This document shows, piece by piece, positions 1 through 42,328 of a stretch of 42,328 nt of DNA. The position numbers were made by a program, and so were the translations under genes. The notes beneath the pieces are model-generated. The model did not search any database, was not told where the DNA came from, and saw only the letters and a program-made list of their open reading frames with translations. The stretch covers positions 1-42,328 of IMG/VR virus record IMGVR_UViG_3300006033_000047; one strand, 5' to 3'. Numbering within the stretch: position 1 is the stretch's first letter; each line of letters begins with the position of its first letter. The stretch comes from a virus.

Positions 1-119
1 ATGCCGGGCACGCAGGCGACGCTCCAAGGCGACCATGCCGGGCACGCAGGCGACGCTCCAAGGCGACCATGCCGGGCACGCAGGCGACGCTCCAAGGCGA
101 CCATGCCGGGCACGCAGGC
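1..119. repeat. 34-bp tandem repeat at window start
   Basis: Three full copies of a 34-bp unit beginning ATGCCGGGCACGCAGG (1-34, 35-68, 69-102) plus 17 bases of a fourth copy are joined head to tail with no spacers. The window begins exactly on a unit boundary, so the array probably continues to the left. An ATG in each unit makes a short ORF, but its codons only reflect the repeat. Function is unknown. Confidence 0.9.
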
Positions 120-391
120 GGCGATTCCGGGCGGAATCGCGCAATTTCATACTTGAGCGGTCAAGTAAGACTTGGTTGGGCGAACAGTCAATCCATACTT
201 GACCACTCCGGTATGGTTTGGTTGGGCAACCAACCAGCCGGAAAATTCACAAATTCAGCGGAATCCCTATATAAAGCGATTTAGTTTCAAAATTCAGCGG
301 GCTATTTTTTGCCGGGGGCTTTTTTCTTCCTGGGGCTGCGGCGCTGTTTCCAAGCCTCGATAGCTCGAAATCTTCCCCGCCAGAAAAGGGA
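120..391. other. Non-coding region with clustered palindromes
   Basis: No convincing gene is visible. Several perfect inverted repeats lie close together: GCGATTCC/GGAATCGC with a 4-nt loop (121-140), TACTTGA/TCAAGTA with a 4-nt loop (150-167), CCATAC/GTATGG (193-215) and TGGTTG/CAACCA (about 219-234). Direct repeats TTGGTTGGGC, CATACTTGA and AAATTCAGCGG each occur twice. Such density suggests a protein-binding or DNA-processing site (cos, att or regulatory), but nothing here identifies which. Confidence 0.5.
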
Positions 392-418
392 ACGCCCCGG
401 AAAGGAGGACCGGGGCGT
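392..418 (-). terminator. Candidate intrinsic terminator, minus strand
   Basis: A perfect 9-bp G+C-rich stem, ACGCCCCGG (392-400) and CCGGGGCGT (410-418), has a 9-nt loop. On the minus strand it is followed by TTCCCTTTTC, a modest T-rich tail. It would end leftward transcription from the 752-5055 gene block. Confidence 0.55.
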
Positions 419-456
419 CGGGGGTTGGAGGGTTCCTGATGGGCTGTGCGGCGGTT

Positions 457-612
457 CTAGGTAGCTCTCAACTTCGCGGTGTCGTAGATTGCCGCGTACC
501 CATTTACGCGGGATTCGTCAACACCTTCATCCGAGGTTGCCACGAGGCCGGGCAGTTCCAGAAACGCGGCGATCCCCCGGGCAAAAAGAAGAGGAGCCAG
601 CGCAAAAGCCAA
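457..612 (-). CDS. Possible small protein, 51 aa
   Basis: An open frame of 51 codons from a TTG at 610-612 to a TAG at 457-459. It would encode a hydrophobic N-terminal third and a polar tail ending in YDTAKLRAT, and the codons look fairly normal for this genome. Against it, the start is TTG with a GAGGAG directly abutting rather than properly spaced, and the first codons overlap a strong terminator hairpin (589-620). It could be the remnant of a gene. I do not recognise it. Confidence 0.22.
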   Translation of the reverse strand: MAFALAPLLFARGIAAFLELPGLVATSDEGVDESRVNGYAAIYDTAKLRAT

Positions 613-620
613 CTCCTCTT
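589..620 (-). terminator. Intrinsic terminator, minus strand
   Basis: On the minus strand AAGAGGAG (620-613) pairs with CTCCTCTT (596-589). The stem extends inward by wobble pairs to about 13 bp with a TTTTGC loop, and is followed by a T-rich tract (TTCTTTTT overlapping the stem end). It lies about 130 nt downstream of the zinc-ribbon gene, the last recognisable gene of the left minus-strand block. Confidence 0.6.
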
Positions 621-689
621 TATATCTATATTATACTTAAATTCGAGCGTTCATCGCCCGCCTCGGCTGTGCCAGAACTTGAAAAAGAT

Positions 690-771
690 CGGGCTGGAAA
701 TCCGCAAATCGAAATCCGAAAATCAGATTTTGAAATTTGAAAATTTCAATTTCAAAATTTCAAATTCCCAT
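690..771. repeat. AT-rich simple-sequence palindrome
   Basis: A low-complexity stretch of GAAATCCG/AAATC units followed by repeated TTTGAAA and TTTCAAA, giving an imperfect long inverted repeat around 733-770. It overlaps the last codons of the zinc-ribbon gene. A similar AAATCCGAAA motif recurs in the linker of the primase-polymerase gene at about 4281-4312. Confidence 0.6.
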
Positions 772-958
772 TGGCAGAATTCTTTTTCGTGGACCCTCCA
801 GCGGACCCAAGCTCCAGGACCTCCTCCTTGGTGGGGTAGATGTGCCCGCACTGCCGGCACACTCGAACCCGCAGGGTCGCGCCCGTCACTTTCGTCGTCT
901 TCTTGACCTCCGAGTCTTCCCACTCGCACTTCGGGCAGGCACAGCCGAGGGTGTCCAT
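752..958 (-). CDS. Small zinc-ribbon protein, 68 aa
   Basis: Two CxxC pairs, CPKC near residue 8 and CRQC near residue 33, are separated by a basic segment and followed by a THREONINE-LYSINE-GLUTAMATE-type stretch (PTKEEV). This spacing resembles the zinc ribbons of phage late-gene activators (Ogr/Delta) and of NrdR-type regulators. It starts one base after the endolysin stop codon, so it is in the same leftward transcript. If the genome is circular it is the last gene before the late-operon upstream region, which makes a late-transcription regulator an attractive but unproven guess. The longer open frame upstream of this ATG is a shadow of the endolysin gene. The last codons run into an AT-rich repeat. 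Confidence 0.75.
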   Translation of the reverse strand: MDTLGCACPKCEWEDSEVKKTTKVTGATLRVRVCRQCGHIYPTKEEVLELGSAGGSTKKNSANGNLKF

Positions 959-959
959 G

Positions 960-1493
960 CTACACCAGCTCCTTCGCCGCCAGCGCGCACAAGAAGCAGC
1001 GGCGTTCCCACCCGTTTTGGTTCTGCTCCCAATTCGACAGGCCGCGCATGAAGCGCAGACGATGCCGCTGGACCTCCGCGAAGAAAGCCTCTGGGAGGGC
1101 CGTGGAGGCGTTCTGGATGGCGCGGCGGGTCTTCGGTCCCATTTTGCCGTCAACGGGCCCCACGGGCAATCCTAATGCGTTGCAAGCGGTCTGCAAGAGC
1201 TTCACCGCACGCACCGCTCCGTGGTGGTAGGCCATGTCGGCGTACATGAGGGCGACGGGCGCCGGGAGGTCGCCGCGGAAATACTTCTCCGCGAACAGCT
1301 TCATCGCGTCCTCTTTCTCCAGCAGCTTCACGTCGTCGGCGTCGATGTCTCCATCGCCGTCACGATCCCCGATGTCCTGGGCGTGGGCCTTCAGGCTGAC
1401 GCCGTACTTTGTCGGCCCGCCGGCCGGGTCGTCAAAGTATCCACCCTCTATTGCCATCGTAAATTCAAAACTGGCTTCAAGAATCTTACTCAT
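960..1493 (-). CDS. Endolysin, GH108-type muramidase, 177 aa
   Basis: Cleaves the peptidoglycan glycan strand during lysis. EGGY at residues 16-19 is the glycosyl hydrolase 108 signature; Glu16 is the expected catalytic acid. A textbook EF-hand calcium loop (DRDGDGDIDADD, residues 43-54) follows, then a C-terminal peptidoglycan-binding-like region (GPVDGKMGPKTRRAI). No signal peptide or membrane segment is visible, so export probably needs a holin. The start at 1493 has a GAGGGGG ribosome site, and the gene overlaps the end of the dNMP kinase gene by 8 nt. A more upstream start is possible only in a shadow of the kinase gene. Confidence 0.88.
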   Translation of the reverse strand: MSKILEASFEFTMAIEGGYFDDPAGGPTKYGVSLKAHAQDIGDRDGDGDIDADDVKLLEKEDAMKLFAEKYFRGDLPAPVALMYADMAYHHGAVRAVKLLQTACNALGLPVGPVDGKMGPKTRRAIQNASTALPEAFFAEVQRHRLRFMRGLSNWEQNQNGWERRCFLCALAAKELV

Positions 1494-2094
1494 GTGGCCC
1501 CCTCGCAAGGTTGCGGTAAACGGTGTCGGCGACGAAATCGAGGCCGCCGAACTGCGGGTAGAAGCGGGCGGTGAAGTCCTCGAAAAGGTCGAGGGCCGTC
1601 TCGCTGGTGTGAGTGGCGTATGGGCCGGCCATCCACCCGGGGAAGGGCAGGATGCGGTAAACCTGGCCGCCACGGTTCAGGATGTACTCGGCCTCGTCAA
1701 CGAAGCGCACGTCGTCGATAACGGCAACCCGCACGCCGTCGAGTTCCATCCTGGCCAGGCGGTGGGCCATGGCTTTGATCCAGTAGGCCGGGTCCTGGGC
1801 GCGGCGGTACTCTGTTCCCCACCACTGGAGAACCTGGCGCAAGGTGCGGACTGTCTGGGGCTCGCAGTACCCGGCCTGGACGAGCAGTTCTGGCATACAG
1901 AGCTTGACGTTCTCCTTGATGTTCTGGTTGTAACACCACTCCAACGGAATCTTGAATCCCTCGGCCACCTCCTCCTTGAGCAGGTCGCCGTAGGCCACGC
2001 GCTTGGCCATCCCTTCGGGGAATTTCGACACCAAGGCTTTGGCCGCGGTGCTCTTGCCGGTGCCGATCTTCCCGCTGAATCCTACGATTTGCAT
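1486..2094 (-). CDS. Deoxynucleoside monophosphate kinase, 202 aa
   Basis: Predicted to phosphorylate dNMPs to dNDPs for phage DNA synthesis. A P-loop GFSGKIGTGKST (residues 5-16) opens the protein, and AVIDDVRF (about residue 125) fits the Walker B/substrate region of phage dNMP kinases related to T4 gp1. Length is slightly below the T4 enzyme. It overlaps the nuclease gene upstream by 13 nt and the endolysin downstream by 8 nt, so all are translationally coupled. Together with the ThyX-like and Nmad5-like genes it hints at altered nucleotide metabolism. Confidence 0.82.
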   Translation of the reverse strand: MQIVGFSGKIGTGKSTAAKALVSKFPEGMAKRVAYGDLLKEEVAEGFKIPLEWCYNQNIKENVKLCMPELLVQAGYCEPQTVRTLRQVLQWWGTEYRRAQDPAYWIKAMAHRLARMELDGVRVAVIDDVRFVDEAEYILNRGGQVYRILPFPGWMAGPYATHTSETALDLFEDFTARFYPQFGGLDFVADTVYRNLARGPHE

Positions 2095-2423
2095 TGTTCC
2101 TCCTCGAAGCCTGCCTTCCGCAGCAGGGCCAAAAGTTCAGTGGCGTGCAGGATGGCAAGCCACGGTTTTCCATTCCTCCGGTGAAACACGACGGGCATTT
2201 TGAACCCGGCGTCTGTCTCGGCCTGGTTCATCGCTTCGTAAAGCGACAGGGCCTCCGTGCGCTTGCACTCCACATGCAGGCCCGGGATGTTGCACTCCAC
2301 GTCCGGGCTGTCCACCCCGCCTTTGTGCTGGACGCCGCGCTTGGCATCGAAGCCGTACTCGCGGAACAGGGCGGCCAATTCCCGTTCGCCGCGCTTACCT
2401 TTTTCGCGCTGTGATTTTCCCAT
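2082..2423 (-). CDS. PD-(D/E)XK nuclease, Holliday-junction-resolvase-like, 113 aa
   Basis: A small nuclease likely acting on branched DNA in recombination or before packaging. Residues fit the archaeal Hjc/PD-(D/E)XK pattern: RGERE (11-15), Asp41 in SPDVEC, and Glu52-x-Lys54 in VECK. It is followed by helix-rich EAMNQAETDAG and a hydrophobic strand, as in phage VRR/Hjr-type resolvases. The ATG at 2421-2423 is the first gene after the iteron-like region, so its promoter probably lies inside 2424-2560. The specific substrate is inferred from family resemblance only. Confidence 0.72.
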   Translation of the reverse strand: MGKSQREKGKRGERELAALFREYGFDAKRGVQHKGGVDSPDVECNIPGLHVECKRTEALSLYEAMNQAETDAGFKMPVVFHRRNGKPWLAILHATELLALLRKAGFEEEQCKS

Positions 2424-2815
2424 TAACGCTTAACCTCCGTAGCACGATTTTCCATTTGGTGTTACGCCCAAGGGAGTGCGTTCGTCCCGTTGTCGTCCGA
2501 AACGGACAACGGACACGCACCCGTAGGGTGTCCGTTTGTCCGTTTGATAAACCCTTGAAATAACAGTATAAATTTTTTTGTCCGTTTCATCGGTTTGTCC
2601 GTTTCAGAAACCCTTGAATTCTAGGAACGGACAAACAAATGGGCATTTTGTCCGTTTGTCCCTTGTCCGTTTCAAAGTTTGGTATCTCATTAAATTTCCC
2701 CTTTTAAGCCTATATTTTCGTATTACTCCGCCAAACTTTCACTTAACGAAGTATTACTCAACCATACTTCCCAGCCCATTATGACCTTGTAAGTTTGTGC
2801 AACACAAACTTAACG
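2424..2815. other. Non-coding region with iteron-like TGTCCGTTT array, putative replication origin
   Basis: No gene is visible in 392 bp. TGTCCGTTT occurs exactly six times on the plus strand (2529, 2537, 2579, 2596, 2649, 2664), and inverted at 2500-2508, with near copies at about 2509 and 2626. Two copies belong to a longer repeat that ends in AAACCCTTGAA (2536-2560 and 2595-2618). An imperfect 45-bp inverted repeat occupies 2476-2520. To the right lies AT-rich DNA with GTATTACTC twice. The position between two replication genes suits an origin bound by the adjacent primase/helicase or a partner. The repeats could instead be operators. Confidence 0.6.
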
Positions 2816-4822
2816 TCACCCCAGGACGATAATTTCGGTCTTTTTGCCGGTCTTGCCCTTCCGCTCGACGAGCGAAATGGGTGCTCCGCACACCTCGATG
2901 GCCTCCTCGAACAGCTCCGAAATGCGCCGCCGGATGGTCCGTTCCTCGCCCTGCACCTCCGGGAACTGGCCCGGGGCGGAAGCAATGGTCTTGGACAGCT
3001 CGTAGACCGACATCTCGGACTCGCCGCAGGAGATCATCACGTCGTAGACCGCCTGGGCCAGGGACATCTCCTCGGAATCGCACTCCCCGATCATGGACAG
3101 GTCGGCCACCTCCAGGGCGCCGATGCTGTCCCCGCTTTCGATCTGGACAGATACGCGCTTGAACCACCTCGCCTTGTCGGCCGGCGGGGCCAGGTTGGCC
3201 TTGGCGTCGTCCACGCGCACGAACCACTTTCGCAGCGTGTCGGTAATGCCCATCTTCTTGGCCTCCTTCGGCCCGAGGCCGCCCATGGTGTGGGCGATGC
3301 GCGCCGCCGAGATGACGCTCGACGCCCCGCGGGCCGTGTTCGCATCGCCGTTTCGCTCGTCCGCCGCTTTCGGCTTGTTGGTATGATGGGCCAGCGAGAC
3401 GGAAGCGCCCGTCCTGGCGGCGATTTCCGACATGATCTGCATGAGCTTGTCCATCGCCATGTTGTCGTTCTCGTTTGCCCGGTGGAACCGGACGAGCGGG
3501 TCGAAGATGACGCGCACGAACCCGTTGTCCTTGATGTGGGAGATGGTGTCTTCGATGCGTTTGCGGTTGATCTGGAGGCCCTTGCCGTTGTCGGCCAGGA
3601 AGGCAACGTCCTTGCCGTAGCCGGATGTCACATGGAGGTCGGCGAGGTCGGACATGGGTATGCCGTGGTGCTTGGCCACTGCCACGAGCCGGCGGTCCAG
3701 TTCGTCGTCCGGGTCCTCGCCGTTTATGAACCAGACCGGGCCCTGCTTGTGGACCGTGTCGCCGGTGAGTTCCTGGCCGGTGACGATGGCCATGGCCTCG
3801 GTCAGCAGGAACGTGGATTTCGACATGCCTCCTGGGGCGATGAGCACGTCGCAGAAGCCGGCGATGCACCGGGTGCCGAGCACCCATTCACGGCGTTTGA
3901 TGTCGTGGACGCACACCGAGCTGGCGGGCCTGGACATGGGTGCCTTGGGCTTGTGATGCTCCGGCAGGGTTTCTTCCGGGGCGTCGTCGGGGAACATGGC
4001 CTCGGCCGTCGCGTTGCCGAACGACCCCTGGGCTGATCGGTAGCTCGACCGGATGGTGGCCACCATCTCGGAAATTGGGAACCCGTTTGTGTCAACGATC
4101 TTCGGGTACCAGAGTTGGGACAGAAGGCTCACCGCCATCTCGACCGACAACCCGTGGTCCCTGGCCCGCATCGCCATGTGCATGGCTGTGATGTTGCGGT
4201 TTTCCTCGACGGGCTCCGCATCTGCCAGCCATGCGACGAACGACGCGACGTTGTGCGCCAGGTCCGTGTCGCCGACGGGGATTGGATTTTCGATTTCGGA
4301 TTTCGGCTTCGGGGCGCCTACCACCCTCGGAAGCCATTCAGGGGCCTGGGCCACGGGAATGGGATTGACAACCTCGTAGTGGCCGTTGACGCCGTCCTCG
4401 CGGACAACGGAGCCGGGGATGACGACGTAGCCGCCTTCGCCGCGGGTATCGAGGCCGGCCCCGAGCCTCTGGACCGAGTTCTGAATGGAGCCCTGGTAGT
4501 AGATGTGCAGGCCGCCGGATGGGGTCGCCACCCGGAACGTGCTTGGGAGCCCGTTCTCCATGTCCAGGGCCATGAGGGCGTCGGTTGCCTCCGGGTGCTT
4601 GCCGGAGTCAACATCCAGGATGGCGAGCCCGGACTTGCCGCAGTCCAGGCCGAAGTTGCAACCTGGGAGGCCCTGCGCCCAGGCGCGAATCTGTTGTTCG
4701 CTGTTAGAGGATTTCTCGCGCCACTTGAAGTCCTTGGGAGGTTTCTTCGAGCGTGGGCGAAGCGGAAAGACAAACCACCCCCGCCGCGCATAGTTGAGCG
4801 CACAGTCCAACGCCGCAGTCAT
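2816..4822 (-). CDS. Bifunctional primase-polymerase/RepA-like helicase, 668 aa
   Basis: Replication initiator and primase-helicase. Residues 1-170 form a bifunctional primase/polymerase (prim-pol) domain with catalytic Asp70-Val-Asp72 and His106 in SGGLHIYY. A linker follows, then a RepA-like hexameric helicase of the AAA_25 type. Its P-loop is APGGMSKST (329-337), where Ser replaces the usual Gly before Lys. Then come the NGED motif (367-370), Walker B VRVIFD (436-441) and AHHTNK (478-483). A winged-helix-like C-terminus follows. AGGGGG lies just before the ATG. The gene lies 8 bp downstream of the Cro-like gene and faces the iteron array at its 3-prime side. Confidence 0.88.
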   Translation of the reverse strand: MTAALDCALNYARRGWFVFPLRPRSKKPPKDFKWREKSSNSEQQIRAWAQGLPGCNFGLDCGKSGLAILDVDSGKHPEATDALMALDMENGLPSTFRVATPSGGLHIYYQGSIQNSVQRLGAGLDTRGEGGYVVIPGSVVREDGVNGHYEVVNPIPVAQAPEWLPRVVGAPKPKSEIENPIPVGDTDLAHNVASFVAWLADAEPVEENRNITAMHMAMRARDHGLSVEMAVSLLSQLWYPKIVDTNGFPISEMVATIRSSYRSAQGSFGNATAEAMFPDDAPEETLPEHHKPKAPMSRPASSVCVHDIKRREWVLGTRCIAGFCDVLIAPGGMSKSTFLLTEAMAIVTGQELTGDTVHKQGPVWFINGEDPDDELDRRLVAVAKHHGIPMSDLADLHVTSGYGKDVAFLADNGKGLQINRKRIEDTISHIKDNGFVRVIFDPLVRFHRANENDNMAMDKLMQIMSEIAARTGASVSLAHHTNKPKAADERNGDANTARGASSVISAARIAHTMGGLGPKEAKKMGITDTLRKWFVRVDDAKANLAPPADKARWFKRVSVQIESGDSIGALEVADLSMIGECDSEEMSLAQAVYDVMISCGESEMSVYELSKTIASAPGQFPEVQGEERTIRRRISELFEEAIEVCGAPISLVERKGKTGKKTEIIVLG

Positions 4823-4830
4823 GGAACCCC

Positions 4831-5055
4831 CTAATTTTTAGGCGCAAAGAACTCGTTATCCGTCTCCCTGTTGAATACCCAATCCTCCTTTCGAATGGGT
4901 ATCCGCAGCTCGATGCACGCCTTTTCCAATCGGAGCGCCAACTCTGCGCTGGCCCTGTCCCGTCGGTTCAGCATGTTGCCGATGTGCCCCTTGGACACCC
5001 CGGTCATCGCCGCCAACTTGGACTTTTCTCCACGTTTCCAAGCCTTCATTTGCAT
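4831..5055 (-). CDS. Cro-like helix-turn-helix regulator, 74 aa
   Basis: A compact DNA-binding protein. KSKLAAMTGVSKGHIGNMLN (residues 12-31) is a clear helix-turn-helix of the XRE/Cro type, followed by a third helix (SAELALRLEKACIEL). It is the first gene of the leftward arm and is divergent from the CI-like repressor, the usual arrangement of a lysis-lysogeny switch. Its promoter is probably the TTGACA/TATAGT pair at 5100-5126. Its role as Cro is inferred from position and fold. Confidence 0.8.
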   Translation of the reverse strand: MQMKAWKRGEKSKLAAMTGVSKGHIGNMLNRRDRASAELALRLEKACIELRIPIRKEDWVFNRETDNEFFAPKN

Positions 5056-5099
5056 TTTCTCCTTGTGTACGACCGAAGCCGTGGTATGATGTGGGCCAA

Positions 5100-5126
5100 A
5101 CTATAGGGCAGGCAAAAAATTGTCAA
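5100..5126 (-). promoter_or_regulatory. Leftward promoter of the switch
   Basis: On the minus strand a perfect -35 box TTGACA (5126-5121) is followed, 15 nt later, by TATAGT (5105-5100). The spacer is a little short. Overlapping the -10 box is GTTTGGCC (minus strand, 5101-5094), an 8-mer that recurs in the rightward operator at 5737-5744, suggesting one repressor controls both. Confidence 0.5.
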
Positions 5127-5140
5127 TGAGGGATTGAAAA
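5120..5140. promoter_or_regulatory. Inverted repeat in the divergent switch region
   Basis: TCAAT (5123-5127) and ATTGA (5133-5137) form a perfect inverted repeat around GAGGG, extended by outer A/T matches. It covers the -35 box of the leftward promoter and a possible -35 (TTGTCA at 5120 or TTGAAA at 5134) for the CI-like gene. It is a candidate operator for Cro or CI. Confidence 0.42.
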
Positions 5141-5193
5141 ATAAGAATTGTTTTTATATTTTAGTCGGTTCAAAAACAGAAAGGAGGACGAAT

Positions 5194-5688
5194 ATGGCCC
5201 CAGGTCTTGCTGAAATGTTCAGCGCAGCCATAAAACAGCTTTTAAAAAGGGAAGGTCGCGGAGGCCAGGTTGTACTTGCCGAAAGGCTCGGAATCAAGAA
5301 GGCCCATTTGAGCAACCTGCTGGCCGGCCGATCCGGTTGGCCTGACTCCATGAAGGAGCGGGTCGCACATATCTATGGATATAGTGTGGCCGAGCTGTTG
5401 CTCCTGGGCGAGCAGCTTCTCCAGACAGGGGTGTGGTTCCCGCACGTCCGGGCCGTCCAGCAATACGCGCCGAGGTCAATGGAACGCTTGGAGGCGATCA
5501 TTCGCCTGGCGGCCGCCGACAAAGGAATCGGCCTCACCAACATGCTGTTCTCCGCCAAGACCATCCCGCACATATTCCCATCCACGACGGAGGACTACAC
5601 CTCCGGCCGCATCCAGGACTCCGAGGTGTATGACAACATCCTCGGCGTCTGCGAAAAGATTTGTCCTACCCGAAAAAACTCCTACTAA
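5194..5688 (+). CDS. CI-like XRE-family repressor, 164 aa
   Basis: Likely maintains lysogeny by repressing the early promoters. VVLAERLGIKKAHLSNLLAG near residues 25-45 is a helix-turn-helix, followed by a helical segment (ERVAHIYGYSVAELLLLGEQ). No S24/LexA-type protease signature (catalytic Ser-Lys dyad) is visible in the C-terminal half, so SOS-triggered self-cleavage is not supported. The start at 5194 is preferred because AAGGAGG lies 7 nt upstream; an upstream ATG at 5134 gives an implausible extension. It is divergent from the Cro-like gene. Confidence 0.78.
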   Translation: MAPGLAEMFSAAIKQLLKREGRGGQVVLAERLGIKKAHLSNLLAGRSGWPDSMKERVAHIYGYSVAELLLLGEQLLQTGVWFPHVRAVQQYAPRSMERLEAIIRLAAADKGIGLTNMLFSAKTIPHIFPSTTEDYTSGRIQDSEVYDNILGVCEKICPTRKNSY

Positions 5689-5714
5689 AAATTTTCGTTT
5701 AGAAGATAAAAAAG

Positions 5715-5755
5715 TGACCAAACCTAGTTGACAAAGGTTTGGCCACTGGTGTACT
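5715..5755 (+). promoter_or_regulatory. Rightward early promoter embedded in an operator palindrome
   Basis: CCAAACCT (5718-5725) and AGGTTTGG (5735-5742) form a perfect 8-bp inverted repeat. After one mismatch, GTG and CAC extend it outward. The centre contains a consensus -35 TTGACA (5728-5733). TGTACT at 5750-5755 is a fair -10 box at 16-nt spacing. Transcription would start near 5763, just before the structured RNA at 5767 and the rightward early genes. The right half-site GTTTGGCC also occurs at the leftward promoter. Confidence 0.55.
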
Positions 5756-5766
5756 TCTGGACTCAC

Positions 5767-5903
5767 GGAAGGCAGGGACGACCGAGGGTCGGACAAGCAG
5801 GTGGAAGCCGCAGAGGAGTTTTAAAAGCACCTAGCGGATCAGAAAAGAGCCCCCTGCCCGGTAGCTTACCCAAAGCAGGTTCGACTCCTGCCCTTGTCTT
5901 CCG
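5767..5903 (+). ncRNA. Candidate structured RNA with a tRNA-like T-arm
   Basis: The ends pair in an uninterrupted 11-bp helix, GGAAGGCAGGG (5767-5777) with CCTTGTCTTCC (5892-5902), including two G-U pairs. A 5-bp stem with a TTCGACT loop (GCAGG/CCTGC, 5875-5891) follows directly; GGTTCGACTCC matches the universal tRNA T-arm consensus and the E. coli selC T-arm. A D-arm-like hairpin CGACC-GAG-GGTCG lies at 5779-5791. The 83-nt middle holds AGGTG/CACCT, CCGC/GCGG and GGTA-GCT-TACC pairings but no standard anticodon arm. At 137 nt it is too long for a tRNA and too short for tmRNA. A degenerate or mimic tRNA, a Y-RNA-like (YrlA) RNA or an attP derived from a tRNA are alternatives. G5903 sits where a discriminator base would be, with no encoded CCA. 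Confidence 0.55.
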
Positions 5904-5948
5904 CTTCTTTGACAAACGAATACCAACCGACCGAGGGAGATCAGCGGC

Positions 5949-6074
5949 GTGAAGGCCCAGGCCCCGGTCCCAACCAACATCGCAAAGCGTGGGTGCGCTC
6001 CCTGCGGTGGTACAAAGCTACAAGCGTCGAGGAACCGATGGAACACGTCATACACAAATACGCGTTGCCGGTAA
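5949..6074 (+). CDS. Possible small CxxC protein, 41 aa
   Basis: A GTG start with GAGGGAGA upstream opens a 41-codon frame with CAPC near its middle. It overlaps the next gene by 37 nt in another frame. No family is recognised. It is supported only by the ribosome site and the Cys pair. Confidence 0.3.
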   Translation: MKAQAPVPTNIAKRGCAPCGGTKLQASRNRWNTSYTNTRCR

Positions 6075-6307
6075 GCGGGATAATTGAACTTGAGTTGCCG
6101 GAGGGTTCTACGTTTTTGACCGTGGCGGACCAGCACAACAAGCCTGTGCTGTATGTGAAAAAACCCAGGCATGAGATGAAAACAAAAAGATTCGAGGTAT
6201 TCCCCGTCCTCACCGGCGGAGTCGTATTTTCCGCGTCAACGTGGAGCTACATCGGGACAGTTTTACTGAATAGCGAGTCCTTCATCGTTCATTACTTCTA
6301 CAGATAG
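6038..6307 (+). CDS. DUF7352-like phage protein, 89 aa
   Basis: Starts IHKYALPVSGIIELELPEGS and ends with YIGTVLLNSESFIVHYFY, the beginning and end typical of a small beta-rich phage protein family (DUF7352-like: IHKYPL, LPEGA, YIGT, FHVF). The function of the family is unknown. It is the first well-supported gene of the rightward early operon. GAGGAACC precedes the ATG. Upstream in-frame codons overlap the structured RNA and are not used. Confidence 0.7.
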   Translation: MEHVIHKYALPVSGIIELELPEGSTFLTVADQHNKPVLYVKKPRHEMKTKRFEVFPVLTGGVVFSASTWSYIGTVLLNSESFIVHYFYR

Positions 6308-6312
6308 GCGGT

Positions 6313-6531
6313 ATGAAAATGGGGCACATTAAGATCGAGGTTTCCTACATCGCCGTCGATGACGACGGCTCTGAAGTCAGGGGCACGGGCGTTTTTGCCA
6401 TGGACGAGAAGGAACTGGCGCAGAAAGAACTGGCCGGCACGAAGTTCCAGCTCGGCCTCCTTCAGGCGTTCACGGACGCGACGATGCGGTTCAACGCAGC
6501 GGTCGACGCCGAGATGGGCAAGACGAGATAA
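6313..6531 (+). CDS. Hypothetical early protein, 72 aa
   Basis: No family is recognised. The N-terminal half looks like beta strands (HIKIEVSYIAVDDDGSEV), the C-terminal half like an amphipathic helix (FQLGLLQAFTDATMRFNAAV). It starts 5 nt after the preceding stop with a weak purine-rich ribosome site, consistent with co-transcription. Confidence 0.65.
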   Translation: MKMGHIKIEVSYIAVDDDGSEVRGTGVFAMDEKELAQKELAGTKFQLGLLQAFTDATMRFNAAVDAEMGKTR

Positions 6532-6554
6532 CCTTCTTCTGCTAGGAGTTCATC

Positions 6555-6755
6555 ATGGCACCAAAATACGACATAACGTGGGGCCCCGGAGCAGCAACGT
6601 GCTTCCCCGCCGGCTACAACAGGTCCAACCTCGTGGACATATCGTGCATCGGAGAATACTGGGCAACTTTTCTTAATCAAGAAACCGGCGAGATAGTTTA
6701 CTGCTCGAAGTTTTACGCAGACTTGCAAGCGGAAATCGCCGGAATGGATTCGTGA
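6555..6755 (+). CDS. Hypothetical early protein, 66 aa
   Basis: Small protein with no recognised family. Three Cys residues are dispersed, not in CxxC pairs. TAGGAG lies about 7 nt before the ATG. It ends just before a G+C-rich hairpin (6760-6783). Confidence 0.6.
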   Translation: MAPKYDITWGPGAATCFPAGYNRSNLVDISCIGEYWATFLNQETGEIVYCSKFYADLQAEIAGMDS

Positions 6756-6759
6756 CCTC

Positions 6760-6783
6760 GCGGGCCCCACCTCGGGGCCCCGC
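6760..6783 (+). terminator. G+C-rich hairpin after the 66-aa gene
   Basis: GCGGGCCCC and GGGGCCCCGC pair with a single bulged G and a short loop (ACCTC). There is no T-run, so it may be an attenuator or RNA-stabilising hairpin rather than a full terminator. Confidence 0.4.
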
Positions 6784-6787
6784 AATC

Positions 6788-6887
6788 AAAGACGCCTCCA
6801 ACAGAAACGGCTTGGGATTACAAGAGAGACATATCGATGATGTTGGTCGGACGGGGCTTGTGGCCGTGCCCCGTTGGAGGCGTCTTT
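6788..6887 (+). other. 100-nt element closed by a 15-bp perfect inverted repeat
   Basis: AAAGACGCCTCCAAC (6788-6802) and GTTGGAGGCGTCTTT (6873-6887) are exact reverse complements. Inside, ACGGGGC (6851-6857) and GCCCCGT (6868-6874) offer a competing 7-bp hairpin that overlaps the outer right arm. The region holds no gene. It could be a terminator/antiterminator switch or a stable small RNA before the next gene. The sequence TTTCGTT follows the outer stem. Confidence 0.5.
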
Positions 6888-6931
6888 CGTTGCGGGGAAA
6901 CCCGCGCAAACCATTAATCTGTGAGGATTCT

Positions 6932-7279
6932 ATGCGCGGCAAAAAAGTTGAAAGGCGGCTCATTCGTTTCGAGGCATCCAGACGTTTCATGCAGGAATAT
7001 CATCTCTTGCGGATGGTTCAGCACGACCTGGCCATCGTTGACATCCGGCACAAATTTGAAACCGCGGAGATCATTGCCTACGGCGACCAATTCCCGGTTG
7101 TCCGCCAGGGCGACATCATTCCCGAGTACCGCGTTACCATGGCCGAGAATGACGAAGACATCTGGGAGATCACGTTCACCCCGGTAGGCGACACCACGGC
7201 GCCGGCCCTCCGCAAAACCATCGTTCTTGAAAGCGAAAAAGACCCCCGGCCCGCGGCCATTACCATCAGCTTCAACTAA
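6932..7279 (+). CDS. Hypothetical early protein, 115 aa
   Basis: Basic N-terminus (MRGKKVERRLIRFEASRRF) followed by a beta-rich body with many acidic residues. No family recognised. GTGAGGA precedes the ATG; upstream in-frame codons run through the structured 6788-6887 element and are probably untranslated. Confidence 0.65.
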   Translation: MRGKKVERRLIRFEASRRFMQEYHLLRMVQHDLAIVDIRHKFETAEIIAYGDQFPVVRQGDIIPEYRVTMAENDEDIWEITFTPVGDTTAPALRKTIVLESEKDPRPAAITISFN

Positions 7280-7308
7280 ACCATGAATCTCAAACCCTTT
7301 GGAGTTGT

Positions 7309-7806
7309 ATGCAGCAAAGACGTTCGTGCCTTGAGTGCGGGGCCGAATTTACCGCGCTACCTAGCAGTCCAAAAAAGTTTTGTTCTTTTGTTTGCCATAC
7401 AAATTACCGCAAAAAACTTTTTGAGGAAAAGAAGGGAAATGAACTCTTAACGTGCGAGGTATGTGGCGAAAAATACTACGTTATACCGTACCGAAGAGAT
7501 AAGTCAAAATACTGTTCGTATAAATGCCATCAAATTGGCGAGGGCCGGAAAGCCGGGGCCCTCGCCGCCGAAAGGCAGCGAAGAAAATCCGAAGGAAAGA
7601 CCTATACGAAGACAAATGGTCGTCACACGCACAGAAGTGCTGCGGAAGAACTAATAGGCCGCCAGTTATCCAAAGGCGAAGTGGTTCACCACATTGATGG
7701 GAATAAGCTGAATAACAACCCCGACAACCTACTGGTGTTGACTCATGCCGAACATGCAAGGTTGCACATGAGAAAAAGATGGGAGAACAAGAAAAAAGCG
7801 GGTTGA
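7309..7806 (+). CDS. HNH homing-type endonuclease, 165 aa
   Basis: Two N-terminal zinc-ribbon units (CLEC...CSFVC and CEVC...CSYKC) are followed by a basic linker and an HNH_3-type nuclease core: VHHIDGNKLNNNPDNLLVL, then HAEHARLH. It probably cuts DNA lacking the element, as free-standing phage homing endonucleases do. Its last 28 nt overlap the start of the SNF2 helicase gene. The DNA is less G+C-rich than its neighbours, consistent with a mobile gene. Confidence 0.82.
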   Translation: MQQRRSCLECGAEFTALPSSPKKFCSFVCHTNYRKKLFEEKKGNELLTCEVCGEKYYVIPYRRDKSKYCSYKCHQIGEGRKAGALAAERQRRKSEGKTYTKTNGRHTHRSAAEELIGRQLSKGEVVHHIDGNKLNNNPDNLLVLTHAEHARLHMRKRWENKKKAG

Positions 7807-9713
7807 GGTCATACCAGAAGGCCGGCGCCGAGTTCCTGGCCTCCCGCCGTGGAGCCATCCTGGCCGACGAGCAAGGCACCGGCAAGACGATACAGACCAT
7901 CGCGGCGATGAACCTTTTGAATATCCGACGGGCGCTGATCGTCTGCCCGGCAACCCTCAAACTGAACTGGCGCGACGAGCTGGCAACCTGGCTGACCACC
8001 GGGTCCTCGGTAGGGGTAGCCGAAGGAACCTCCTGGCCCCGCGCGGACATCGTGATCGTCAACTACGACATCCTCGACCGGCACACCGTATCGTTGGGCC
8101 ACCCCTGGCCGGCCCTGATTGCGGACGAGGCCCACTACATCAAGAACCGGGAATCCAAGCGTACCAAGATGGTGCTCACCATCCCCGCGGAAAGGAAATG
8201 GCTCCTGACCGGCACGCCGATTCTGAACCGGCCGAAAGAAATTTGGACGCTCCTGCGGTGCATCGACCCGAGGCAATGGCCGAGATTCCGCGATTTCGTC
8301 CTCCGCTACTGCGGCGCCCACCGGGACCGCTACGGGAGGTGGAACATCGACGGCGCGTCCAACACCGCGGAACTCGCGGAACGACTGAAGCCCTACATGC
8401 TCCGCCGTCTCAAGCGGGACGTGCTGACCGAGCTGCCGGAGAAGATTCGGCAAACGATCCTCCTGCCTGCGAATCGGGAGATCAGGGACGCTCTGAAGGT
8501 CGAGCACGAGAACGCGGCCGTCCTCATGCAGGACGGGGTCAAAGCGGCGGCTATGGGCGATCTGGCAAAGGCGCGTCGATTCCTCGGGCTGGCCAAGGTC
8601 GGCCCGGCGGTCGCGCACATCAAGGACATCTTGGAGCAGGAACCCAAAGTCGTGGTGTTTGCCCACCACAAGGAAGTCATCGCGCGGATTCTGGAACTGG
8701 TCGGGGTCAAGGCGGTTTCGATCACCGGGGACACCCCGATGAAGGCCAGGCACCAGGCCGTGCTGGCTTTCCAGAACGACCCGGCTGTGCGGGTGTTCGT
8801 TGGAAATCTTCAGGCGGCGGGCGTGGGGCTCACGCTCACCGCCGCAAGCGTAGCCGTGTTCACGGAACTTTCGTGGGTACCGGGCGTGATGGCCCAGGCC
8901 GAAGACCGTATCCACCGCATCGGCCAGGATCGTGGAGTCCTCGTGCAATACATCTGCTTCGACGGCTCCCTGGACGCCAGGATGGCGAAATCTGTAGCCC
9001 GCAAGGAGAAGATCATCTCCGCGGTAGTTCAACCAAATGAGGGGAATATCACTATGAGTCTTGAATCCATTCTCGAACGCATTGCCGTGGCCCTGGAAAA
9101 GCAGGTCGAACAGTACGACGCCATGCTGAACCGCATCGGCACCCAGGAACGTCTGGTGAGCAACGTGACGGCGCAGGCCGCGGAAACCATGAAGGCCGCG
9201 GAAACCATGAAGGCCGCCGGCGCCGCTGAAATGACCGTCCCCGCAACCGATTGGGACCCGCTGAAGGAAAAGGTGATGAACCGTTACACCGCCGAGAAGC
9301 GCGCCGCCATGGAAGCCCTGGCCAACAAAGTGGGCCTGCCCTTCGACGCGAAGATGACCGGCCAGCAGCTCCACCAGCTCCTCCTGGACCGCCTGTCCGA
9401 GCCGACGACCGAGGCCCCCGCCCCGCAGGAAGCCCCGGCTGCCCATGAAGCCCCGGCTGCCCATGAAGCCCCGGCGGCCGAGGAGTCCTTCGACTTCGGC
9501 GATTCCACCCCGGCGGCCGAGGAACCCAAGAAGTACAAGATCGAGGAAGTCCGCGCCGCCCTGTTCGGGTACTGCAAGTCCATCGGCGCCAAGGACTCCG
9601 GCCCCGGCATCGCGCTCATCAAGGAGGCCACCGGCAAGGCCGCGCTCGCCGAGGTCAACCCGGCCGAGTTCCACAAGATCATGGACGCCATCGAAGCCAA
9701 GAAGGGCTTCTAG
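7779..9713 (+). CDS. SNF2-type helicase fused to a C-terminal helical protein, 644 aa
   Basis: An ATP-driven DNA translocase. Residues 1-425 hold the full SNF2 helicase set: Walker A DEQGTGKT (30-37), DEAH (116-119), LTGTP (143-147) and the motif VI-type EDRIHRIGQ. Residues 426-644 are a different, helical protein with coiled-coil-like AAETMKAAETMKAAGAAEM and a proline/alanine-rich tandem repeat (EAPAAH repeated). Met426 (9054) has its own GAGGGG ribosome site 8 nt upstream, and a TGA in another frame (9038-9040) overlaps that site. So two ancestral genes appear fused in frame. The start overlaps the HNH gene and has a weak ribosome site. Confidence 0.85.
   Translation: MGEQEKSGLRSYQKAGAEFLASRRGAILADEQGTGKTIQTIAAMNLLNIRRALIVCPATLKLNWRDELATWLTTGSSVGVAEGTSWPRADIVIVNYDILDRHTVSLGHPWPALIADEAHYIKNRESKRTKMVLTIPAERKWLLTGTPILNRPKEIWTLLRCIDPRQWPRFRDFVLRYCGAHRDRYGRWNIDGASNTAELAERLKPYMLRRLKRDVLTELPEKIRQTILLPANREIRDALKVEHENAAVLMQDGVKAAAMGDLAKARRFLGLAKVGPAVAHIKDILEQEPKVVVFAHHKEVIARILELVGVKAVSITGDTPMKARHQAVLAFQNDPAVRVFVGNLQAAGVGLTLTAASVAVFTELSWVPGVMAQAEDRIHRIGQDRGVLVQYICFDGSLDARMAKSVARKEKIISAVVQPNEGNITMSLESILERIAVALEKQVEQYDAMLNRIGTQERLVSNVTAQAAETMKAAETMKAAGAAEMTVPATDWDPLKEKVMNRYTAEKRAAMEALANKVGLPFDAKMTGQQLHQLLLDRLSEPTTEAPAPQEAPAAHEAPAAHEAPAAEESFDFGDSTPAAEEPKKYKIEEVRAALFGYCKSIGAKDSGPGIALIKEATGKAALAEVNPAEFHKIMDAIEAKKGF
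9054..9713 (+). CDS. Internal-start product of the SNF2 fusion, 219 aa
   Basis: A second translation start within the SNF2 gene: GAGGGG at 9040-9045, 8 nt, then ATG. The product would be the helical C-terminal protein alone: an N-terminal amphipathic helix (SLESILERIAVALEKQVEQ), an Ala/Pro-rich linker with an 18-bp DNA repeat, and a final folded region (KYKIEEVRAALFGY to the end). This resembles a separate phage gene found beside DUF2800 nucleases, function unknown. That both forms are made is inferred. Confidence 0.45.
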   Translation: MSLESILERIAVALEKQVEQYDAMLNRIGTQERLVSNVTAQAAETMKAAETMKAAGAAEMTVPATDWDPLKEKVMNRYTAEKRAAMEALANKVGLPFDAKMTGQQLHQLLLDRLSEPTTEAPAPQEAPAAHEAPAAHEAPAAEESFDFGDSTPAAEEPKKYKIEEVRAALFGYCKSIGAKDSGPGIALIKEATGKAALAEVNPAEFHKIMDAIEAKKGF

Positions 9714-9715
9714 CC

Positions 9716-9886
9716 ATGAAGAAATACGCGCGGTCCAACCGCAAGCAGCAGCGCTTGCAAGAGCGCCGGAACTGGACGATCCGCGTGAACGGGCGGGGGG
9801 AACCCCGCCCCTACAACGTGGTGCAGGCCGAGTACAAGTTCTTCGTCGAAGCCGCGCGTAACGCGGCGGTGCGAGGTGGCGTATGA
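9716..9886 (+). CDS. Small basic protein, 56 aa
   Basis: A short gene of 56 codons, highly basic at its start (KKYARSNRKQQRLQERR). Its TGA overlaps the ATG of the DUF2800 gene (ATGA), so it is almost certainly translationally coupled. It begins 2 nt after the SNF2 stop. No family recognised; nucleic-acid binding is possible from charge alone. Confidence 0.6.
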   Translation: MKKYARSNRKQQRLQERRNWTIRVNGRGEPRPYNVVQAEYKFFVEAARNAAVRGGV

Positions 9887-11124
9887 GCGAAATCGAAGAG
9901 AGAGTCCATTCAGAGATTGGCGCGTCCAAGGCCGACCGATGGATTCCCTGCCCCGGCTCCCGGCGAATGTGCCGGGGCCGGAAACGGCAGCCGCAGGAAT
10001 GGATGGCCGAGGGCACCGTCGCCCACCACATTGCCGAGCTGTGCCTGAAAAGCGGGGACGGCCCGGGGATATTCGTTGGGCAGATGTTCCAGCAGGACGG
10101 CTTCGAGATCGAGGTGACGGAGGAAATGGCCGAGGCCGTGCGCGTCTACGTCCGGGCCATCCGCCTGGACGTGGAAGAGATGATCGGGGCCACGCTTCTG
10201 ATCGAAGAGCGGTTCCATCTGGCCAGCTACCACGAGGACCTGTTCGGGACCTGTGACGCCATCATCATCGACCACCTCGGCGGCCGGATGAAGGTCTATG
10301 ACTTCAAGTACGGCGCCTTCAAGCCGGTCCAGGTCGAGGACAACCCGCAGCTCAAAATATATGGCCTCGGGGCGTTGGCCCGGTTCGACGAGGACAAGGT
10401 ACTCTCAACCGTCGAACTCTGCATCGTCCAACCCCGCGCGCTCCACAAGGACGGCCCGGTGCGAACCTGGGCGACCGATGCGTCCGAACTCCTGATGTGG
10501 GCCGACTACGACCTCGTGCCGGCCGTGAAGGCGACCGAGGACCCGAACGCGCCGCTGGCCTTGGGCGAGTGGTGCAACTGGTGTGACGGCAAGGACGTGT
10601 GCCCGGCCATGCGGAAGCGCGTGTCTGAGGTAGTGGACCTGGACTTCGACGGGAGTCTGCCCGCGGTGAAGGAAGCCGCGCTTCCCCCGGCCGAAGGCAT
10701 GACGCCCGAACAGAAGGCCAAGGTGCTGGAATACAAGCCCATGATCGAGAAGTGGCTGTCCGCGGTCTACGAGTCGGCGAAGGACGACCTCCGGGTCAAC
10801 CCGGACGCGATCCCCGGCCTGAAGCTCGTCGAGGGCCGGGCCAACCGGAAATGGATCGAGGACTTCGAGGAAAAGAACGGCGCGCTGTTCCAGCTCCTGA
10901 AGCAGGACCTCTACGACGTGAAGCCAAAGTCCCCGGCCCAGATGGAGAAGGCATTGAAAGAACTGTGCGGGATGAAGCCCAAGCAGATCGAGGCGACCTT
11001 GGACGGGCTGCTCGTCGTCTCCCACGGCCTCCAGGTCGCCCCCGAGTACGACAAGCGGCCCCGGTATGTGCCGGCCGAAAAGATGTTCCCCGATACTGAC
11101 GACGAAATAACCTACGAATTCTAG
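9883..11124 (+). CDS. DUF2800 RecB/Cas4-like PD-(D/E)XK nuclease, 413 aa
   Basis: Likely a recombination exonuclease. The N-terminus has SKADRWIPCPGSRRMC and EGTVAHHIAELCL; the core has LFGTCDAIIID, then VYDFKYGAFKPV and NPQLKIYGLGA, the D-(D)xK and Q motif of RecB/Cas4 family nucleases as seen in DUF2800 proteins. Cys residues in CPGSRRMC and CNWCDGKDVCPAM could hold a 4Fe-4S cluster as in Cas4. It is followed by the ssDNA-binding protein, so the two probably work as a recombination pair. Confidence 0.85.
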   Translation: MSEIEERVHSEIGASKADRWIPCPGSRRMCRGRKRQPQEWMAEGTVAHHIAELCLKSGDGPGIFVGQMFQQDGFEIEVTEEMAEAVRVYVRAIRLDVEEMIGATLLIEERFHLASYHEDLFGTCDAIIIDHLGGRMKVYDFKYGAFKPVQVEDNPQLKIYGLGALARFDEDKVLSTVELCIVQPRALHKDGPVRTWATDASELLMWADYDLVPAVKATEDPNAPLALGEWCNWCDGKDVCPAMRKRVSEVVDLDFDGSLPAVKEAALPPAEGMTPEQKAKVLEYKPMIEKWLSAVYESAKDDLRVNPDAIPGLKLVEGRANRKWIEDFEEKNGALFQLLKQDLYDVKPKSPAQMEKALKELCGMKPKQIEATLDGLLVVSHGLQVAPEYDKRPRYVPAEKMFPDTDDEITYEF

Positions 11125-11135
11125 GAGAAAAAACC

Positions 11136-11762
11136 ATGGCCGAAAAAGGTGTTGAACTTCTGACCAAGCCCTTCCGCGTTGCCTTCCCCGTCCTGGGGGA
11201 ACCGCAGGAATACGACAATGACGGCAAGCCCAAGTGGAGAATCAGCATGCTCTTCGACAAGGACACCGACAAGGAAGCCGTCATGGAACTCCGCAAGGCC
11301 CTCTACGAGGCCGCGCAAATCACCTGGGGCCCCGACCGCAAGAAGTGGCCGTCCCCGCTGAACGCCATCGACTTCAAGACTTACCTGTCCCCGAACAACA
11401 AGGACGGCTTCCCGCTGCGCGACGGCGACACCGTGACCTGGGACGGGTTCCCCGGGCACTTCTTCCTGAAGGCCACGAAGTCGGCCAAGGACTCGAAGGG
11501 CAATCGCCAGAAACCCCCGGTCCTGATGGACAAGACCCGCACGCCCATCCTGGACCCGATGGACGTGGAAGGTGGGCTCATCTGCCGCGCGCGCCTCTAC
11601 ATCAAGGGGTACGAGACGCCGAAGGCCAAGGGCATCGGCGTGTATCTGAACGGCCTCCAGGTCCTCGAGGACGACGGCACCCGCTTCTCCGGCTCCGGCG
11701 CCGACTTCGAGGAATGGGAAGACGAAGAAGCCGGTTCCGGGTTCGACGACTCCAATTTCTAA
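11136..11762 (+). CDS. DUF2815 single-stranded DNA-binding protein, 208 aa
   Basis: Coats ssDNA in replication and recombination. The opening segment (PFRVAFPVLGEPQEY) and the strand KWRISMLFDKD match DUF2815, a T7 gp2.5-like OB-fold family. The C-terminus is strongly acidic and ends DDSNF, like the protein-recruiting tails of SSB proteins. AGGAG lies before the ATG. It follows the DUF2800 nuclease by 11 nt, the common pairing in phages. Confidence 0.85.
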   Translation: MAEKGVELLTKPFRVAFPVLGEPQEYDNDGKPKWRISMLFDKDTDKEAVMELRKALYEAAQITWGPDRKKWPSPLNAIDFKTYLSPNNKDGFPLRDGDTVTWDGFPGHFFLKATKSAKDSKGNRQKPPVLMDKTRTPILDPMDVEGGLICRARLYIKGYETPKAKGIGVYLNGLQVLEDDGTRFSGSGADFEEWEDEEAGSGFDDSNF

Positions 11763-11786
11763 CCACATAATCAAGGAGCAAAAGTA

Positions 11787-12047
11787 ATGTCCGATCTGAA
11801 ACTCATCGTTGCCGCCCTGGCCAAGAACCACGGCATCACGCAGGAAAAGGCCAAGGCCCTGGTCGAGGATTTCCTCGGCGCCGTCGAGAACACCGTCAAG
11901 GAAAAGGGCGAGCTGGCGATCCACAAGTTCGGCCGGTTCCATGTGAAGGAGCACAAGGGAGTCAAGGCCAACCGTGGTTTCCTCGGGCCGGTCGATACGG
12001 GCCCCTTCAAGGTCGTGAAGTTCAAGGCTTATTTCGAGGCCAAGTAG
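11787..12047 (+). CDS. HU/IHF-like DNA-binding protein, 86 aa
   Basis: A histone-like architectural protein. LKLIVAALAKNHGITQEKAK and IHKFGRFHVKEHKGVKANRG fit the helical dimer body and the beta-arm base of the HU/IHF family, and the length is usual. It may help origin function, packaging or transcription. AAGGAG precedes the ATG. It is followed at once by an intrinsic terminator-like hairpin. Confidence 0.82.
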   Translation: MSDLKLIVAALAKNHGITQEKAKALVEDFLGAVENTVKEKGELAIHKFGRFHVKEHKGVKANRGFLGPVDTGPFKVVKFKAYFEAK

Positions 12048-12050
12048 CAA

Positions 12051-12069
12051 GGAGCCCTTCGGGGCTCCC
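12051..12069 (+). terminator. Hairpin after the HU-like gene, copy 1 of a 27-bp repeat
   Basis: GGAGCCC and GGGCTCC form a 7-bp stem with a TTCG-like loop directly after the stop codon. The 27 bases 12043-12069 are identical to 12703-12729 after the next gene, including the TAG stop. There is only a weak T-rich tail (CACAATTT). Confidence 0.6.
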
Positions 12070-12095
12070 ACAATTTCAAACCCGAGGGTAGCTGT

Positions 12096-12707
12096 GTGGC
12101 GAGCATCAAGTTGACGAAGGAAATGCGGAGGTCCATCCGCGACAAGGTTATCGAGCGGCGGTTCGCTGAAACGGAAAAGGCCCTGCTGGAGGAGGCGGTG
12201 AGTCTGTGCTCCGGGGTCGCTTTGGGCCTTGAGATAAAAGGCGATTGGCCGAAAGGGTGGTTCAAGGAAAGGGACAAGTTCTTCATATCTGTAGACGGGG
12301 TACCCGGCAGGCTGGACGAAGTGTTTATGCACGGGGCTTCCTTGCACAGCCTCAAGAAAGGCCGCTATTGGGAGGTCCGGCTTAAAAACGATATACCAGT
12401 TTTATACCGCGAGTCTGACGGCTACCTGAAAGTGGCCCGCGACAGCGCGTTGTGGCCGCTGTTCGAGGATTTGCAGCAGCGCATCGACGCCTTTTTCGAA
12501 AAGCGGGATGAAGCGAGAGAAAAGACGGACGCCATCCTGGCCAAGTTCTCCACGGTGAAGTCGCTCCTGGACGCATGGCCCGAGATGGAGCCCTTCGTGC
12601 CCAAGGAAGCCGCGCCGCTCCCGCCGGCGCTGCCGATATACGAAATGAACAAGCTGCTCGGGCTCCCGGTCGAAGGCCGCGATCCTGTCCCGCCCGGCGA
12701 TGAGTAG
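12096..12707 (+). CDS. Nmad5-like putative nucleotide-modification protein, 203 aa
   Basis: Opens with IKLTKEMRRSIRDKVIERRF and contains a helical body and a polar C-terminus, resembling Nmad5 (nucleotide modification associated domain 5) proteins of phages. The family was defined by association with modified-base pathways; its reaction is not established. GTG start with GAGGG 7 nt upstream. The gene lies between two copies of the same terminator-like repeat, so it may be an independent cassette. The family call is by eye and tentative. Confidence 0.55.
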   Translation: MASIKLTKEMRRSIRDKVIERRFAETEKALLEEAVSLCSGVALGLEIKGDWPKGWFKERDKFFISVDGVPGRLDEVFMHGASLHSLKKGRYWEVRLKNDIPVLYRESDGYLKVARDSALWPLFEDLQQRIDAFFEKRDEAREKTDAILAKFSTVKSLLDAWPEMEPFVPKEAAPLPPALPIYEMNKLLGLPVEGRDPVPPGDE

Positions 12708-12710
12708 CAA

Positions 12711-12735
12711 GGAGCCCTTCGGGGCTCCCTCTTTT
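12711..12735 (+). terminator. Terminator after the Nmad5-like gene, copy 2 of the 27-bp repeat
   Basis: The same hairpin as 12051-12069 (GGAGCCC/GGGCTCC), here followed by CTCTTTT, a better terminator tail. Exact identity of 27 bases over 660 bp spacing suggests duplication or selection for the structure. Confidence 0.65.
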
Positions 12736-12834
12736 CCGGGCTACCCGCCCCGGGGGCTGGCGCCACCAGCCAGGCACGGTTGCAAACGTGCTTGTCTGTA
12801 CGTCCGGGGCGGATGCCGCGAAAAGGAGGTACTT

Positions 12835-13050
12835 ATGAAATTCATAATCGGAATTATCACAACTATTTGCATCGTTATCGTGTTCTGGCACATCGCATGG
12901 TTCTGTGTTGTCAACCTGGCCGAGCACATGGCCCGGCTCCACCGGCTCCCGCTGGAGTCCACCTACCTGTTGGCCCAGGTCATCGTGTTTGGCATCATCG
13001 GCGTGTTGGGCCTGTGCGTGTTGGCGTACCTCGGGAGGTCGAAGGGATGA
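12835..13050 (+). CDS. Two-segment membrane protein, 71 aa
   Basis: Two hydrophobic segments: FIIGIITTICIVIVFWHIAW near the N-terminus and LAQVIVFGIIGVLGLCVLAY near the C-terminus, with a short basic tail. AAAGGAGG precedes the ATG; its TGA overlaps the polymerase ATG. Function unknown; a superinfection-exclusion role is possible but unsupported. Confidence 0.65.
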   Translation: MKFIIGIITTICIVIVFWHIAWFCVVNLAEHMARLHRLPLESTYLLAQVIVFGIIGVLGLCVLAYLGRSKG

Positions 13051-16000
13051 AGCTCACAATCGACTTTGAAACCCGGTCCTGCATCAACCTGAAGGACTGC
13101 GGCGAGTGGGTCTACTCCGAGGACCCGACCACGGACATCATGTGCCTGGCGGTGAAGGAAGACGAAAAACCGGGGCGGATTTGGGTGAACCCGAAACTGG
13201 CTTTTGCCGCCGCGCACCACCTTGAGGTGGAGTCCAACGCCGGATGGGATTTGGCAGACGAACTCCCCCTGATAACCCTCGACGAAATCACCGATTTAAT
13301 CCAAAAAGCTGAACAAATAGAGGCACATAATGCGTCCTTCGAGCGCGCCATGTGGCAGAACTGTTTCTCCCGCAAATACGGCGTCCCCATGCTGCCCCTG
13401 GACAAGCTCCGCTGCTCCCTGGCCAAGGCGTCGTACCACTCGCTCCCCCGCGGCCTGGGTGAACTCTGCAAAGTCCTGGGCGTGGAGGTCCAGAAGGACG
13501 ACGTTGGCGCCGCGATCATGCGGAAGATGTGCCGGCCCAAGAAGCTGGTGCGGGCCGAGTGGAAGCCCTTCGAGGATCAATACTCCATCCCGTGGAAAGA
13601 CCTGAAGGAAATGCAGGCTTCCCTCTACGAAACCATTGCTTACGGGTGGCACCACGCCGAGGATTGGGAATGGCGCAACGTCATGGATGCGGACGCGCTC
13701 ATTCATTGGCACGAGGACCCCGACGACATCCTGGCCCTGTGTCGGTACTGCCTCCAGGACGTGGAAGCGGAGCACGCGGCGTCCAAGGCCCTGGCCGACC
13801 TACCGGCCCGCGAACTGCGGGTCTGGCAAATGGATCAGGAAATCAACGCCCGAGGACTCAACACAGACACGGAACTCGCTCACAAGATGGTCGCCATGGT
13901 CGAGCAGCACACCGCGGACCTGTTGGACGACCTGGCCACGATCACCAACGGCGAGGTGCAAAGCCCCCGCCAAACCGCCAAGTTCAAAGCGCACGTCAAC
14001 AAATCCCTGCCCGACGACCTCCAGCTCGCCGACGTGAAAGCGTCGTCCGTGCTGGCGGCCCTGAAGGACCCCCGCGTCCAGGGCGAGGCCCGGCGCCTGC
14101 TGGAAATTCGCCGGTCCCTGGCCCTGTCCAGCGTGGCCAAGTACGAAGCGATCCTCAACCGCGCGTCGATGGATGGACGGGTTCGTGGGTCCATCCTGTA
14201 CCACGGGGCGGGCACGGGGCGGTTCTCGGGCCGGGGCATCCAGCCCCACAACTTCCCCCGCGGGAAGTTCAAGGACCCGGAGCCGGCCATCGAAATGGTG
14301 CTGATGGACGATGTCGAGGGCGTGAAGGCGTATTGGGGCGACCCCATGGCCGTGGCCTCCACTTGCCTGCGCGGCGTCCTGACGCCCGGGGAGGGCAAAG
14401 AGTTCACCTGCGCGGACTTCTCCAACATCGAGGGCCGTGGCGTGGCATGGCTGGCGGGCGAGGAGTGGAAGGTCGAGTCCTTCCGGGCCTACGACAAGGG
14501 GGAGGGCGAGGACAACTACAAGCTGGCCTACAGCCGGGCCTTCAACATCCCAGTCGAATCCGTGACGAGCGACAACCGGCAGATCGGCAAGGTCATGGAG
14601 CTTGCGTGCCTGGCCGGTGACACCCCGGTATTGACGGATACTGGGTGGAAGCCGTTGGTATTGATAACAAAAACTGACCGCGTGTGGGACGGAGTCGAGT
14701 TTGTAGCCCACGGCGGGATCGCTGGACGAGGGGTAAAAGAATGTGTACGGCTCTTGGGTATTGAGGTAACACCAGACCACCTTTTCCTCATGGGGGACGT
14801 GTGGGTAACGGAGGACAAATGGGCAACTGCGGAAGATTTGAAAGAAGAACCCCGTCTCCTGCAATCGGCGCTCGATACGGCGAGCTTGTCGTCATTGCCA
14901 TCATGCGCGGAAAAATGGGCGGATGCAGAGGCATTCAGTGCAGGTGTTCTTGTGGCCGGGAAATTGTGGTGGCCGAGTCGAATCTTCGAAAAGGAGCGAC
15001 TTCCCGGTGTTCAACTTGCGGACGAGCAAAGGCAGCAGAAACCAGGACCAGGTACGGGGACATTCCACCAGGGATTCGAAGACGCCTCAATGGCAGAATC
15101 TCCAGTATCTACGGGAGATGCCTTGACGAAAACCACCGGCAGTTTCCGCAGTACGGGGGGCGGGGTATCACCGTGTTCAAACCATGGGTTGAAGACCGAC
15201 ATGCGTTCCTCCGATACCTTGCCTCTCTCCCTGGGTGCACCGACCCACAGCTTACCATCGACAGAATCAACAACAACCAAGGGTATGAACCGGGAAATCT
15301 GCGCTTCGTGTCCATCCAACGTCAGCAACACAACCGAACGAACACCAACTGGGTTGAATACCAAGGACGACGAATGTCTGGAACCGAGTTCTGGAAACAA
15401 CATTGCCCCGGGTACGCCCGGGTCGGAACCGTCCTTCGAAAGATACGGGAAGGGCGTACCCCAGAGGAGATCATCGAAGAGCAGGCCAGATGCAAGGGCC
15501 CGTATGGTGTACGATCTGGTAAATTGCGGGCCGCGTAATCGTTTCATGGTGCTCACGGAGCGCGGACCCCTGATCGTCCACAACTGCGGGTACCAGGGCG
15601 GCGTCGGGGCCTTCCAATCCATGGCCGCGGTCTACGGAGTCAAGGTGCCTGACGACCAGGCGGCCGAGCTGGTGAAGCTGTGGCGCCAGGCCCACCCCAT
15701 GGTGGTCGCCCTGTGGTACTCGCTGGAGGAGGCCGCGCTCATGGCCGTGGCGCACCCGGGCAAAGCCTACAGCTACCGGGCCATCGCGTACAAGCTGTCC
15801 CAGGACGGCCGCTTCCTGCTCTGCCGGCTCCCGTCGGGCCGGCTCCTCCATTACCCGTTCCCAGCCCTGGAAGAGGCCGAGATGCCTTGGGGCGAAACCA
15901 AGCGCGTCGTCACCTACATGGCCACCGATTCGCAGACTGGAAAGTTTGTAAAATCAAAGGGTTATGGTGGCCTCTTTACAGAAAACTGCGTCCAGGCATT

Positions 16001-16214
16001 GTCCAGGGATGTGATGGTCGAGGGCATGTTCCGGGTCGAGGAACATGGGTACCCTGTGGTCCTGACGGTCCACGACGAAGTGCTCTCCGAGCATCCGGTT
16101 GGCCATGGATCGGTTGAGGAGTTCGGCCACCTGTTGTCGGTCGTGCCCTCGTGGGCGGATGGTCTGCCCGTCGCCGCCGCTGGTTGGCGAGGAACCCGGT
16201 ATCGCAAAGGGTGA
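13047..16214 (+). CDS. DNA polymerase I family polymerase with intein, 1055 aa precursor
   Basis: The replicative family A polymerase. The N-terminus has a DEDD 3-5 exonuclease (DFETRS at residues 6-11; AHNASFE). Polymerase motif A is CADFSNIEGR (about 454-463), motif B is split by the intein (RQIGKVMELA joined to CGYQGGVGAF), and motif C is VHDE (1008-1011). Residues 521-846 are the intein, leaving about 729 aa after splicing, a normal size for phage PolA. The ATG overlaps the stop of the membrane-protein gene. Without splicing, the O-helix is broken, so the precursor should be inactive. Confidence 0.93.
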   Translation: MKLTIDFETRSCINLKDCGEWVYSEDPTTDIMCLAVKEDEKPGRIWVNPKLAFAAAHHLEVESNAGWDLADELPLITLDEITDLIQKAEQIEAHNASFERAMWQNCFSRKYGVPMLPLDKLRCSLAKASYHSLPRGLGELCKVLGVEVQKDDVGAAIMRKMCRPKKLVRAEWKPFEDQYSIPWKDLKEMQASLYETIAYGWHHAEDWEWRNVMDADALIHWHEDPDDILALCRYCLQDVEAEHAASKALADLPARELRVWQMDQEINARGLNTDTELAHKMVAMVEQHTADLLDDLATITNGEVQSPRQTAKFKAHVNKSLPDDLQLADVKASSVLAALKDPRVQGEARRLLEIRRSLALSSVAKYEAILNRASMDGRVRGSILYHGAGTGRFSGRGIQPHNFPRGKFKDPEPAIEMVLMDDVEGVKAYWGDPMAVASTCLRGVLTPGEGKEFTCADFSNIEGRGVAWLAGEEWKVESFRAYDKGEGEDNYKLAYSRAFNIPVESVTSDNRQIGKVMELACLAGDTPVLTDTGWKPLVLITKTDRVWDGVEFVAHGGIAGRGVKECVRLLGIEVTPDHLFLMGDVWVTEDKWATAEDLKEEPRLLQSALDTASLSSLPSCAEKWADAEAFSAGVLVAGKLWWPSRIFEKERLPGVQLADEQRQQKPGPGTGTFHQGFEDASMAESPVSTGDALTKTTGSFRSTGGGVSPCSNHGLKTDMRSSDTLPLSLGAPTHSLPSTESTTTKGMNREICASCPSNVSNTTERTPTGLNTKDDECLEPSSGNNIAPGTPGSEPSFERYGKGVPQRRSSKSRPDARARMVYDLVNCGPRNRFMVLTERGPLIVHNCGYQGGVGAFQSMAAVYGVKVPDDQAAELVKLWRQAHPMVVALWYSLEEAALMAVAHPGKAYSYRAIAYKLSQDGRFLLCRLPSGRLLHYPFPALEEAEMPWGETKRVVTYMATDSQTGKFVKSKGYGGLFTENCVQALSRDVMVEGMFRVEEHGYPVVLTVHDEVLSEHPVGHGSVEEFGHLLSVVPSWADGLPVAAAGWRGTRYRKG
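14607..15584 (+). other. Intein inside polymerase motif B, 326 aa
   Basis: A self-splicing element read in the polymerase frame. Block A: Cys1 in CLAGDTPVLTDTGWK. Block B: GIEVTPDHLFLM. Blocks F and G: VYDLVNCGPRNRFMVL and GPLIVHN, then Cys+1. These N- and C-terminal Hint parts account for about 90 and 30 residues. The middle 210 residues have no family likeness, are rich in Ser/Thr/Pro, and are simply the out-of-frame translation of a homing endonuclease gene (14819-15538). Insertion is after ELA and before CGYQGG. Confidence 0.9.
14819..15538 (+). CDS. HNH homing endonuclease nested out of frame in the intein, 239 aa
   Basis: Overlaps the intein in a different frame (start position 2 mod 3 against 0 for the polymerase). 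A zinc-ribbon region CRCSCG...CSTCG is followed by a linker, YGGRGITVFKPW, and the HNH-like core LTIDRINNNQGYEPGNLRFV with RQQHNRTNTN. The same architecture occurs in the free-standing gene at 16905. GGAGGA lies just before the ATG, 4 nt away, so independent translation is plausible; a GTG at 14801 is an alternative start. It starts inside the N-terminal Hint part and ends inside the C-terminal part. Confidence 0.85.
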   Translation: MGNCGRFERRTPSPAIGARYGELVVIAIMRGKMGGCRGIQCRCSCGREIVVAESNLRKGATSRCSTCGRAKAAETRTRYGDIPPGIRRRLNGRISSIYGRCLDENHRQFPQYGGRGITVFKPWVEDRHAFLRYLASLPGCTDPQLTIDRINNNQGYEPGNLRFVSIQRQQHNRTNTNWVEYQGRRMSGTEFWKQHCPGYARVGTVLRKIREGRTPEEIIEEQARCKGPYGVRSGKLRAA

Positions 16215-16217
16215 AAC

Positions 16218-16421
16218 ATGAGCAAATACCCGGCTTGCTTTGGCGTCCGCAGGACGCCGGAATCCATCGAGAAGAACTTGTGCGCGGCCTGCAACTTCGA
16301 AGACTACTGCGGCTACGTCCTCGCCGCCGGCCGCGTCGTGGCCGAGAAGGAGAAGGAAATCATGCGACTCCAAACCCAGGTCGCGGAACTCAAAACGCGG
16401 TTGAGGTTGCGGTACAAGTGA
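16218..16421 (+). CDS. Small Cys-containing coiled-coil protein, 67 aa
   Basis: N-terminal CFGVRR...CAACNFEDYC could bind a metal; the C-terminal half (EKEKEIMRLQTQVAELKTRL) is a probable coiled coil. It begins 3 nt after the polymerase stop; its TGA overlaps the GTG of the next gene. No family recognised. Confidence 0.65.
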   Translation: MSKYPACFGVRRTPESIEKNLCAACNFEDYCGYVLAAGRVVAEKEKEIMRLQTQVAELKTRLRLRYK

Positions 16422-16633
16422 CGACAAGGGACCTCATCAACACCTTGAAGCAGGGCAAGCCGGTATCCAACCGGCTCGTGAAGGAAATCATCCAGCACCT
16501 CGAACTCGTGGAGCAGTTGAGCGCGAGCGTTGCCTACCACGTAGAGTTGCTGGCGGCCCAAGGAGAACATGGATGCGATGCCAAGGACAGGTCTTCGACA
16601 AGGCCACCAAGGAATGGAAACGATGTTCCATGA
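16418..16633 (+). CDS. Hypothetical protein, 71 aa
   Basis: GTG start overlapping the previous stop (GTGA). The first 50 residues (TTRDLINTLKQGKPVSNRLVKEIIQHLELVEQL) look helical and protein-like, while the last 20 overlap the next gene in another frame and look random. No family recognised. Confidence 0.5.
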   Translation: MTTRDLINTLKQGKPVSNRLVKEIIQHLELVEQLSASVAYHVELLAAQGEHGCDAKDRSSTRPPRNGNDVP

Positions 16634-16908
16634 ACGCAACGCGCGAGTACCCTGACGGGACGCGGTTTTGCAAGTTCCACGACCCCTACGAGGTGTACGA
16701 GCGGCGTGTGAAAAGAGCCCGGGCCTACGACATGGCCCGGGCCAAGCAGGACGCGGCCGCCCAGGCTGAATTCGAGCGCAAGATGCGCGGGCACCCCTGG
16801 TTCAAGGAGCTTCGGACGCTGGTGGAATCGGCCCAAGTGCACGGCGTGTTCCCGGAGTGGGAGGAACGAGCCAGAAAGATATTACTGGAAACAGGAGGAA
16901 ACCTATGA
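16573..16908 (+). CDS. Hypothetical zinc-motif protein, 111 aa
   Basis: The N-terminus has CQGQ...CSMNATR...CKFHDPYE, a likely Cys-Cys-Cys-His zinc site common in small phage proteins, followed by a helical basic region. AAGGAG lies 8 nt before the ATG. Function unknown. Its TGA overlaps the start of the HNH gene. Confidence 0.65.
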   Translation: MRCQGQVFDKATKEWKRCSMNATREYPDGTRFCKFHDPYEVYERRVKRARAYDMARAKQDAAAQAEFERKMRGHPWFKELRTLVESAQVHGVFPEWEERARKILLETGGNL

Positions 16909-17507
16909 ACGTCGCCCATATCAAAGATTTGGACATGCGTGCATATGCTGGGCGGGCTAGGAGATTTGCCTTGTATAGGTGCCTGAACTGTGGACGGGAA
17001 TTCGAGCACTGCACGTCAAACGTAGCAATACTGAAAAGCTGCGGGTGTGCAAAAAATAAAAAGCCGTTGAAACATGGAGACGCGAAAAAGAAAAATCCTT
17101 CCGAGCATCGTAAAATTTACGCTGTATTCAGGAGTATGCACCAGCGATGTTCAAACCCGAAAAGCACCAGGTTTTCGCGGTACGGCGGGCGGGGAGTGCG
17201 CGTTTGCCCCGCTTGGTCCGATTACCAGGTCTTCAAATCTTGGGCGTTGAGCAATGGGTACGCCCAAGAGTTGCAAATTGACCGTATAGACAACGACGGC
17301 TGGTACAGCCCAGAAAATTGTAGGTGGGTTACAAAGAGGGAAAACCTAGCAAACAGGAACCTGTCCGCCGTAGGTGAACACTGTAGAAAACTTGACAAGG
17401 AGAAAGTGAAACGGATTAGACGCGAAGAAAATGTGCAATTGCTGGCGGAGGAATTCGGGGTTAGCGAAAGCCTTATCTACAAAGTTAAACGGGGAGAGAG
17501 GTGGTAA
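16905..17507 (+). CDS. Free-standing HNH homing endonuclease, 200 aa
   Basis: Same family as the endonuclease nested in the intein: an N-terminal zinc ribbon (CLNCGREFEHCTSN...CGCAKN), YGGRGVRVCPAW, then LQIDRIDNDGWYSPENCRWV with ENLANRN. A C-terminal helix-turn-helix-like tail (VQLLAEEFGVSESLIYKV) may help DNA recognition. ACAGGAGG precedes the ATG at 16905. It separates the zinc-motif gene from the ThyX-like gene and is less G+C-rich than both, as expected of a mobile insertion. Confidence 0.85.
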   Translation: MNVAHIKDLDMRAYAGRARRFALYRCLNCGREFEHCTSNVAILKSCGCAKNKKPLKHGDAKKKNPSEHRKIYAVFRSMHQRCSNPKSTRFSRYGGRGVRVCPAWSDYQVFKSWALSNGYAQELQIDRIDNDGWYSPENCRWVTKRENLANRNLSAVGEHCRKLDKEKVKRIRREENVQLLAEEFGVSESLIYKVKRGERW

Positions 17508-17509
17508 CG

Positions 17510-18022
17510 ATGAATGTGACAGTGCAGAAATTGACAGGAACCGGCCTAGCGCAGAAGGCGTGCAAGTTTACGCTGCACAGCCATGCCGATACGGAAATAA
17601 CCCTGGACAGGCTGTACCGGGCGGAGCACAGCCCGATCCGCACGCAACTCTTCTGGGTAGAAATGCTAGGAATTCCGAACTTCGTCTCTGTCCACTTTGT
17701 CCGCCATAAAGTAGGCGTTGAACATTGGGCGCAGACCATGCGGACGGACAGGGGCGCCGAGGAGATTGCGAACCGGCTGACGCCGACGAACCACGCCATG
17801 CTCGTCAACGCTCAGGCGCTCGTCAACATGGGCCGCAAGCGCCTTTGCCACAAGGCCAGCCAGGAAACCCGGGAGGTCATGGTCCTGATCCGCAAGGCGA
17901 TGTGCACGGTTGACCCGGCGCTTACCCGGTTCCTGGTCCCCGAGTGCGTCTACCGGGGCGGCGTCTGCCACGAACTCAAACCATGCGGCCAAATGGAGGG
18001 CATCGTATGGAGTCGGTCCTGA
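17510..18022 (+). CDS. ThyX-like protein, 170 aa
   Basis: Resembles FAD-dependent thymidylate synthase (ThyX): LYRAEHSPIRTQLFWVEMLG, then VRHKVGVEHWAQTMR in place of RHRxxSxNxxSxR, then NAQALVNMGRKRLCHKASQETREV matching the NxxxL...RL...AQxEIR helix. The RHR motif is altered to RHK and lacks the usual Ser, so the reaction or substrate may differ. It is shorter than typical ThyX (over 200 aa). ATG at 17510 has GAGAGGTGG upstream. An alternative GTG start lies 9 nt earlier. Confidence 0.6.
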   Translation: MNVTVQKLTGTGLAQKACKFTLHSHADTEITLDRLYRAEHSPIRTQLFWVEMLGIPNFVSVHFVRHKVGVEHWAQTMRTDRGAEEIANRLTPTNHAMLVNAQALVNMGRKRLCHKASQETREVMVLIRKAMCTVDPALTRFLVPECVYRGGVCHELKPCGQMEGIVWSRS

Positions 18023-18261
18023 CGATAATGAACACCCTTGGCGGCGTCGTTCTTCTTTTTATGGCGCTGCTATGCGTATTCACAACGGCCCTTGTCATCG
18101 ACGCCTGGAGCCAGGCCCGGGCCGACATCCTGATTTACAACGCTGTGGCCGACTACGAGCTGCGGCGCGCGCTGGATAAGAGCCTGGACAACTTCTGCCG
18201 CGAGTGCATCCATCTGATGGTGCAGGAGCTTGAGGAGGAGCAGAGCCGTGGGCTACGTTGA
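18007..18261 (+). CDS. Small membrane protein, 84 aa
   Basis: One N-terminal hydrophobic segment (LGGVVLLFMALLCVFTTALV) followed by a cytoplasmic-type helical tail with a CREC pair. GGAGGG lies 6 nt before the ATG, which overlaps the ThyX-like gene end. Function unknown. Confidence 0.6.
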   Translation: MESVLTIMNTLGGVVLLFMALLCVFTTALVIDAWSQARADILIYNAVADYELRRALDKSLDNFCRECIHLMVQELEEEQSRGLR

Positions 18262-18565
18262 AGTCACTTGCGTCTGCTGCGAGGAAACCTTCCTGGCCAA
18301 GAACAATCACATATTGCCGAGCCACTGCAAGAAGACCGAGTGCCAGGCGTTCAAGCGCAAGAAGAGCATCGAGTGGTCAGATGATCGACAGACAAGAAGC
18401 CCCACTCGCAGACCAAGCGGGTGGGGCTTTTTTGCGTTTATCGGCGCGTTAAATGGAAATTCCAGCAGACCACCCAGCCGCCTTGTAGGCGCTCAACTTT
18501 TCCTCGTCCTCAATGTACGCCACCCACCCGATCCGGGGCGCGTAGAACACCCACGCCGACCCTGA
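18248..18565 (+). CDS. Small zinc-finger-like ORF running through a terminator
   Basis: GTG start with GAGGAG 8-10 nt upstream. The first 45 residues look real and contain CVCC...HCKKTEC, a likely zinc site. The frame then continues through the strong 18397-18433 terminator and into the antisense of the DUF2793 gene, ending at 18565 with a nonsense-like sequence. A transcript ending at the terminator would lack a stop codon. A one-base difference upstream would put a TGA near 18383, so a frameshift or assembly error is possible. Confidence 0.45.
   Translation: MGYVEVTCVCCEETFLAKNNHILPSHCKKTECQAFKRKKSIEWSDDRQTRSPTRRPSGWGFFAFIGALNGNSSRPPSRLVGAQLFLVLNVRHPPDPGRVEHPRRP
18397..18433 (+). terminator. 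Strong terminator at the convergence of early and late genes
   Basis: AAGCCCCACTCGC (18397-18409) pairs with GCGGGTGGGGCTT (18417-18429) as a 13-bp stem with one wobble, a 7-nt loop and a T-run. It ends the rightward arm. On the other strand the hairpin also forms after the last late gene, but with a weak T-tract. Confidence 0.85.
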
Positions 18566-18805
18566 CCATATTGCGACCTGACCCTCTTTCCCGGCCCAGG
18601 CCCCGGTTGCCGCGTCGGCAACGATATAGGTGTCTCCGGTTGCGGGCGATGCCGGAGGCGTGGCCAAGTCTCGGTCTTTGACCGAAAGGTGGACGCCGAC
18701 GCGGGCCAGCTTGAGCAGGTTCGCGTCCATGCCGGTGTTCCACCCATTCTCGCCAAGCGTCCAGCCGTATGCGAGGCCAAAGCGCGGGTCTGTCTGTGCT
18801 GCCAT
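18449..18805 (-). CDS. DUF2793 tail protein, 118 aa
   Basis: The pattern TPPASPATGDTYIVADAATGAW, IAxW-like AIWSGSAWVFYAPRIGWVAYI is typical of DUF2793, a domain found in phage tail fibres and tail tips. Last gene of the late operon. GGAGGGC precedes the ATG. It probably forms part of the fibre complex or its tip, as judged from position. Confidence 0.72.
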   Translation of the reverse strand: MAAQTDPRFGLAYGWTLGENGWNTGMDANLLKLARVGVHLSVKDRDLATPPASPATGDTYIVADAATGAWAGKEGQVAIWSGSAWVFYAPRIGWVAYIEDEEKLSAYKAAGWSAGISI

Positions 18806-18814
18806 GATGCCCTC

Positions 18815-19294
18815 CTAGAGCGTCTGCGCCAGCAGGAAAAGGCTGTCCACCTCCTCGTCTGTCTTGCCGAGAGCCACGCGCACGGCCTCGATCATGGGGT
18901 CGGCGCGCCGGATCTCGCTGGCGTACTCCCAGGCCTCTTGCGTCTCTTCGTCGGCCTGGGCCATGGCCGCTTGCACGGTCGCCATCATGCCGAGTTGGCG
19001 CAGGGCGCGCCGAAGCTGGAGCGGGCCGCAGGACAGGCCAGAGCGCCACGCCTGCACCTCTTCCGGTGCCCACGGAACAATGGCCCATTGCTGCGTCCAA
19101 ACGCCGTCAATCTGCGCAGGTTCGGCAGGCTCGACGCGCTCAAACTGGCCGCACTCGGGCGGCGCGGATGGCGCGACCCAGACGTAGCCATCGGGGAGGA
19201 CTGCGCGGGAGAGGTCAGCGGAGAAGGATGTGTTCGGGAAGTCGGCCCGGAGATTGGCTGGGACCAGTTTGCCGTCAATTATTTTATGGATCAT
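18815..19294 (-). CDS. Tail-fibre-region protein, 159 aa
   Basis: No firm family. The N-terminal part is beta-like with WVAPSAPPECGQFERV; the C-terminal half is helical (LRRALRQLGMMATVQAAMAQ), similar to the helical ends of phage fibre assembly/fibre-associated proteins. GAGGTGA precedes the ATG. It follows the LamG-like tail protein, so it may assist fibre folding. Confidence 0.6.
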   Translation of the reverse strand: MIHKIIDGKLVPANLRADFPNTSFSADLSRAVLPDGYVWVAPSAPPECGQFERVEPAEPAQIDGVWTQQWAIVPWAPEEVQAWRSGLSCGPLQLRRALRQLGMMATVQAAMAQADEETQEAWEYASEIRRADPMIEAVRVALGKTDEEVDSLFLLAQTL

Positions 19295-19302
19295 GTGTCA
19301 CC

Positions 19303-20046
19303 TCACGGGGCGATTGTTCTGTAAGGGTGTCCAACCGGAAGCAGCGATTGCAGGCCGAAATCATGGAGCAACCTACCCTCTACTTTCTGTCTTATCGCCG
19401 CATCGTAAACGTAATTCAAAACCGCATATGCGCCGATTTTCAGCTTTGAGCGCTGCGTGCTGTTGCTGTTTATTTGTGTCCATGTGGATATGACACTATA
19501 TGGTGATGAAAAGGTGCTTTCCGTCCCTCCGTTTAATCGTATGCCACAGTCGCCAGACCCAAACCTAAATTCAAGCAAGGCTTTTGTTTGCAGCCCTGAC
19601 GCCAGAGAGCCCCTGTACTCCCAGCCCCAGAAAATACTTGGTTGGTAATTATATGATTCGCGACCAACATAAAAATTCGGCGGGTACGGCGCGCCACCCA
19701 CAGACCTGTCAAACAACGCCCTATCGCCTGCCTGCAAATCCGTAGTATCTACCACGACGAAAATACCGGAACCGACAACCTGCGGCACTGAAATCGTCAT
19801 GAAGTCGTCAACGCCGTCGAAGTCAGCCCAGGTGTGGCCGTAGACGTCAGTGTAAAGCGTCGGACGAGCTGACCCAGACGCGGATGCGTTTCGACCATTG
19901 GCAGACTGATCTGCGGCGGAGGTTATCAAGCCGCTATCAACAGTAAGCGAGGCCGCTTTCCCGAAATGGATGATCTGTGCGGCCAGCGATTCCGCCAGAC
20001 TCCACGTGCCGCCGCGTGCAGCCATCAAACGCTTCGCCAGCTTCAT
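19303..20046 (-). CDS. LamG-like tail protein, 247 aa
   Basis: A probable receptor-binding lectin-type (concanavalin A-like) protein: SADQSANGRNASASGSARPT, ADFDGVDDFMTISVPQ and strands up to KLKIGAYAVLNYVYDAAIRQKVEG fit phage LamG modules. G+C content falls through the C-terminal two thirds (about 19340-19800), unlike neighbouring structural genes. The start at 20046 overlaps the end of the preceding gene. Receptor specificity cannot be read. Confidence 0.65.
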   Translation of the reverse strand: MKLAKRLMAARGGTWSLAESLAAQIIHFGKAASLTVDSGLITSAADQSANGRNASASGSARPTLYTDVYGHTWADFDGVDDFMTISVPQVVGSGIFVVVDTTDLQAGDRALFDRSVGGAPYPPNFYVGRESYNYQPSIFWGWEYRGSLASGLQTKALLEFRFGSGDCGIRLNGGTESTFSSPYSVISTWTQINSNSTQRSKLKIGAYAVLNYVYDAAIRQKVEGRLLHDFGLQSLLPVGHPYRTIAP

Positions 20047-20402
20047 ACGACCGTCCCGACCAGCATGCCGCGCAACGTCGTGCCGACCTTCCAGAGGACG
20101 ATCATCGTGTAGCCGGTGGTCTCTAAAACAGGGACTGTGCCTCCCACCCACGTCATCGTCGGCCATGTGATTGAGTACGCGGACCCGTCGTCAATCATCA
20201 GCGTCATAGACTGGCCATCGGTGAGCGTGTCCGCGGGCGTGGAGTTGCCGGCCAGTGTCCACGTCTGGATAGTGCCGAGGTCAGGGTCGAGGCTTGGAGT
20301 CGTGCCGGTCAGGACATAGACTTCCTCGGTCATGGCGATGGAGTCAGGAGCAACGGCGAACTGTGTGCCGCCGGGTCCATCAAGCAATGGTTCAAATTTC
20401 AT
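20043..20402 (-). CDS. Tail accessory protein, 119 aa
   Basis: Contains IQTWTLAGNSTPADTLTDGQSMTLMIDDG and ITWPTMTWVGGTVPVLETTGYTMIVLWKVG, a motif set common in a family of small phage tail proteins near the tip. Role unknown; likely beta-structured. It overlaps the end of the tip protein gene by 11 nt. Confidence 0.65.
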   Translation of the reverse strand: MKFEPLLDGPGGTQFAVAPDSIAMTEEVYVLTGTTPSLDPDLGTIQTWTLAGNSTPADTLTDGQSMTLMIDDGSAYSITWPTMTWVGGTVPVLETTGYTMIVLWKVGTTLRGMLVGTVV

Positions 20403-23139
20403 GGTAAACCTCGTTTGTGCCGTGATACACCTGCGATGCGCCATGGTACACGGGCAGTTGCGAAACGTAATCGAAGGTGTGTGAGAAAGTCTGGAAGTTC
20501 TTCAGCCCGTCACGCGCCGACCACACTTCCAGCCGCACCTGGCCGCGATAGGAAGGCGTGAATGTGACAGTCGTGCCGCTGATGGCAGTGGACGAGGCGA
20601 GTTCGGCCGCTGTGTCCGTGCGCACCAGCCTGGCAGAATACGTCACGCCCGTTTCCGGGCCGACGCTCGCGTCCGTCCATCCAAGGACGGTGCCGCCGGT
20701 TTGCTGCAGGCGGTCCCGGTGCGCCCAGGTGGCGACGATGCCGACAAGGTCGTCGGCCACGACCCTGGGCGGGTAGTCTTTGCCGCCAATCTTGACGTTC
20801 GCAGGCGGGTACGGCCGGATAGCCCTCTGGCCCATCACAACGGAGTCAACCGGAGCATCTGTGATGGCAAGCGGCCCCTGGCCTGTGATCGTCAGGATTT
20901 TAACATCCAGCGCGTCACTGGCGACATACTCGATGTCGTCACTGGCCACGTAGCCGTCCCAGATGATGACGGCGGCTCCGTCCGGGTGCGCGGCCGGAAC
21001 GGTGTCCAGGCACCCGCGCCTGATCGTGGCCACGCCGCCCACGATGGACTCGATGACAATGATCTCGTCGCCAATCTGGGCCAGGCTGCCGGATACGAAC
21101 TCGCCAAGATCCACGCCGTCCTTGAGTGTCGCGGTTGTGTCGAGGTGACCGATTGCGCCGTCCAGGGCCGCGCAGGGACAGAAATCAAGCGTCCCGCCCT
21201 CGACGTACCCGGCGCCGGAATCAACCTGCAGCTCGGCGTTGATCTCCGCAGCCTGACGCCCTGCGGCCACCGTCAGATAGCCGAGTCCTGGCAATCCAGA
21301 CAGTTTCGCCGCAGCATCAACTTCGCCCAACTGGCGCACAATCTCGTAGTAGGGCGTCTCCATGACCAGGCGGGGAGTTGCCGGGAGCGGCGCCACTGAC
21401 GGGTCGGTCCACTCGGTCGGCTTGGCCTCGACGTAAACGATGTCCGGAAGCGCAAAAACGTCCTGGGCGCACTGGATGCGGACCACGTTGTCCACGCCGT
21501 CGCCGAACGCGATCTCTGTGACGCGCATGATGTACGAGGTCGCAATGCCGTTTCCGTCCTCGTCTTGTTCGAGCCAGTTCCAGACAAAGCAACTTCCGAT
21601 GTTGAGCCCAGCCGCCTCGCGGTTGGCATAGATCGTGGCCGTTACGAGCGGCGTGCTCATGGCCTTGAGGTCACGAGCTGCGACTCTGGCTGCTATGGCC
21701 TGGTTAGCGAATCCGGGATAATCGACTGTAGCCGGGATGATCGCGCCCTGCTGCTGGATCATCGCCAGATTTTGGAGCGTCACCGTTTCCGCTTGACCAG
21801 TCTCGTTCGAATCGTATGTGACGGTGATTTCGTTGACGAGTTCGGCCAGTGTTTGCTTCGAATACCCTTCAACACGGCTGATGTTCGACTGATCCAGCAC
21901 GAGCAGCGACGATTCGTCATAGTCGTCGCGGATCAGCTTCAGTTCAAACTTCCCTGTCGTGCGGTCAACGTAGAGCGCGGCGTCAATGTGGCGGATAATC
22001 TCTTCAACAAAATCCTCGATGCTCGTCTGCTGACTCCAGAGGATCGAAATGCCCATGCCTTCGGAATAGAGCCTGTCAGCGGCGACCACGAACGAATCGC
22101 CCATGTCTTCTTCGGGATAGCCCATGCCCCAGTTTGCATCGGTCAAGCATTCACGGATGATGTGGGCCGGGTTCATGTCCGCGAAATCGCCAAACAGGTA
22201 TTGCCCTGCGCTTTCCGAGGCTTCCTGATACGCATATGCGTCAAGGTACTTATAATTTGTAGTTGCCGGAGGATTTGCTTCTACTACGCGAACCGTCAGC
22301 GTGTGTGTTTTTCTTGTAGGATTGAAAACACACTTCGAAACAAAAGGAGAAAGTAGAGTGGAAGCAATTTGTACGCCATCAATCCAAACGGTAAGATAAT
22401 TGTCGTGCTTAAAGTATATATGGACAGGGCGCCTATCATCAACGTATATGTATTTTTCTGCCCATAAATTATCCATAACATCAAGAATTGTTGTTGCTGT
22501 TACGCTCTCGTTCAAAAAAGGCAAATCGCTAGACGGATGAGGTAATTTATTAACTATCGGGCCAAATCCAGTTGATGCCATGTTCCCAATATAGCTATCA
22601 ACGTCTGACTGTGGAACATTTCTATATCTCCACTGCGACCCAACCAAAAACAGGTCTTTGCGTGGTAACGTCGTGGGCGGAATTTGATCGTCAACAAAAT
22701 AATACCCGATCTCTGCTTTGGCGTCATACCACTGCGTCTCACCATTCTTTCGCGTATGGATGCGCTGGAGCAGCCAACCCCAGTCTTTGAGGTACGGGTT
22801 CAAACCAATGTAGCACTGCCTCAAAACGGCGCAGCACACCCCGCGAAACGCCGGGAGAAGATCCGCGCCAAGTTTGGCCGCCAGGTATGAGTTCTGGCCC
22901 TGGCCAGGTGCGCCCATTTCAATGTCAATTTGACCGCTGACGCCGCCCTCGCGCCTTTCGCCGCCGAACAGGTCCGGCTTGTCGATGGCCAGGGTCCCGC
23001 CGGTGTGATTGCCCACCCAAGCCTTTTTCCCGCCGACCATGATGCGCACGAGCTTGTCCACTGGCCCGTGGCACAGCGCCATGTGCATGCCGACGTAATA
23101 TTTGTAGCCGACCGTTACGCTCTTGCTGCTGCCGCCCAT
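20392..23139 (-). CDS. Tail tip / host-specificity protein (gpJ-like), 915 aa
   Basis: The central tail tip protein, by size, position after the tape measure and small tip genes, and a mostly beta-structured sequence. Residues 1-145 contain VGYKYYVGMHMALCHGPVDKL and the FGG..REGGVSG pattern of phage tip proteins. Residues about 310-560 resemble the TIM-barrel-like host interaction region (AGQYLFGDFADMNP, REAAGLNIGSCF). The C-terminus has fibronectin-like strands. Residues about 146-303 are an AT-rich inserted module. It probably forms the tip and contacts the host receptor. Confidence 0.8.
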   Translation of the reverse strand: MGGSSKSVTVGYKYYVGMHMALCHGPVDKLVRIMVGGKKAWVGNHTGGTLAIDKPDLFGGERREGGVSGQIDIEMGAPGQGQNSYLAAKLGADLLPAFRGVCCAVLRQCYIGLNPYLKDWGWLLQRIHTRKNGETQWYDAKAEIGYYFVDDQIPPTTLPRKDLFLVGSQWRYRNVPQSDVDSYIGNMASTGFGPIVNKLPHPSSDLPFLNESVTATTILDVMDNLWAEKYIYVDDRRPVHIYFKHDNYLTVWIDGVQIASTLLSPFVSKCVFNPTRKTHTLTVRVVEANPPATTNYKYLDAYAYQEASESAGQYLFGDFADMNPAHIIRECLTDANWGMGYPEEDMGDSFVVAADRLYSEGMGISILWSQQTSIEDFVEEIIRHIDAALYVDRTTGKFELKLIRDDYDESSLLVLDQSNISRVEGYSKQTLAELVNEITVTYDSNETGQAETVTLQNLAMIQQQGAIIPATVDYPGFANQAIAARVAARDLKAMSTPLVTATIYANREAAGLNIGSCFVWNWLEQDEDGNGIATSYIMRVTEIAFGDGVDNVVRIQCAQDVFALPDIVYVEAKPTEWTDPSVAPLPATPRLVMETPYYEIVRQLGEVDAAAKLSGLPGLGYLTVAAGRQAAEINAELQVDSGAGYVEGGTLDFCPCAALDGAIGHLDTTATLKDGVDLGEFVSGSLAQIGDEIIVIESIVGGVATIRRGCLDTVPAAHPDGAAVIIWDGYVASDDIEYVASDALDVKILTITGQGPLAITDAPVDSVVMGQRAIRPYPPANVKIGGKDYPPRVVADDLVGIVATWAHRDRLQQTGGTVLGWTDASVGPETGVTYSARLVRTDTAAELASSTAISGTTVTFTPSYRGQVRLEVWSARDGLKNFQTFSHTFDYVSQLPVYHGASQVYHGTNEVYHEI
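22230..22700 (-). other. Low-G+C module within the tail tip gene
   Basis: This segment of the tip gene is visibly AT-rich against a G+C-rich surround. It encodes residues about 146-303, including WAEKYIYVDDRRPVHIYFKH and a strand-rich region (LTVWIDGVQIAS, HTLTVRVVEANP) that looks like a PA14- or galactose-binding-like beta sandwich. It resembles a transferred receptor-binding insertion. Confidence 0.55.
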
Positions 23140-23142
23140 GCG

Positions 23143-23340
23143 CTACTCCTGCTCCGCTCGTGCGGCCTGTGCGACCTGTATGGCCATGGCATCGCCGGTT
23201 TGCTCCAGGGCCGCGACGGGCACGCCAGTGCGCAGAAACTCGGACCAGTCTAGTCCGTGCCTAGCGAAGAACGCCCTCGTTCCGCGTGAGCACATCTTGC
23301 ACTGGCGGATATGTTTCATGGTCGCCCTGATCTCGGTCAT
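23143..23340 (-). CDS. Small tail-tip-region protein, 65 aa
   Basis: Contains MKHIRQCKMCSRGTRAFFARHGLDW, characteristic of a small family of phage proteins found between the BR0599 and tip genes. CKMC may bind metal. Role unknown. Its ATG overlaps the stop of the preceding gene (ATGA). An alternate start at the second Met gives MKHIRQ. Confidence 0.68.
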   Translation of the reverse strand: MTEIRATMKHIRQCKMCSRGTRAFFARHGLDWSEFLRTGVPVAALEQTGDAMAIQVAQAARAEQE

Positions 23341-23567
23341 TTCTTGCCGCCCTTCTTTTTGATGGCCACAGTCTTGGTGTCGCCCCACCAAACGATGTTC
23401 TGGCCGGTGATTTCCCTGGACCCGAACAACACTGGGATTTCTGCCCCGGCTGTGGCGATGGCCCTGGCCTCGATTGTCCCAGGCTTCGGCGAGTCGTATT
23501 TGACCTTGGGCCTGAAAATATAGCCGATGACCAGCGATGCGACGAAAAAACCGAGTTCGACCCACAT
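23337..23567 (-). CDS. Tail-tip-region protein with N-terminal membrane-like helix, 76 aa
   Basis: A hydrophobic N-terminus (LGFFVASLVIGYIF) is followed by KPGTIEARAIATAGAEIPVLFGS and ITGQNIVWWGD, matching a small phage tail family with IPVLFG and TGPNVLWYG signatures. Its exact role is not known. It abuts the BR0599 gene. Confidence 0.65.
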   Translation of the reverse strand: MWVELGFFVASLVIGYIFRPKVKYDSPKPGTIEARAIATAGAEIPVLFGSREITGQNIVWWGDTKTVAIKKKGGKK

Positions 23568-24376
23568 TACACGAGGCTCCTCCCGTCAAACGGGTTGCGG
23601 GACGGAATCCAGGGCCAGCCGCCGAAGTTGAGAATGTTGTTGAACTTGTTCTTGCACGTTTCGCGGTTGCGGGCACAGCCAGGATAGAGCGTCACGGCAT
23701 CCGACACGGCCAGCGCGCAGGGGTTCGCCAGCGTGAGCGACGAACCGACATGGCTGGTCACAAAAAGGAATCCGCCCGTTGGCGTCTCGGCCATCCCGCC
23801 CGTAAACCAGCCATCAGCCAGCGCGTTGGCGGCGGTCACGGTCAGAACTGTGCGTGCCGCATTGATTGCCGAGACGGTCCCGGACACAGCATAGGCCGCT
23901 TTGTCCACGCCGCACTGTTCCGAGTAGAGTGCGTGCCTGCACATGCGCTGATAGCGGGCTCGAAGGCCGGGACGCTTGAGCGACGTGAACACGCTCTCGC
24001 ACGTGAGCTTCGCCGTCGCTGGGTCTGGCCAGTCACACGACACGATGCGGCCCTTCCAGTAGACCATTGGGCCGTCACTGGCGCCCACATGGAGCCTGAA
24101 CACGGTCAGGGTGATGACGTGCTCGGGGTTCCCGGCCAGGTAGAGCAGCGACAGTTTGCTCGTGCGCGGAATCAGCACCTCCAGGGGCGACTTGCTCAGT
24201 TCCTTGACCTGCTGCATGGTGTCGCGCCCAATCGGATAAGGGATATACGTTTCCCCGCCGTGAACAATCTCCGGGCCGCTGGAGTAGGTCCAGATGGTCG
24301 GCCAGTGGGTGAAGCGGAAAAGTTCGACGGGTCGCCCGCCGTGAGCGGAGGATTCGAGATCGGAATACGTGCTCAT
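23567..24376 (-). CDS. Phage BR0599-family tail protein (DUF2163-like), 269 aa
   Basis: The C-terminal signature GCARNRETCKNKFNNILNFG and the preceding CRHALYSEQCGVDK identify the BR0599 family found between tape measure and tip genes in siphophages. N-terminal half has DUF2163-type strands (ELFRFTHWPTIW, YIPYPIGRDTMQQ). Probably a distal tail or baseplate ring component. Start ATG overlaps the preceding stop. Confidence 0.8.
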   Translation of the reverse strand: MSTYSDLESSAHGGRPVELFRFTHWPTIWTYSSGPEIVHGGETYIPYPIGRDTMQQVKELSKSPLEVLIPRTSKLSLLYLAGNPEHVITLTVFRLHVGASDGPMVYWKGRIVSCDWPDPATAKLTCESVFTSLKRPGLRARYQRMCRHALYSEQCGVDKAAYAVSGTVSAINAARTVLTVTAANALADGWFTGGMAETPTGGFLFVTSHVGSSLTLANPCALAVSDAVTLYPGCARNRETCKNKFNNILNFGGWPWIPSRNPFDGRSLV

Positions 24377-25533
24377 GCCGCAACCCCCGTCATGGATGCT
24401 CTGCAGGTCGCCACGCCGACGCGGTCCCACGTCATGGTCACGCGGTCGGCGGCGAAACGATGCAGGCAGAGAAAGGAAATTCGGGCCACGTCCGTGAAGC
24501 CCAGGGCCGCGCTGATGGTCAGGTTCTCGCGCCCCGCGCTCCCGGCAACGGCCCCGGTGATCTGGCGACAGACGAACGCGCCCGATGCTGAGAACGCCGC
24601 AATGTGCGTCATGCCCGGGACATTCAGTCCGACGTTGCGGTAGTTGACGTCGCTGGTCTGGAGCGTCGTGTCCGTGGCAGTCGGCTGGACGGCAAGCGCA
24701 AGGTCGTGCGTGCGCGACGGAATCCACACCGGGTTGAGCCTACCAGCCCTGCGGTGCAGCCAGCGGCGGAACGCCCATGCCTGCGCAGGCGTGCGTAGCA
24801 TCCATTTGTGGTCCGTGGTCACGCCAGGATAGTCTGTCCGCGCGAACGTGGCCCACGCTCCGGGGCCAGGGTCAAGGATGTCGAGAGGACGCTCTATTTG
24901 GCGCGGCATCGTCTCCCCCGGCATCAGGAGCGGATCGGACAACACGTCGTAGCCAAGATACTGCATTGCAGCAGCCTCGGTCGTCAGCTCGGTGTTGTCC
25001 GTGACCTGCATTGTGACCGAGTAGCGGGACGCATCCACGGCGTAGTCGTCGCGCCGGGCCTGGCCGGCCATCCTGGCCATACGCAGGGGCATCACGGACG
25101 CGCCTGCAGGGTGCTCCATGGTCGTCGGCGCGACCAGCGTCAGCGAGCCGGCGGCCACGGTTTCGACCTCCACGACCTCGTAGAGCGACGATCTCTGGTG
25201 GACGATGGCCAGCCCGCCGGCCCTGAAGTCGGACGCCGTGGTGTCGATGCTGATGGACGAGGACGCGGCCGGGAGCACCGACGCCAGCTTGACGGCTTCA
25301 TGCCAGCACGGCCAGCCCCATTCGCGGTGTTGCCACGCAGCGAGGCCCACACGAAGCTTGGAGAGCTCGCCATGGTCATCGAGCATGATCGACGCATCAA
25401 AGCTCTGGCGCGGCTCCTGACGCACACGGATGCGCTGCTCGGTGCCGTCGTGGGCCTCGATGATGTCCGTCAGCCATTCGAGGCTTTCGACCATCCCGCG
25501 TTGCGGCCGCCAGGGCCAGACGAGGTAACTCAT
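24373..25533 (-). CDS. Distal tail protein, 386 aa
   Basis: Follows the tape measure gene directly and starts MSYLVWPWRPQRGMVESLEW. Such proteins form the distal tail (hub) region. Beta-rich throughout with RRWLHRRAGRLNPVWIPSRTHD near the C-terminal third. Family assignment by position and resemblance only. Overlaps the tape-measure stop by 4 nt. Confidence 0.68.
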   Translation of the reverse strand: MSYLVWPWRPQRGMVESLEWLTDIIEAHDGTEQRIRVRQEPRQSFDASIMLDDHGELSKLRVGLAAWQHREWGWPCWHEAVKLASVLPAASSSISIDTTASDFRAGGLAIVHQRSSLYEVVEVETVAAGSLTLVAPTTMEHPAGASVMPLRMARMAGQARRDDYAVDASRYSVTMQVTDNTELTTEAAAMQYLGYDVLSDPLLMPGETMPRQIERPLDILDPGPGAWATFARTDYPGVTTDHKWMLRTPAQAWAFRRWLHRRAGRLNPVWIPSRTHDLALAVQPTATDTTLQTSDVNYRNVGLNVPGMTHIAAFSASGAFVCRQITGAVAGSAGRENLTISAALGFTDVARISFLCLHRFAADRVTMTWDRVGVATCRASMTGVAA

Positions 25534-28163
25534 AGCCCGAGCATCCTGCGGATAGCCTGCGGATTTCTGCGGATGTGATTGAAAATGACCTGTTCGCCCT
25601 CGGACCCGCTCAGCTCGTTGGCGATGGCGCCCCTGCCGATGGCGTTGACAACTTTGGTACCCTTCTGCGCTTTGAGCGCCGACGCGATTTCACGCAAAAG
25701 ACCGACGGTTTCCCCGCCCCCCTCGGCCTGAACGCCGAGCGAGCCGTCCGGGCCCCGCTTCAACGGCATGATCGCCTCCGGCCCGGCTTCGGCGAACACC
25801 CCCGCGCCTTTAGCGAAAGCAAAAAGCTGCGGCGAGCTGTAAACGCCCCCAGAATATGCGGAGAGCGACGGGGAACTGTAGACGCCGCCTTTCGCGTTAC
25901 GGGAGAAGAAGCTGGACATCTCGCCGGCGTAGCCGAACCCGCCACCGGCCGATCCGGCGGCAGTGGAAGCCCCGCCCGTGAAATACGAGCCCGCCATGGA
26001 CAGCCCGGTCTTGAGCAACCCGCCGAGCCAATCATACGCCTGGCTGGCCATAGACCGGAAAGCCAGCCGGGCGATCTCGGCGTTGATGCTCGTCACGAGG
26101 TCGGCGAACTCAATTTTTCCCGTCTTCACAAACTGGACAACCGCGTCCTCGATGCCCTGAAAGGCCATAGTCATCACGTTCTGGACGTTCTTGGCCGCGT
26201 CGGAAGCCGACAGCGCGTACTCATGCAGAGCCCTCTTCGCTCCGTCGGCCCATTCCCGGCTGTACTCCAATTTCTGGTACTCGACCCACTGCGCGATGTG
26301 CGCCTCGCTGATCTTGGCGTTGCGGAACACCTGGGCCTGTTGGAGGATGGAATCCTCGATGACCGCGAAGCCCTCGCCAGCGATCCGAATGTACTCATTG
26401 TAAAAAGACCTCTTGGTTTCGAGGTTCTGCTTGTCCAGCTCCTTCTGCCAGGCCGCGTTCTGTGACGCGCGGTACCTTTCCGCCTCGGATGCGGTAATGC
26501 CGAACTGCGCGTTCTGACGGTTCAGCTCCAGCAGCTTTTTTAGCCGTTCCTCCATCTTGAGGCGGTCGTCTTCGCGCGGGTTGTCCGTGTCGAACGCGGC
26601 CAGCTCGCGTTTGAACTTGTCCACGTCCTCCTTGGCCTCGACCATGGTCTTGTACCCGGCGGTGATGGCCGCCCGGGTTGCCTGGTCGGCGGCCTTGAGC
26701 CGTTCCAACGCGGCCTCGCGCTCCGCGCCGTTCGACCCCTTCATAATTCGGGTGTGGAGGTCCTGAAACCTATCCTCCCACTCGGCCAGCCAGACGGCGG
26801 ATTGGTCGCCCTGAATCTCGGCAAACTCCTTGTTCACCTCGCGGACGGCCTGGCGGAACTGCTCCAAGGCGGCGGCCGCCTGCTTGGCCGCCTTGTCGGC
26901 GTTGACACCCCACTTGGACGCATCGAAGGAGTACGGCTTGTTCAGGTCCCACTGCTGGAGGTTGCGGGTGCGCTGGGCATCAAGGTCGTCCATCTGCCTC
27001 ATCGAGGCCCGGAGGGCTCCTTCAGGCGTTCCTAGGTCACCCGGTTTCGGAATCTTCCGGCGAACGGTGTTGCCCTGCACAGGAGGGAGGAGATTATTCT
27101 CCACGACGTACCGTTCGCGTGCCATCTCCAGGCTGTACCCGGCCCCCGCCGCTAGAGACGCCCACGGGTTCTTGGTGACATACGCGGTAACTGCGCCGGC
27201 CACGATGAAGTCCCGGAGCCCCTGCGGGAGGTCGGTCCATTTCTTGATGATGCCGCCGATGGCCTCCGTGATCTTGTCCATGTTCTGAACCACGGCTTTC
27301 GCGGCGGTGGCCATGTCCAAGAACGACTGCGCGATGTCCTTGGCCACCGCTTCCATCACCCGCATACCCTCGGGCGAATCCAGCCAGCGGATGAACTCCT
27401 GAAGCGTTTCCTTGAGCTTCTGGAACGGGCCGGAGTCCATGACCTTTATCTTGAACAGCTCCCACTTCACCTTGAGTTGGTTTATCATGCCCTCCCAAGT
27501 CGTGGACAGGTCCTTGGCCGCGCCGCCGTAGTCCTTGCGGAACCCGCGGAACAGGGCCTCCAGGGCGATCCTCGTGCGGTCCCCAGTAATGGAAGCCGTC
27601 TCGGTCAGCTTGTTGAGCCGCTCCTCGGGGATGTTGAGTTCCCGGGCCATGATCTTGATGGCCGTAGGAATGCGCTCGCCGAGCTGCTGGCGCAGCTCTT
27701 CCATGTTGATCGAACCCTTGCCCGCCATCTGGAAGACGGCGATGGTGGCCTTCTGGAGATCGTCCGCGCCGCCGCCAAACGCGGCCACGGCGTCGGTTAA
27801 ATCCTGGAGGCTGCCCTTGGCCGGGTCGAGTCCCGCAACCTTGAGCTTGACAAAGGCGTTTTGAAATTCGTTGATGGTGGCAACGGAGGCATTGTTCCGG
27901 CCGAAGTCGAGCATCCAGTTGAAGCTCGCCCTGGCCGACTCGGAACTGCCTTCCAAGCGCTTGAGCAGAACAAGCGTCTTGTCCATCTGGGCGGCCGTAT
28001 CGACGAAGCCCTTCAGGACCGCGCCGCCGGCAAAGACAGCGAGGGCGGATTGTAGCGAGAAAACCCGCCGCCGCATGTCTTCGAGGGAGTTTGTGACGCG
28101 GGAGATACCGCGGCTGAAATCGTCTTTGAGCCCGACTATGATTCTGACGGTGTTGTCAGCCAT
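25530..28163 (-). CDS. Tail tape measure protein, 877 aa
   Basis: Sets tail length and occupies the tube lumen. The N-terminal region (FSLQSALAVFAGGAVLKGFV, FQMAGKGSINMEELRQQLGER) matches the phage tape-measure N-terminal domain; the C-terminal region (KIEFADLVTSINAEIARLAF, then a Gly-rich tail) matches lambda-type tape-measure C-termini. A hydrophobic stretch lies mid-protein (FIVAGAVTAYVTKNPW). Long helical segments with polar residues run between. It follows the frameshifted chaperone genes, as in lambda. Confidence 0.9.
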   Translation of the reverse strand: MADNTVRIIVGLKDDFSRGISRVTNSLEDMRRRVFSLQSALAVFAGGAVLKGFVDTAAQMDKTLVLLKRLEGSSESARASFNWMLDFGRNNASVATINEFQNAFVKLKVAGLDPAKGSLQDLTDAVAAFGGGADDLQKATIAVFQMAGKGSINMEELRQQLGERIPTAIKIMARELNIPEERLNKLTETASITGDRTRIALEALFRGFRKDYGGAAKDLSTTWEGMINQLKVKWELFKIKVMDSGPFQKLKETLQEFIRWLDSPEGMRVMEAVAKDIAQSFLDMATAAKAVVQNMDKITEAIGGIIKKWTDLPQGLRDFIVAGAVTAYVTKNPWASLAAGAGYSLEMARERYVVENNLLPPVQGNTVRRKIPKPGDLGTPEGALRASMRQMDDLDAQRTRNLQQWDLNKPYSFDASKWGVNADKAAKQAAAALEQFRQAVREVNKEFAEIQGDQSAVWLAEWEDRFQDLHTRIMKGSNGAEREAALERLKAADQATRAAITAGYKTMVEAKEDVDKFKRELAAFDTDNPREDDRLKMEERLKKLLELNRQNAQFGITASEAERYRASQNAAWQKELDKQNLETKRSFYNEYIRIAGEGFAVIEDSILQQAQVFRNAKISEAHIAQWVEYQKLEYSREWADGAKRALHEYALSASDAAKNVQNVMTMAFQGIEDAVVQFVKTGKIEFADLVTSINAEIARLAFRSMASQAYDWLGGLLKTGLSMAGSYFTGGASTAAGSAGGGFGYAGEMSSFFSRNAKGGVYSSPSLSAYSGGVYSSPQLFAFAKGAGVFAEAGPEAIMPLKRGPDGSLGVQAEGGGETVGLLREIASALKAQKGTKVVNAIGRGAIANELSGSEGEQVIFNHIRRNPQAIRRMLGL

Positions 28164-28754
28164 CCTTCTTTTCTCCCTGCTTTTTCAGGATCACCTGTTC
28201 CACCGCCTGAATCTTCCGCAAGGTGGCGGGCCGGATGGAGATGCCGAGAGTCTGGGCCACCATCCGCAGGGCCAAATAGTCGAACCCCATCACACCAAAT
28301 CCGCCGGCCCTCATCTGGGTTTGACCCCAGGTCAAGAGGGTCCAGGCTTCCTTGTTCGAAGCGGCGAGGTCCGGGCATCTGCCCTCGCACGCGCAGCAAT
28401 CTTCAACAGTTCCGGTTTGGGCCTGGGTCTGGCGACAGGTCTTGCAGTATTCTGCCCCGTCGCCAGTTACCCACCCCCAAACCGCTACGAGTTTTTTACC
28501 TCTTCCTCCGTCCCAAACGTCTCTTCCATGATGGCCCGGTAGACCAGCGTGGCTTCCTGGAACGGGAGGTTGTCGAGGTTGGCGTTGCCCGGGAACACCA
28601 TATCCAGGATAGGGTCGATGTTCCGCAGGGCGGCCTCGCTGTCAAAGTTGAAGATGTCCACGCCCTGTTCCCGCAGCTTGCGGATTTCCCCGCGGGTCAG
28701 CGGGCGGACTTCGAATGTAATTCCGGTGGCTTTGGATTCGAAACTCTTTGCCAT
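28156..28754 (-). CDS. Tail assembly chaperone GT fusion made by -1 frameshift, 199 aa
   Basis: The longer chaperone form. Translation begins at 28754 as for the G form, slips back one base at the A AAA AAC site (28497-28491) and continues in the new frame to a TGA at 28156-28158. The T part contains YCKTCRQT and CCACEGRCPDL, Cys pairs usual in the T extension, then WGQTQMRAGGFGVMG and a lysine-rich end. It overlaps the tape-measure start by 8 nt. The T part has no plausible start of its own. Confidence 0.82.
28485..28754 (-). CDS. Tail assembly chaperone G-like protein, 89 aa
   Basis: The unshifted product, ending TEEEVKNS. Begins with SKATGITFEVRPLTRGEIRKL, as in many phage tail chaperones upstream of the tape measure. 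GAGGGG precedes the ATG. In lambda the G:GT ratio controls tape-measure assembly; the same is inferred here from the arrangement. Confidence 0.82.
   Translation of the reverse strand: MAKSFESKATGITFEVRPLTRGEIRKLREQGVDIFNFDSEAALRNIDPILDMVFPGNANLDNLPFQEATLVYRAIMEETFGTEEEVKNS
28491..28497 (-). other. Programmed -1 ribosomal frameshift site
   Basis: AAAAAAC on the minus strand, in frame as A AAA AAC, the classic X XXY YYZ slippery heptamer. It lies just before the G stop TAG. Sequence downstream is G-rich (GGTTTGGGGGTGGG) and may form a stimulating structure. Confidence 0.85.
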
Positions 28755-28780
28755 AGTTGTGCCCCTCAATCAGTTAGAGT

Positions 28781-29728
28781 TTATGCGTAAGACGCCTGGC
28801 TGTTGATGAGTTCCACCTTGATGGCGCTCGCGCCTGCATCGTTCCCATAATACGCGGTCCAGGGAAGTTCAAGCATGACGCCCTTGGGCCCGGTGATGCC
28901 CGGGGTCTGCATCTGGAGCAGGACTTCCGGGAAGGTGAAGCGCAGGACGTTCGTGCCGTTGGTCAGGGCCAGTTCCAGGGATGTTTCCGTGGAGTTGATG
29001 GCCTTGTTGAGCAGGGTGGTGTTTTCAAAGAGCAGCTTCAGGGCGCCGGAAACGGTTACGATGCCTTCCGGGATGTCGCCGCGCTGGCCGCTGCCGCCGA
29101 TAACGAAGACCTCGGTATCCAGGCCCATGTCGAGGTCGAAGCTGAACTCCGTGGCGTTGGCCAAGGTGGAACCGCCTTCCTTCAGGGTGGCCTGGAAATT
29201 GTTGAAGCGCGTGAACGCGATGGCCGTCAGGGTGGCATCATACGCGGTGGCGCCCACGGTTTCCTTCGCGCCCTCGATGTCCAGGTTTGCGGTCAGTTCG
29301 CCGTCACCGCCGACGGCCATGGAGAACTTGCTGACCTTGCAGCCGTTCAGCTTGGCATAGGTCGGGGTCGAGGTGGCGAACTTCTTTTCCAGGACCATGG
29401 ACGGCTGACTCGTGCCGATCTTGTACGTGTGAGTGTACGTACCGGTGCCCGTGGTGGTCGGCGCGCCAAACATGGCCTTGAGCCAGTATCCCATGGCCAG
29501 CACATCCACGGGGATGACCGCGGAGCCGTTCACCACGGTGTTGCCGGCGAAGGGCTCAACCGGGTTGCGGTTGCCGGTCAAGGTCTGGGCACTGTTGAGG
29601 TTGCGGTTGGCCTTCACGTCGAAGCTGTTGATCGGCATGGCCAGACCGTTGGGGGCGCCGGGATCGACGCCGAACGTGGTTTCAAAATCCAGGGCGAGGG
29701 TAGACAGATAGCCTTTTGCCATTGACAT
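28781..29728 (-). CDS. Major tail tube protein, 315 aa
   Basis: Builds the tail tube. Starts KGYLSTLALDFETTFGVDPG and contains KANRNLNSAQTLTGNRNPVE, GTYTHTYKIG, and SKFSMAVGGDGELTANLDIEG, all typical of phage tube proteins (Phage_tube_2-like). AGGAGG lies 8 nt before the ATG. Position between the tail terminator and chaperone genes supports this. Confidence 0.88.
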   Translation of the reverse strand: MSMAKGYLSTLALDFETTFGVDPGAPNGLAMPINSFDVKANRNLNSAQTLTGNRNPVEPFAGNTVVNGSAVIPVDVLAMGYWLKAMFGAPTTTGTGTYTHTYKIGTSQPSMVLEKKFATSTPTYAKLNGCKVSKFSMAVGGDGELTANLDIEGAKETVGATAYDATLTAIAFTRFNNFQATLKEGGSTLANATEFSFDLDMGLDTEVFVIGGSGQRGDIPEGIVTVSGALKLLFENTTLLNKAINSTETSLELALTNGTNVLRFTFPEVLLQMQTPGITGPKGVMLELPWTAYYGNDAGASAIKVELINSQASYA

Positions 29729-29740
29729 GGTTCGGTCCTC

Positions 29741-30208
29741 CTAGAGGGCTACGGCCCCGCCAATGAGGTGCGGGACGTTGATGGTGAAAGACACGCCGGC
29801 CAAGATCATGGGGAAGAACTCCACCGGCTCAATCGTGTAGGTCCACGACGACAGCGACACGTTGCTGCTCGCCCCCCGGAGAGCATCGAGAATGATGCGT
29901 CCAAGCTCATCCGAGAGCTTGAGCCCATCCATTTCCTTGATCTGGCCCGTGGTGGTCGATGTATCGACAACGATGCCCCAATCCACGGTCACGATGTAGC
30001 TGAACATCCCCATCTCGTCGCCCTCGCTGGCCGCGCCTGGCTGGATAACGATGAAAGGCGTGTCGGCTTCGCCGGGCGGCTCGCGCACATCAAACCCGAC
30101 GTAGATGGTGGCGTCCTTGCCGAATTTGGCCTGACACCAGGCGTCCAGCGCGGCGGTGCCGGCCAACGTGGTGGCGAACCGGTCCATGATGTCTCGCATT
30201 GCGATCAT
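29741..30208 (-). CDS. Tail terminator protein (gpU-like), 155 aa
   Basis: Predicted to cap the tail tube. Between the Z-like and tube genes, as lambda U. Contains KDATIYVGFDVREPPGEADTPFIVIQPG and long beta strands (YIVTVDWGIVV) consistent with tail terminator folds. Its ATGA overlaps the previous stop. Function inferred from order and length. Confidence 0.7.
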   Translation of the reverse strand: MIAMRDIMDRFATTLAGTAALDAWCQAKFGKDATIYVGFDVREPPGEADTPFIVIQPGAASEGDEMGMFSYIVTVDWGIVVDTSTTTGQIKEMDGLKLSDELGRIILDALRGASSNVSLSSWTYTIEPVEFFPMILAGVSFTINVPHLIGGAVAL

Positions 30209-30987
30209 GCTGCGTTCCTCGCCATGTAGCGGAAGGCGGGGGTGTTGCCCATGATGGCGCGCCCCGCGGTGTAGGTGAGCGATCTGGAAAGGCTGCGGGC
30301 AAGCCACTTGGACACCTTGTCTTCAAGGTATCGCGGAATTTCACCCTTGTATTTCTGGAAAATCGGGTCCACCACGGGGCGGGCCGGTGTCTTCAGTTGC
30401 TTGCCGGGCTTCACGAATATGCCAGCGGCCGCAAACAGCTTGCTCATCCTGGCGGTCACGGTCTGGGAACCCATGTTCTCCCACTGGTGCTTCGCGCCGC
30501 GCCTGCCGGCGGCCAAGGCCCGGCCGAAGGAGGACGCGGTAGATGTGATCCACCCGATGTGGACCGACTTTGCGGGGTCGTCATAGAAATACCTGACGGC
30601 CTTGGCCATCTTCCGGCCGTAGGGCTTCTCTGTAGCCCCGCCGGGAACGCGCGCAGGAGTGTAATAGGCAAAATGGCTATACCGGCCCCGTGCTCCGGTC
30701 CCCCGCGCCCAATCCGCGCGCTTCTTGCGGCGCTTGATGGTCTTGACGGCGTCCAAGAGGCGCACCCGCTGAATGAGCGAGAGCGGGGCAAGCCGTCTTC
30801 CGCCCGGGCTCGACGTTTGCAGGCCCTCGACGATCTTGCCGCGCAGAAACCAGCCGAGGGACTTCATGGCCGACTTCATCTCGCGCGGGAACGTCGCCTG
30901 GAGATACCGAAGGTATGGCGTGGCCAGGTCCTCGATGTTCACCCAGGCGGCGTCGTTCGTCTTATAGAGCGGGATTACCTTGGCCAT
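30205..30987 (-). CDS. Minor tail protein Z-like, 260 aa
   Basis: Resembles prophage minor tail protein Z: a helical N-terminus (LATPYLRYLQATFPREMKSAM, GWFLRGKIVEGLQT), PGGRRLAPLS, basic repeats, and a C-terminal DPIFQKYKGEIPRYLEDKVSKW helix. It connects head-neck and tail assembly by its place after the FII-like protein. Start overlaps the preceding stop. Confidence 0.7.
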   Translation of the reverse strand: MAKVIPLYKTNDAAWVNIEDLATPYLRYLQATFPREMKSAMKSLGWFLRGKIVEGLQTSSPGGRRLAPLSLIQRVRLLDAVKTIKRRKKRADWARGTGARGRYSHFAYYTPARVPGGATEKPYGRKMAKAVRYFYDDPAKSVHIGWITSTASSFGRALAAGRRGAKHQWENMGSQTVTARMSKLFAAAGIFVKPGKQLKTPARPVVDPIFQKYKGEIPRYLEDKVSKWLARSLSRSLTYTAGRAIMGNTPAFRYMARNAA

Positions 30988-31337
30988 CAGAACGAAGCCC
31001 TCGCGTCGGACACGGCCCATACCTTCCAAAGGCCGTCTTCCGCTTTCGCCTGCATGATCGTGAACACGTCGCCGCCAGACCGGACAACCTTGTCCTGATA
31101 GGCGGGCCGTGTGGAAATTTGGTCCTGGCCGAGGTAGATCACGGTATATTCACCAAGGCCAGGGCGCATGATTTCGTCCGCGTCCTCGCCCGAGTCCCCA
31201 CCCATACCAAGGGCTTTGCCTTCATCGAAGGAGGCGCGCACTGTCTGGCCCGCGGAGCTACCACGGCGTTTGAACGTGGCTACCTCGCCGAAATCTTCGA
31301 AGAACATGGGGAGGTCTTCAGGCGCGAAAACGGGCAT
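30987..31337 (-). CDS. Head-tail joining protein (FII-like), 116 aa
   Basis: Starts FAPEDLPMFFEDFGEVATF and contains ASFDEGKAL and DVFTIMQAKAEDGLWKVWAV, the pattern of lambda FII-type head-tail attachment proteins. Located between the HeH-domain gene and the Z-like gene, as in lambda. Confidence 0.72.
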   Translation of the reverse strand: MPVFAPEDLPMFFEDFGEVATFKRRGSSAGQTVRASFDEGKALGMGGDSGEDADEIMRPGLGEYTVIYLGQDQISTRPAYQDKVVRSGGDVFTIMQAKAEDGLWKVWAVSDARASF

Positions 31338-31345
31338 ACTTCACC

Positions 31346-31597
31346 TCAAAACTGAAGCAGGGCGATGATTTCGTCCTTCTTCATGGTCTGGTTGGCCTCG
31401 ATGCCGCGCTCGGCGGCCAGGGCCAGGAGTTCGTCCTTCTTCATAGCGGACAGGTCGGCGGCCGGGTCTTCGGCTACCTCGGCCAGGCGTCCAAACCGGA
31501 TCAGGGTGGCCGCTTCGTACTCGTGGATGTCCACGATCTGGCCGGCCTCGATGACCTCGCCCTTGTGCAGGAAGCTACGCAGTGCTTTGCATTTCAT
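31346..31597 (-). CDS. Head protein with HeH/LEM-like repeat, 83 aa
   Basis: The C-terminal half contains two copies of a MKKDE helix-extension-helix motif (SAMKKDELLALAAERG and TMKKDEIIALL), typical of HeH/SAP-like domains in phage head completion or packaging proteins. N-terminal half has strands KCKALRSFLHKGEVIEAGQ. GAGGGG precedes the ATG. Occupies the lambda FI position. Confidence 0.68.
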   Translation of the reverse strand: MKCKALRSFLHKGEVIEAGQIVDIHEYEAATLIRFGRLAEVAEDPAADLSAMKKDELLALAAERGIEANQTMKKDEIIALLQF

Positions 31598-31665
31598 GGT
31601 ATTCCCCTCGTTATCGTTGCGCGGGGACGCTCCATTGAGCGCCCCCGCGTTGGTTGTCGTCAGCA

Positions 31666-32964
31666 CTAGGCGGTCAGCGCATCGAGGATGACGCTAAAGG
31701 ACTCGGGGTGGCGGATCAGCATGTCGAGGTCCTGGAACATGACGACCTTGATACGACCGCTGGAGCTACCGCTGTAAGGATCGACGATCACATCCAGGCC
31801 GCCCCACATGCCGATCAGCAAGTCCGCCCAATTTCCGAAGAAAATGGCGGAGCACACACCGGAGCTGGTGCCCTTCGTCAGGTTGCTCGCAACCTGGTTG
31901 GACACGCCGGCGCGGTAGCCGTTCAGCTCGCCCCAACCCGGGCCCTCGCCCTTCTGCCAAACCGGAGTTTCTCCGCCGGTCGTGTTGATGAAGGTCTTCT
32001 TCAGCGTGCCGCGAACCTTGGCGTTGGTCAGGTACCCCACGCTGCCGAACAGGGCGTTGTCCACGGCAACCTCGGTTTCCATGTCCACGATATTGGCGTA
32101 GGCCGGGGCCAGGCCGTTGGCGCCGAGGGCCACGGTAGCGATGCCGGAGGTACCGACGATGCCCTTGGGACGGTTGCCGGTGCCGTCGGAGTGCAGGGCG
32201 GCCACGTCGATGGCCAGGGCCAGGGTGGTGGCGAGGTCCTGACGGATCAGGTTCTCCACGTCGATGCTGGACTGCATGAGCAGCTTGCGAGTGACCTGGG
32301 TCTGACCGGAGATGGTCTTCGGGGTCATCGTGAGCTGATCGAAAGCCTGCACGGAATCCGTGGAGTTCTGGTCTTCAGTCAGCCAGTAGGCCGTCGCGCC
32401 GCCGGTCTGCCGCGGAATGGCGATGTCGCCAACCAGGCCGGCCAGGGTGCGGGCACCCATCTGCTTGACCATCATGGAGTTGCGAAGCATCTCGATGAAG
32501 GACCCGGCCAGAAGGTCGGTGGCGACGGTCTTTCCGCCGGTGCTGTTGATCAGACCGATGGACACGTAGTCGCGCTTGCCGTCAATGGTCATAACGTCGT
32601 GCGGGATGAAGAAGCCTTGCGGGTCGCGCTTCAGCTTGTCGGCCATGGCGCGGGAGCACTCCATCTCGAAGCCGGCCTGCTTCCAATCGCCGGAAGCGGC
32701 GGCGTTCATGGCGCGCAGGAACGAGTAGCTGCGGGCTTCCTTCTCGGTCAGGCCCAGATCAGGGGTGTCCTGAACCTCGCGGATGGCGCCGGTCTTGCCC
32801 CATTTGGATTCCAGCACGAACTGGCGGAACTCGTCGGGGGACTTCCCGTCGGCGATGAACTTCATGGCGTCTTCGCGGCAATCGCACTTCTCGCCAAGGG
32901 CGATGATTTCGCGGACGGCAGCGGCCTCGGTTTTGCGGACTTCTTCAACAGTGATGTCAGGCAT
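31666..32964 (-). CDS. Internal-start major capsid protein, 432 aa
   Basis: ATG at 32964 inside the fusion gene, with GAGGAGG about 8 nt upstream. It would encode MPDITVEEVRKTE and the whole capsid domain without protease. Such a start lets capsid be made in large excess over protease, as needed for assembly. Its use is inferred from the ribosome site. Confidence 0.5.
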   Translation of the reverse strand: MPDITVEEVRKTEAAAVREIIALGEKCDCREDAMKFIADGKSPDEFRQFVLESKWGKTGAIREVQDTPDLGLTEKEARSYSFLRAMNAAASGDWKQAGFEMECSRAMADKLKRDPQGFFIPHDVMTIDGKRDYVSIGLINSTGGKTVATDLLAGSFIEMLRNSMMVKQMGARTLAGLVGDIAIPRQTGGATAYWLTEDQNSTDSVQAFDQLTMTPKTISGQTQVTRKLLMQSSIDVENLIRQDLATTLALAIDVAALHSDGTGNRPKGIVGTSGIATVALGANGLAPAYANIVDMETEVAVDNALFGSVGYLTNAKVRGTLKKTFINTTGGETPVWQKGEGPGWGELNGYRAGVSNQVASNLTKGTSSGVCSAIFFGNWADLLIGMWGGLDVIVDPYSGSSSGRIKVVMFQDLDMLIRHPESFSVILDALTA

Positions 32965-33543
32965 TTCTCTTTCCTCCTCGGGGGATTCTTCCGTGGGTGT
33001 TTCGCCGGGAAGGCCCCGGACGACGATTTCGTGTTCGACCTCCGCGCCCCGGCCAACGCCGACGCTGGGGTCGGCTGGAATGGGGACGATGGAGATTTCG
33101 TGCGGCGTCCACCGGGTAGCCCGGTAGGTGTCGCCGGTTTCCTTGTCCGACTTCTCCAGGACCATTTCGTCGATGCGGTAGCCGACCGATATTTTGGTCC
33201 TGATCCCGTCGATGACATCCTGCAAGATTTCCTGCGCGCGTGCGCTTCTCCCGAAGCGGACGAGAGCGCGGCCTACCTTGTCGGCGCCGATGGACGCATT
33301 TTCGACGACCCCAATCTGGTCGTCCCAATTATGCCCGAGCAGCAGCGGGGCCCCGTCGTTCAACCGGCCAAGGTTGACCGACTCGGGCGCGTGATCGAGC
33401 ACTTCCGTTCCGAACCACCGTTCCACCGGGTGTTCGGACGAGAAGGAAATACTTACGGTCCTGGCCTCTTCATCGACAGCGGTGCGATCCAGGGAAAAGT
33501 CCCTGAACAGCGCCTTACTCTTTAGGGTTTTCTGTTCCGGCAT
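31666..33543 (-). CDS. Prohead protease-major capsid fusion, 625 aa
   Basis: One frame carries a HK97-type prohead protease followed by a HK97-fold major capsid protein. Protease residues include His51/His71 (LGHNWDD) and Ser119 (KISVGY). Residues from about 194 form a delta-domain-like helical segment, and then the capsid fold (GFFIPHDVM, RTLAGLVGDIAIPRQTGG, IDVENLIRQDL, GNRPKGIVG). A strong GAGGAGG and ATG at 32964 allow the capsid part alone. The gene starts within the portal stop region (29-nt overlap). AGGAGG also precedes the ATG at 33543. Confidence 0.88.
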   Translation of the reverse strand: MPEQKTLKSKALFRDFSLDRTAVDEEARTVSISFSSEHPVERWFGTEVLDHAPESVNLGRLNDGAPLLLGHNWDDQIGVVENASIGADKVGRALVRFGRSARAQEILQDVIDGIRTKISVGYRIDEMVLEKSDKETGDTYRATRWTPHEISIVPIPADPSVGVGRGAEVEHEIVVRGLPGETPTEESPEEEREMPDITVEEVRKTEAAAVREIIALGEKCDCREDAMKFIADGKSPDEFRQFVLESKWGKTGAIREVQDTPDLGLTEKEARSYSFLRAMNAAASGDWKQAGFEMECSRAMADKLKRDPQGFFIPHDVMTIDGKRDYVSIGLINSTGGKTVATDLLAGSFIEMLRNSMMVKQMGARTLAGLVGDIAIPRQTGGATAYWLTEDQNSTDSVQAFDQLTMTPKTISGQTQVTRKLLMQSSIDVENLIRQDLATTLALAIDVAALHSDGTGNRPKGIVGTSGIATVALGANGLAPAYANIVDMETEVAVDNALFGSVGYLTNAKVRGTLKKTFINTTGGETPVWQKGEGPGWGELNGYRAGVSNQVASNLTKGTSSGVCSAIFFGNWADLLIGMWGGLDVIVDPYSGSSSGRIKVVMFQDLDMLIRHPESFSVILDALTA

Positions 33544-35020
33544 TGCCTTCCTCCTGGGCCTGCGTGGGCTGTTTGGGTGAGAGATAGGGAAGCTGGATGT
33601 CCAGTTCCTCCAGCTTTTCCTTCTCAAAAGCGAGTTCCGCGAGGTGTTCCTCGATGTCGCCACCGTTTTCGGTCACAACCTGGGTCAACGTCTTGAAGCC
33701 GTTGAGCATGGCCACCTCGTCGCCCTTCGCGTCCTTTTCGGGGTCAACCCACTGCCAGCGACGGCCGCGGAACACGGGGGCGTTGAATTTGTCGAACTTC
33801 GCCAACGGGAGCGGGATTGTCTGGGTAATGAGGGCGGCTTCAAGCCACCATTCATAGACCGGCTCCATGAGTTCGGCGATAAGCCAATTTTGCAGAAGCG
33901 TCCATACGTCACGCTCGTCCAGCGTACCCTGGCGGATGGAGCTGTAGGACGTGCCCTCCAGGTCCGCAGCCAGGTTCGGATACGCCACGTTCAGCGAGGC
34001 GGCGATGGCGCGAAGATTGAATTTCAAGAACTTGTCGAAGGCGTCAGCCGGGTGCTTGGGGTCCCACTCCTTGAAGTCGTAGCCTCGTGGGACAACCCCG
34101 AATGTGCCCGGCTGCATCTCTTCCACGAAGTCCCCATTCTCGTCTTCCTCTCCGTACTCCCCGGCGTCCCCGTCAGGGTTGACGTAGAAGCCCATCTTGC
34201 TCGCGCCCACGCGGGCCGCAACCAGTTCGGCCTCCTCGTAGCCGGCGCACATCTTGGTCCTGCGGAGAGAGGCGTGGAACCATGGCACGCCGCGGGTCTG
34301 GGACAGGCGTTCCGGCAGGAACAGATGGAGCACGTCCTCGGCCGGGACGCGCACACGCTCGTTCATCGTGACCATGCCCTTGCGGTCGCCAGGGTGGGCC
34401 CTGAAGAAGTGGTAGGCCACTGGCCGGCCTTCGGGCGTCTGCTCTATGCCCATGCGGATGATGTTGCCGTTGGTCAGCTCGGAATCGTACATCTCGTCCA
34501 GGTAGTCGGCTTCGAGCATCTTGACAGAGAGGCGGTAAGGGTTGCTCTTGTCCTTCTCCCGAACCCGAACAGCGAAAACCTCGCCATCCCGGGCAATCGA
34601 GGAAATGGCAAGGTTCTGCATCGTGACCATGTTGTGGCGGCGGGTGGCAGAACACCACTTTTTCTTGCACCACCTCTTGTAGCCCTCCTCCAGCCAGGCG
34701 TTGGCCTTGGTGTCGAGCTTGGCGGTGCCGTCCACGCGGTAGTCCTTGGCCTTGACCTGGAGGATCACACCGTTGGGGCCGACCACGTTGGTCTTCAGAA
34801 GCGAGAGGTACCGCTTGATGTACTCGTTGTCCTCGGCGAGCTGCCGGGCGCGGTTTCGAAGGGTGCGAAGCCGGTACTGAACGGCCTCGTCGGCGGAACT
34901 GTCCGTCGCGGTCCAGGACCCGAAGAGGCGTCCCCCGTCGGCGCCGGCGTAGGCCCGGACAACGTAAGGGCGAGGCTTCGACTGCGGCTTCTTGCGCTTG
35001 AAAATATCAAAGAGTCCCAT
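33515..35020 (-). CDS. Portal protein (lambda gpB family), 501 aa
   Basis: Forms the DNA entry ring of the head. RNRARQLAEDNEYIKRYLSL near the N-terminus, NVVGPNGVILQV, ISSIARDGEVFAV, and YSSIRQGTLDERDVW are characteristic of lambda-type portals, and the length matches. Between the gpW-like and protease-capsid genes, as in lambda. The C-terminal 30 residues are Pro/Gln/Glu-rich and overlap the protease start. Confidence 0.9.
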   Translation of the reverse strand: MGLFDIFKRKKPQSKPRPYVVRAYAGADGGRLFGSWTATDSSADEAVQYRLRTLRNRARQLAEDNEYIKRYLSLLKTNVVGPNGVILQVKAKDYRVDGTAKLDTKANAWLEEGYKRWCKKKWCSATRRHNMVTMQNLAISSIARDGEVFAVRVREKDKSNPYRLSVKMLEADYLDEMYDSELTNGNIIRMGIEQTPEGRPVAYHFFRAHPGDRKGMVTMNERVRVPAEDVLHLFLPERLSQTRGVPWFHASLRRTKMCAGYEEAELVAARVGASKMGFYVNPDGDAGEYGEEDENGDFVEEMQPGTFGVVPRGYDFKEWDPKHPADAFDKFLKFNLRAIAASLNVAYPNLAADLEGTSYSSIRQGTLDERDVWTLLQNWLIAELMEPVYEWWLEAALITQTIPLPLAKFDKFNAPVFRGRRWQWVDPEKDAKGDEVAMLNGFKTLTQVVTENGGDIEEHLAELAFEKEKLEELDIQLPYLSPKQPTQAQEEGNAGTENPKE

Positions 35021-35023
35021 AGT

Positions 35024-35563
35024 TTAGAACCTCACCAAGACGACGTTTCGGCCCCCGATCCCTTGCTTCAGCTTCTCGGCCCGCTGGTAGGACTTCCACT
35101 CGGCCCTGTACTTGTCCCGCAGGACCAGCAGTTCCTCGAAGGTGTAGCGGTCCAGGCGGCGGCTCCCGATGATGTAGCGGGCCTGGTCCTTGCTGGCCTT
35201 GCCTTCCAGGGTTGCCTCGATGGCGTCCAGGACCTTCTTGACGTGCGGCCGAGCATCGTAGCCGGAAGTCAGGTCCTTGAAATTGGGCTTGACAAGGAGC
35301 GTCCCCGTTTCAACCGGGTAGGCGGACGTGTCTTTCTTGGCGACCGCCTGATAGAAATACTCTCCCGCCCCGTAGACCCCCGTTGTCGCAGCGTCAAGAA
35401 CGACCTTGTGCTTCCCGTCCACGGTCGTGGACGTGAAAGAGTGCTGTTCCGTGGCGCTCACGATGGCGTATTCGATCACCCACCCGTCTGTTGCCGGGTA
35501 TTGCGCGGATTCCAGGACCCAATCCACGTTCAGCCCTCGAATGAAAGATTCAGGCGTCGGCAT
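35024..35563 (-). CDS. gpW-like head completion protein with N-terminal extension, 179 aa
   Basis: The C-terminal third (ASKDQARYIIGSRRLDRYTF, then ELLVLRDKYRAEW and VVLVRF) resembles gpW head-tail joining proteins, which normally are about 70 aa. The N-terminal 100 residues are a beta-rich extension with strands such as DGWVIEYAIVSAT, FTSTTVDGKHKVVLDA. It sits between terminase and portal like lambda W. ATG at 35563 has GGTGG upstream; a GTG 9 nt earlier is an alternative. Confidence 0.7.
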   Translation of the reverse strand: MPTPESFIRGLNVDWVLESAQYPATDGWVIEYAIVSATEQHSFTSTTVDGKHKVVLDAATTGVYGAGEYFYQAVAKKDTSAYPVETGTLLVKPNFKDLTSGYDARPHVKKVLDAIEATLEGKASKDQARYIIGSRRLDRYTFEELLVLRDKYRAEWKSYQRAEKLKQGIGGRNVVLVRF

Positions 35564-35565
35564 AG

Positions 35566-37473
35566 TTACCACCCATGCACAAATCCGCCGCTACGGCGAC
35601 GGGTTACACGTTTCTTCGGTACGACGGATTCCGGCACTTTCTCCTCGTGCAGCACCGGCGGCTCCGGCTTGGGCGCAGGGGTAAGCGCAGGGACTGTTTG
35701 CCGTTGGGCCCGCGCCGCCAGGCGCTTCAAGAGCGCCTGGATGGAGGGTTTCAAAATGAGATACGCGGCCACGTTGTAAACCCTGCAATCCAGGGCCTCG
35801 TTTCTCTTCCGTGTTTGCGTCCAGACCAACCTCGGCCGTCCCTGCACGTACTTCGTCGTGCGCTTCTCGGCGGTGAGCTGGTCGAAAAACTCCTGGTCAC
35901 GGTCCAGCGGGAAATGGCAGTACCCGGGGCCGGGCTCCTGAATCCGCAGGCGCGAGTAGATCAGTTCCTTGGCCGAATCTACGCCGAGCGGGAACAGCTT
36001 GACCTTGCCCTTGTTGCGCTTGCTCGGCTTGCCCACGATGGGTTGGCCGGGGTTCGGGTTGCCCTTGACCGCGAAGATGCGGTGCCGCTCGTTCGTCTTG
36101 CAGAAGCGGTAGACCGCCTCCGTGCAGTGCCCTCCGGTATCCACGCACGTCGCCTCGATCTTCATTTGGGCCCCGCAGGCGTGAACAAGGGGCGTCCTCA
36201 AGTAGTCCAGGAGGTCCTGCCAAACCTCGGGGCGGTTCGGGTCGCCGTAGAAAATGCGGTAGTCCACGTCCCAAGACTCATGCTCCAAGCCCCAGCCCAC
36301 CACTTCCACCTCCAGGCGGTCGTCCTGGGTGTCCACGCCGGCCGTCAGCACCGCCACGCCTTCGGGAACCTCCGGGCCGTAGTCCTCCCGGCGCTCCATG
36401 AGCGGGGTGGACTCAACCTGATATGCCTCTTCCTCCCATGATTCGCCCAGGACGGTGTTGACCCATGTTTTGAGCGTTTCGGGCATCTTCCTGGCCTCGA
36501 TGAACGCAATGGCGATCTTGGCCAAGGAGGAAAACGGCGAGTAGGCTTCCCAGATGTGGAACCCGGCCGTCCCGTGGAAGGGAGCCGTGGCCACCCATTC
36601 CCCGTGCCGGATGGCGGCCCGGCGCTGCGCCTCGGACCATTCGGCGCCGCACTCTTCGCAGTGGTACCGGGCCTCCTCGGGGTGCCCCTCGGGCCAATGG
36701 ACGTTGGCCCACTTCAGGACTTGCTTGTGGCCGCAATGCGGGCAGGGCAGGAAGAAATACCGCTTGTCGGAGTTGTCGAAGGCCAGCTCGATGCGCGACC
36801 CGGTCCCGTTGGCCGGGTCCGCCTTGATCGTGGGCGTCGAGCAGAGCAGACGCTTCTTGTTCCAGAAGGCGGTAGCGCGCTTCCATGCGAGGTTGACCGG
36901 GTCGCCTTCGGAGCCGGCGGACAGCGGGTAACGGTCTACCTCGTCGCAAAGGACAACCCGGACGGGCCTGGATGCGAGCGAAGAGGGGCTATTCGCGCCG
37001 CACACAGTCAGATGCCCGCCCGGGAATTTCTTGTGCAGGATGGTGTTGTCGGAAAATCTCGACTTCACATCCTTGACCCGGCCCTGAAGCGCGGGGGTGT
37101 CCCGCAGCATCGGGGCCAGGCGGTCCTTCGACCAGGCTTGGCCCATGTCGAGCGTCGGCTGGACGACGAGCATGGGCGAAGGGTCCTGATCTATGAAGTA
37201 ACCCACGATATTATTAACAATTTCCGTTTTGCCGATCTGGGCCGAAGACATGATGACCACGGTTTCGACGTAGGCGTCCGAGAAGGCGTCCATAATGCCG
37301 CGCTGGTACTCCGCCTTGTCCGTGCGCCATTTGCCCGGGGCCGCGGAGGCTTCGGGCGACAACATGCGGAACCTGTCCGACCATTCGGAGACGGTCAGGT
37401 CCGCAGGCGGATGGAGTACGGCCAGGCTACTGCGTAATGTTTTCTTCAGCGCAGGGGCAAATCTCGTCAACAT
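35566..37473 (-). CDS. Terminase large subunit (GpA family), 635 aa
   Basis: The packaging motor and cos-type nuclease. SAQIGKT (77-83) is the ATP-binding loop, VRVVLCDEVDRYP carries Walker B, and zinc-finger-like CPHCGHK and CEECGAEW are typical of GpA. The second half (VLTAGVDTQDDRLEVEVVGWG) is the nuclease with the first Asp ligand in GVDTQDDR. The C-terminus is Pro-rich. A TTG start 21 nt upstream is possible. GpA-type enzymes act at cos sites. It overlaps the small subunit gene. Confidence 0.92.
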   Translation of the reverse strand: MLTRFAPALKKTLRSSLAVLHPPADLTVSEWSDRFRMLSPEASAAPGKWRTDKAEYQRGIMDAFSDAYVETVVIMSSAQIGKTEIVNNIVGYFIDQDPSPMLVVQPTLDMGQAWSKDRLAPMLRDTPALQGRVKDVKSRFSDNTILHKKFPGGHLTVCGANSPSSLASRPVRVVLCDEVDRYPLSAGSEGDPVNLAWKRATAFWNKKRLLCSTPTIKADPANGTGSRIELAFDNSDKRYFFLPCPHCGHKQVLKWANVHWPEGHPEEARYHCEECGAEWSEAQRRAAIRHGEWVATAPFHGTAGFHIWEAYSPFSSLAKIAIAFIEARKMPETLKTWVNTVLGESWEEEAYQVESTPLMERREDYGPEVPEGVAVLTAGVDTQDDRLEVEVVGWGLEHESWDVDYRIFYGDPNRPEVWQDLLDYLRTPLVHACGAQMKIEATCVDTGGHCTEAVYRFCKTNERHRIFAVKGNPNPGQPIVGKPSKRNKGKVKLFPLGVDSAKELIYSRLRIQEPGPGYCHFPLDRDQEFFDQLTAEKRTTKYVQGRPRLVWTQTRKRNEALDCRVYNVAAYLILKPSIQALLKRLAARAQRQTVPALTPAPKPEPPVLHEEKVPESVVPKKRVTRRRSGGFVHGW

Positions 37474-37933
37474 CCGTGTTCGCCAATTCCTCAAGTACCT
37501 GATTCATCGTAACCTTCAGCACTGCCTGGACCTCGCGTGGGTCATCCAGGACGGCCAATTCATCGGCCAGGGCCGCCGGCAGGGCCAACATCCGAGCCCG
37601 AAAATTTCCAAGCAGGCGCTCCCACACATCCGCCACGGCCGCGGCCTCGATGAGGGAGCCCTCTTTCAGGGCCACGTCCAGGGCCTCGTTATCCGCCTTG
37701 AGCTTCGTGAGGCGGGCCTGCTCGTACTTTGCGTCGATGTTGTCCGTGGACTGCGTCCGGGCCGCGCGGCCCTTGACCCATTCGAAGACCTCTTCGGTAT
37801 CGTAGCGCGAAGACTCGCCCTTCTTGCCGGCTGTGGCCAGGCAGGGCATCCCCTCGGAGCGCCAAGCTGCGATGGTGTTGGACGACACGCCCAGAAGCTC
37901 GGACAGCTCGCGCTGATTGACAACCTTACCCAT
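37427..37933 (-). CDS. Terminase small subunit (Nu1 family), 168 aa
   Basis: Binds packaging sites. N-terminal winged-helix MGKVVNQRELSELLGVSSNT with WRSEGMPC and GESSRYDTEEVFEW is the Nu1/terS signature; the C-terminal helix is for assembly with the large subunit. Directly upstream of GpA with overlap. Paired with a lambda-like large subunit this supports cos packaging. Confidence 0.88.
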   Translation of the reverse strand: MGKVVNQRELSELLGVSSNTIAAWRSEGMPCLATAGKKGESSRYDTEEVFEWVKGRAARTQSTDNIDAKYEQARLTKLKADNEALDVALKEGSLIEAAAVADVWERLLGNFRARMLALPAALADELAVLDDPREVQAVLKVTMNQVLEELANTDVDEICPCAEENITQ

Positions 37934-38192
37934 GGGCTCCCCCGGAAAGGTGCGTCAACACCCAATTCAGCACGGCGGCGGCCCCGGCCGCGGCCCCGCC
38001 CATCCACCAGAGTCTTTGCTCCAGGATTTTGACCCGGGATTCCAGGTCCTCCTGCGTTTTTCCGCGGATGGTGCACCGCTCGGAAAGCAGGGTTTCGATG
38101 CGGGACAAGGACATCCCATTCTTGGCCAGGATGGTTCTCATGTCGTCGATGGTAGACCAGAGGTCCTTGATGTCGTCATCGCTCGGCGGCAT
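37926..38192 (-). CDS. Coiled-coil plus membrane segment protein, holin-like, 88 aa
   Basis: A coiled coil (SRIETLLSERCTIRGKTQED, then LESRVKILEQRLW) followed by one membrane helix (WMGGAAAGAAAVLNWVLTHL). This layout is like small phage holin/XhlA-type proteins. A lysis function fits but is inferred from topology. It overlaps the terminase small subunit by 8 nt. Confidence 0.6.
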   Translation of the reverse strand: MPPSDDDIKDLWSTIDDMRTILAKNGMSLSRIETLLSERCTIRGKTQEDLESRVKILEQRLWWMGGAAAGAAAVLNWVLTHLSGGAHG

Positions 38193-38201
38193 CCGCTGCT
38201 C

Positions 38202-38519
38202 CTATCGGATGAGGGTGGTTTCGAAAGTGATCTGGCCCGTGAATATCGTGTACGGACGCGAAACGTCAAAAGCCTTGGCCTCGTGGTAATAGCCTCCGCT
38301 GAACTTGAGCGTGTCGGCCGGGTCCAGGGCTACCGTGAATTTGCCCGCGGCGGCGTCTGTAACCGTAATCCCGGAGCCGATGGTCTTTGCCAGCAACGGT
38401 GGGCCGTCACTGGTCCTGCCGAGGGACCACTTCAGCGTCAACCCCGTCAGGTTCAGAGCGGCCCCGGACTCTTCCTTCGCCGTAAATTCAAGTGTTAGGT
38501 AATCTCCCGCGTACATCAT
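38202..38519 (-). CDS. Beta-sandwich tail/baseplate-type protein, 105 aa
   Basis: GDYLTLEFTAKEESGAALNLTG, KWSLGRTSDGP and GYYHEAKAFDVSRPYTIFTG fit the small Ig-like protein family near tail fibres (BppU N-terminal-like). Two adjacent ATGs at 38519 and 38516; GGGAGG suits the second. Abuts the LamG-repeat protein gene. Confidence 0.6.
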   Translation of the reverse strand: MMYAGDYLTLEFTAKEESGAALNLTGLTLKWSLGRTSDGPPLLAKTIGSGITVTDAAAGKFTVALDPADTLKFSGGYYHEAKAFDVSRPYTIFTGQITFETTLIR

Positions 38520-39670
38520 TGCCTCCCAAACTGCGGGTTGGCCGCCCGTGTAGCGATGAGCTCCAAACGGCTGCCCCGAACGGCGGTAAAAGAAAGAGTA
38601 GACCCAAACACGGGACGAAACGAGTAGTCCCCCAACGCCGGGGCCCCTAAAACAGGGGCGCCAACCGTCAGCCAAAGAGCAGTCAGCGCGTGAATCTGCG
38701 CGATAGCCGGCGATCCGAGGACCGGGGAGCCGACGACGAGGTCCTGGGCGGTGAGGGCGTGAATCTGGCCAAGAGCAGGAGCGCCAAGGACAGGAGAGCC
38801 CACGACGAGGCTTTGGGCGGTGAGGGCGTGAATCTGACCTATGGCGGGGGTGCCGAGGACAGGACCGCCGACAACAAGGTCATTGGCTGTCAGGGCGTCC
38901 GTGCCAGCCCCGCCCATGTCGAAATACAGTACAGGCCGCTCTTCAACGATCAGGCCGCCGAGCATGGGGTCGGTGCGGTCAGCGAGAATGGCTATTTCGG
39001 CGGGGGAGAGGGCGCGGTTGTACAGCAATAATAAATCAAGATAACCGTCGTTATTAGACCCCGGCAACGACGCAGCATCACCGCACACTCTGCTTTTTAT
39101 GTTGGCGTTTGTAAATGAACCAACAACTCGCGTACCATTATCTATTCTCGTTCCGTCTGTAACCAACTTCACAGAAGTACCAGCAACTACTAGCGCGATT
39201 GTATGCGGAAGTCCGTCCGCAATCTCGCCTCCGCGAACTTCCATTAGATTTCCTGCATCGTTCCTCCATATAAAATGCGCACGCGACCCCCTATCGTATG
39301 AAATGGTGCCGCCCATTTGGACCTTAAATATGTCGTTGCCAGTAGCGGCCCTCTCGCAATATATTACCTCACCATAGTGCTGGCTTACGTTTGCATAACC
39401 GGCGTTACGGATAGCACAGAATACAGACAAATCTTGATTTGCGCCAATAACTGGACCGTCGGCAATGTCTACATATGACGTTGTCCCAACAGCGCCGTTA
39501 AACTTCATCCCCCCATAATCCCACGTTGGGAGCGCCGCCCCGCCAAGCGGGTATATCGCGTTCGTAACAGCATCGACTGGGCCGCCAACTTTTTCGGAAA
39601 AAAGCAGCGCCCTAACTAGCCCTTGGGCCAGCGGATGCGATCGATCTATATTCCAGCTTCCAGGGCGCAT
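38516..39670 (-). CDS. LamG-domain virion protein with 23-aa repeats, 384 aa
   Basis: N-terminal two thirds is a concanavalin A-like LamG domain (FNGAVGTTSYVDIADGPVIG, LDLLLLYNRALSPAEIAILA). The C-terminus has four tandem repeats of about 23 aa with LTAxxLVVGxPVLGxPALGQIHA. LamG modules bind carbohydrate; the repeats probably form a fibre or spacer. It lies upstream of the terminase, away from the main tail fibre genes. Parts are low in G+C (about 39000-39600). Confidence 0.72.
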   Translation of the reverse strand: MRPGSWNIDRSHPLAQGLVRALLFSEKVGGPVDAVTNAIYPLGGAALPTWDYGGMKFNGAVGTTSYVDIADGPVIGANQDLSVFCAIRNAGYANVSQHYGEVIYCERAATGNDIFKVQMGGTISYDRGSRAHFIWRNDAGNLMEVRGGEIADGLPHTIALVVAGTSVKLVTDGTRIDNGTRVVGSFTNANIKSRVCGDAASLPGSNNDGYLDLLLLYNRALSPAEIAILADRTDPMLGGLIVEERPVLYFDMGGAGTDALTANDLVVGGPVLGTPAIGQIHALTAQSLVVGSPVLGAPALGQIHALTAQDLVVGSPVLGSPAIAQIHALTALWLTVGAPVLGAPALGDYSFRPVFGSTLSFTAVRGSRLELIATRAANPQFGRQ

Positions 39671-40110
39671 TACGCCACCGTGCGGTTCGTGGTGTAGAGG
39701 GCCAGCGTGGAGCCGCTAGCCGGGAACGCCTGTCCGCTGCCGTTGTAGAGCAGAAATTTCGTCTTTTCCGGCAACAGCGGAATCATGCGTCCGGTCAGCC
39801 GTTGGGCGGTCGTGACGGCGCGGACGGGGATGCGGTCAACCAACTTGTGCGTTCCGGGGTCGACCGTGTTTGAGCCGTCCTCGTAGTTCGTCCCGTCAGG
39901 CGCAGTGACCATATAGATTTCGACATAACCACCCGCAGACGGGGCAACGCCGAAAGTCACTTGAAGCTCCAGCACGCCGTACATGTCGAGGTTCACACCG
40001 TTGTCGATCTCGACGCCTGCGGCGCTGCGGCCAGCGTTGGCGAGGGCGTTCAACTCGGTCGAAAGGACATTGCCGCGTGAAGTATACGCAGCCCATTTTT
40101 CAGTTGCCAT
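39670..40110 (-). CDS. Virion-region protein, 146 aa
   Basis: No firm family. Contains VLELQVTFGVAPSAGGYVEIYM, RLTGRMIPLLPEKTKFLL and TLALYTTNRTV, beta-rich, as in small virion proteins placed beside LamG proteins. Shares a base with the next gene's start. Function not known. Confidence 0.6.
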   Translation of the reverse strand: MATEKWAAYTSRGNVLSTELNALANAGRSAAGVEIDNGVNLDMYGVLELQVTFGVAPSAGGYVEIYMVTAPDGTNYEDGSNTVDPGTHKLVDRIPVRAVTTAQRLTGRMIPLLPEKTKFLLYNGSGQAFPASGSTLALYTTNRTVA

Positions 40111-40518
40111 TTACATGCCCTCCATCGCGTCGATGACCTGCTGGGCGGTCACGTTCGCGCTCACGGTCTGCTCGGCAAGGCCCTTCAGCTTCGCCCCAAT
40201 CTCTGGGGTGATGACAGCCTCGGCCACCAACTTGTCGATCATCGCCCTTGTCACAGGGTCGCCGAAGTCGAGGTCGCCGCGTTCGATGAGATACCATCCC
40301 CACTTGATGGCCGGGTCGGCCGCTTTCAAGGACTCGATCTGGTTCAACACAGCGGGTCCGTCCACCGGGCCCAGGACGGACAGAATCGTCCCGATGCCAG
40401 CGTGAAAGGACACCACTTGGACCACCGGCTGGTTGAGCAGGGCCGCGATCTCGCCATGGGTTTTACCCTCCCAATCAGGGTGCGATGCGACTGCCTCGCG
40501 GATTTCAGCATGGGTCAT
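40111..40518 (-). CDS. Hypothetical helical protein, 135 aa
   Basis: Mostly helical, with WYLIERGDLDFGDPVTRAMI and a C-terminal VTAQQVIDAMEGM. No recognised family. A ribosome site GGAGG precedes the ATG and the gene follows its neighbour by 0-1 nt, consistent with the late operon. Confidence 0.58.
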   Translation of the reverse strand: MTHAEIREAVASHPDWEGKTHGEIAALLNQPVVQVVSFHAGIGTILSVLGPVDGPAVLNQIESLKAADPAIKWGWYLIERGDLDFGDPVTRAMIDKLVAEAVITPEIGAKLKGLAEQTVSANVTAQQVIDAMEGM

Positions 40519-40733
40519 AATTGACCTCCGAGATATTTCTTTCGTTTGATTTCGGACTCATACGCCACCATCTCCTGCATGTCCCGGTACGCCTCCGCGT
40601 CCACCGGGCCGTCCGGGATAAAGCCTTCAAGCCTATCGCCCAGGAGGATGAGCTGCCTGGGCGTAAACCAAAAGCACGCCCCGGCCATGTAGGCGTCAAA
40701 AGGGTTGTGGCGGCCGCGCTCAGAGTAACTCAT
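40515..40733 (-). CDS. Hypothetical protein, 72 aa
   Basis: FTPRQLILLGDRLEGFIPDG and a short C-terminal helix (AYRDMQEMVAYESEIKRKK). No family recognised. Its ATG overlaps the stop of the preceding gene. A GTG 3 nt upstream is an alternative start. Confidence 0.58.
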   Translation of the reverse strand: MSYSERGRHNPFDAYMAGACFWFTPRQLILLGDRLEGFIPDGPVDAEAYRDMQEMVAYESEIKRKKYLGGQL

Positions 40734-41113
40734 CACTCGCTCGGAATGCGGATGTCGAAAGCGGCCAGGGTGAACGTGTTGCCGCTCGTCACCATCTGGC
40801 CGGCGGCCAGCGACCCGGCAGCGAGCAGACGCGAGTTCACCGTGTCCGTGATGGCCCAGAACTCGGCGTCGTCACCGGTCCCGGTGCTCGTCGCTGTCAC
40901 GGTGCCATCCGTGATCTGGGCCACCGTCACCTTGCGCCCGTTCGGCGTGGCCGCGGCCGGGGCGCCGATAGACGGATTCAACTTGTTGCCAACCGTGTAC
41001 GTCGAGGTCGCCTCGGCGTAGGTGGTGGGCAAGGTTTTGCAGATGTCGAGGCGGTTGGCCTCGGTGTCCAGCACGGTCAAGCCGTTGTCTAAAACGCGAT
41101 CTCCGAGTGGCAT
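40733..41113 (-). CDS. Virion-region protein, 126 aa
   Basis: Begins GDRVLDNGLTVLDTEANRLD and contains PNGRKVTVAQ and TSGNTFTLAAFDIRIPSE, the pattern of a widely distributed phage protein family of unknown function, beta-rich, probably virion decoration. Ribosome site AGGAGG precedes the ATG. Confidence 0.65.
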   Translation of the reverse strand: MPLGDRVLDNGLTVLDTEANRLDICKTLPTTYAEATSTYTVGNKLNPSIGAPAAATPNGRKVTVAQITDGTVTATSTGTGDDAEFWAITDTVNSRLLAAGSLAAGQMVTSGNTFTLAAFDIRIPSE

Positions 41114-41122
41114 AAAATCCTC

Positions 41123-41521
41123 CTAAATCCAGATAAGCCTGGGGTTGAAACCTTCCATGTCGTGGCCCAGGGTATCCAGCCAGACCACCGTTTCAATATC
41201 CGTGACTGCTACATTCGTAGCGTGGTTTTGTCCATTCTTGAGAGTGCCCAAAGCCACGCCGATGGCCGCGGGGTGCGCCCACTTCTCCCTGAACTGGCGC
41301 TCGCGCACGCGGCCCAGGAGCACCATGCAAAAATCGTCGCAGTCGAAGACATCTGGCTTGAACCCGTAATCCTTGATCGTCATGCCGACGAGCTGCTTGC
41401 GGGCGAAATCTTCAGAAGGGAGAAAATACCGGCGGTCGATGGCCGGTGTGTAGGCCCGCGGGTACTCCTCTTGGAGGATAGCGCGCAATTCTTGGCCTGT
41501 GACAACGGGACCGATCATCAT
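41123..41521 (-). CDS. Cysteine-protease-like protein, 132 aa
   Basis: FDCDDFCMVLLGRV with a downstream GQNHATNVAVTD and VVWLDTL resembles the Cys-His-Asp set of transglutaminase-like folds (such as the C-terminal domain of agglutinin MOA or BTLCP proteins). Cys in DCDDF, His in HATN and the later Asp would be catalytic. In a phage this might cleave or crosslink peptide stems, but this is only a guess. Two possible ATGs at 41521 and 41518. Confidence 0.55.
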   Translation of the reverse strand: MMIGPVVTGQELRAILQEEYPRAYTPAIDRRYFLPSEDFARKQLVGMTIKDYGFKPDVFDCDDFCMVLLGRVRERQFREKWAHPAAIGVALGTLKNGQNHATNVAVTDIETVVWLDTLGHDMEGFNPRLIWI

Positions 41522-41676
41522 TTCCCCCTCATGGACGAGCCGCTGACCAGCGCAGCCATGGCTGTGGCGATGATCGTGGTGGTCTGGGGCTGTGTGTGCG
41601 CGAAGTAGGCGTACACGAACTCGGCTACGGCGAGAATCGCCAGACAGGGAATTGCGAGGGCCTTATCGTTCCACAT
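41518..41676 (-). CDS. Small membrane protein, 52 aa
   Basis: Two hydrophobic stretches (ALAIPCLAILAVAEFVYAYF and TTTIIATAMAALVSG) around a short polar turn. Holin- or spanin-type roles are possible given its place at the head of the late operon. ATG overlaps the previous stop. Confidence 0.6.
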   Translation of the reverse strand: MWNDKALAIPCLAILAVAEFVYAYFAHTQPQTTTIIATAMAALVSGSSMRGK

Positions 41677-42035
41677 CAGTAGTTCACCCCAATCCCGAAA
41701 AACGCGCCAACCCGAACCCCGATATACCCGACCTTCTTGGTGATCCACCAACTTGTCTCGCCAACGTCTTTCTCGAACTGCTCATCGGCCCATTTTCTGT
41801 CCTCCGGGCACTTCGCTTTACCGCAGCGGTAGTCGTGTCGGCAGGAGGCAATAGGGTGGTTGTGGCGGGGGAAGATAGGCGCGAGTATCCCGGAGCTGGA
41901 ACCGTCCCACTCAAAGCCGGCGGGTATCACGTCCTGGTCGCCGTTCTGCCCGGGGCAGTAGTGGTCCTTGGTCAAAGCCCTATTTTTTGGCCGCTCCAGG
42001 ACTGTCTGCATGTAGAGGATGTCGTCGTTTCGCAT
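41676..42035 (-). CDS. DUF1353 phage protein, 119 aa
   Basis: VIPAGFEWDGSSSGILAPIF, HNHPIASCRHDYRCGKAKC and YIGVRVGAFFGIGV match DUF1353, a small phage protein family with conserved His/Asp (possible metal site), function unknown. First gene of the late operon; its ATG at 42035 follows GAGGCAGG. Upstream codons to 42110 are probably untranslated. Confidence 0.75.
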   Translation of the reverse strand: MRNDDILYMQTVLERPKNRALTKDHYCPGQNGDQDVIPAGFEWDGSSSGILAPIFPRHNHPIASCRHDYRCGKAKCPEDRKWADEQFEKDVGETSWWITKKVGYIGVRVGAFFGIGVNY

Positions 42036-42092
42036 TTCGGGCCTGCCTCGCTCAAGTTTTGGGACCGGATACACCACTTCGGTACTTCTTGT

Positions 42093-42158
42093 CGCGTCAC
42101 ATCTGGTCAAATAGCCGACCCCAACATGCTAAAAACAGTAGTTTGTCCCATAAAAAAC
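42093..42158. repeat. 66-bp direct repeat, copy 1
   Basis: Identical to 42263-42328. Starts CGCGTCACATCTGG and ends CCCATAAAAAAC. Copies are 170 bp apart, start to start. Confidence 0.95.
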
Positions 42159-42262
42159 TGTGCCAACAAGCGTTTGGTTAATGTCAAACCTTACATTAAA
42201 TATACGTGGATTTTCATAAATAACTAAAATCATTGAAAAATCCTGTAGCTAGGAAAATGGAG

Positions 42263-42328
42263 CGCGTCACATCTGGTCAAATAGCCGACCCCAACATGCT
42301 AAAAACAGTAGTTTGTCCCATAAAAAAC
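42263..42328. repeat. 66-bp direct repeat, copy 2, at window end
   Basis: Exact copy of 42093-42158, cut by the end of the window at the last matching base. The end of the assembly falls exactly at the end of the repeat, suggesting the contig broke here, perhaps in a 170-bp tandem array. Confidence 0.95.

Follow-up and report, generated by a model that had tools for sequence, protein, structure and literature searches.

To our knowledge, only a few tRNA-like RNAs act outside translation, namely tmRNA, Y RNAs and the 3' ends of plant viruses. YrlA RNAs mimic tRNA elbows, the stacked acceptor-T helix is the part of a tRNA that is recognised by RNase P and by 3' tRNA maturation, and the C4 RNA acts at the phage immunity region. 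Among small phage RNAs, the M3 RNA of phi80 and the C4 precursor of P1/P7 are cleaved by RNase P (PMC11143913), and the CI RNA of P4 is a processed antisense RNA that originates from an untranslated leader (PMC4825925). Furthermore, a tRNA body has been engineered as a scaffold in which foreign RNA replaces the anticodon arm (PMC3753655), and irregular allo-tRNA-like cloverleaves were reported from soil metagenomes (PMC7609411).

The window, i.e., the whole stretch of 42,328 bases analysed in this work, is an IMG/VR virus record with a siphophage-like genome (G000). A Prim-Pol gene, HTH genes and an early operon are present, and the structural genes lie on the minus strand. The RNA element (plus strand, 5767-5903) is located between a gene for an HTH repressor-like protein (plus strand, 5194-5688; weak Pfam matches to YdaS_toxin and HTH_31, PHROG annotation transcriptional regulators) and the first supported early gene (plus strand, 6038-6307), which matches phrog_3848 of unknown function (E 1.7e-10). 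A candidate ORF of 41 codons with a GTG start (plus strand, 5949-6074) was read from the sequence behind a Shine-Dalgarno-like site, GAGGGAG. The preliminary description had placed a consensus-like promoter just upstream of the RNA. A perfect TTGACA (plus strand, 5728-5733) could serve as the -35 box of an early promoter, but the -10 element, GTACTT/TACTTC, deviates strongly from consensus, and no promoter was found when sigma-70 sites were scanned for strictly. An inverted repeat detected in a repeat search, AGTGACCAAACCT/AGGTTTGGCCACT (5713-5747; 13-nt arms, 92% complementary), is possibly an operator that would cover the -35 box.

The thermodynamic fold of the 137-nt RNA has a minimum free energy of -55.3 kcal/mol (z -3.25), which was equalled by none of 200 shuffles. 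Its two ends form an acceptor-like helix of 11 bp (5767-5777 and 5892-5902) with two G-U pairs and no bulge, which stacks directly on a T-arm, GCAGG-UUCGACU-CCUGC (5875-5891). The bulge-free end helix on a T-arm, noticed earlier by reading alone, is thereby confirmed: within a 281-nt stretch of the predicted transcript all 11 acceptor pairs have a probability of at least 0.97, and the T-arm of 0.88. With 11 bp plus the 5-bp T-stem the stack is longer than that of a standard tRNA. The D-arm position is occupied by a hairpin, CGACC-GAG-GGUCG (5779-5791); it had been called D-arm-like, a designation that does not hold, as its loop comprises only the three nucleotides GAG and lacks the GG of a D-loop. 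There is indeed no normal anticodon arm, and a large imperfect arm of 61 nt, GCAGG...CCUGC (5797-5857), stands in its place. It is followed by a small variable-arm-like hairpin, GGUA-GCU-UACC (5860-5870), and by a CAAA linker (5871-5874), which sequence comparison revealed to be common to the phage RNA family described below. The discriminator position carries a G (5903) and no CCA is encoded.

Since GCAGG occurs twice (5797 and 5875), as does CCUGC, and since GGACAAG competes for CUUGUCU, alternative foldings of the RNA exist. A second copy of the string CGACCGAGGG (5779-5788) overlies a Shine-Dalgarno-like site at 5928-5937, and 11 nt at the end of the repressor gene (5661-5671) are nearly complementary to 5786-5796 of the RNA; both could reflect antisense pairing or chance. 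Base pairing between the interior of the RNA and the flanking sequence was discarded as too weak for use, 7 and 15 of 300 shuffles being equally good.

Strict T-arms are expected 0.09 times per shuffled 42-kb window, and a random site finds an 11-bp partner with a chance of 0.004; in the strict form, helix and T-arm together are expected by chance about 4e-4 times per window. The loci of related phages, 850 kb in all, contained four strict T-arms, none of them with an acceptor helix of 9 bp or more. With a relaxed T-loop pattern chance helices of 11 bp do arise in coding DNA, as in the group of L008. According to these models and the predicted fold, the structure of the window RNA is real.

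ARAGORN predicted neither a tRNA nor a tmRNA in the window and Rfam 15 contained no model that matched the RNA at its gathering threshold; an anticodon arm with a 7-nt loop is absent, so that the RNA falls outside tRNA, tRNA-Sec and tmRNA. With tRNA-Sec (RF01852) it shares the long acceptor/T stack, the class II look, the GGAAG...CTTCCG ends and a T-arm string, ends and string being similar to those of the selC gene of Escherichia coli. In contrast to tRNA-Sec and allo-tRNAs it has no anticodon, and its stack is of 11+5 bp instead of 8+5 or 8/4 and 9/3. Like tmRNA (RF00023) it combines tRNA-like ends with an interior that is not tRNA; its length of 137 nt, the absence of a tmRNA match in Rfam or ARAGORN and the lack of a recognisable tag frame nevertheless bear out the earlier statement that it is not a tmRNA. 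YrlA and other bacterial Y RNAs offer a precedent for tRNA-elbow mimicry without decoding, but the acceptor ends of the window RNA are free. P1/P7 C4, phi80 M3 and P4 CI are likewise small phage RNAs (PMC11143913, PMC4825925). C4 and CI act at immunity regions; C4 and M3 are processed by RNase P and CI is processed, whereas processing of the window RNA is suggested by analogy. The engineered scaffold (PMC3753655) shows the same exchange of the anticodon arm for foreign RNA within a tRNA body, but the window RNA is natural, and scaffold-type protection of its interior would again be an analogy.

The preliminary description had called for compensatory changes in related phages. For the window RNA itself none were obtained: homologues were found neither by DNA similarity among cultured phages nor with strict end patterns in viral contigs, and the repressor and the first early gene, used as baits in viral contigs, revealed no relatives. 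Hence the helices of the window RNA, including the arm 5797-5857, have no covariation support of their own. Phage relatives of the window phage were obtained via the SNF2 helicase; the closest of them (L002) has neither an RNA at the syntenic position nor the repressor, and the family model introduced below found nothing of note in 45 SNF2-helicase-related loci. The matches in cultured phages were set aside: they were either tRNAs, some of them degenerate, or T-arm strings that lack the D-arm of the family.

Compensatory changes were, however, found in a family of RNAs that resemble the window RNA. A selC-like end pattern recovered genuine selC fragments (L084, L085) together with L082, L083 and L086, the last of which contains an RNA that no tool named. 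L082 (6525-6658) and L083 (1947-2044), minus strand, are phage tRNAs with insertions of 65 and 35 nt in the anticodon loop. The 23-nt string CAAAGCAGGTTCGANTCCTGCCC of the window (CAAA-GCAGG-TTCGANT-CCTGC-CC) matched only L086, L087 and L088 among viral contigs; all three possess a closing helix on the T-arm, an interior of 100-150 nt and no anticodon, and none was named by ARAGORN or Rfam. In genome contigs a related string identified L091, with the same type of RNA, L089, a miniature of 71 nt that ARAGORN designates tRNA-Ala, and L090, a T-arm-like string inside a reading frame without acceptor helix, which is irrelevant. L087 and L091 have the D-arm string TGGCGTTCTGGCGAAAACG in common, the core of which occurred in 15 viral loci: 13 with full RNAs, one with a truncated RNA (L103) and one chance match in coding-like sequence (L092), which was rejected. 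A looser T-arm string added L127, L131, L136, L149/L161, L151, L169 and L202, as well as L129 and L181, whose D-arms are doubtful; the 10-bp helix of L106/L144 was dropped because it extends over coding-like sequence. In total, the follow-up yielded about 20 such RNAs from unrelated phages. A reading of L086 and L088 as mini-tmRNAs with an in-frame "tag" (GCAAAGTCRTAA) was abandoned, as the tag is not conserved among the other members.

The members share a plan of a 7-11-bp acceptor helix, a D-arm, a variable interior of 13 to 138 nt, an AAA linker and a T-arm, and lack an anticodon loop. Their D-loops contain GG, as in the contact of the tRNA elbow with the T-loop. For 18 aligned sequences two-sided changes were observed in 19 of 22 pairs, with a covariation score of 0.752 against 0.203; in this set some acceptors and all H2 helices had been picked for pairing, and 11 sequences placed by the D-arm string and the T-arm only, with the acceptor left unfitted, therefore provide the cleaner test. 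Here 93% of the cells pair, although L101 and L102 have imperfect acceptor pairing, and nine of the ten acceptor columns show two-sided changes; the score of 0.505 compares with 0.170 for shuffled sequences and at most 0.173 for slid controls. By sequence comparison, the family is real and its stems are confirmed by compensatory changes. It is also uncatalogued: Rfam gave no match at the family RNA sites in 12 member loci, ARAGORN called none of the named members except L089, and no description matching such phage RNAs was found in the open-access literature.

The window RNA has the acceptor/T half of this family (11 bp on GCAGG/CCUGC with the loop TTCGACT, compared with 7-11 bp and TTCRA in the family), and the AAA linker, as CAAA directly before the T-stem; it also occupies a leader position and contains CAAAGCAGGTTCGANTCCTGCCC, the diagnostic string. 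It differs in the D-arm, for which the family has about 5 bp and a loop of 7-8 nt with GG followed by A. The helix H2, which abuts the AAA in most but not all members, is also missing; GGUA-GCU-UACC stands there instead, and a forced H2 is 8 kcal/mol worse. Of the whole RNA our covariance model R1 recovers only 5872-5891, i.e., the AAA and the T-arm, with 21.6 bits (E 0.0015); its long-interior training members L086 and L088 likewise score only 25-28 bits. In view of the absent GG D-loop and the lack of a close homologue membership falls short of proof; judged from the shared elements, it is rather probable. On account of the deviating D-arm we treat the window RNA as working like the family without classing it as a member.

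The threshold of the R1 model was reached in 12 of the 21 phage records with such RNAs, mostly in single copy. In 295 other genomes of the host phylum of L091 the RNA was absent, while it was present in phages. Judged by terminases (one weak match in 21 family records) and polymerases (two weak matches in 21), there is no relationship between the family phages and that of the window. The gene context differs widely among the RNAs, a few of which have hardly any nucleotides on either side. Neighbouring genes include those for a YqaJ recombinase, a VRR-NUC and a Mom-like protein, and no partner gene is common to all. Several begin 2-9 nt past a stop codon within operons, a position from which release would need processing; the RNA of L169 ends 3 nt ahead of a start codon. 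In L086 (11941-12639) the family RNA lies immediately 5' of the Mom-like DNA modification gene. The phage of L093 carries, besides its family RNA, a second RNA of 99 nt (1893-1991) with tmRNA-like ends and an encoded CCA, which scores 49.1 bits with the tmRNA model. In L173 (4278-4572) and L174, T-arm strings follow one another several times in a tandem arrangement in which canonical tRNAs are absent.

We give about even chances to the interpretation that 5767-5903 is an anticodon-less tRNA-like leader RNA which is released by host tRNA enzymes and acts through its interior. Located next to the repressor, it would form the 5'-terminal part of the early transcript, and host enzymes recognising the stacked acceptor-T helix would cut it from the polycistronic transcript, RNase P on the 5' side where a leader exists and 3' trimming or RNase Z opposite. 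The same enzymes might stabilise the released RNA, and the phage-specific interior arm would carry the activity; by analogy with C4 and P4 CI, it might regulate by antisense pairing or by binding a protein. The preliminary description had considered a tRNA mimic that recruits processing or charging enzymes. The fold and the covarying anticodon-less family speak for the former, while charging by a synthetase is unlikely because the acceptor sequences of the family vary freely. More tentatively, and with rather less confidence, unrelated phages may use the anticodon-less tRNA body as a natural scaffold that host tRNA enzymes excise from polycistronic transcripts and protect, with an interchangeable interior as effector. 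The window RNA would then represent a diverged case, situated in an immunity region. A phage family in which acceptor, D- and T-arms covary but the decoding part is missing would imply a further use of the tRNA body, and would offer a defined set of sequences for examining the influence of RNase P and of tRNA maturation on phage transcripts.

The main rival, which we regard as unlikely, is an element that acts in cis within the leader of the early operon, such as an HK022 put-like antiterminator or a translation or transcription switch, that is not released and whose T-loop fold is incidental. The position where the early transcript is predicted to begin, the absence of a terminator downstream, the alternative foldings via GCAGG/CCUGC and via GGACAAG against CUUGUCU, and the second copy of CGACCGAGGG at the Shine-Dalgarno-like site would suit such an element; yet the repeats are short and possibly fortuitous, a T-arm with a stacked acceptor resembles free-ended tRNA bodies, and the variety of gene contexts of the related RNAs, including those with hardly any flanking sequence, speaks against it. 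Resemblance to selC, raised before as a degenerate gene, extends to the ends GGAAG...GCAGGTTCGACTCCTG...TCTTCCG, which resemble those of the E. coli gene and of the fragment L084, and to the hairpin with long stem and short loop, which recalls the Sec D-arm. tRNA-Sec was also the sole tRNA-type match in Rfam, but the covariance search that had been proposed gave a sub-threshold 14.5 bits, against a threshold of 47, and on another pairing. Had a host selC gene, or another gene for a class II tRNA, taken up an insertion in its anticodon arm and decayed to a functionless copy, the helix would moreover be expected to be broken, but it is intact over 11 bp, and related anticodon-less RNAs are kept by covariation; we consider this origin improbable.

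A chance arrangement or a DNA-level inverted repeat without any RNA role has to be weighed because the element was picked by eye out of 42 kb and because relaxed T-loop matches with 11-bp helices occur in coding DNA. The strict expectation, the four helix-free T-arms of related phages, the z value of the fold and the CAAA-T-arm string common to the window RNA and the family make it highly unlikely. A tRNA-derived attP that carries the 3' end of a host tRNA would be expected to show a canonical T-arm with 7 nt behind it, and the phage has a repressor. Such an attachment site, suggested previously, must be given a very small probability: no tyrosine or serine recombinase was found in the window, which may represent a partial genome, none of 84,980 species genomes, a set that may or may not include the host, contains the exact 28-nt 3' end (5875-5902), and a complementary 5' strand would be unneeded. 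For the earlier comparison with Y RNAs, the elbow mimicry of YrlA RNAs offers a parallel; with no TROVE/Ro gene in the window or in the 21 phage records with related RNAs, and no Y-RNA match in Rfam, the chance that the element is a YrlA-type partner of a Ro protein is practically negligible.

Besides the RNA element, further features were observed in the window. A 34-bp tandem repeat of about four copies occupies the left end of the record (1-136). A long, near-perfect inverted repeat (GGGGCCCCGCAATCAAAGACGCCTCCAAC... and its complement, 6773-6902) lies at the start of an ORF (6752-7279); Rfam returned only a sub-threshold miRNA match there, which we judge meaningless. The ORF 12780-16214 encodes a PolA-like protein of 1144 aa. 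Polymerase matches cover its residues 88-611 and 935-1143, and residues 908-955 match an endonuclease family, which suggests an intein or inserted domain. Genes for a dNMP kinase-like protein (1486-2094), Nmad5 (12096-12707) and a ThyX-like protein (17501-18022) could, as predicted from their sequences, constitute a DNA base modification set.

Follow-up and report, generated by a model that had tools for sequence, protein, structure and literature searches.

Results

The polA locus and its nested gene

The window, meaning the whole 42,328-nucleotide stretch of DNA that was analysed, is a single metagenomic record and contains a polA gene encoding a family-A DNA polymerase. Profile searches matched its product to PF00476 (E=1.7e-9) and PHROG 17 (E=4e-95), and a tblastn search with the polymerase gave matches in 1614 phage records. 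The gene is one continuous open reading frame (ORF) with no internal stop and is not broken into separate ORFs as in a fractured gene. Within motif B (the O-helix) of the polymerase, at the joint GKVMELA/CGYQGG, the frame is interrupted by a candidate intein whose boundaries read as GKVMELA/CLAGDT...LIVHN/CGYQGG (slashes mark the joints). These boundaries were called from alignments of 10 to 50 relatives, and the splicing residues were compared over 97 representatives. All of the features assigned by the sequence-only reading to the polymerase frame were present, namely a Cys1 codon at 14607-14609, TPDH in block B, VYDLVN...HN ending at 15584 and a Cys+1 codon at 15585-15587. The element thus carries the residues expected of an intein: a nucleophile at position 1, TxxH, a terminal His-Asn and Cys, Ser or Thr at +1. 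Across the representatives, Cys1 and TxxH were found in 97/97, the terminal Asn in 95/97 and a +1 Cys/Ser in 95/97. The coordinates of all features are listed in Table 1.

Table 1. Features of the polA region of the window and the evidence on which each was called
Feature	Coordinates	Strand	Evidence
polA, family-A DNA polymerase with 3'-5' exonuclease domain, extein host	13047..16214	+	PF00476, PHROG 17, tblastn
Putative intein, 326 aa, polymerase frame, Cys1 to His-Asn	14607..15584	+	Hint motifs, relatives' alignment, AF2, Foldseek
Hint-N, intein residues 1-94	14607..14888	+	pLDDT; profile matches to PDB inteins
Hint-C, intein residues 292-326, VYDLVNCGPRNRF...IVHN	15480..15584	+	pLDDT over residues 301-326; alignment
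GGAGGA, Shine-Dalgarno-like site of nested HNH gene	14810..14815	+	sequence; SD counts in relatives
HNH endonuclease gene nested in the intein, 239 aa, in frame +2 with respect to polA	14819..15538	+	PHROG 374; alignment; AF2
5' zone read in both frames: HNH N-terminus over Hint-N end	14819..14888	+	constrained-frame change in relatives
Zone in which only the HNH reading is constrained	14889..15479	+	substitution phases, stop avoidance, low pLDDT
3' zone read in both frames: HNH C-terminus over Hint-C start	15480..15538	+	lowest substitution rate in relatives
Second HNH gene, free-standing, directly after polA; distant paralogue of the nested one	16905..17507	+	similarity to nested HNH

Profile and structural comparisons indicated that the Hint-N and Hint-C parts would form a Hint fold. 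A Hint-N profile matched the solved inteins NEQ068 (E=2.7e-5) and PI-MtuI (E=0.002). In an AlphaFold model of the intein, pLDDT was mostly 96 to 98 at residues 1-94 and from about residue 300 to 326 (96 to 97 over residues 301-326 of Hint-C) and fell to about 35 to 55 in the middle. The top Foldseek matches to this model were inteins and hedgehog Hint domains (best E=3.8e-3, probability 1.0). The polymerase reading of the region between the Hint parts is probably a disordered, open linker, as judged from this model.

Canonical inteins carry the endonuclease domain in the same polypeptide and frame as the Hint domain, forming one mobile unit. A homing endonuclease likewise accompanies the Hint domain in the window, but it is in another frame. 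The nested ORF is intact, as the sequence-only reading had described it, with its own GGAGGA and ATG. Its predicted product has an N-terminal zinc ribbon (CxCG...CxxC) followed by YGGRGI and IDRINNNQGYEPGN; YGGRGI and LTIDRINNNQGYEPGN both lie within this ORF. The product matched the HNH endonuclease family PHROG 374 (E=6.7e-38) and PHROG 3377 (E=1.5e-27), and its AF2 model had a mean pLDDT of 88. A Pfam search of the window gave no match for the HNH family. Catalytic activity is attributed to the nested protein through its family assignment, because no histidine was invariant in the HNH-set alignments and a Foldseek search with the model gave no confident PDB match. In a single-sequence search of IMG/VR, no close relatives of this HNH protein were found, and alignments were needed. 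The window as a record also lacks close relatives, and none with an intein-free polA was found. Two other HNH-like genes were observed in the window. The free-standing gene downstream of polA is 35% identical to the nested HNH over 142 aa (E=9e-13), and an ORF at 7309-7806 (+ strand) has CxxC fingers and belongs to the classical HHIDGN type.

Recurrence in phage and bacterial genomes

The tblastn search detected phages with an intein at the identical or a neighbouring polymerase site. Hint-N and Hint-C were in the polymerase frame and the HNH in frame +2 in Pseudomonas phage MR14, EBPR siphovirus 2, Vibrio 97.13, Salmonella SETP3 and Ent1 (both Guernseyvirinae), Escherichia fPoEco01, Sodalis SO-1 and Shigella EP23 (both Dhillonvirus). 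The HNH was in frame +1 in APSE-1, Caulobacter RW, Shewanella SFCi1 and Streptococcus Javan113. Three scans of IMG/VR followed by profile classification yielded 167 ORFs with a Hint-N...Hint-C arrangement, some from overlapping loci, and the HNH was out of frame in every one (132 in +2 and 35 in +1). As matches had been ranked over the whole intein, which biased this classification, the scan was repeated with Hint-N alone. The repeat detected 73 distinct inteins, comprising 64 intact forms with the HNH out of frame (42 in +2, 22 in +1), 4 mini-inteins of 134 to 180 aa, 5 with a broken host frame and no intact in-frame form. A Hint-N profile scan of bacterial and prophage genomes contributed another 13 intact composites, each with its HNH out of frame (12 in +1, 1 in +2), together with 1 broken form and 3 mini-inteins; these inteins came from Bacillota, Acidobacteria, Verrucomicrobia, Pseudomonadota and others.

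Altogether, about 170 distinct related inteins were found in IMG/VR and in phage and bacterial genomes, about 160 of them with the HNH out of frame. The sequence-only reading had pointed to relatives with the endonuclease in the Hint frame as evidence that would tell against overprinting; within intact genes there were none (0 of about 160). As the scans rest on a Hint-N motif of about WDGxEWV, the absence of intact in-frame forms applies to this intein family and not to all phage inteins. The wide occurrence of the arrangement, in two phases and with at least two origins (see below), had not been foreseen by the sequence-only reading.

The two phases differed in location. The +2 elements were found in motif B of PolA (GKV/C, GKVA/C, GKVxELA/C), while the +1 elements mainly adjoined motif C (YGGK/C, YGGKL/C, VEN/C). 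This link is not absolute, since +1 elements of the bacterial set were also detected at GKVxELA/C. Several polymerases hold both kinds of element; in L050, L102, L028, L246, L220 and L279 there are two overprinted inteins per polymerase, with the +2 element at motif B and the +1 element near motif C. An HNH in frame +1 was also found in helicases. The intein/HNH architecture was observed in SNF2-like and DEAH-like helicases (L224, L328, L340, L341 and L349), identified by our reading of their sequence motifs, and the helicase of L349 appears to contain a second intein-like insert. The SETP3-type intein was present in 163 isolate phage records of the collection, and the overlapping HNH was unannotated in nearly all of those listed.

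Translation signals of the nested gene

The start of the nested gene has the context GGAGG-ACAA-ATG, with 4 nt separating GGAGG and ATG, and an alternative GTG start is present at 14801. Among 99 representatives, a Shine-Dalgarno-like sequence of at least 5 nt preceded an ATG or GTG in the HNH frame in 40, as compared to 6 in the third frame. In many +2 elements an ATG at nt 92 is supplied by the conserved Glu-Trp codons of Hint-N; the window does not have this ATG and has a GGAGG/ATG at nt 212 instead. The HNH stop codon, TAA, was made from the conserved His-Asn codons at the end of the intein in 19/99. These signals suggest that the HNH would be translated from an internal start.

Selection on the two reading frames

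According to the sequence-only reading, the polymerase frame would remain open across the HNH gene by chance only about 4 times in 100,000. For a single locus this was too strong. Synonymous shuffling, with the HNH protein and its codon usage held fixed, gave 1.8 expected stops for the window and a probability of an open frame of about 0.10. On the window alone, the open frame could thus be a side effect of the G+C content and of the codons used by the HNH, with the polymerase made in two pieces as in fractured genes with split inteins. Fractured relatives do exist, such as L310 with its ATGA overlap. The family-wide counts argue against this explanation, the departure from chance being overwhelming. 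No stops were observed in the polymerase frame of 97 representatives (HNH clustered at 70% identity and chosen as open) against 373 expected from the shuffles, while the third frame showed no depletion (1162 observed, 1131 expected). As this set was selected for being open, the fair comparison is the 64 open versus 5 broken forms of the Hint-N scan, for which the mean shuffled chance of an open frame was about 5% (+2) and 0.4% (+1). An open alternative frame was detected in only 1/89 free-standing HNH relatives but in 159/166 of the HNHs enclosed by Hint parts. Furthermore, deletions that remove the HNH preserve the Hint frame, and the HNH tail extends to the final Hint-C codon in 19/99, so that Hint-C would have hardly any space for a start of its own after the HNH. 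A fortuitously open frame with a two-piece polymerase is therefore very unlikely.

The positions of substitutions were analyzed in 35 independent pairs. In the Hint parts and exteins, changes were mostly at position 3 of the polymerase codon (48 to 63% in Hint). In the overlap, 1628 of 2759 changes (59%) in +2 elements were at polymerase codon position 2, and 478/829 (58%) in +1 elements were at position 1. These excesses correspond to the wobble position of the HNH, indicating that the overlap varies in the HNH frame. Relatives show a switch of the constrained frame about 200 nt past the start of the intein and a switch back 60 to 75 nt before its end. Substitution rates were minimal at these two joints (0.07 to 0.14), and the overall lowest rate of 0.07 was located 57 to 78 nt ahead of the end of the intein; such minima are expected if both proteins are under constraint there. 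Across the middle of the intein, the polymerase reading thus seems to be constrained mainly to be free of stops, and these patterns indicate selection keeping both the Hint and the HNH readings functional, in agreement with the proposal of the sequence-only reading that the intein keeps one frame while the endonuclease overprints it.

A further alternative is that the insert is never spliced and the host protein simply tolerates it, as in the ShiLan domain, a published out-of-frame HNH in a phage gene whose host frame is likewise open (Arsenault, Gosselin, Gogarten 2025, Genes 16:178, PMC11855218). The ShiLan domain resembles the window element in being a homing insertion in a phage gene with its HNH in another frame, an open host frame and a homing-like distribution, and it ends in TAAC, the same ending as in the 19/99 inteins whose HNH stop is made from the His-Asn codons. 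It differs in having no intein splicing domain, an HNH of a different type, no recognisable ribosome-binding site and a methylase as host. The Hint profiles used here found no Hint around ShiLan, and ShiLan was therefore rejected as a degenerate member of the family. In the window, a functional-looking Hint encloses the HNH gene, both Hint-N and Hint-C are conserved, and the insertion is in the O-helix, where at least 200 unspliced residues would very likely abolish polymerase activity. Tolerance of an unspliced insert is, hence, even less probable than a two-piece polymerase.

A frame error was also considered, in which the HNH is truly in frame with the Hint parts and was shifted by an assembly indel in what is, after all, one metagenomic record. 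An indel of this kind has a precedent in the family. The intein of phage SS3e (NC_006940.2, 26034-26932; L085), in which the HNH is in frame 0 with Hint-N, was examined as a candidate in-frame form and rejected, as a 2-nt indel relative to SETP3 breaks the polymerase and splits its annotation; this indel is probably a sequencing error. For the window, such an error is hardly credible. Among isolates and contigs, about 160 distinct relatives showed the same two phases with the host frame intact, and 163 isolate records carry the SETP3-type intein; the HNH's own stop falls inside the intein; and a codon-position signal is present in both frames.

Equally implausible is a group I intron carrying an HNH gene. 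Free HNH genes are common in introns and the Sodalis phage SO-1 record labels the same arrangement a 'type I self-splicing intron', but this reading was rejected as an Rfam search of 13900-17600 gave no intron match at E<=1, the host frame stays open across the whole insert, where it specifies conserved Hint-N and Hint-C parts that carry the splicing residues, and synonymous variation in the Hint parts tracks the protein frame. The evidence points to SO-1 gp38/gp39 (NC_013600.1, L011) also being an intein with a nested HNH rather than an intron.

Mobility, origins and decay

The site occupied in SETP3 is empty of intein in the PolA of skrot, a close relative, and of SS5 and K1H, the skrot junction being GKA/CELGLGY. 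SETP3 and skrot are identical 400 to 800 nt upstream of the site and 85 to 91% identical in the adjacent 300 nt. Between SETP3 and fPoEco01, which belong to different genera, the intein is 97% identical, and upstream identity is about 70% at a distance of 900 nt and climbs to 91% where the intein is inserted. The presence/absence pattern and the gradients in the flanks indicate a fit to homing with co-conversion of flanking DNA.

In a tree of HNH sequences, 24 of 26 +1 sequences formed one supported clade, nested among free-standing HNHs. The +2 sequences formed another clade, in which two divergent +1 sequences (Javan113 type) were placed beside one +2 sequence. As the +1 and +2 HNHs fall in separate clades, nesting would have arisen at least twice; the tree is consistent with at least two, and probably three, acquisitions or changes of phase. 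The Hint tree, based on 104 columns, was poorly resolved.

The sequence-only reading had suggested that the overprinted state could be a step between a mini-intein and a fractured gene. Fractured relatives do exist (L310, L313, L331, L333, L252, L278 and L024), and in this respect the suggestion stands. In L310 (around 3876-3963) the HNH stop overlaps the Hint-C start as ATGA, which suggests translational coupling of the two. A GIY-YIG-like gene, read by eye, replaces the HNH in the fractured inteins of L331 (from 3001) and L024 (from 1105). The mini-intein end of the suggestion did not hold for two clear shortened inteins. The mini-intein of L346 (685-1089) and the shortened intein of Javan422 have kept the HNH start and lost 522 and 423 nt, respectively, both multiples of three. 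They are deletion derivatives of composites, and the direction in these cases was from composite to mini-intein and not the reverse. The mini or shortened inteins that retain the HNH start and derive from composites by deletion were located at L346 685-1089 and L015 2501-3004. The overprinted state is itself the common, stable and mobile form, accounting for 64/73 of the inteins in the Hint-N-only scan.

Discussion

The window very probably contains a composite mobile element, in which a Hint intein in the host frame encloses an entire HNH homing endonuclease gene that lies in another frame and would be translated on its own. An HNH gene would have inserted between Hint-N and Hint-C in a frame other than that of the host. 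As its own stop codon bars such a gene from the host frame, the survivors would be out-of-frame insertions whose host reading is free of stops. Ribosomes translating polA would pass through the HNH gene, reading it as an unstructured linker of roughly 200 residues, and Hint-N and Hint-C would then fold together, excise themselves and rejoin motif B of the polymerase. The endonuclease may be made from the internal Shine-Dalgarno/ATG on the polA mRNA and would cut intein-free alleles, leading to spread of the whole element. Selection on such a composite would explain why the HNH is kept, why the host frame is free of stops and why both frames are constrained where the HNH overlaps the Hint parts.

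Parts of this architecture have been recorded in other phages. The Salmonella phages Ent1, Ent2 and Ent3 and other SETP3-like phages encode an 'intein-containing DNA polymerase precursor'; the intein in their polymerase gene is homologous to that of the window and inserted only a few codons away from its site. The Ent1 record mentions only 'splicing domains', and the overlapping HNH (247 aa) is unannotated in Ent1, SETP3, fPoEco01 and JD01. For Hamiltonella phage APSE-1 and Sodalis phage SO-1, the gene lists already include an out-of-frame HNH nested in the polymerase gene (P46 in P45 and gp39 in gp38, respectively), but these records do not describe an intein with an overprinted endonuclease. 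Fractured genes and split inteins with free-standing endonucleases, said to have been described by Dassa et al. in 2009 (NAR 37:2560), are similar in having a free endonuclease gene between the Hint-N and Hint-C halves. Their host gene is broken into two ORFs, whereas that of the window is one continuous ORF; some relatives in the present family are fractured.

The full-text literature, the 2025 actinophage-intein preprint excepted, yielded only the ShiLan paper and none on inteins with an overprinted endonuclease. The ShiLan paper (PMC11855218) cites Gosselin et al. 2025 (10.1101/2025.01.02.630785) and Gorbalenya 1998, 'Non-canonical inteins', with reference to overlapping frames in actinophages, and the former (bioRxiv 10.1101/2025.01.02.630785) deals, at least in part, with actinophage inteins of 'non-canonical architecture'. 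As both are cited for overlapping frames, these sources may contain an earlier notice of the overprinted architecture. Out-of-frame HNHs were known already (ShiLan, APSE-1 P46 and SO-1 gp39); for the intein class with an overprinted endonuclease, no published recognition was found in the literature covered.

It is likely that the window element belongs to a large and hitherto unrecognised class of phage inteins, present in both polymerases and helicases, which arose by at least two insertions of free HNH genes in different phases, is held by selection on both frames and feeds mini-inteins through deletion and fractured genes through stops. An endonuclease may be fused to its intein or encoded as a free gene within a fractured host gene; overprinting would add a third mode of carriage. 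Since splicing would remove the product of the other frame, an essential polymerase could survive the entry of a free-standing HNH gene into its intein. Strong, asymmetric selection in overlapping frames is replicated many times over in the family, and its single-coding and double-coding zones are defined. How inteins originate and decay becomes directly testable, since the family includes overprinted, mini and fractured forms, some of them at shared sites. These findings also mean that many phage polymerase annotations miss a gene, the overlapping HNH.
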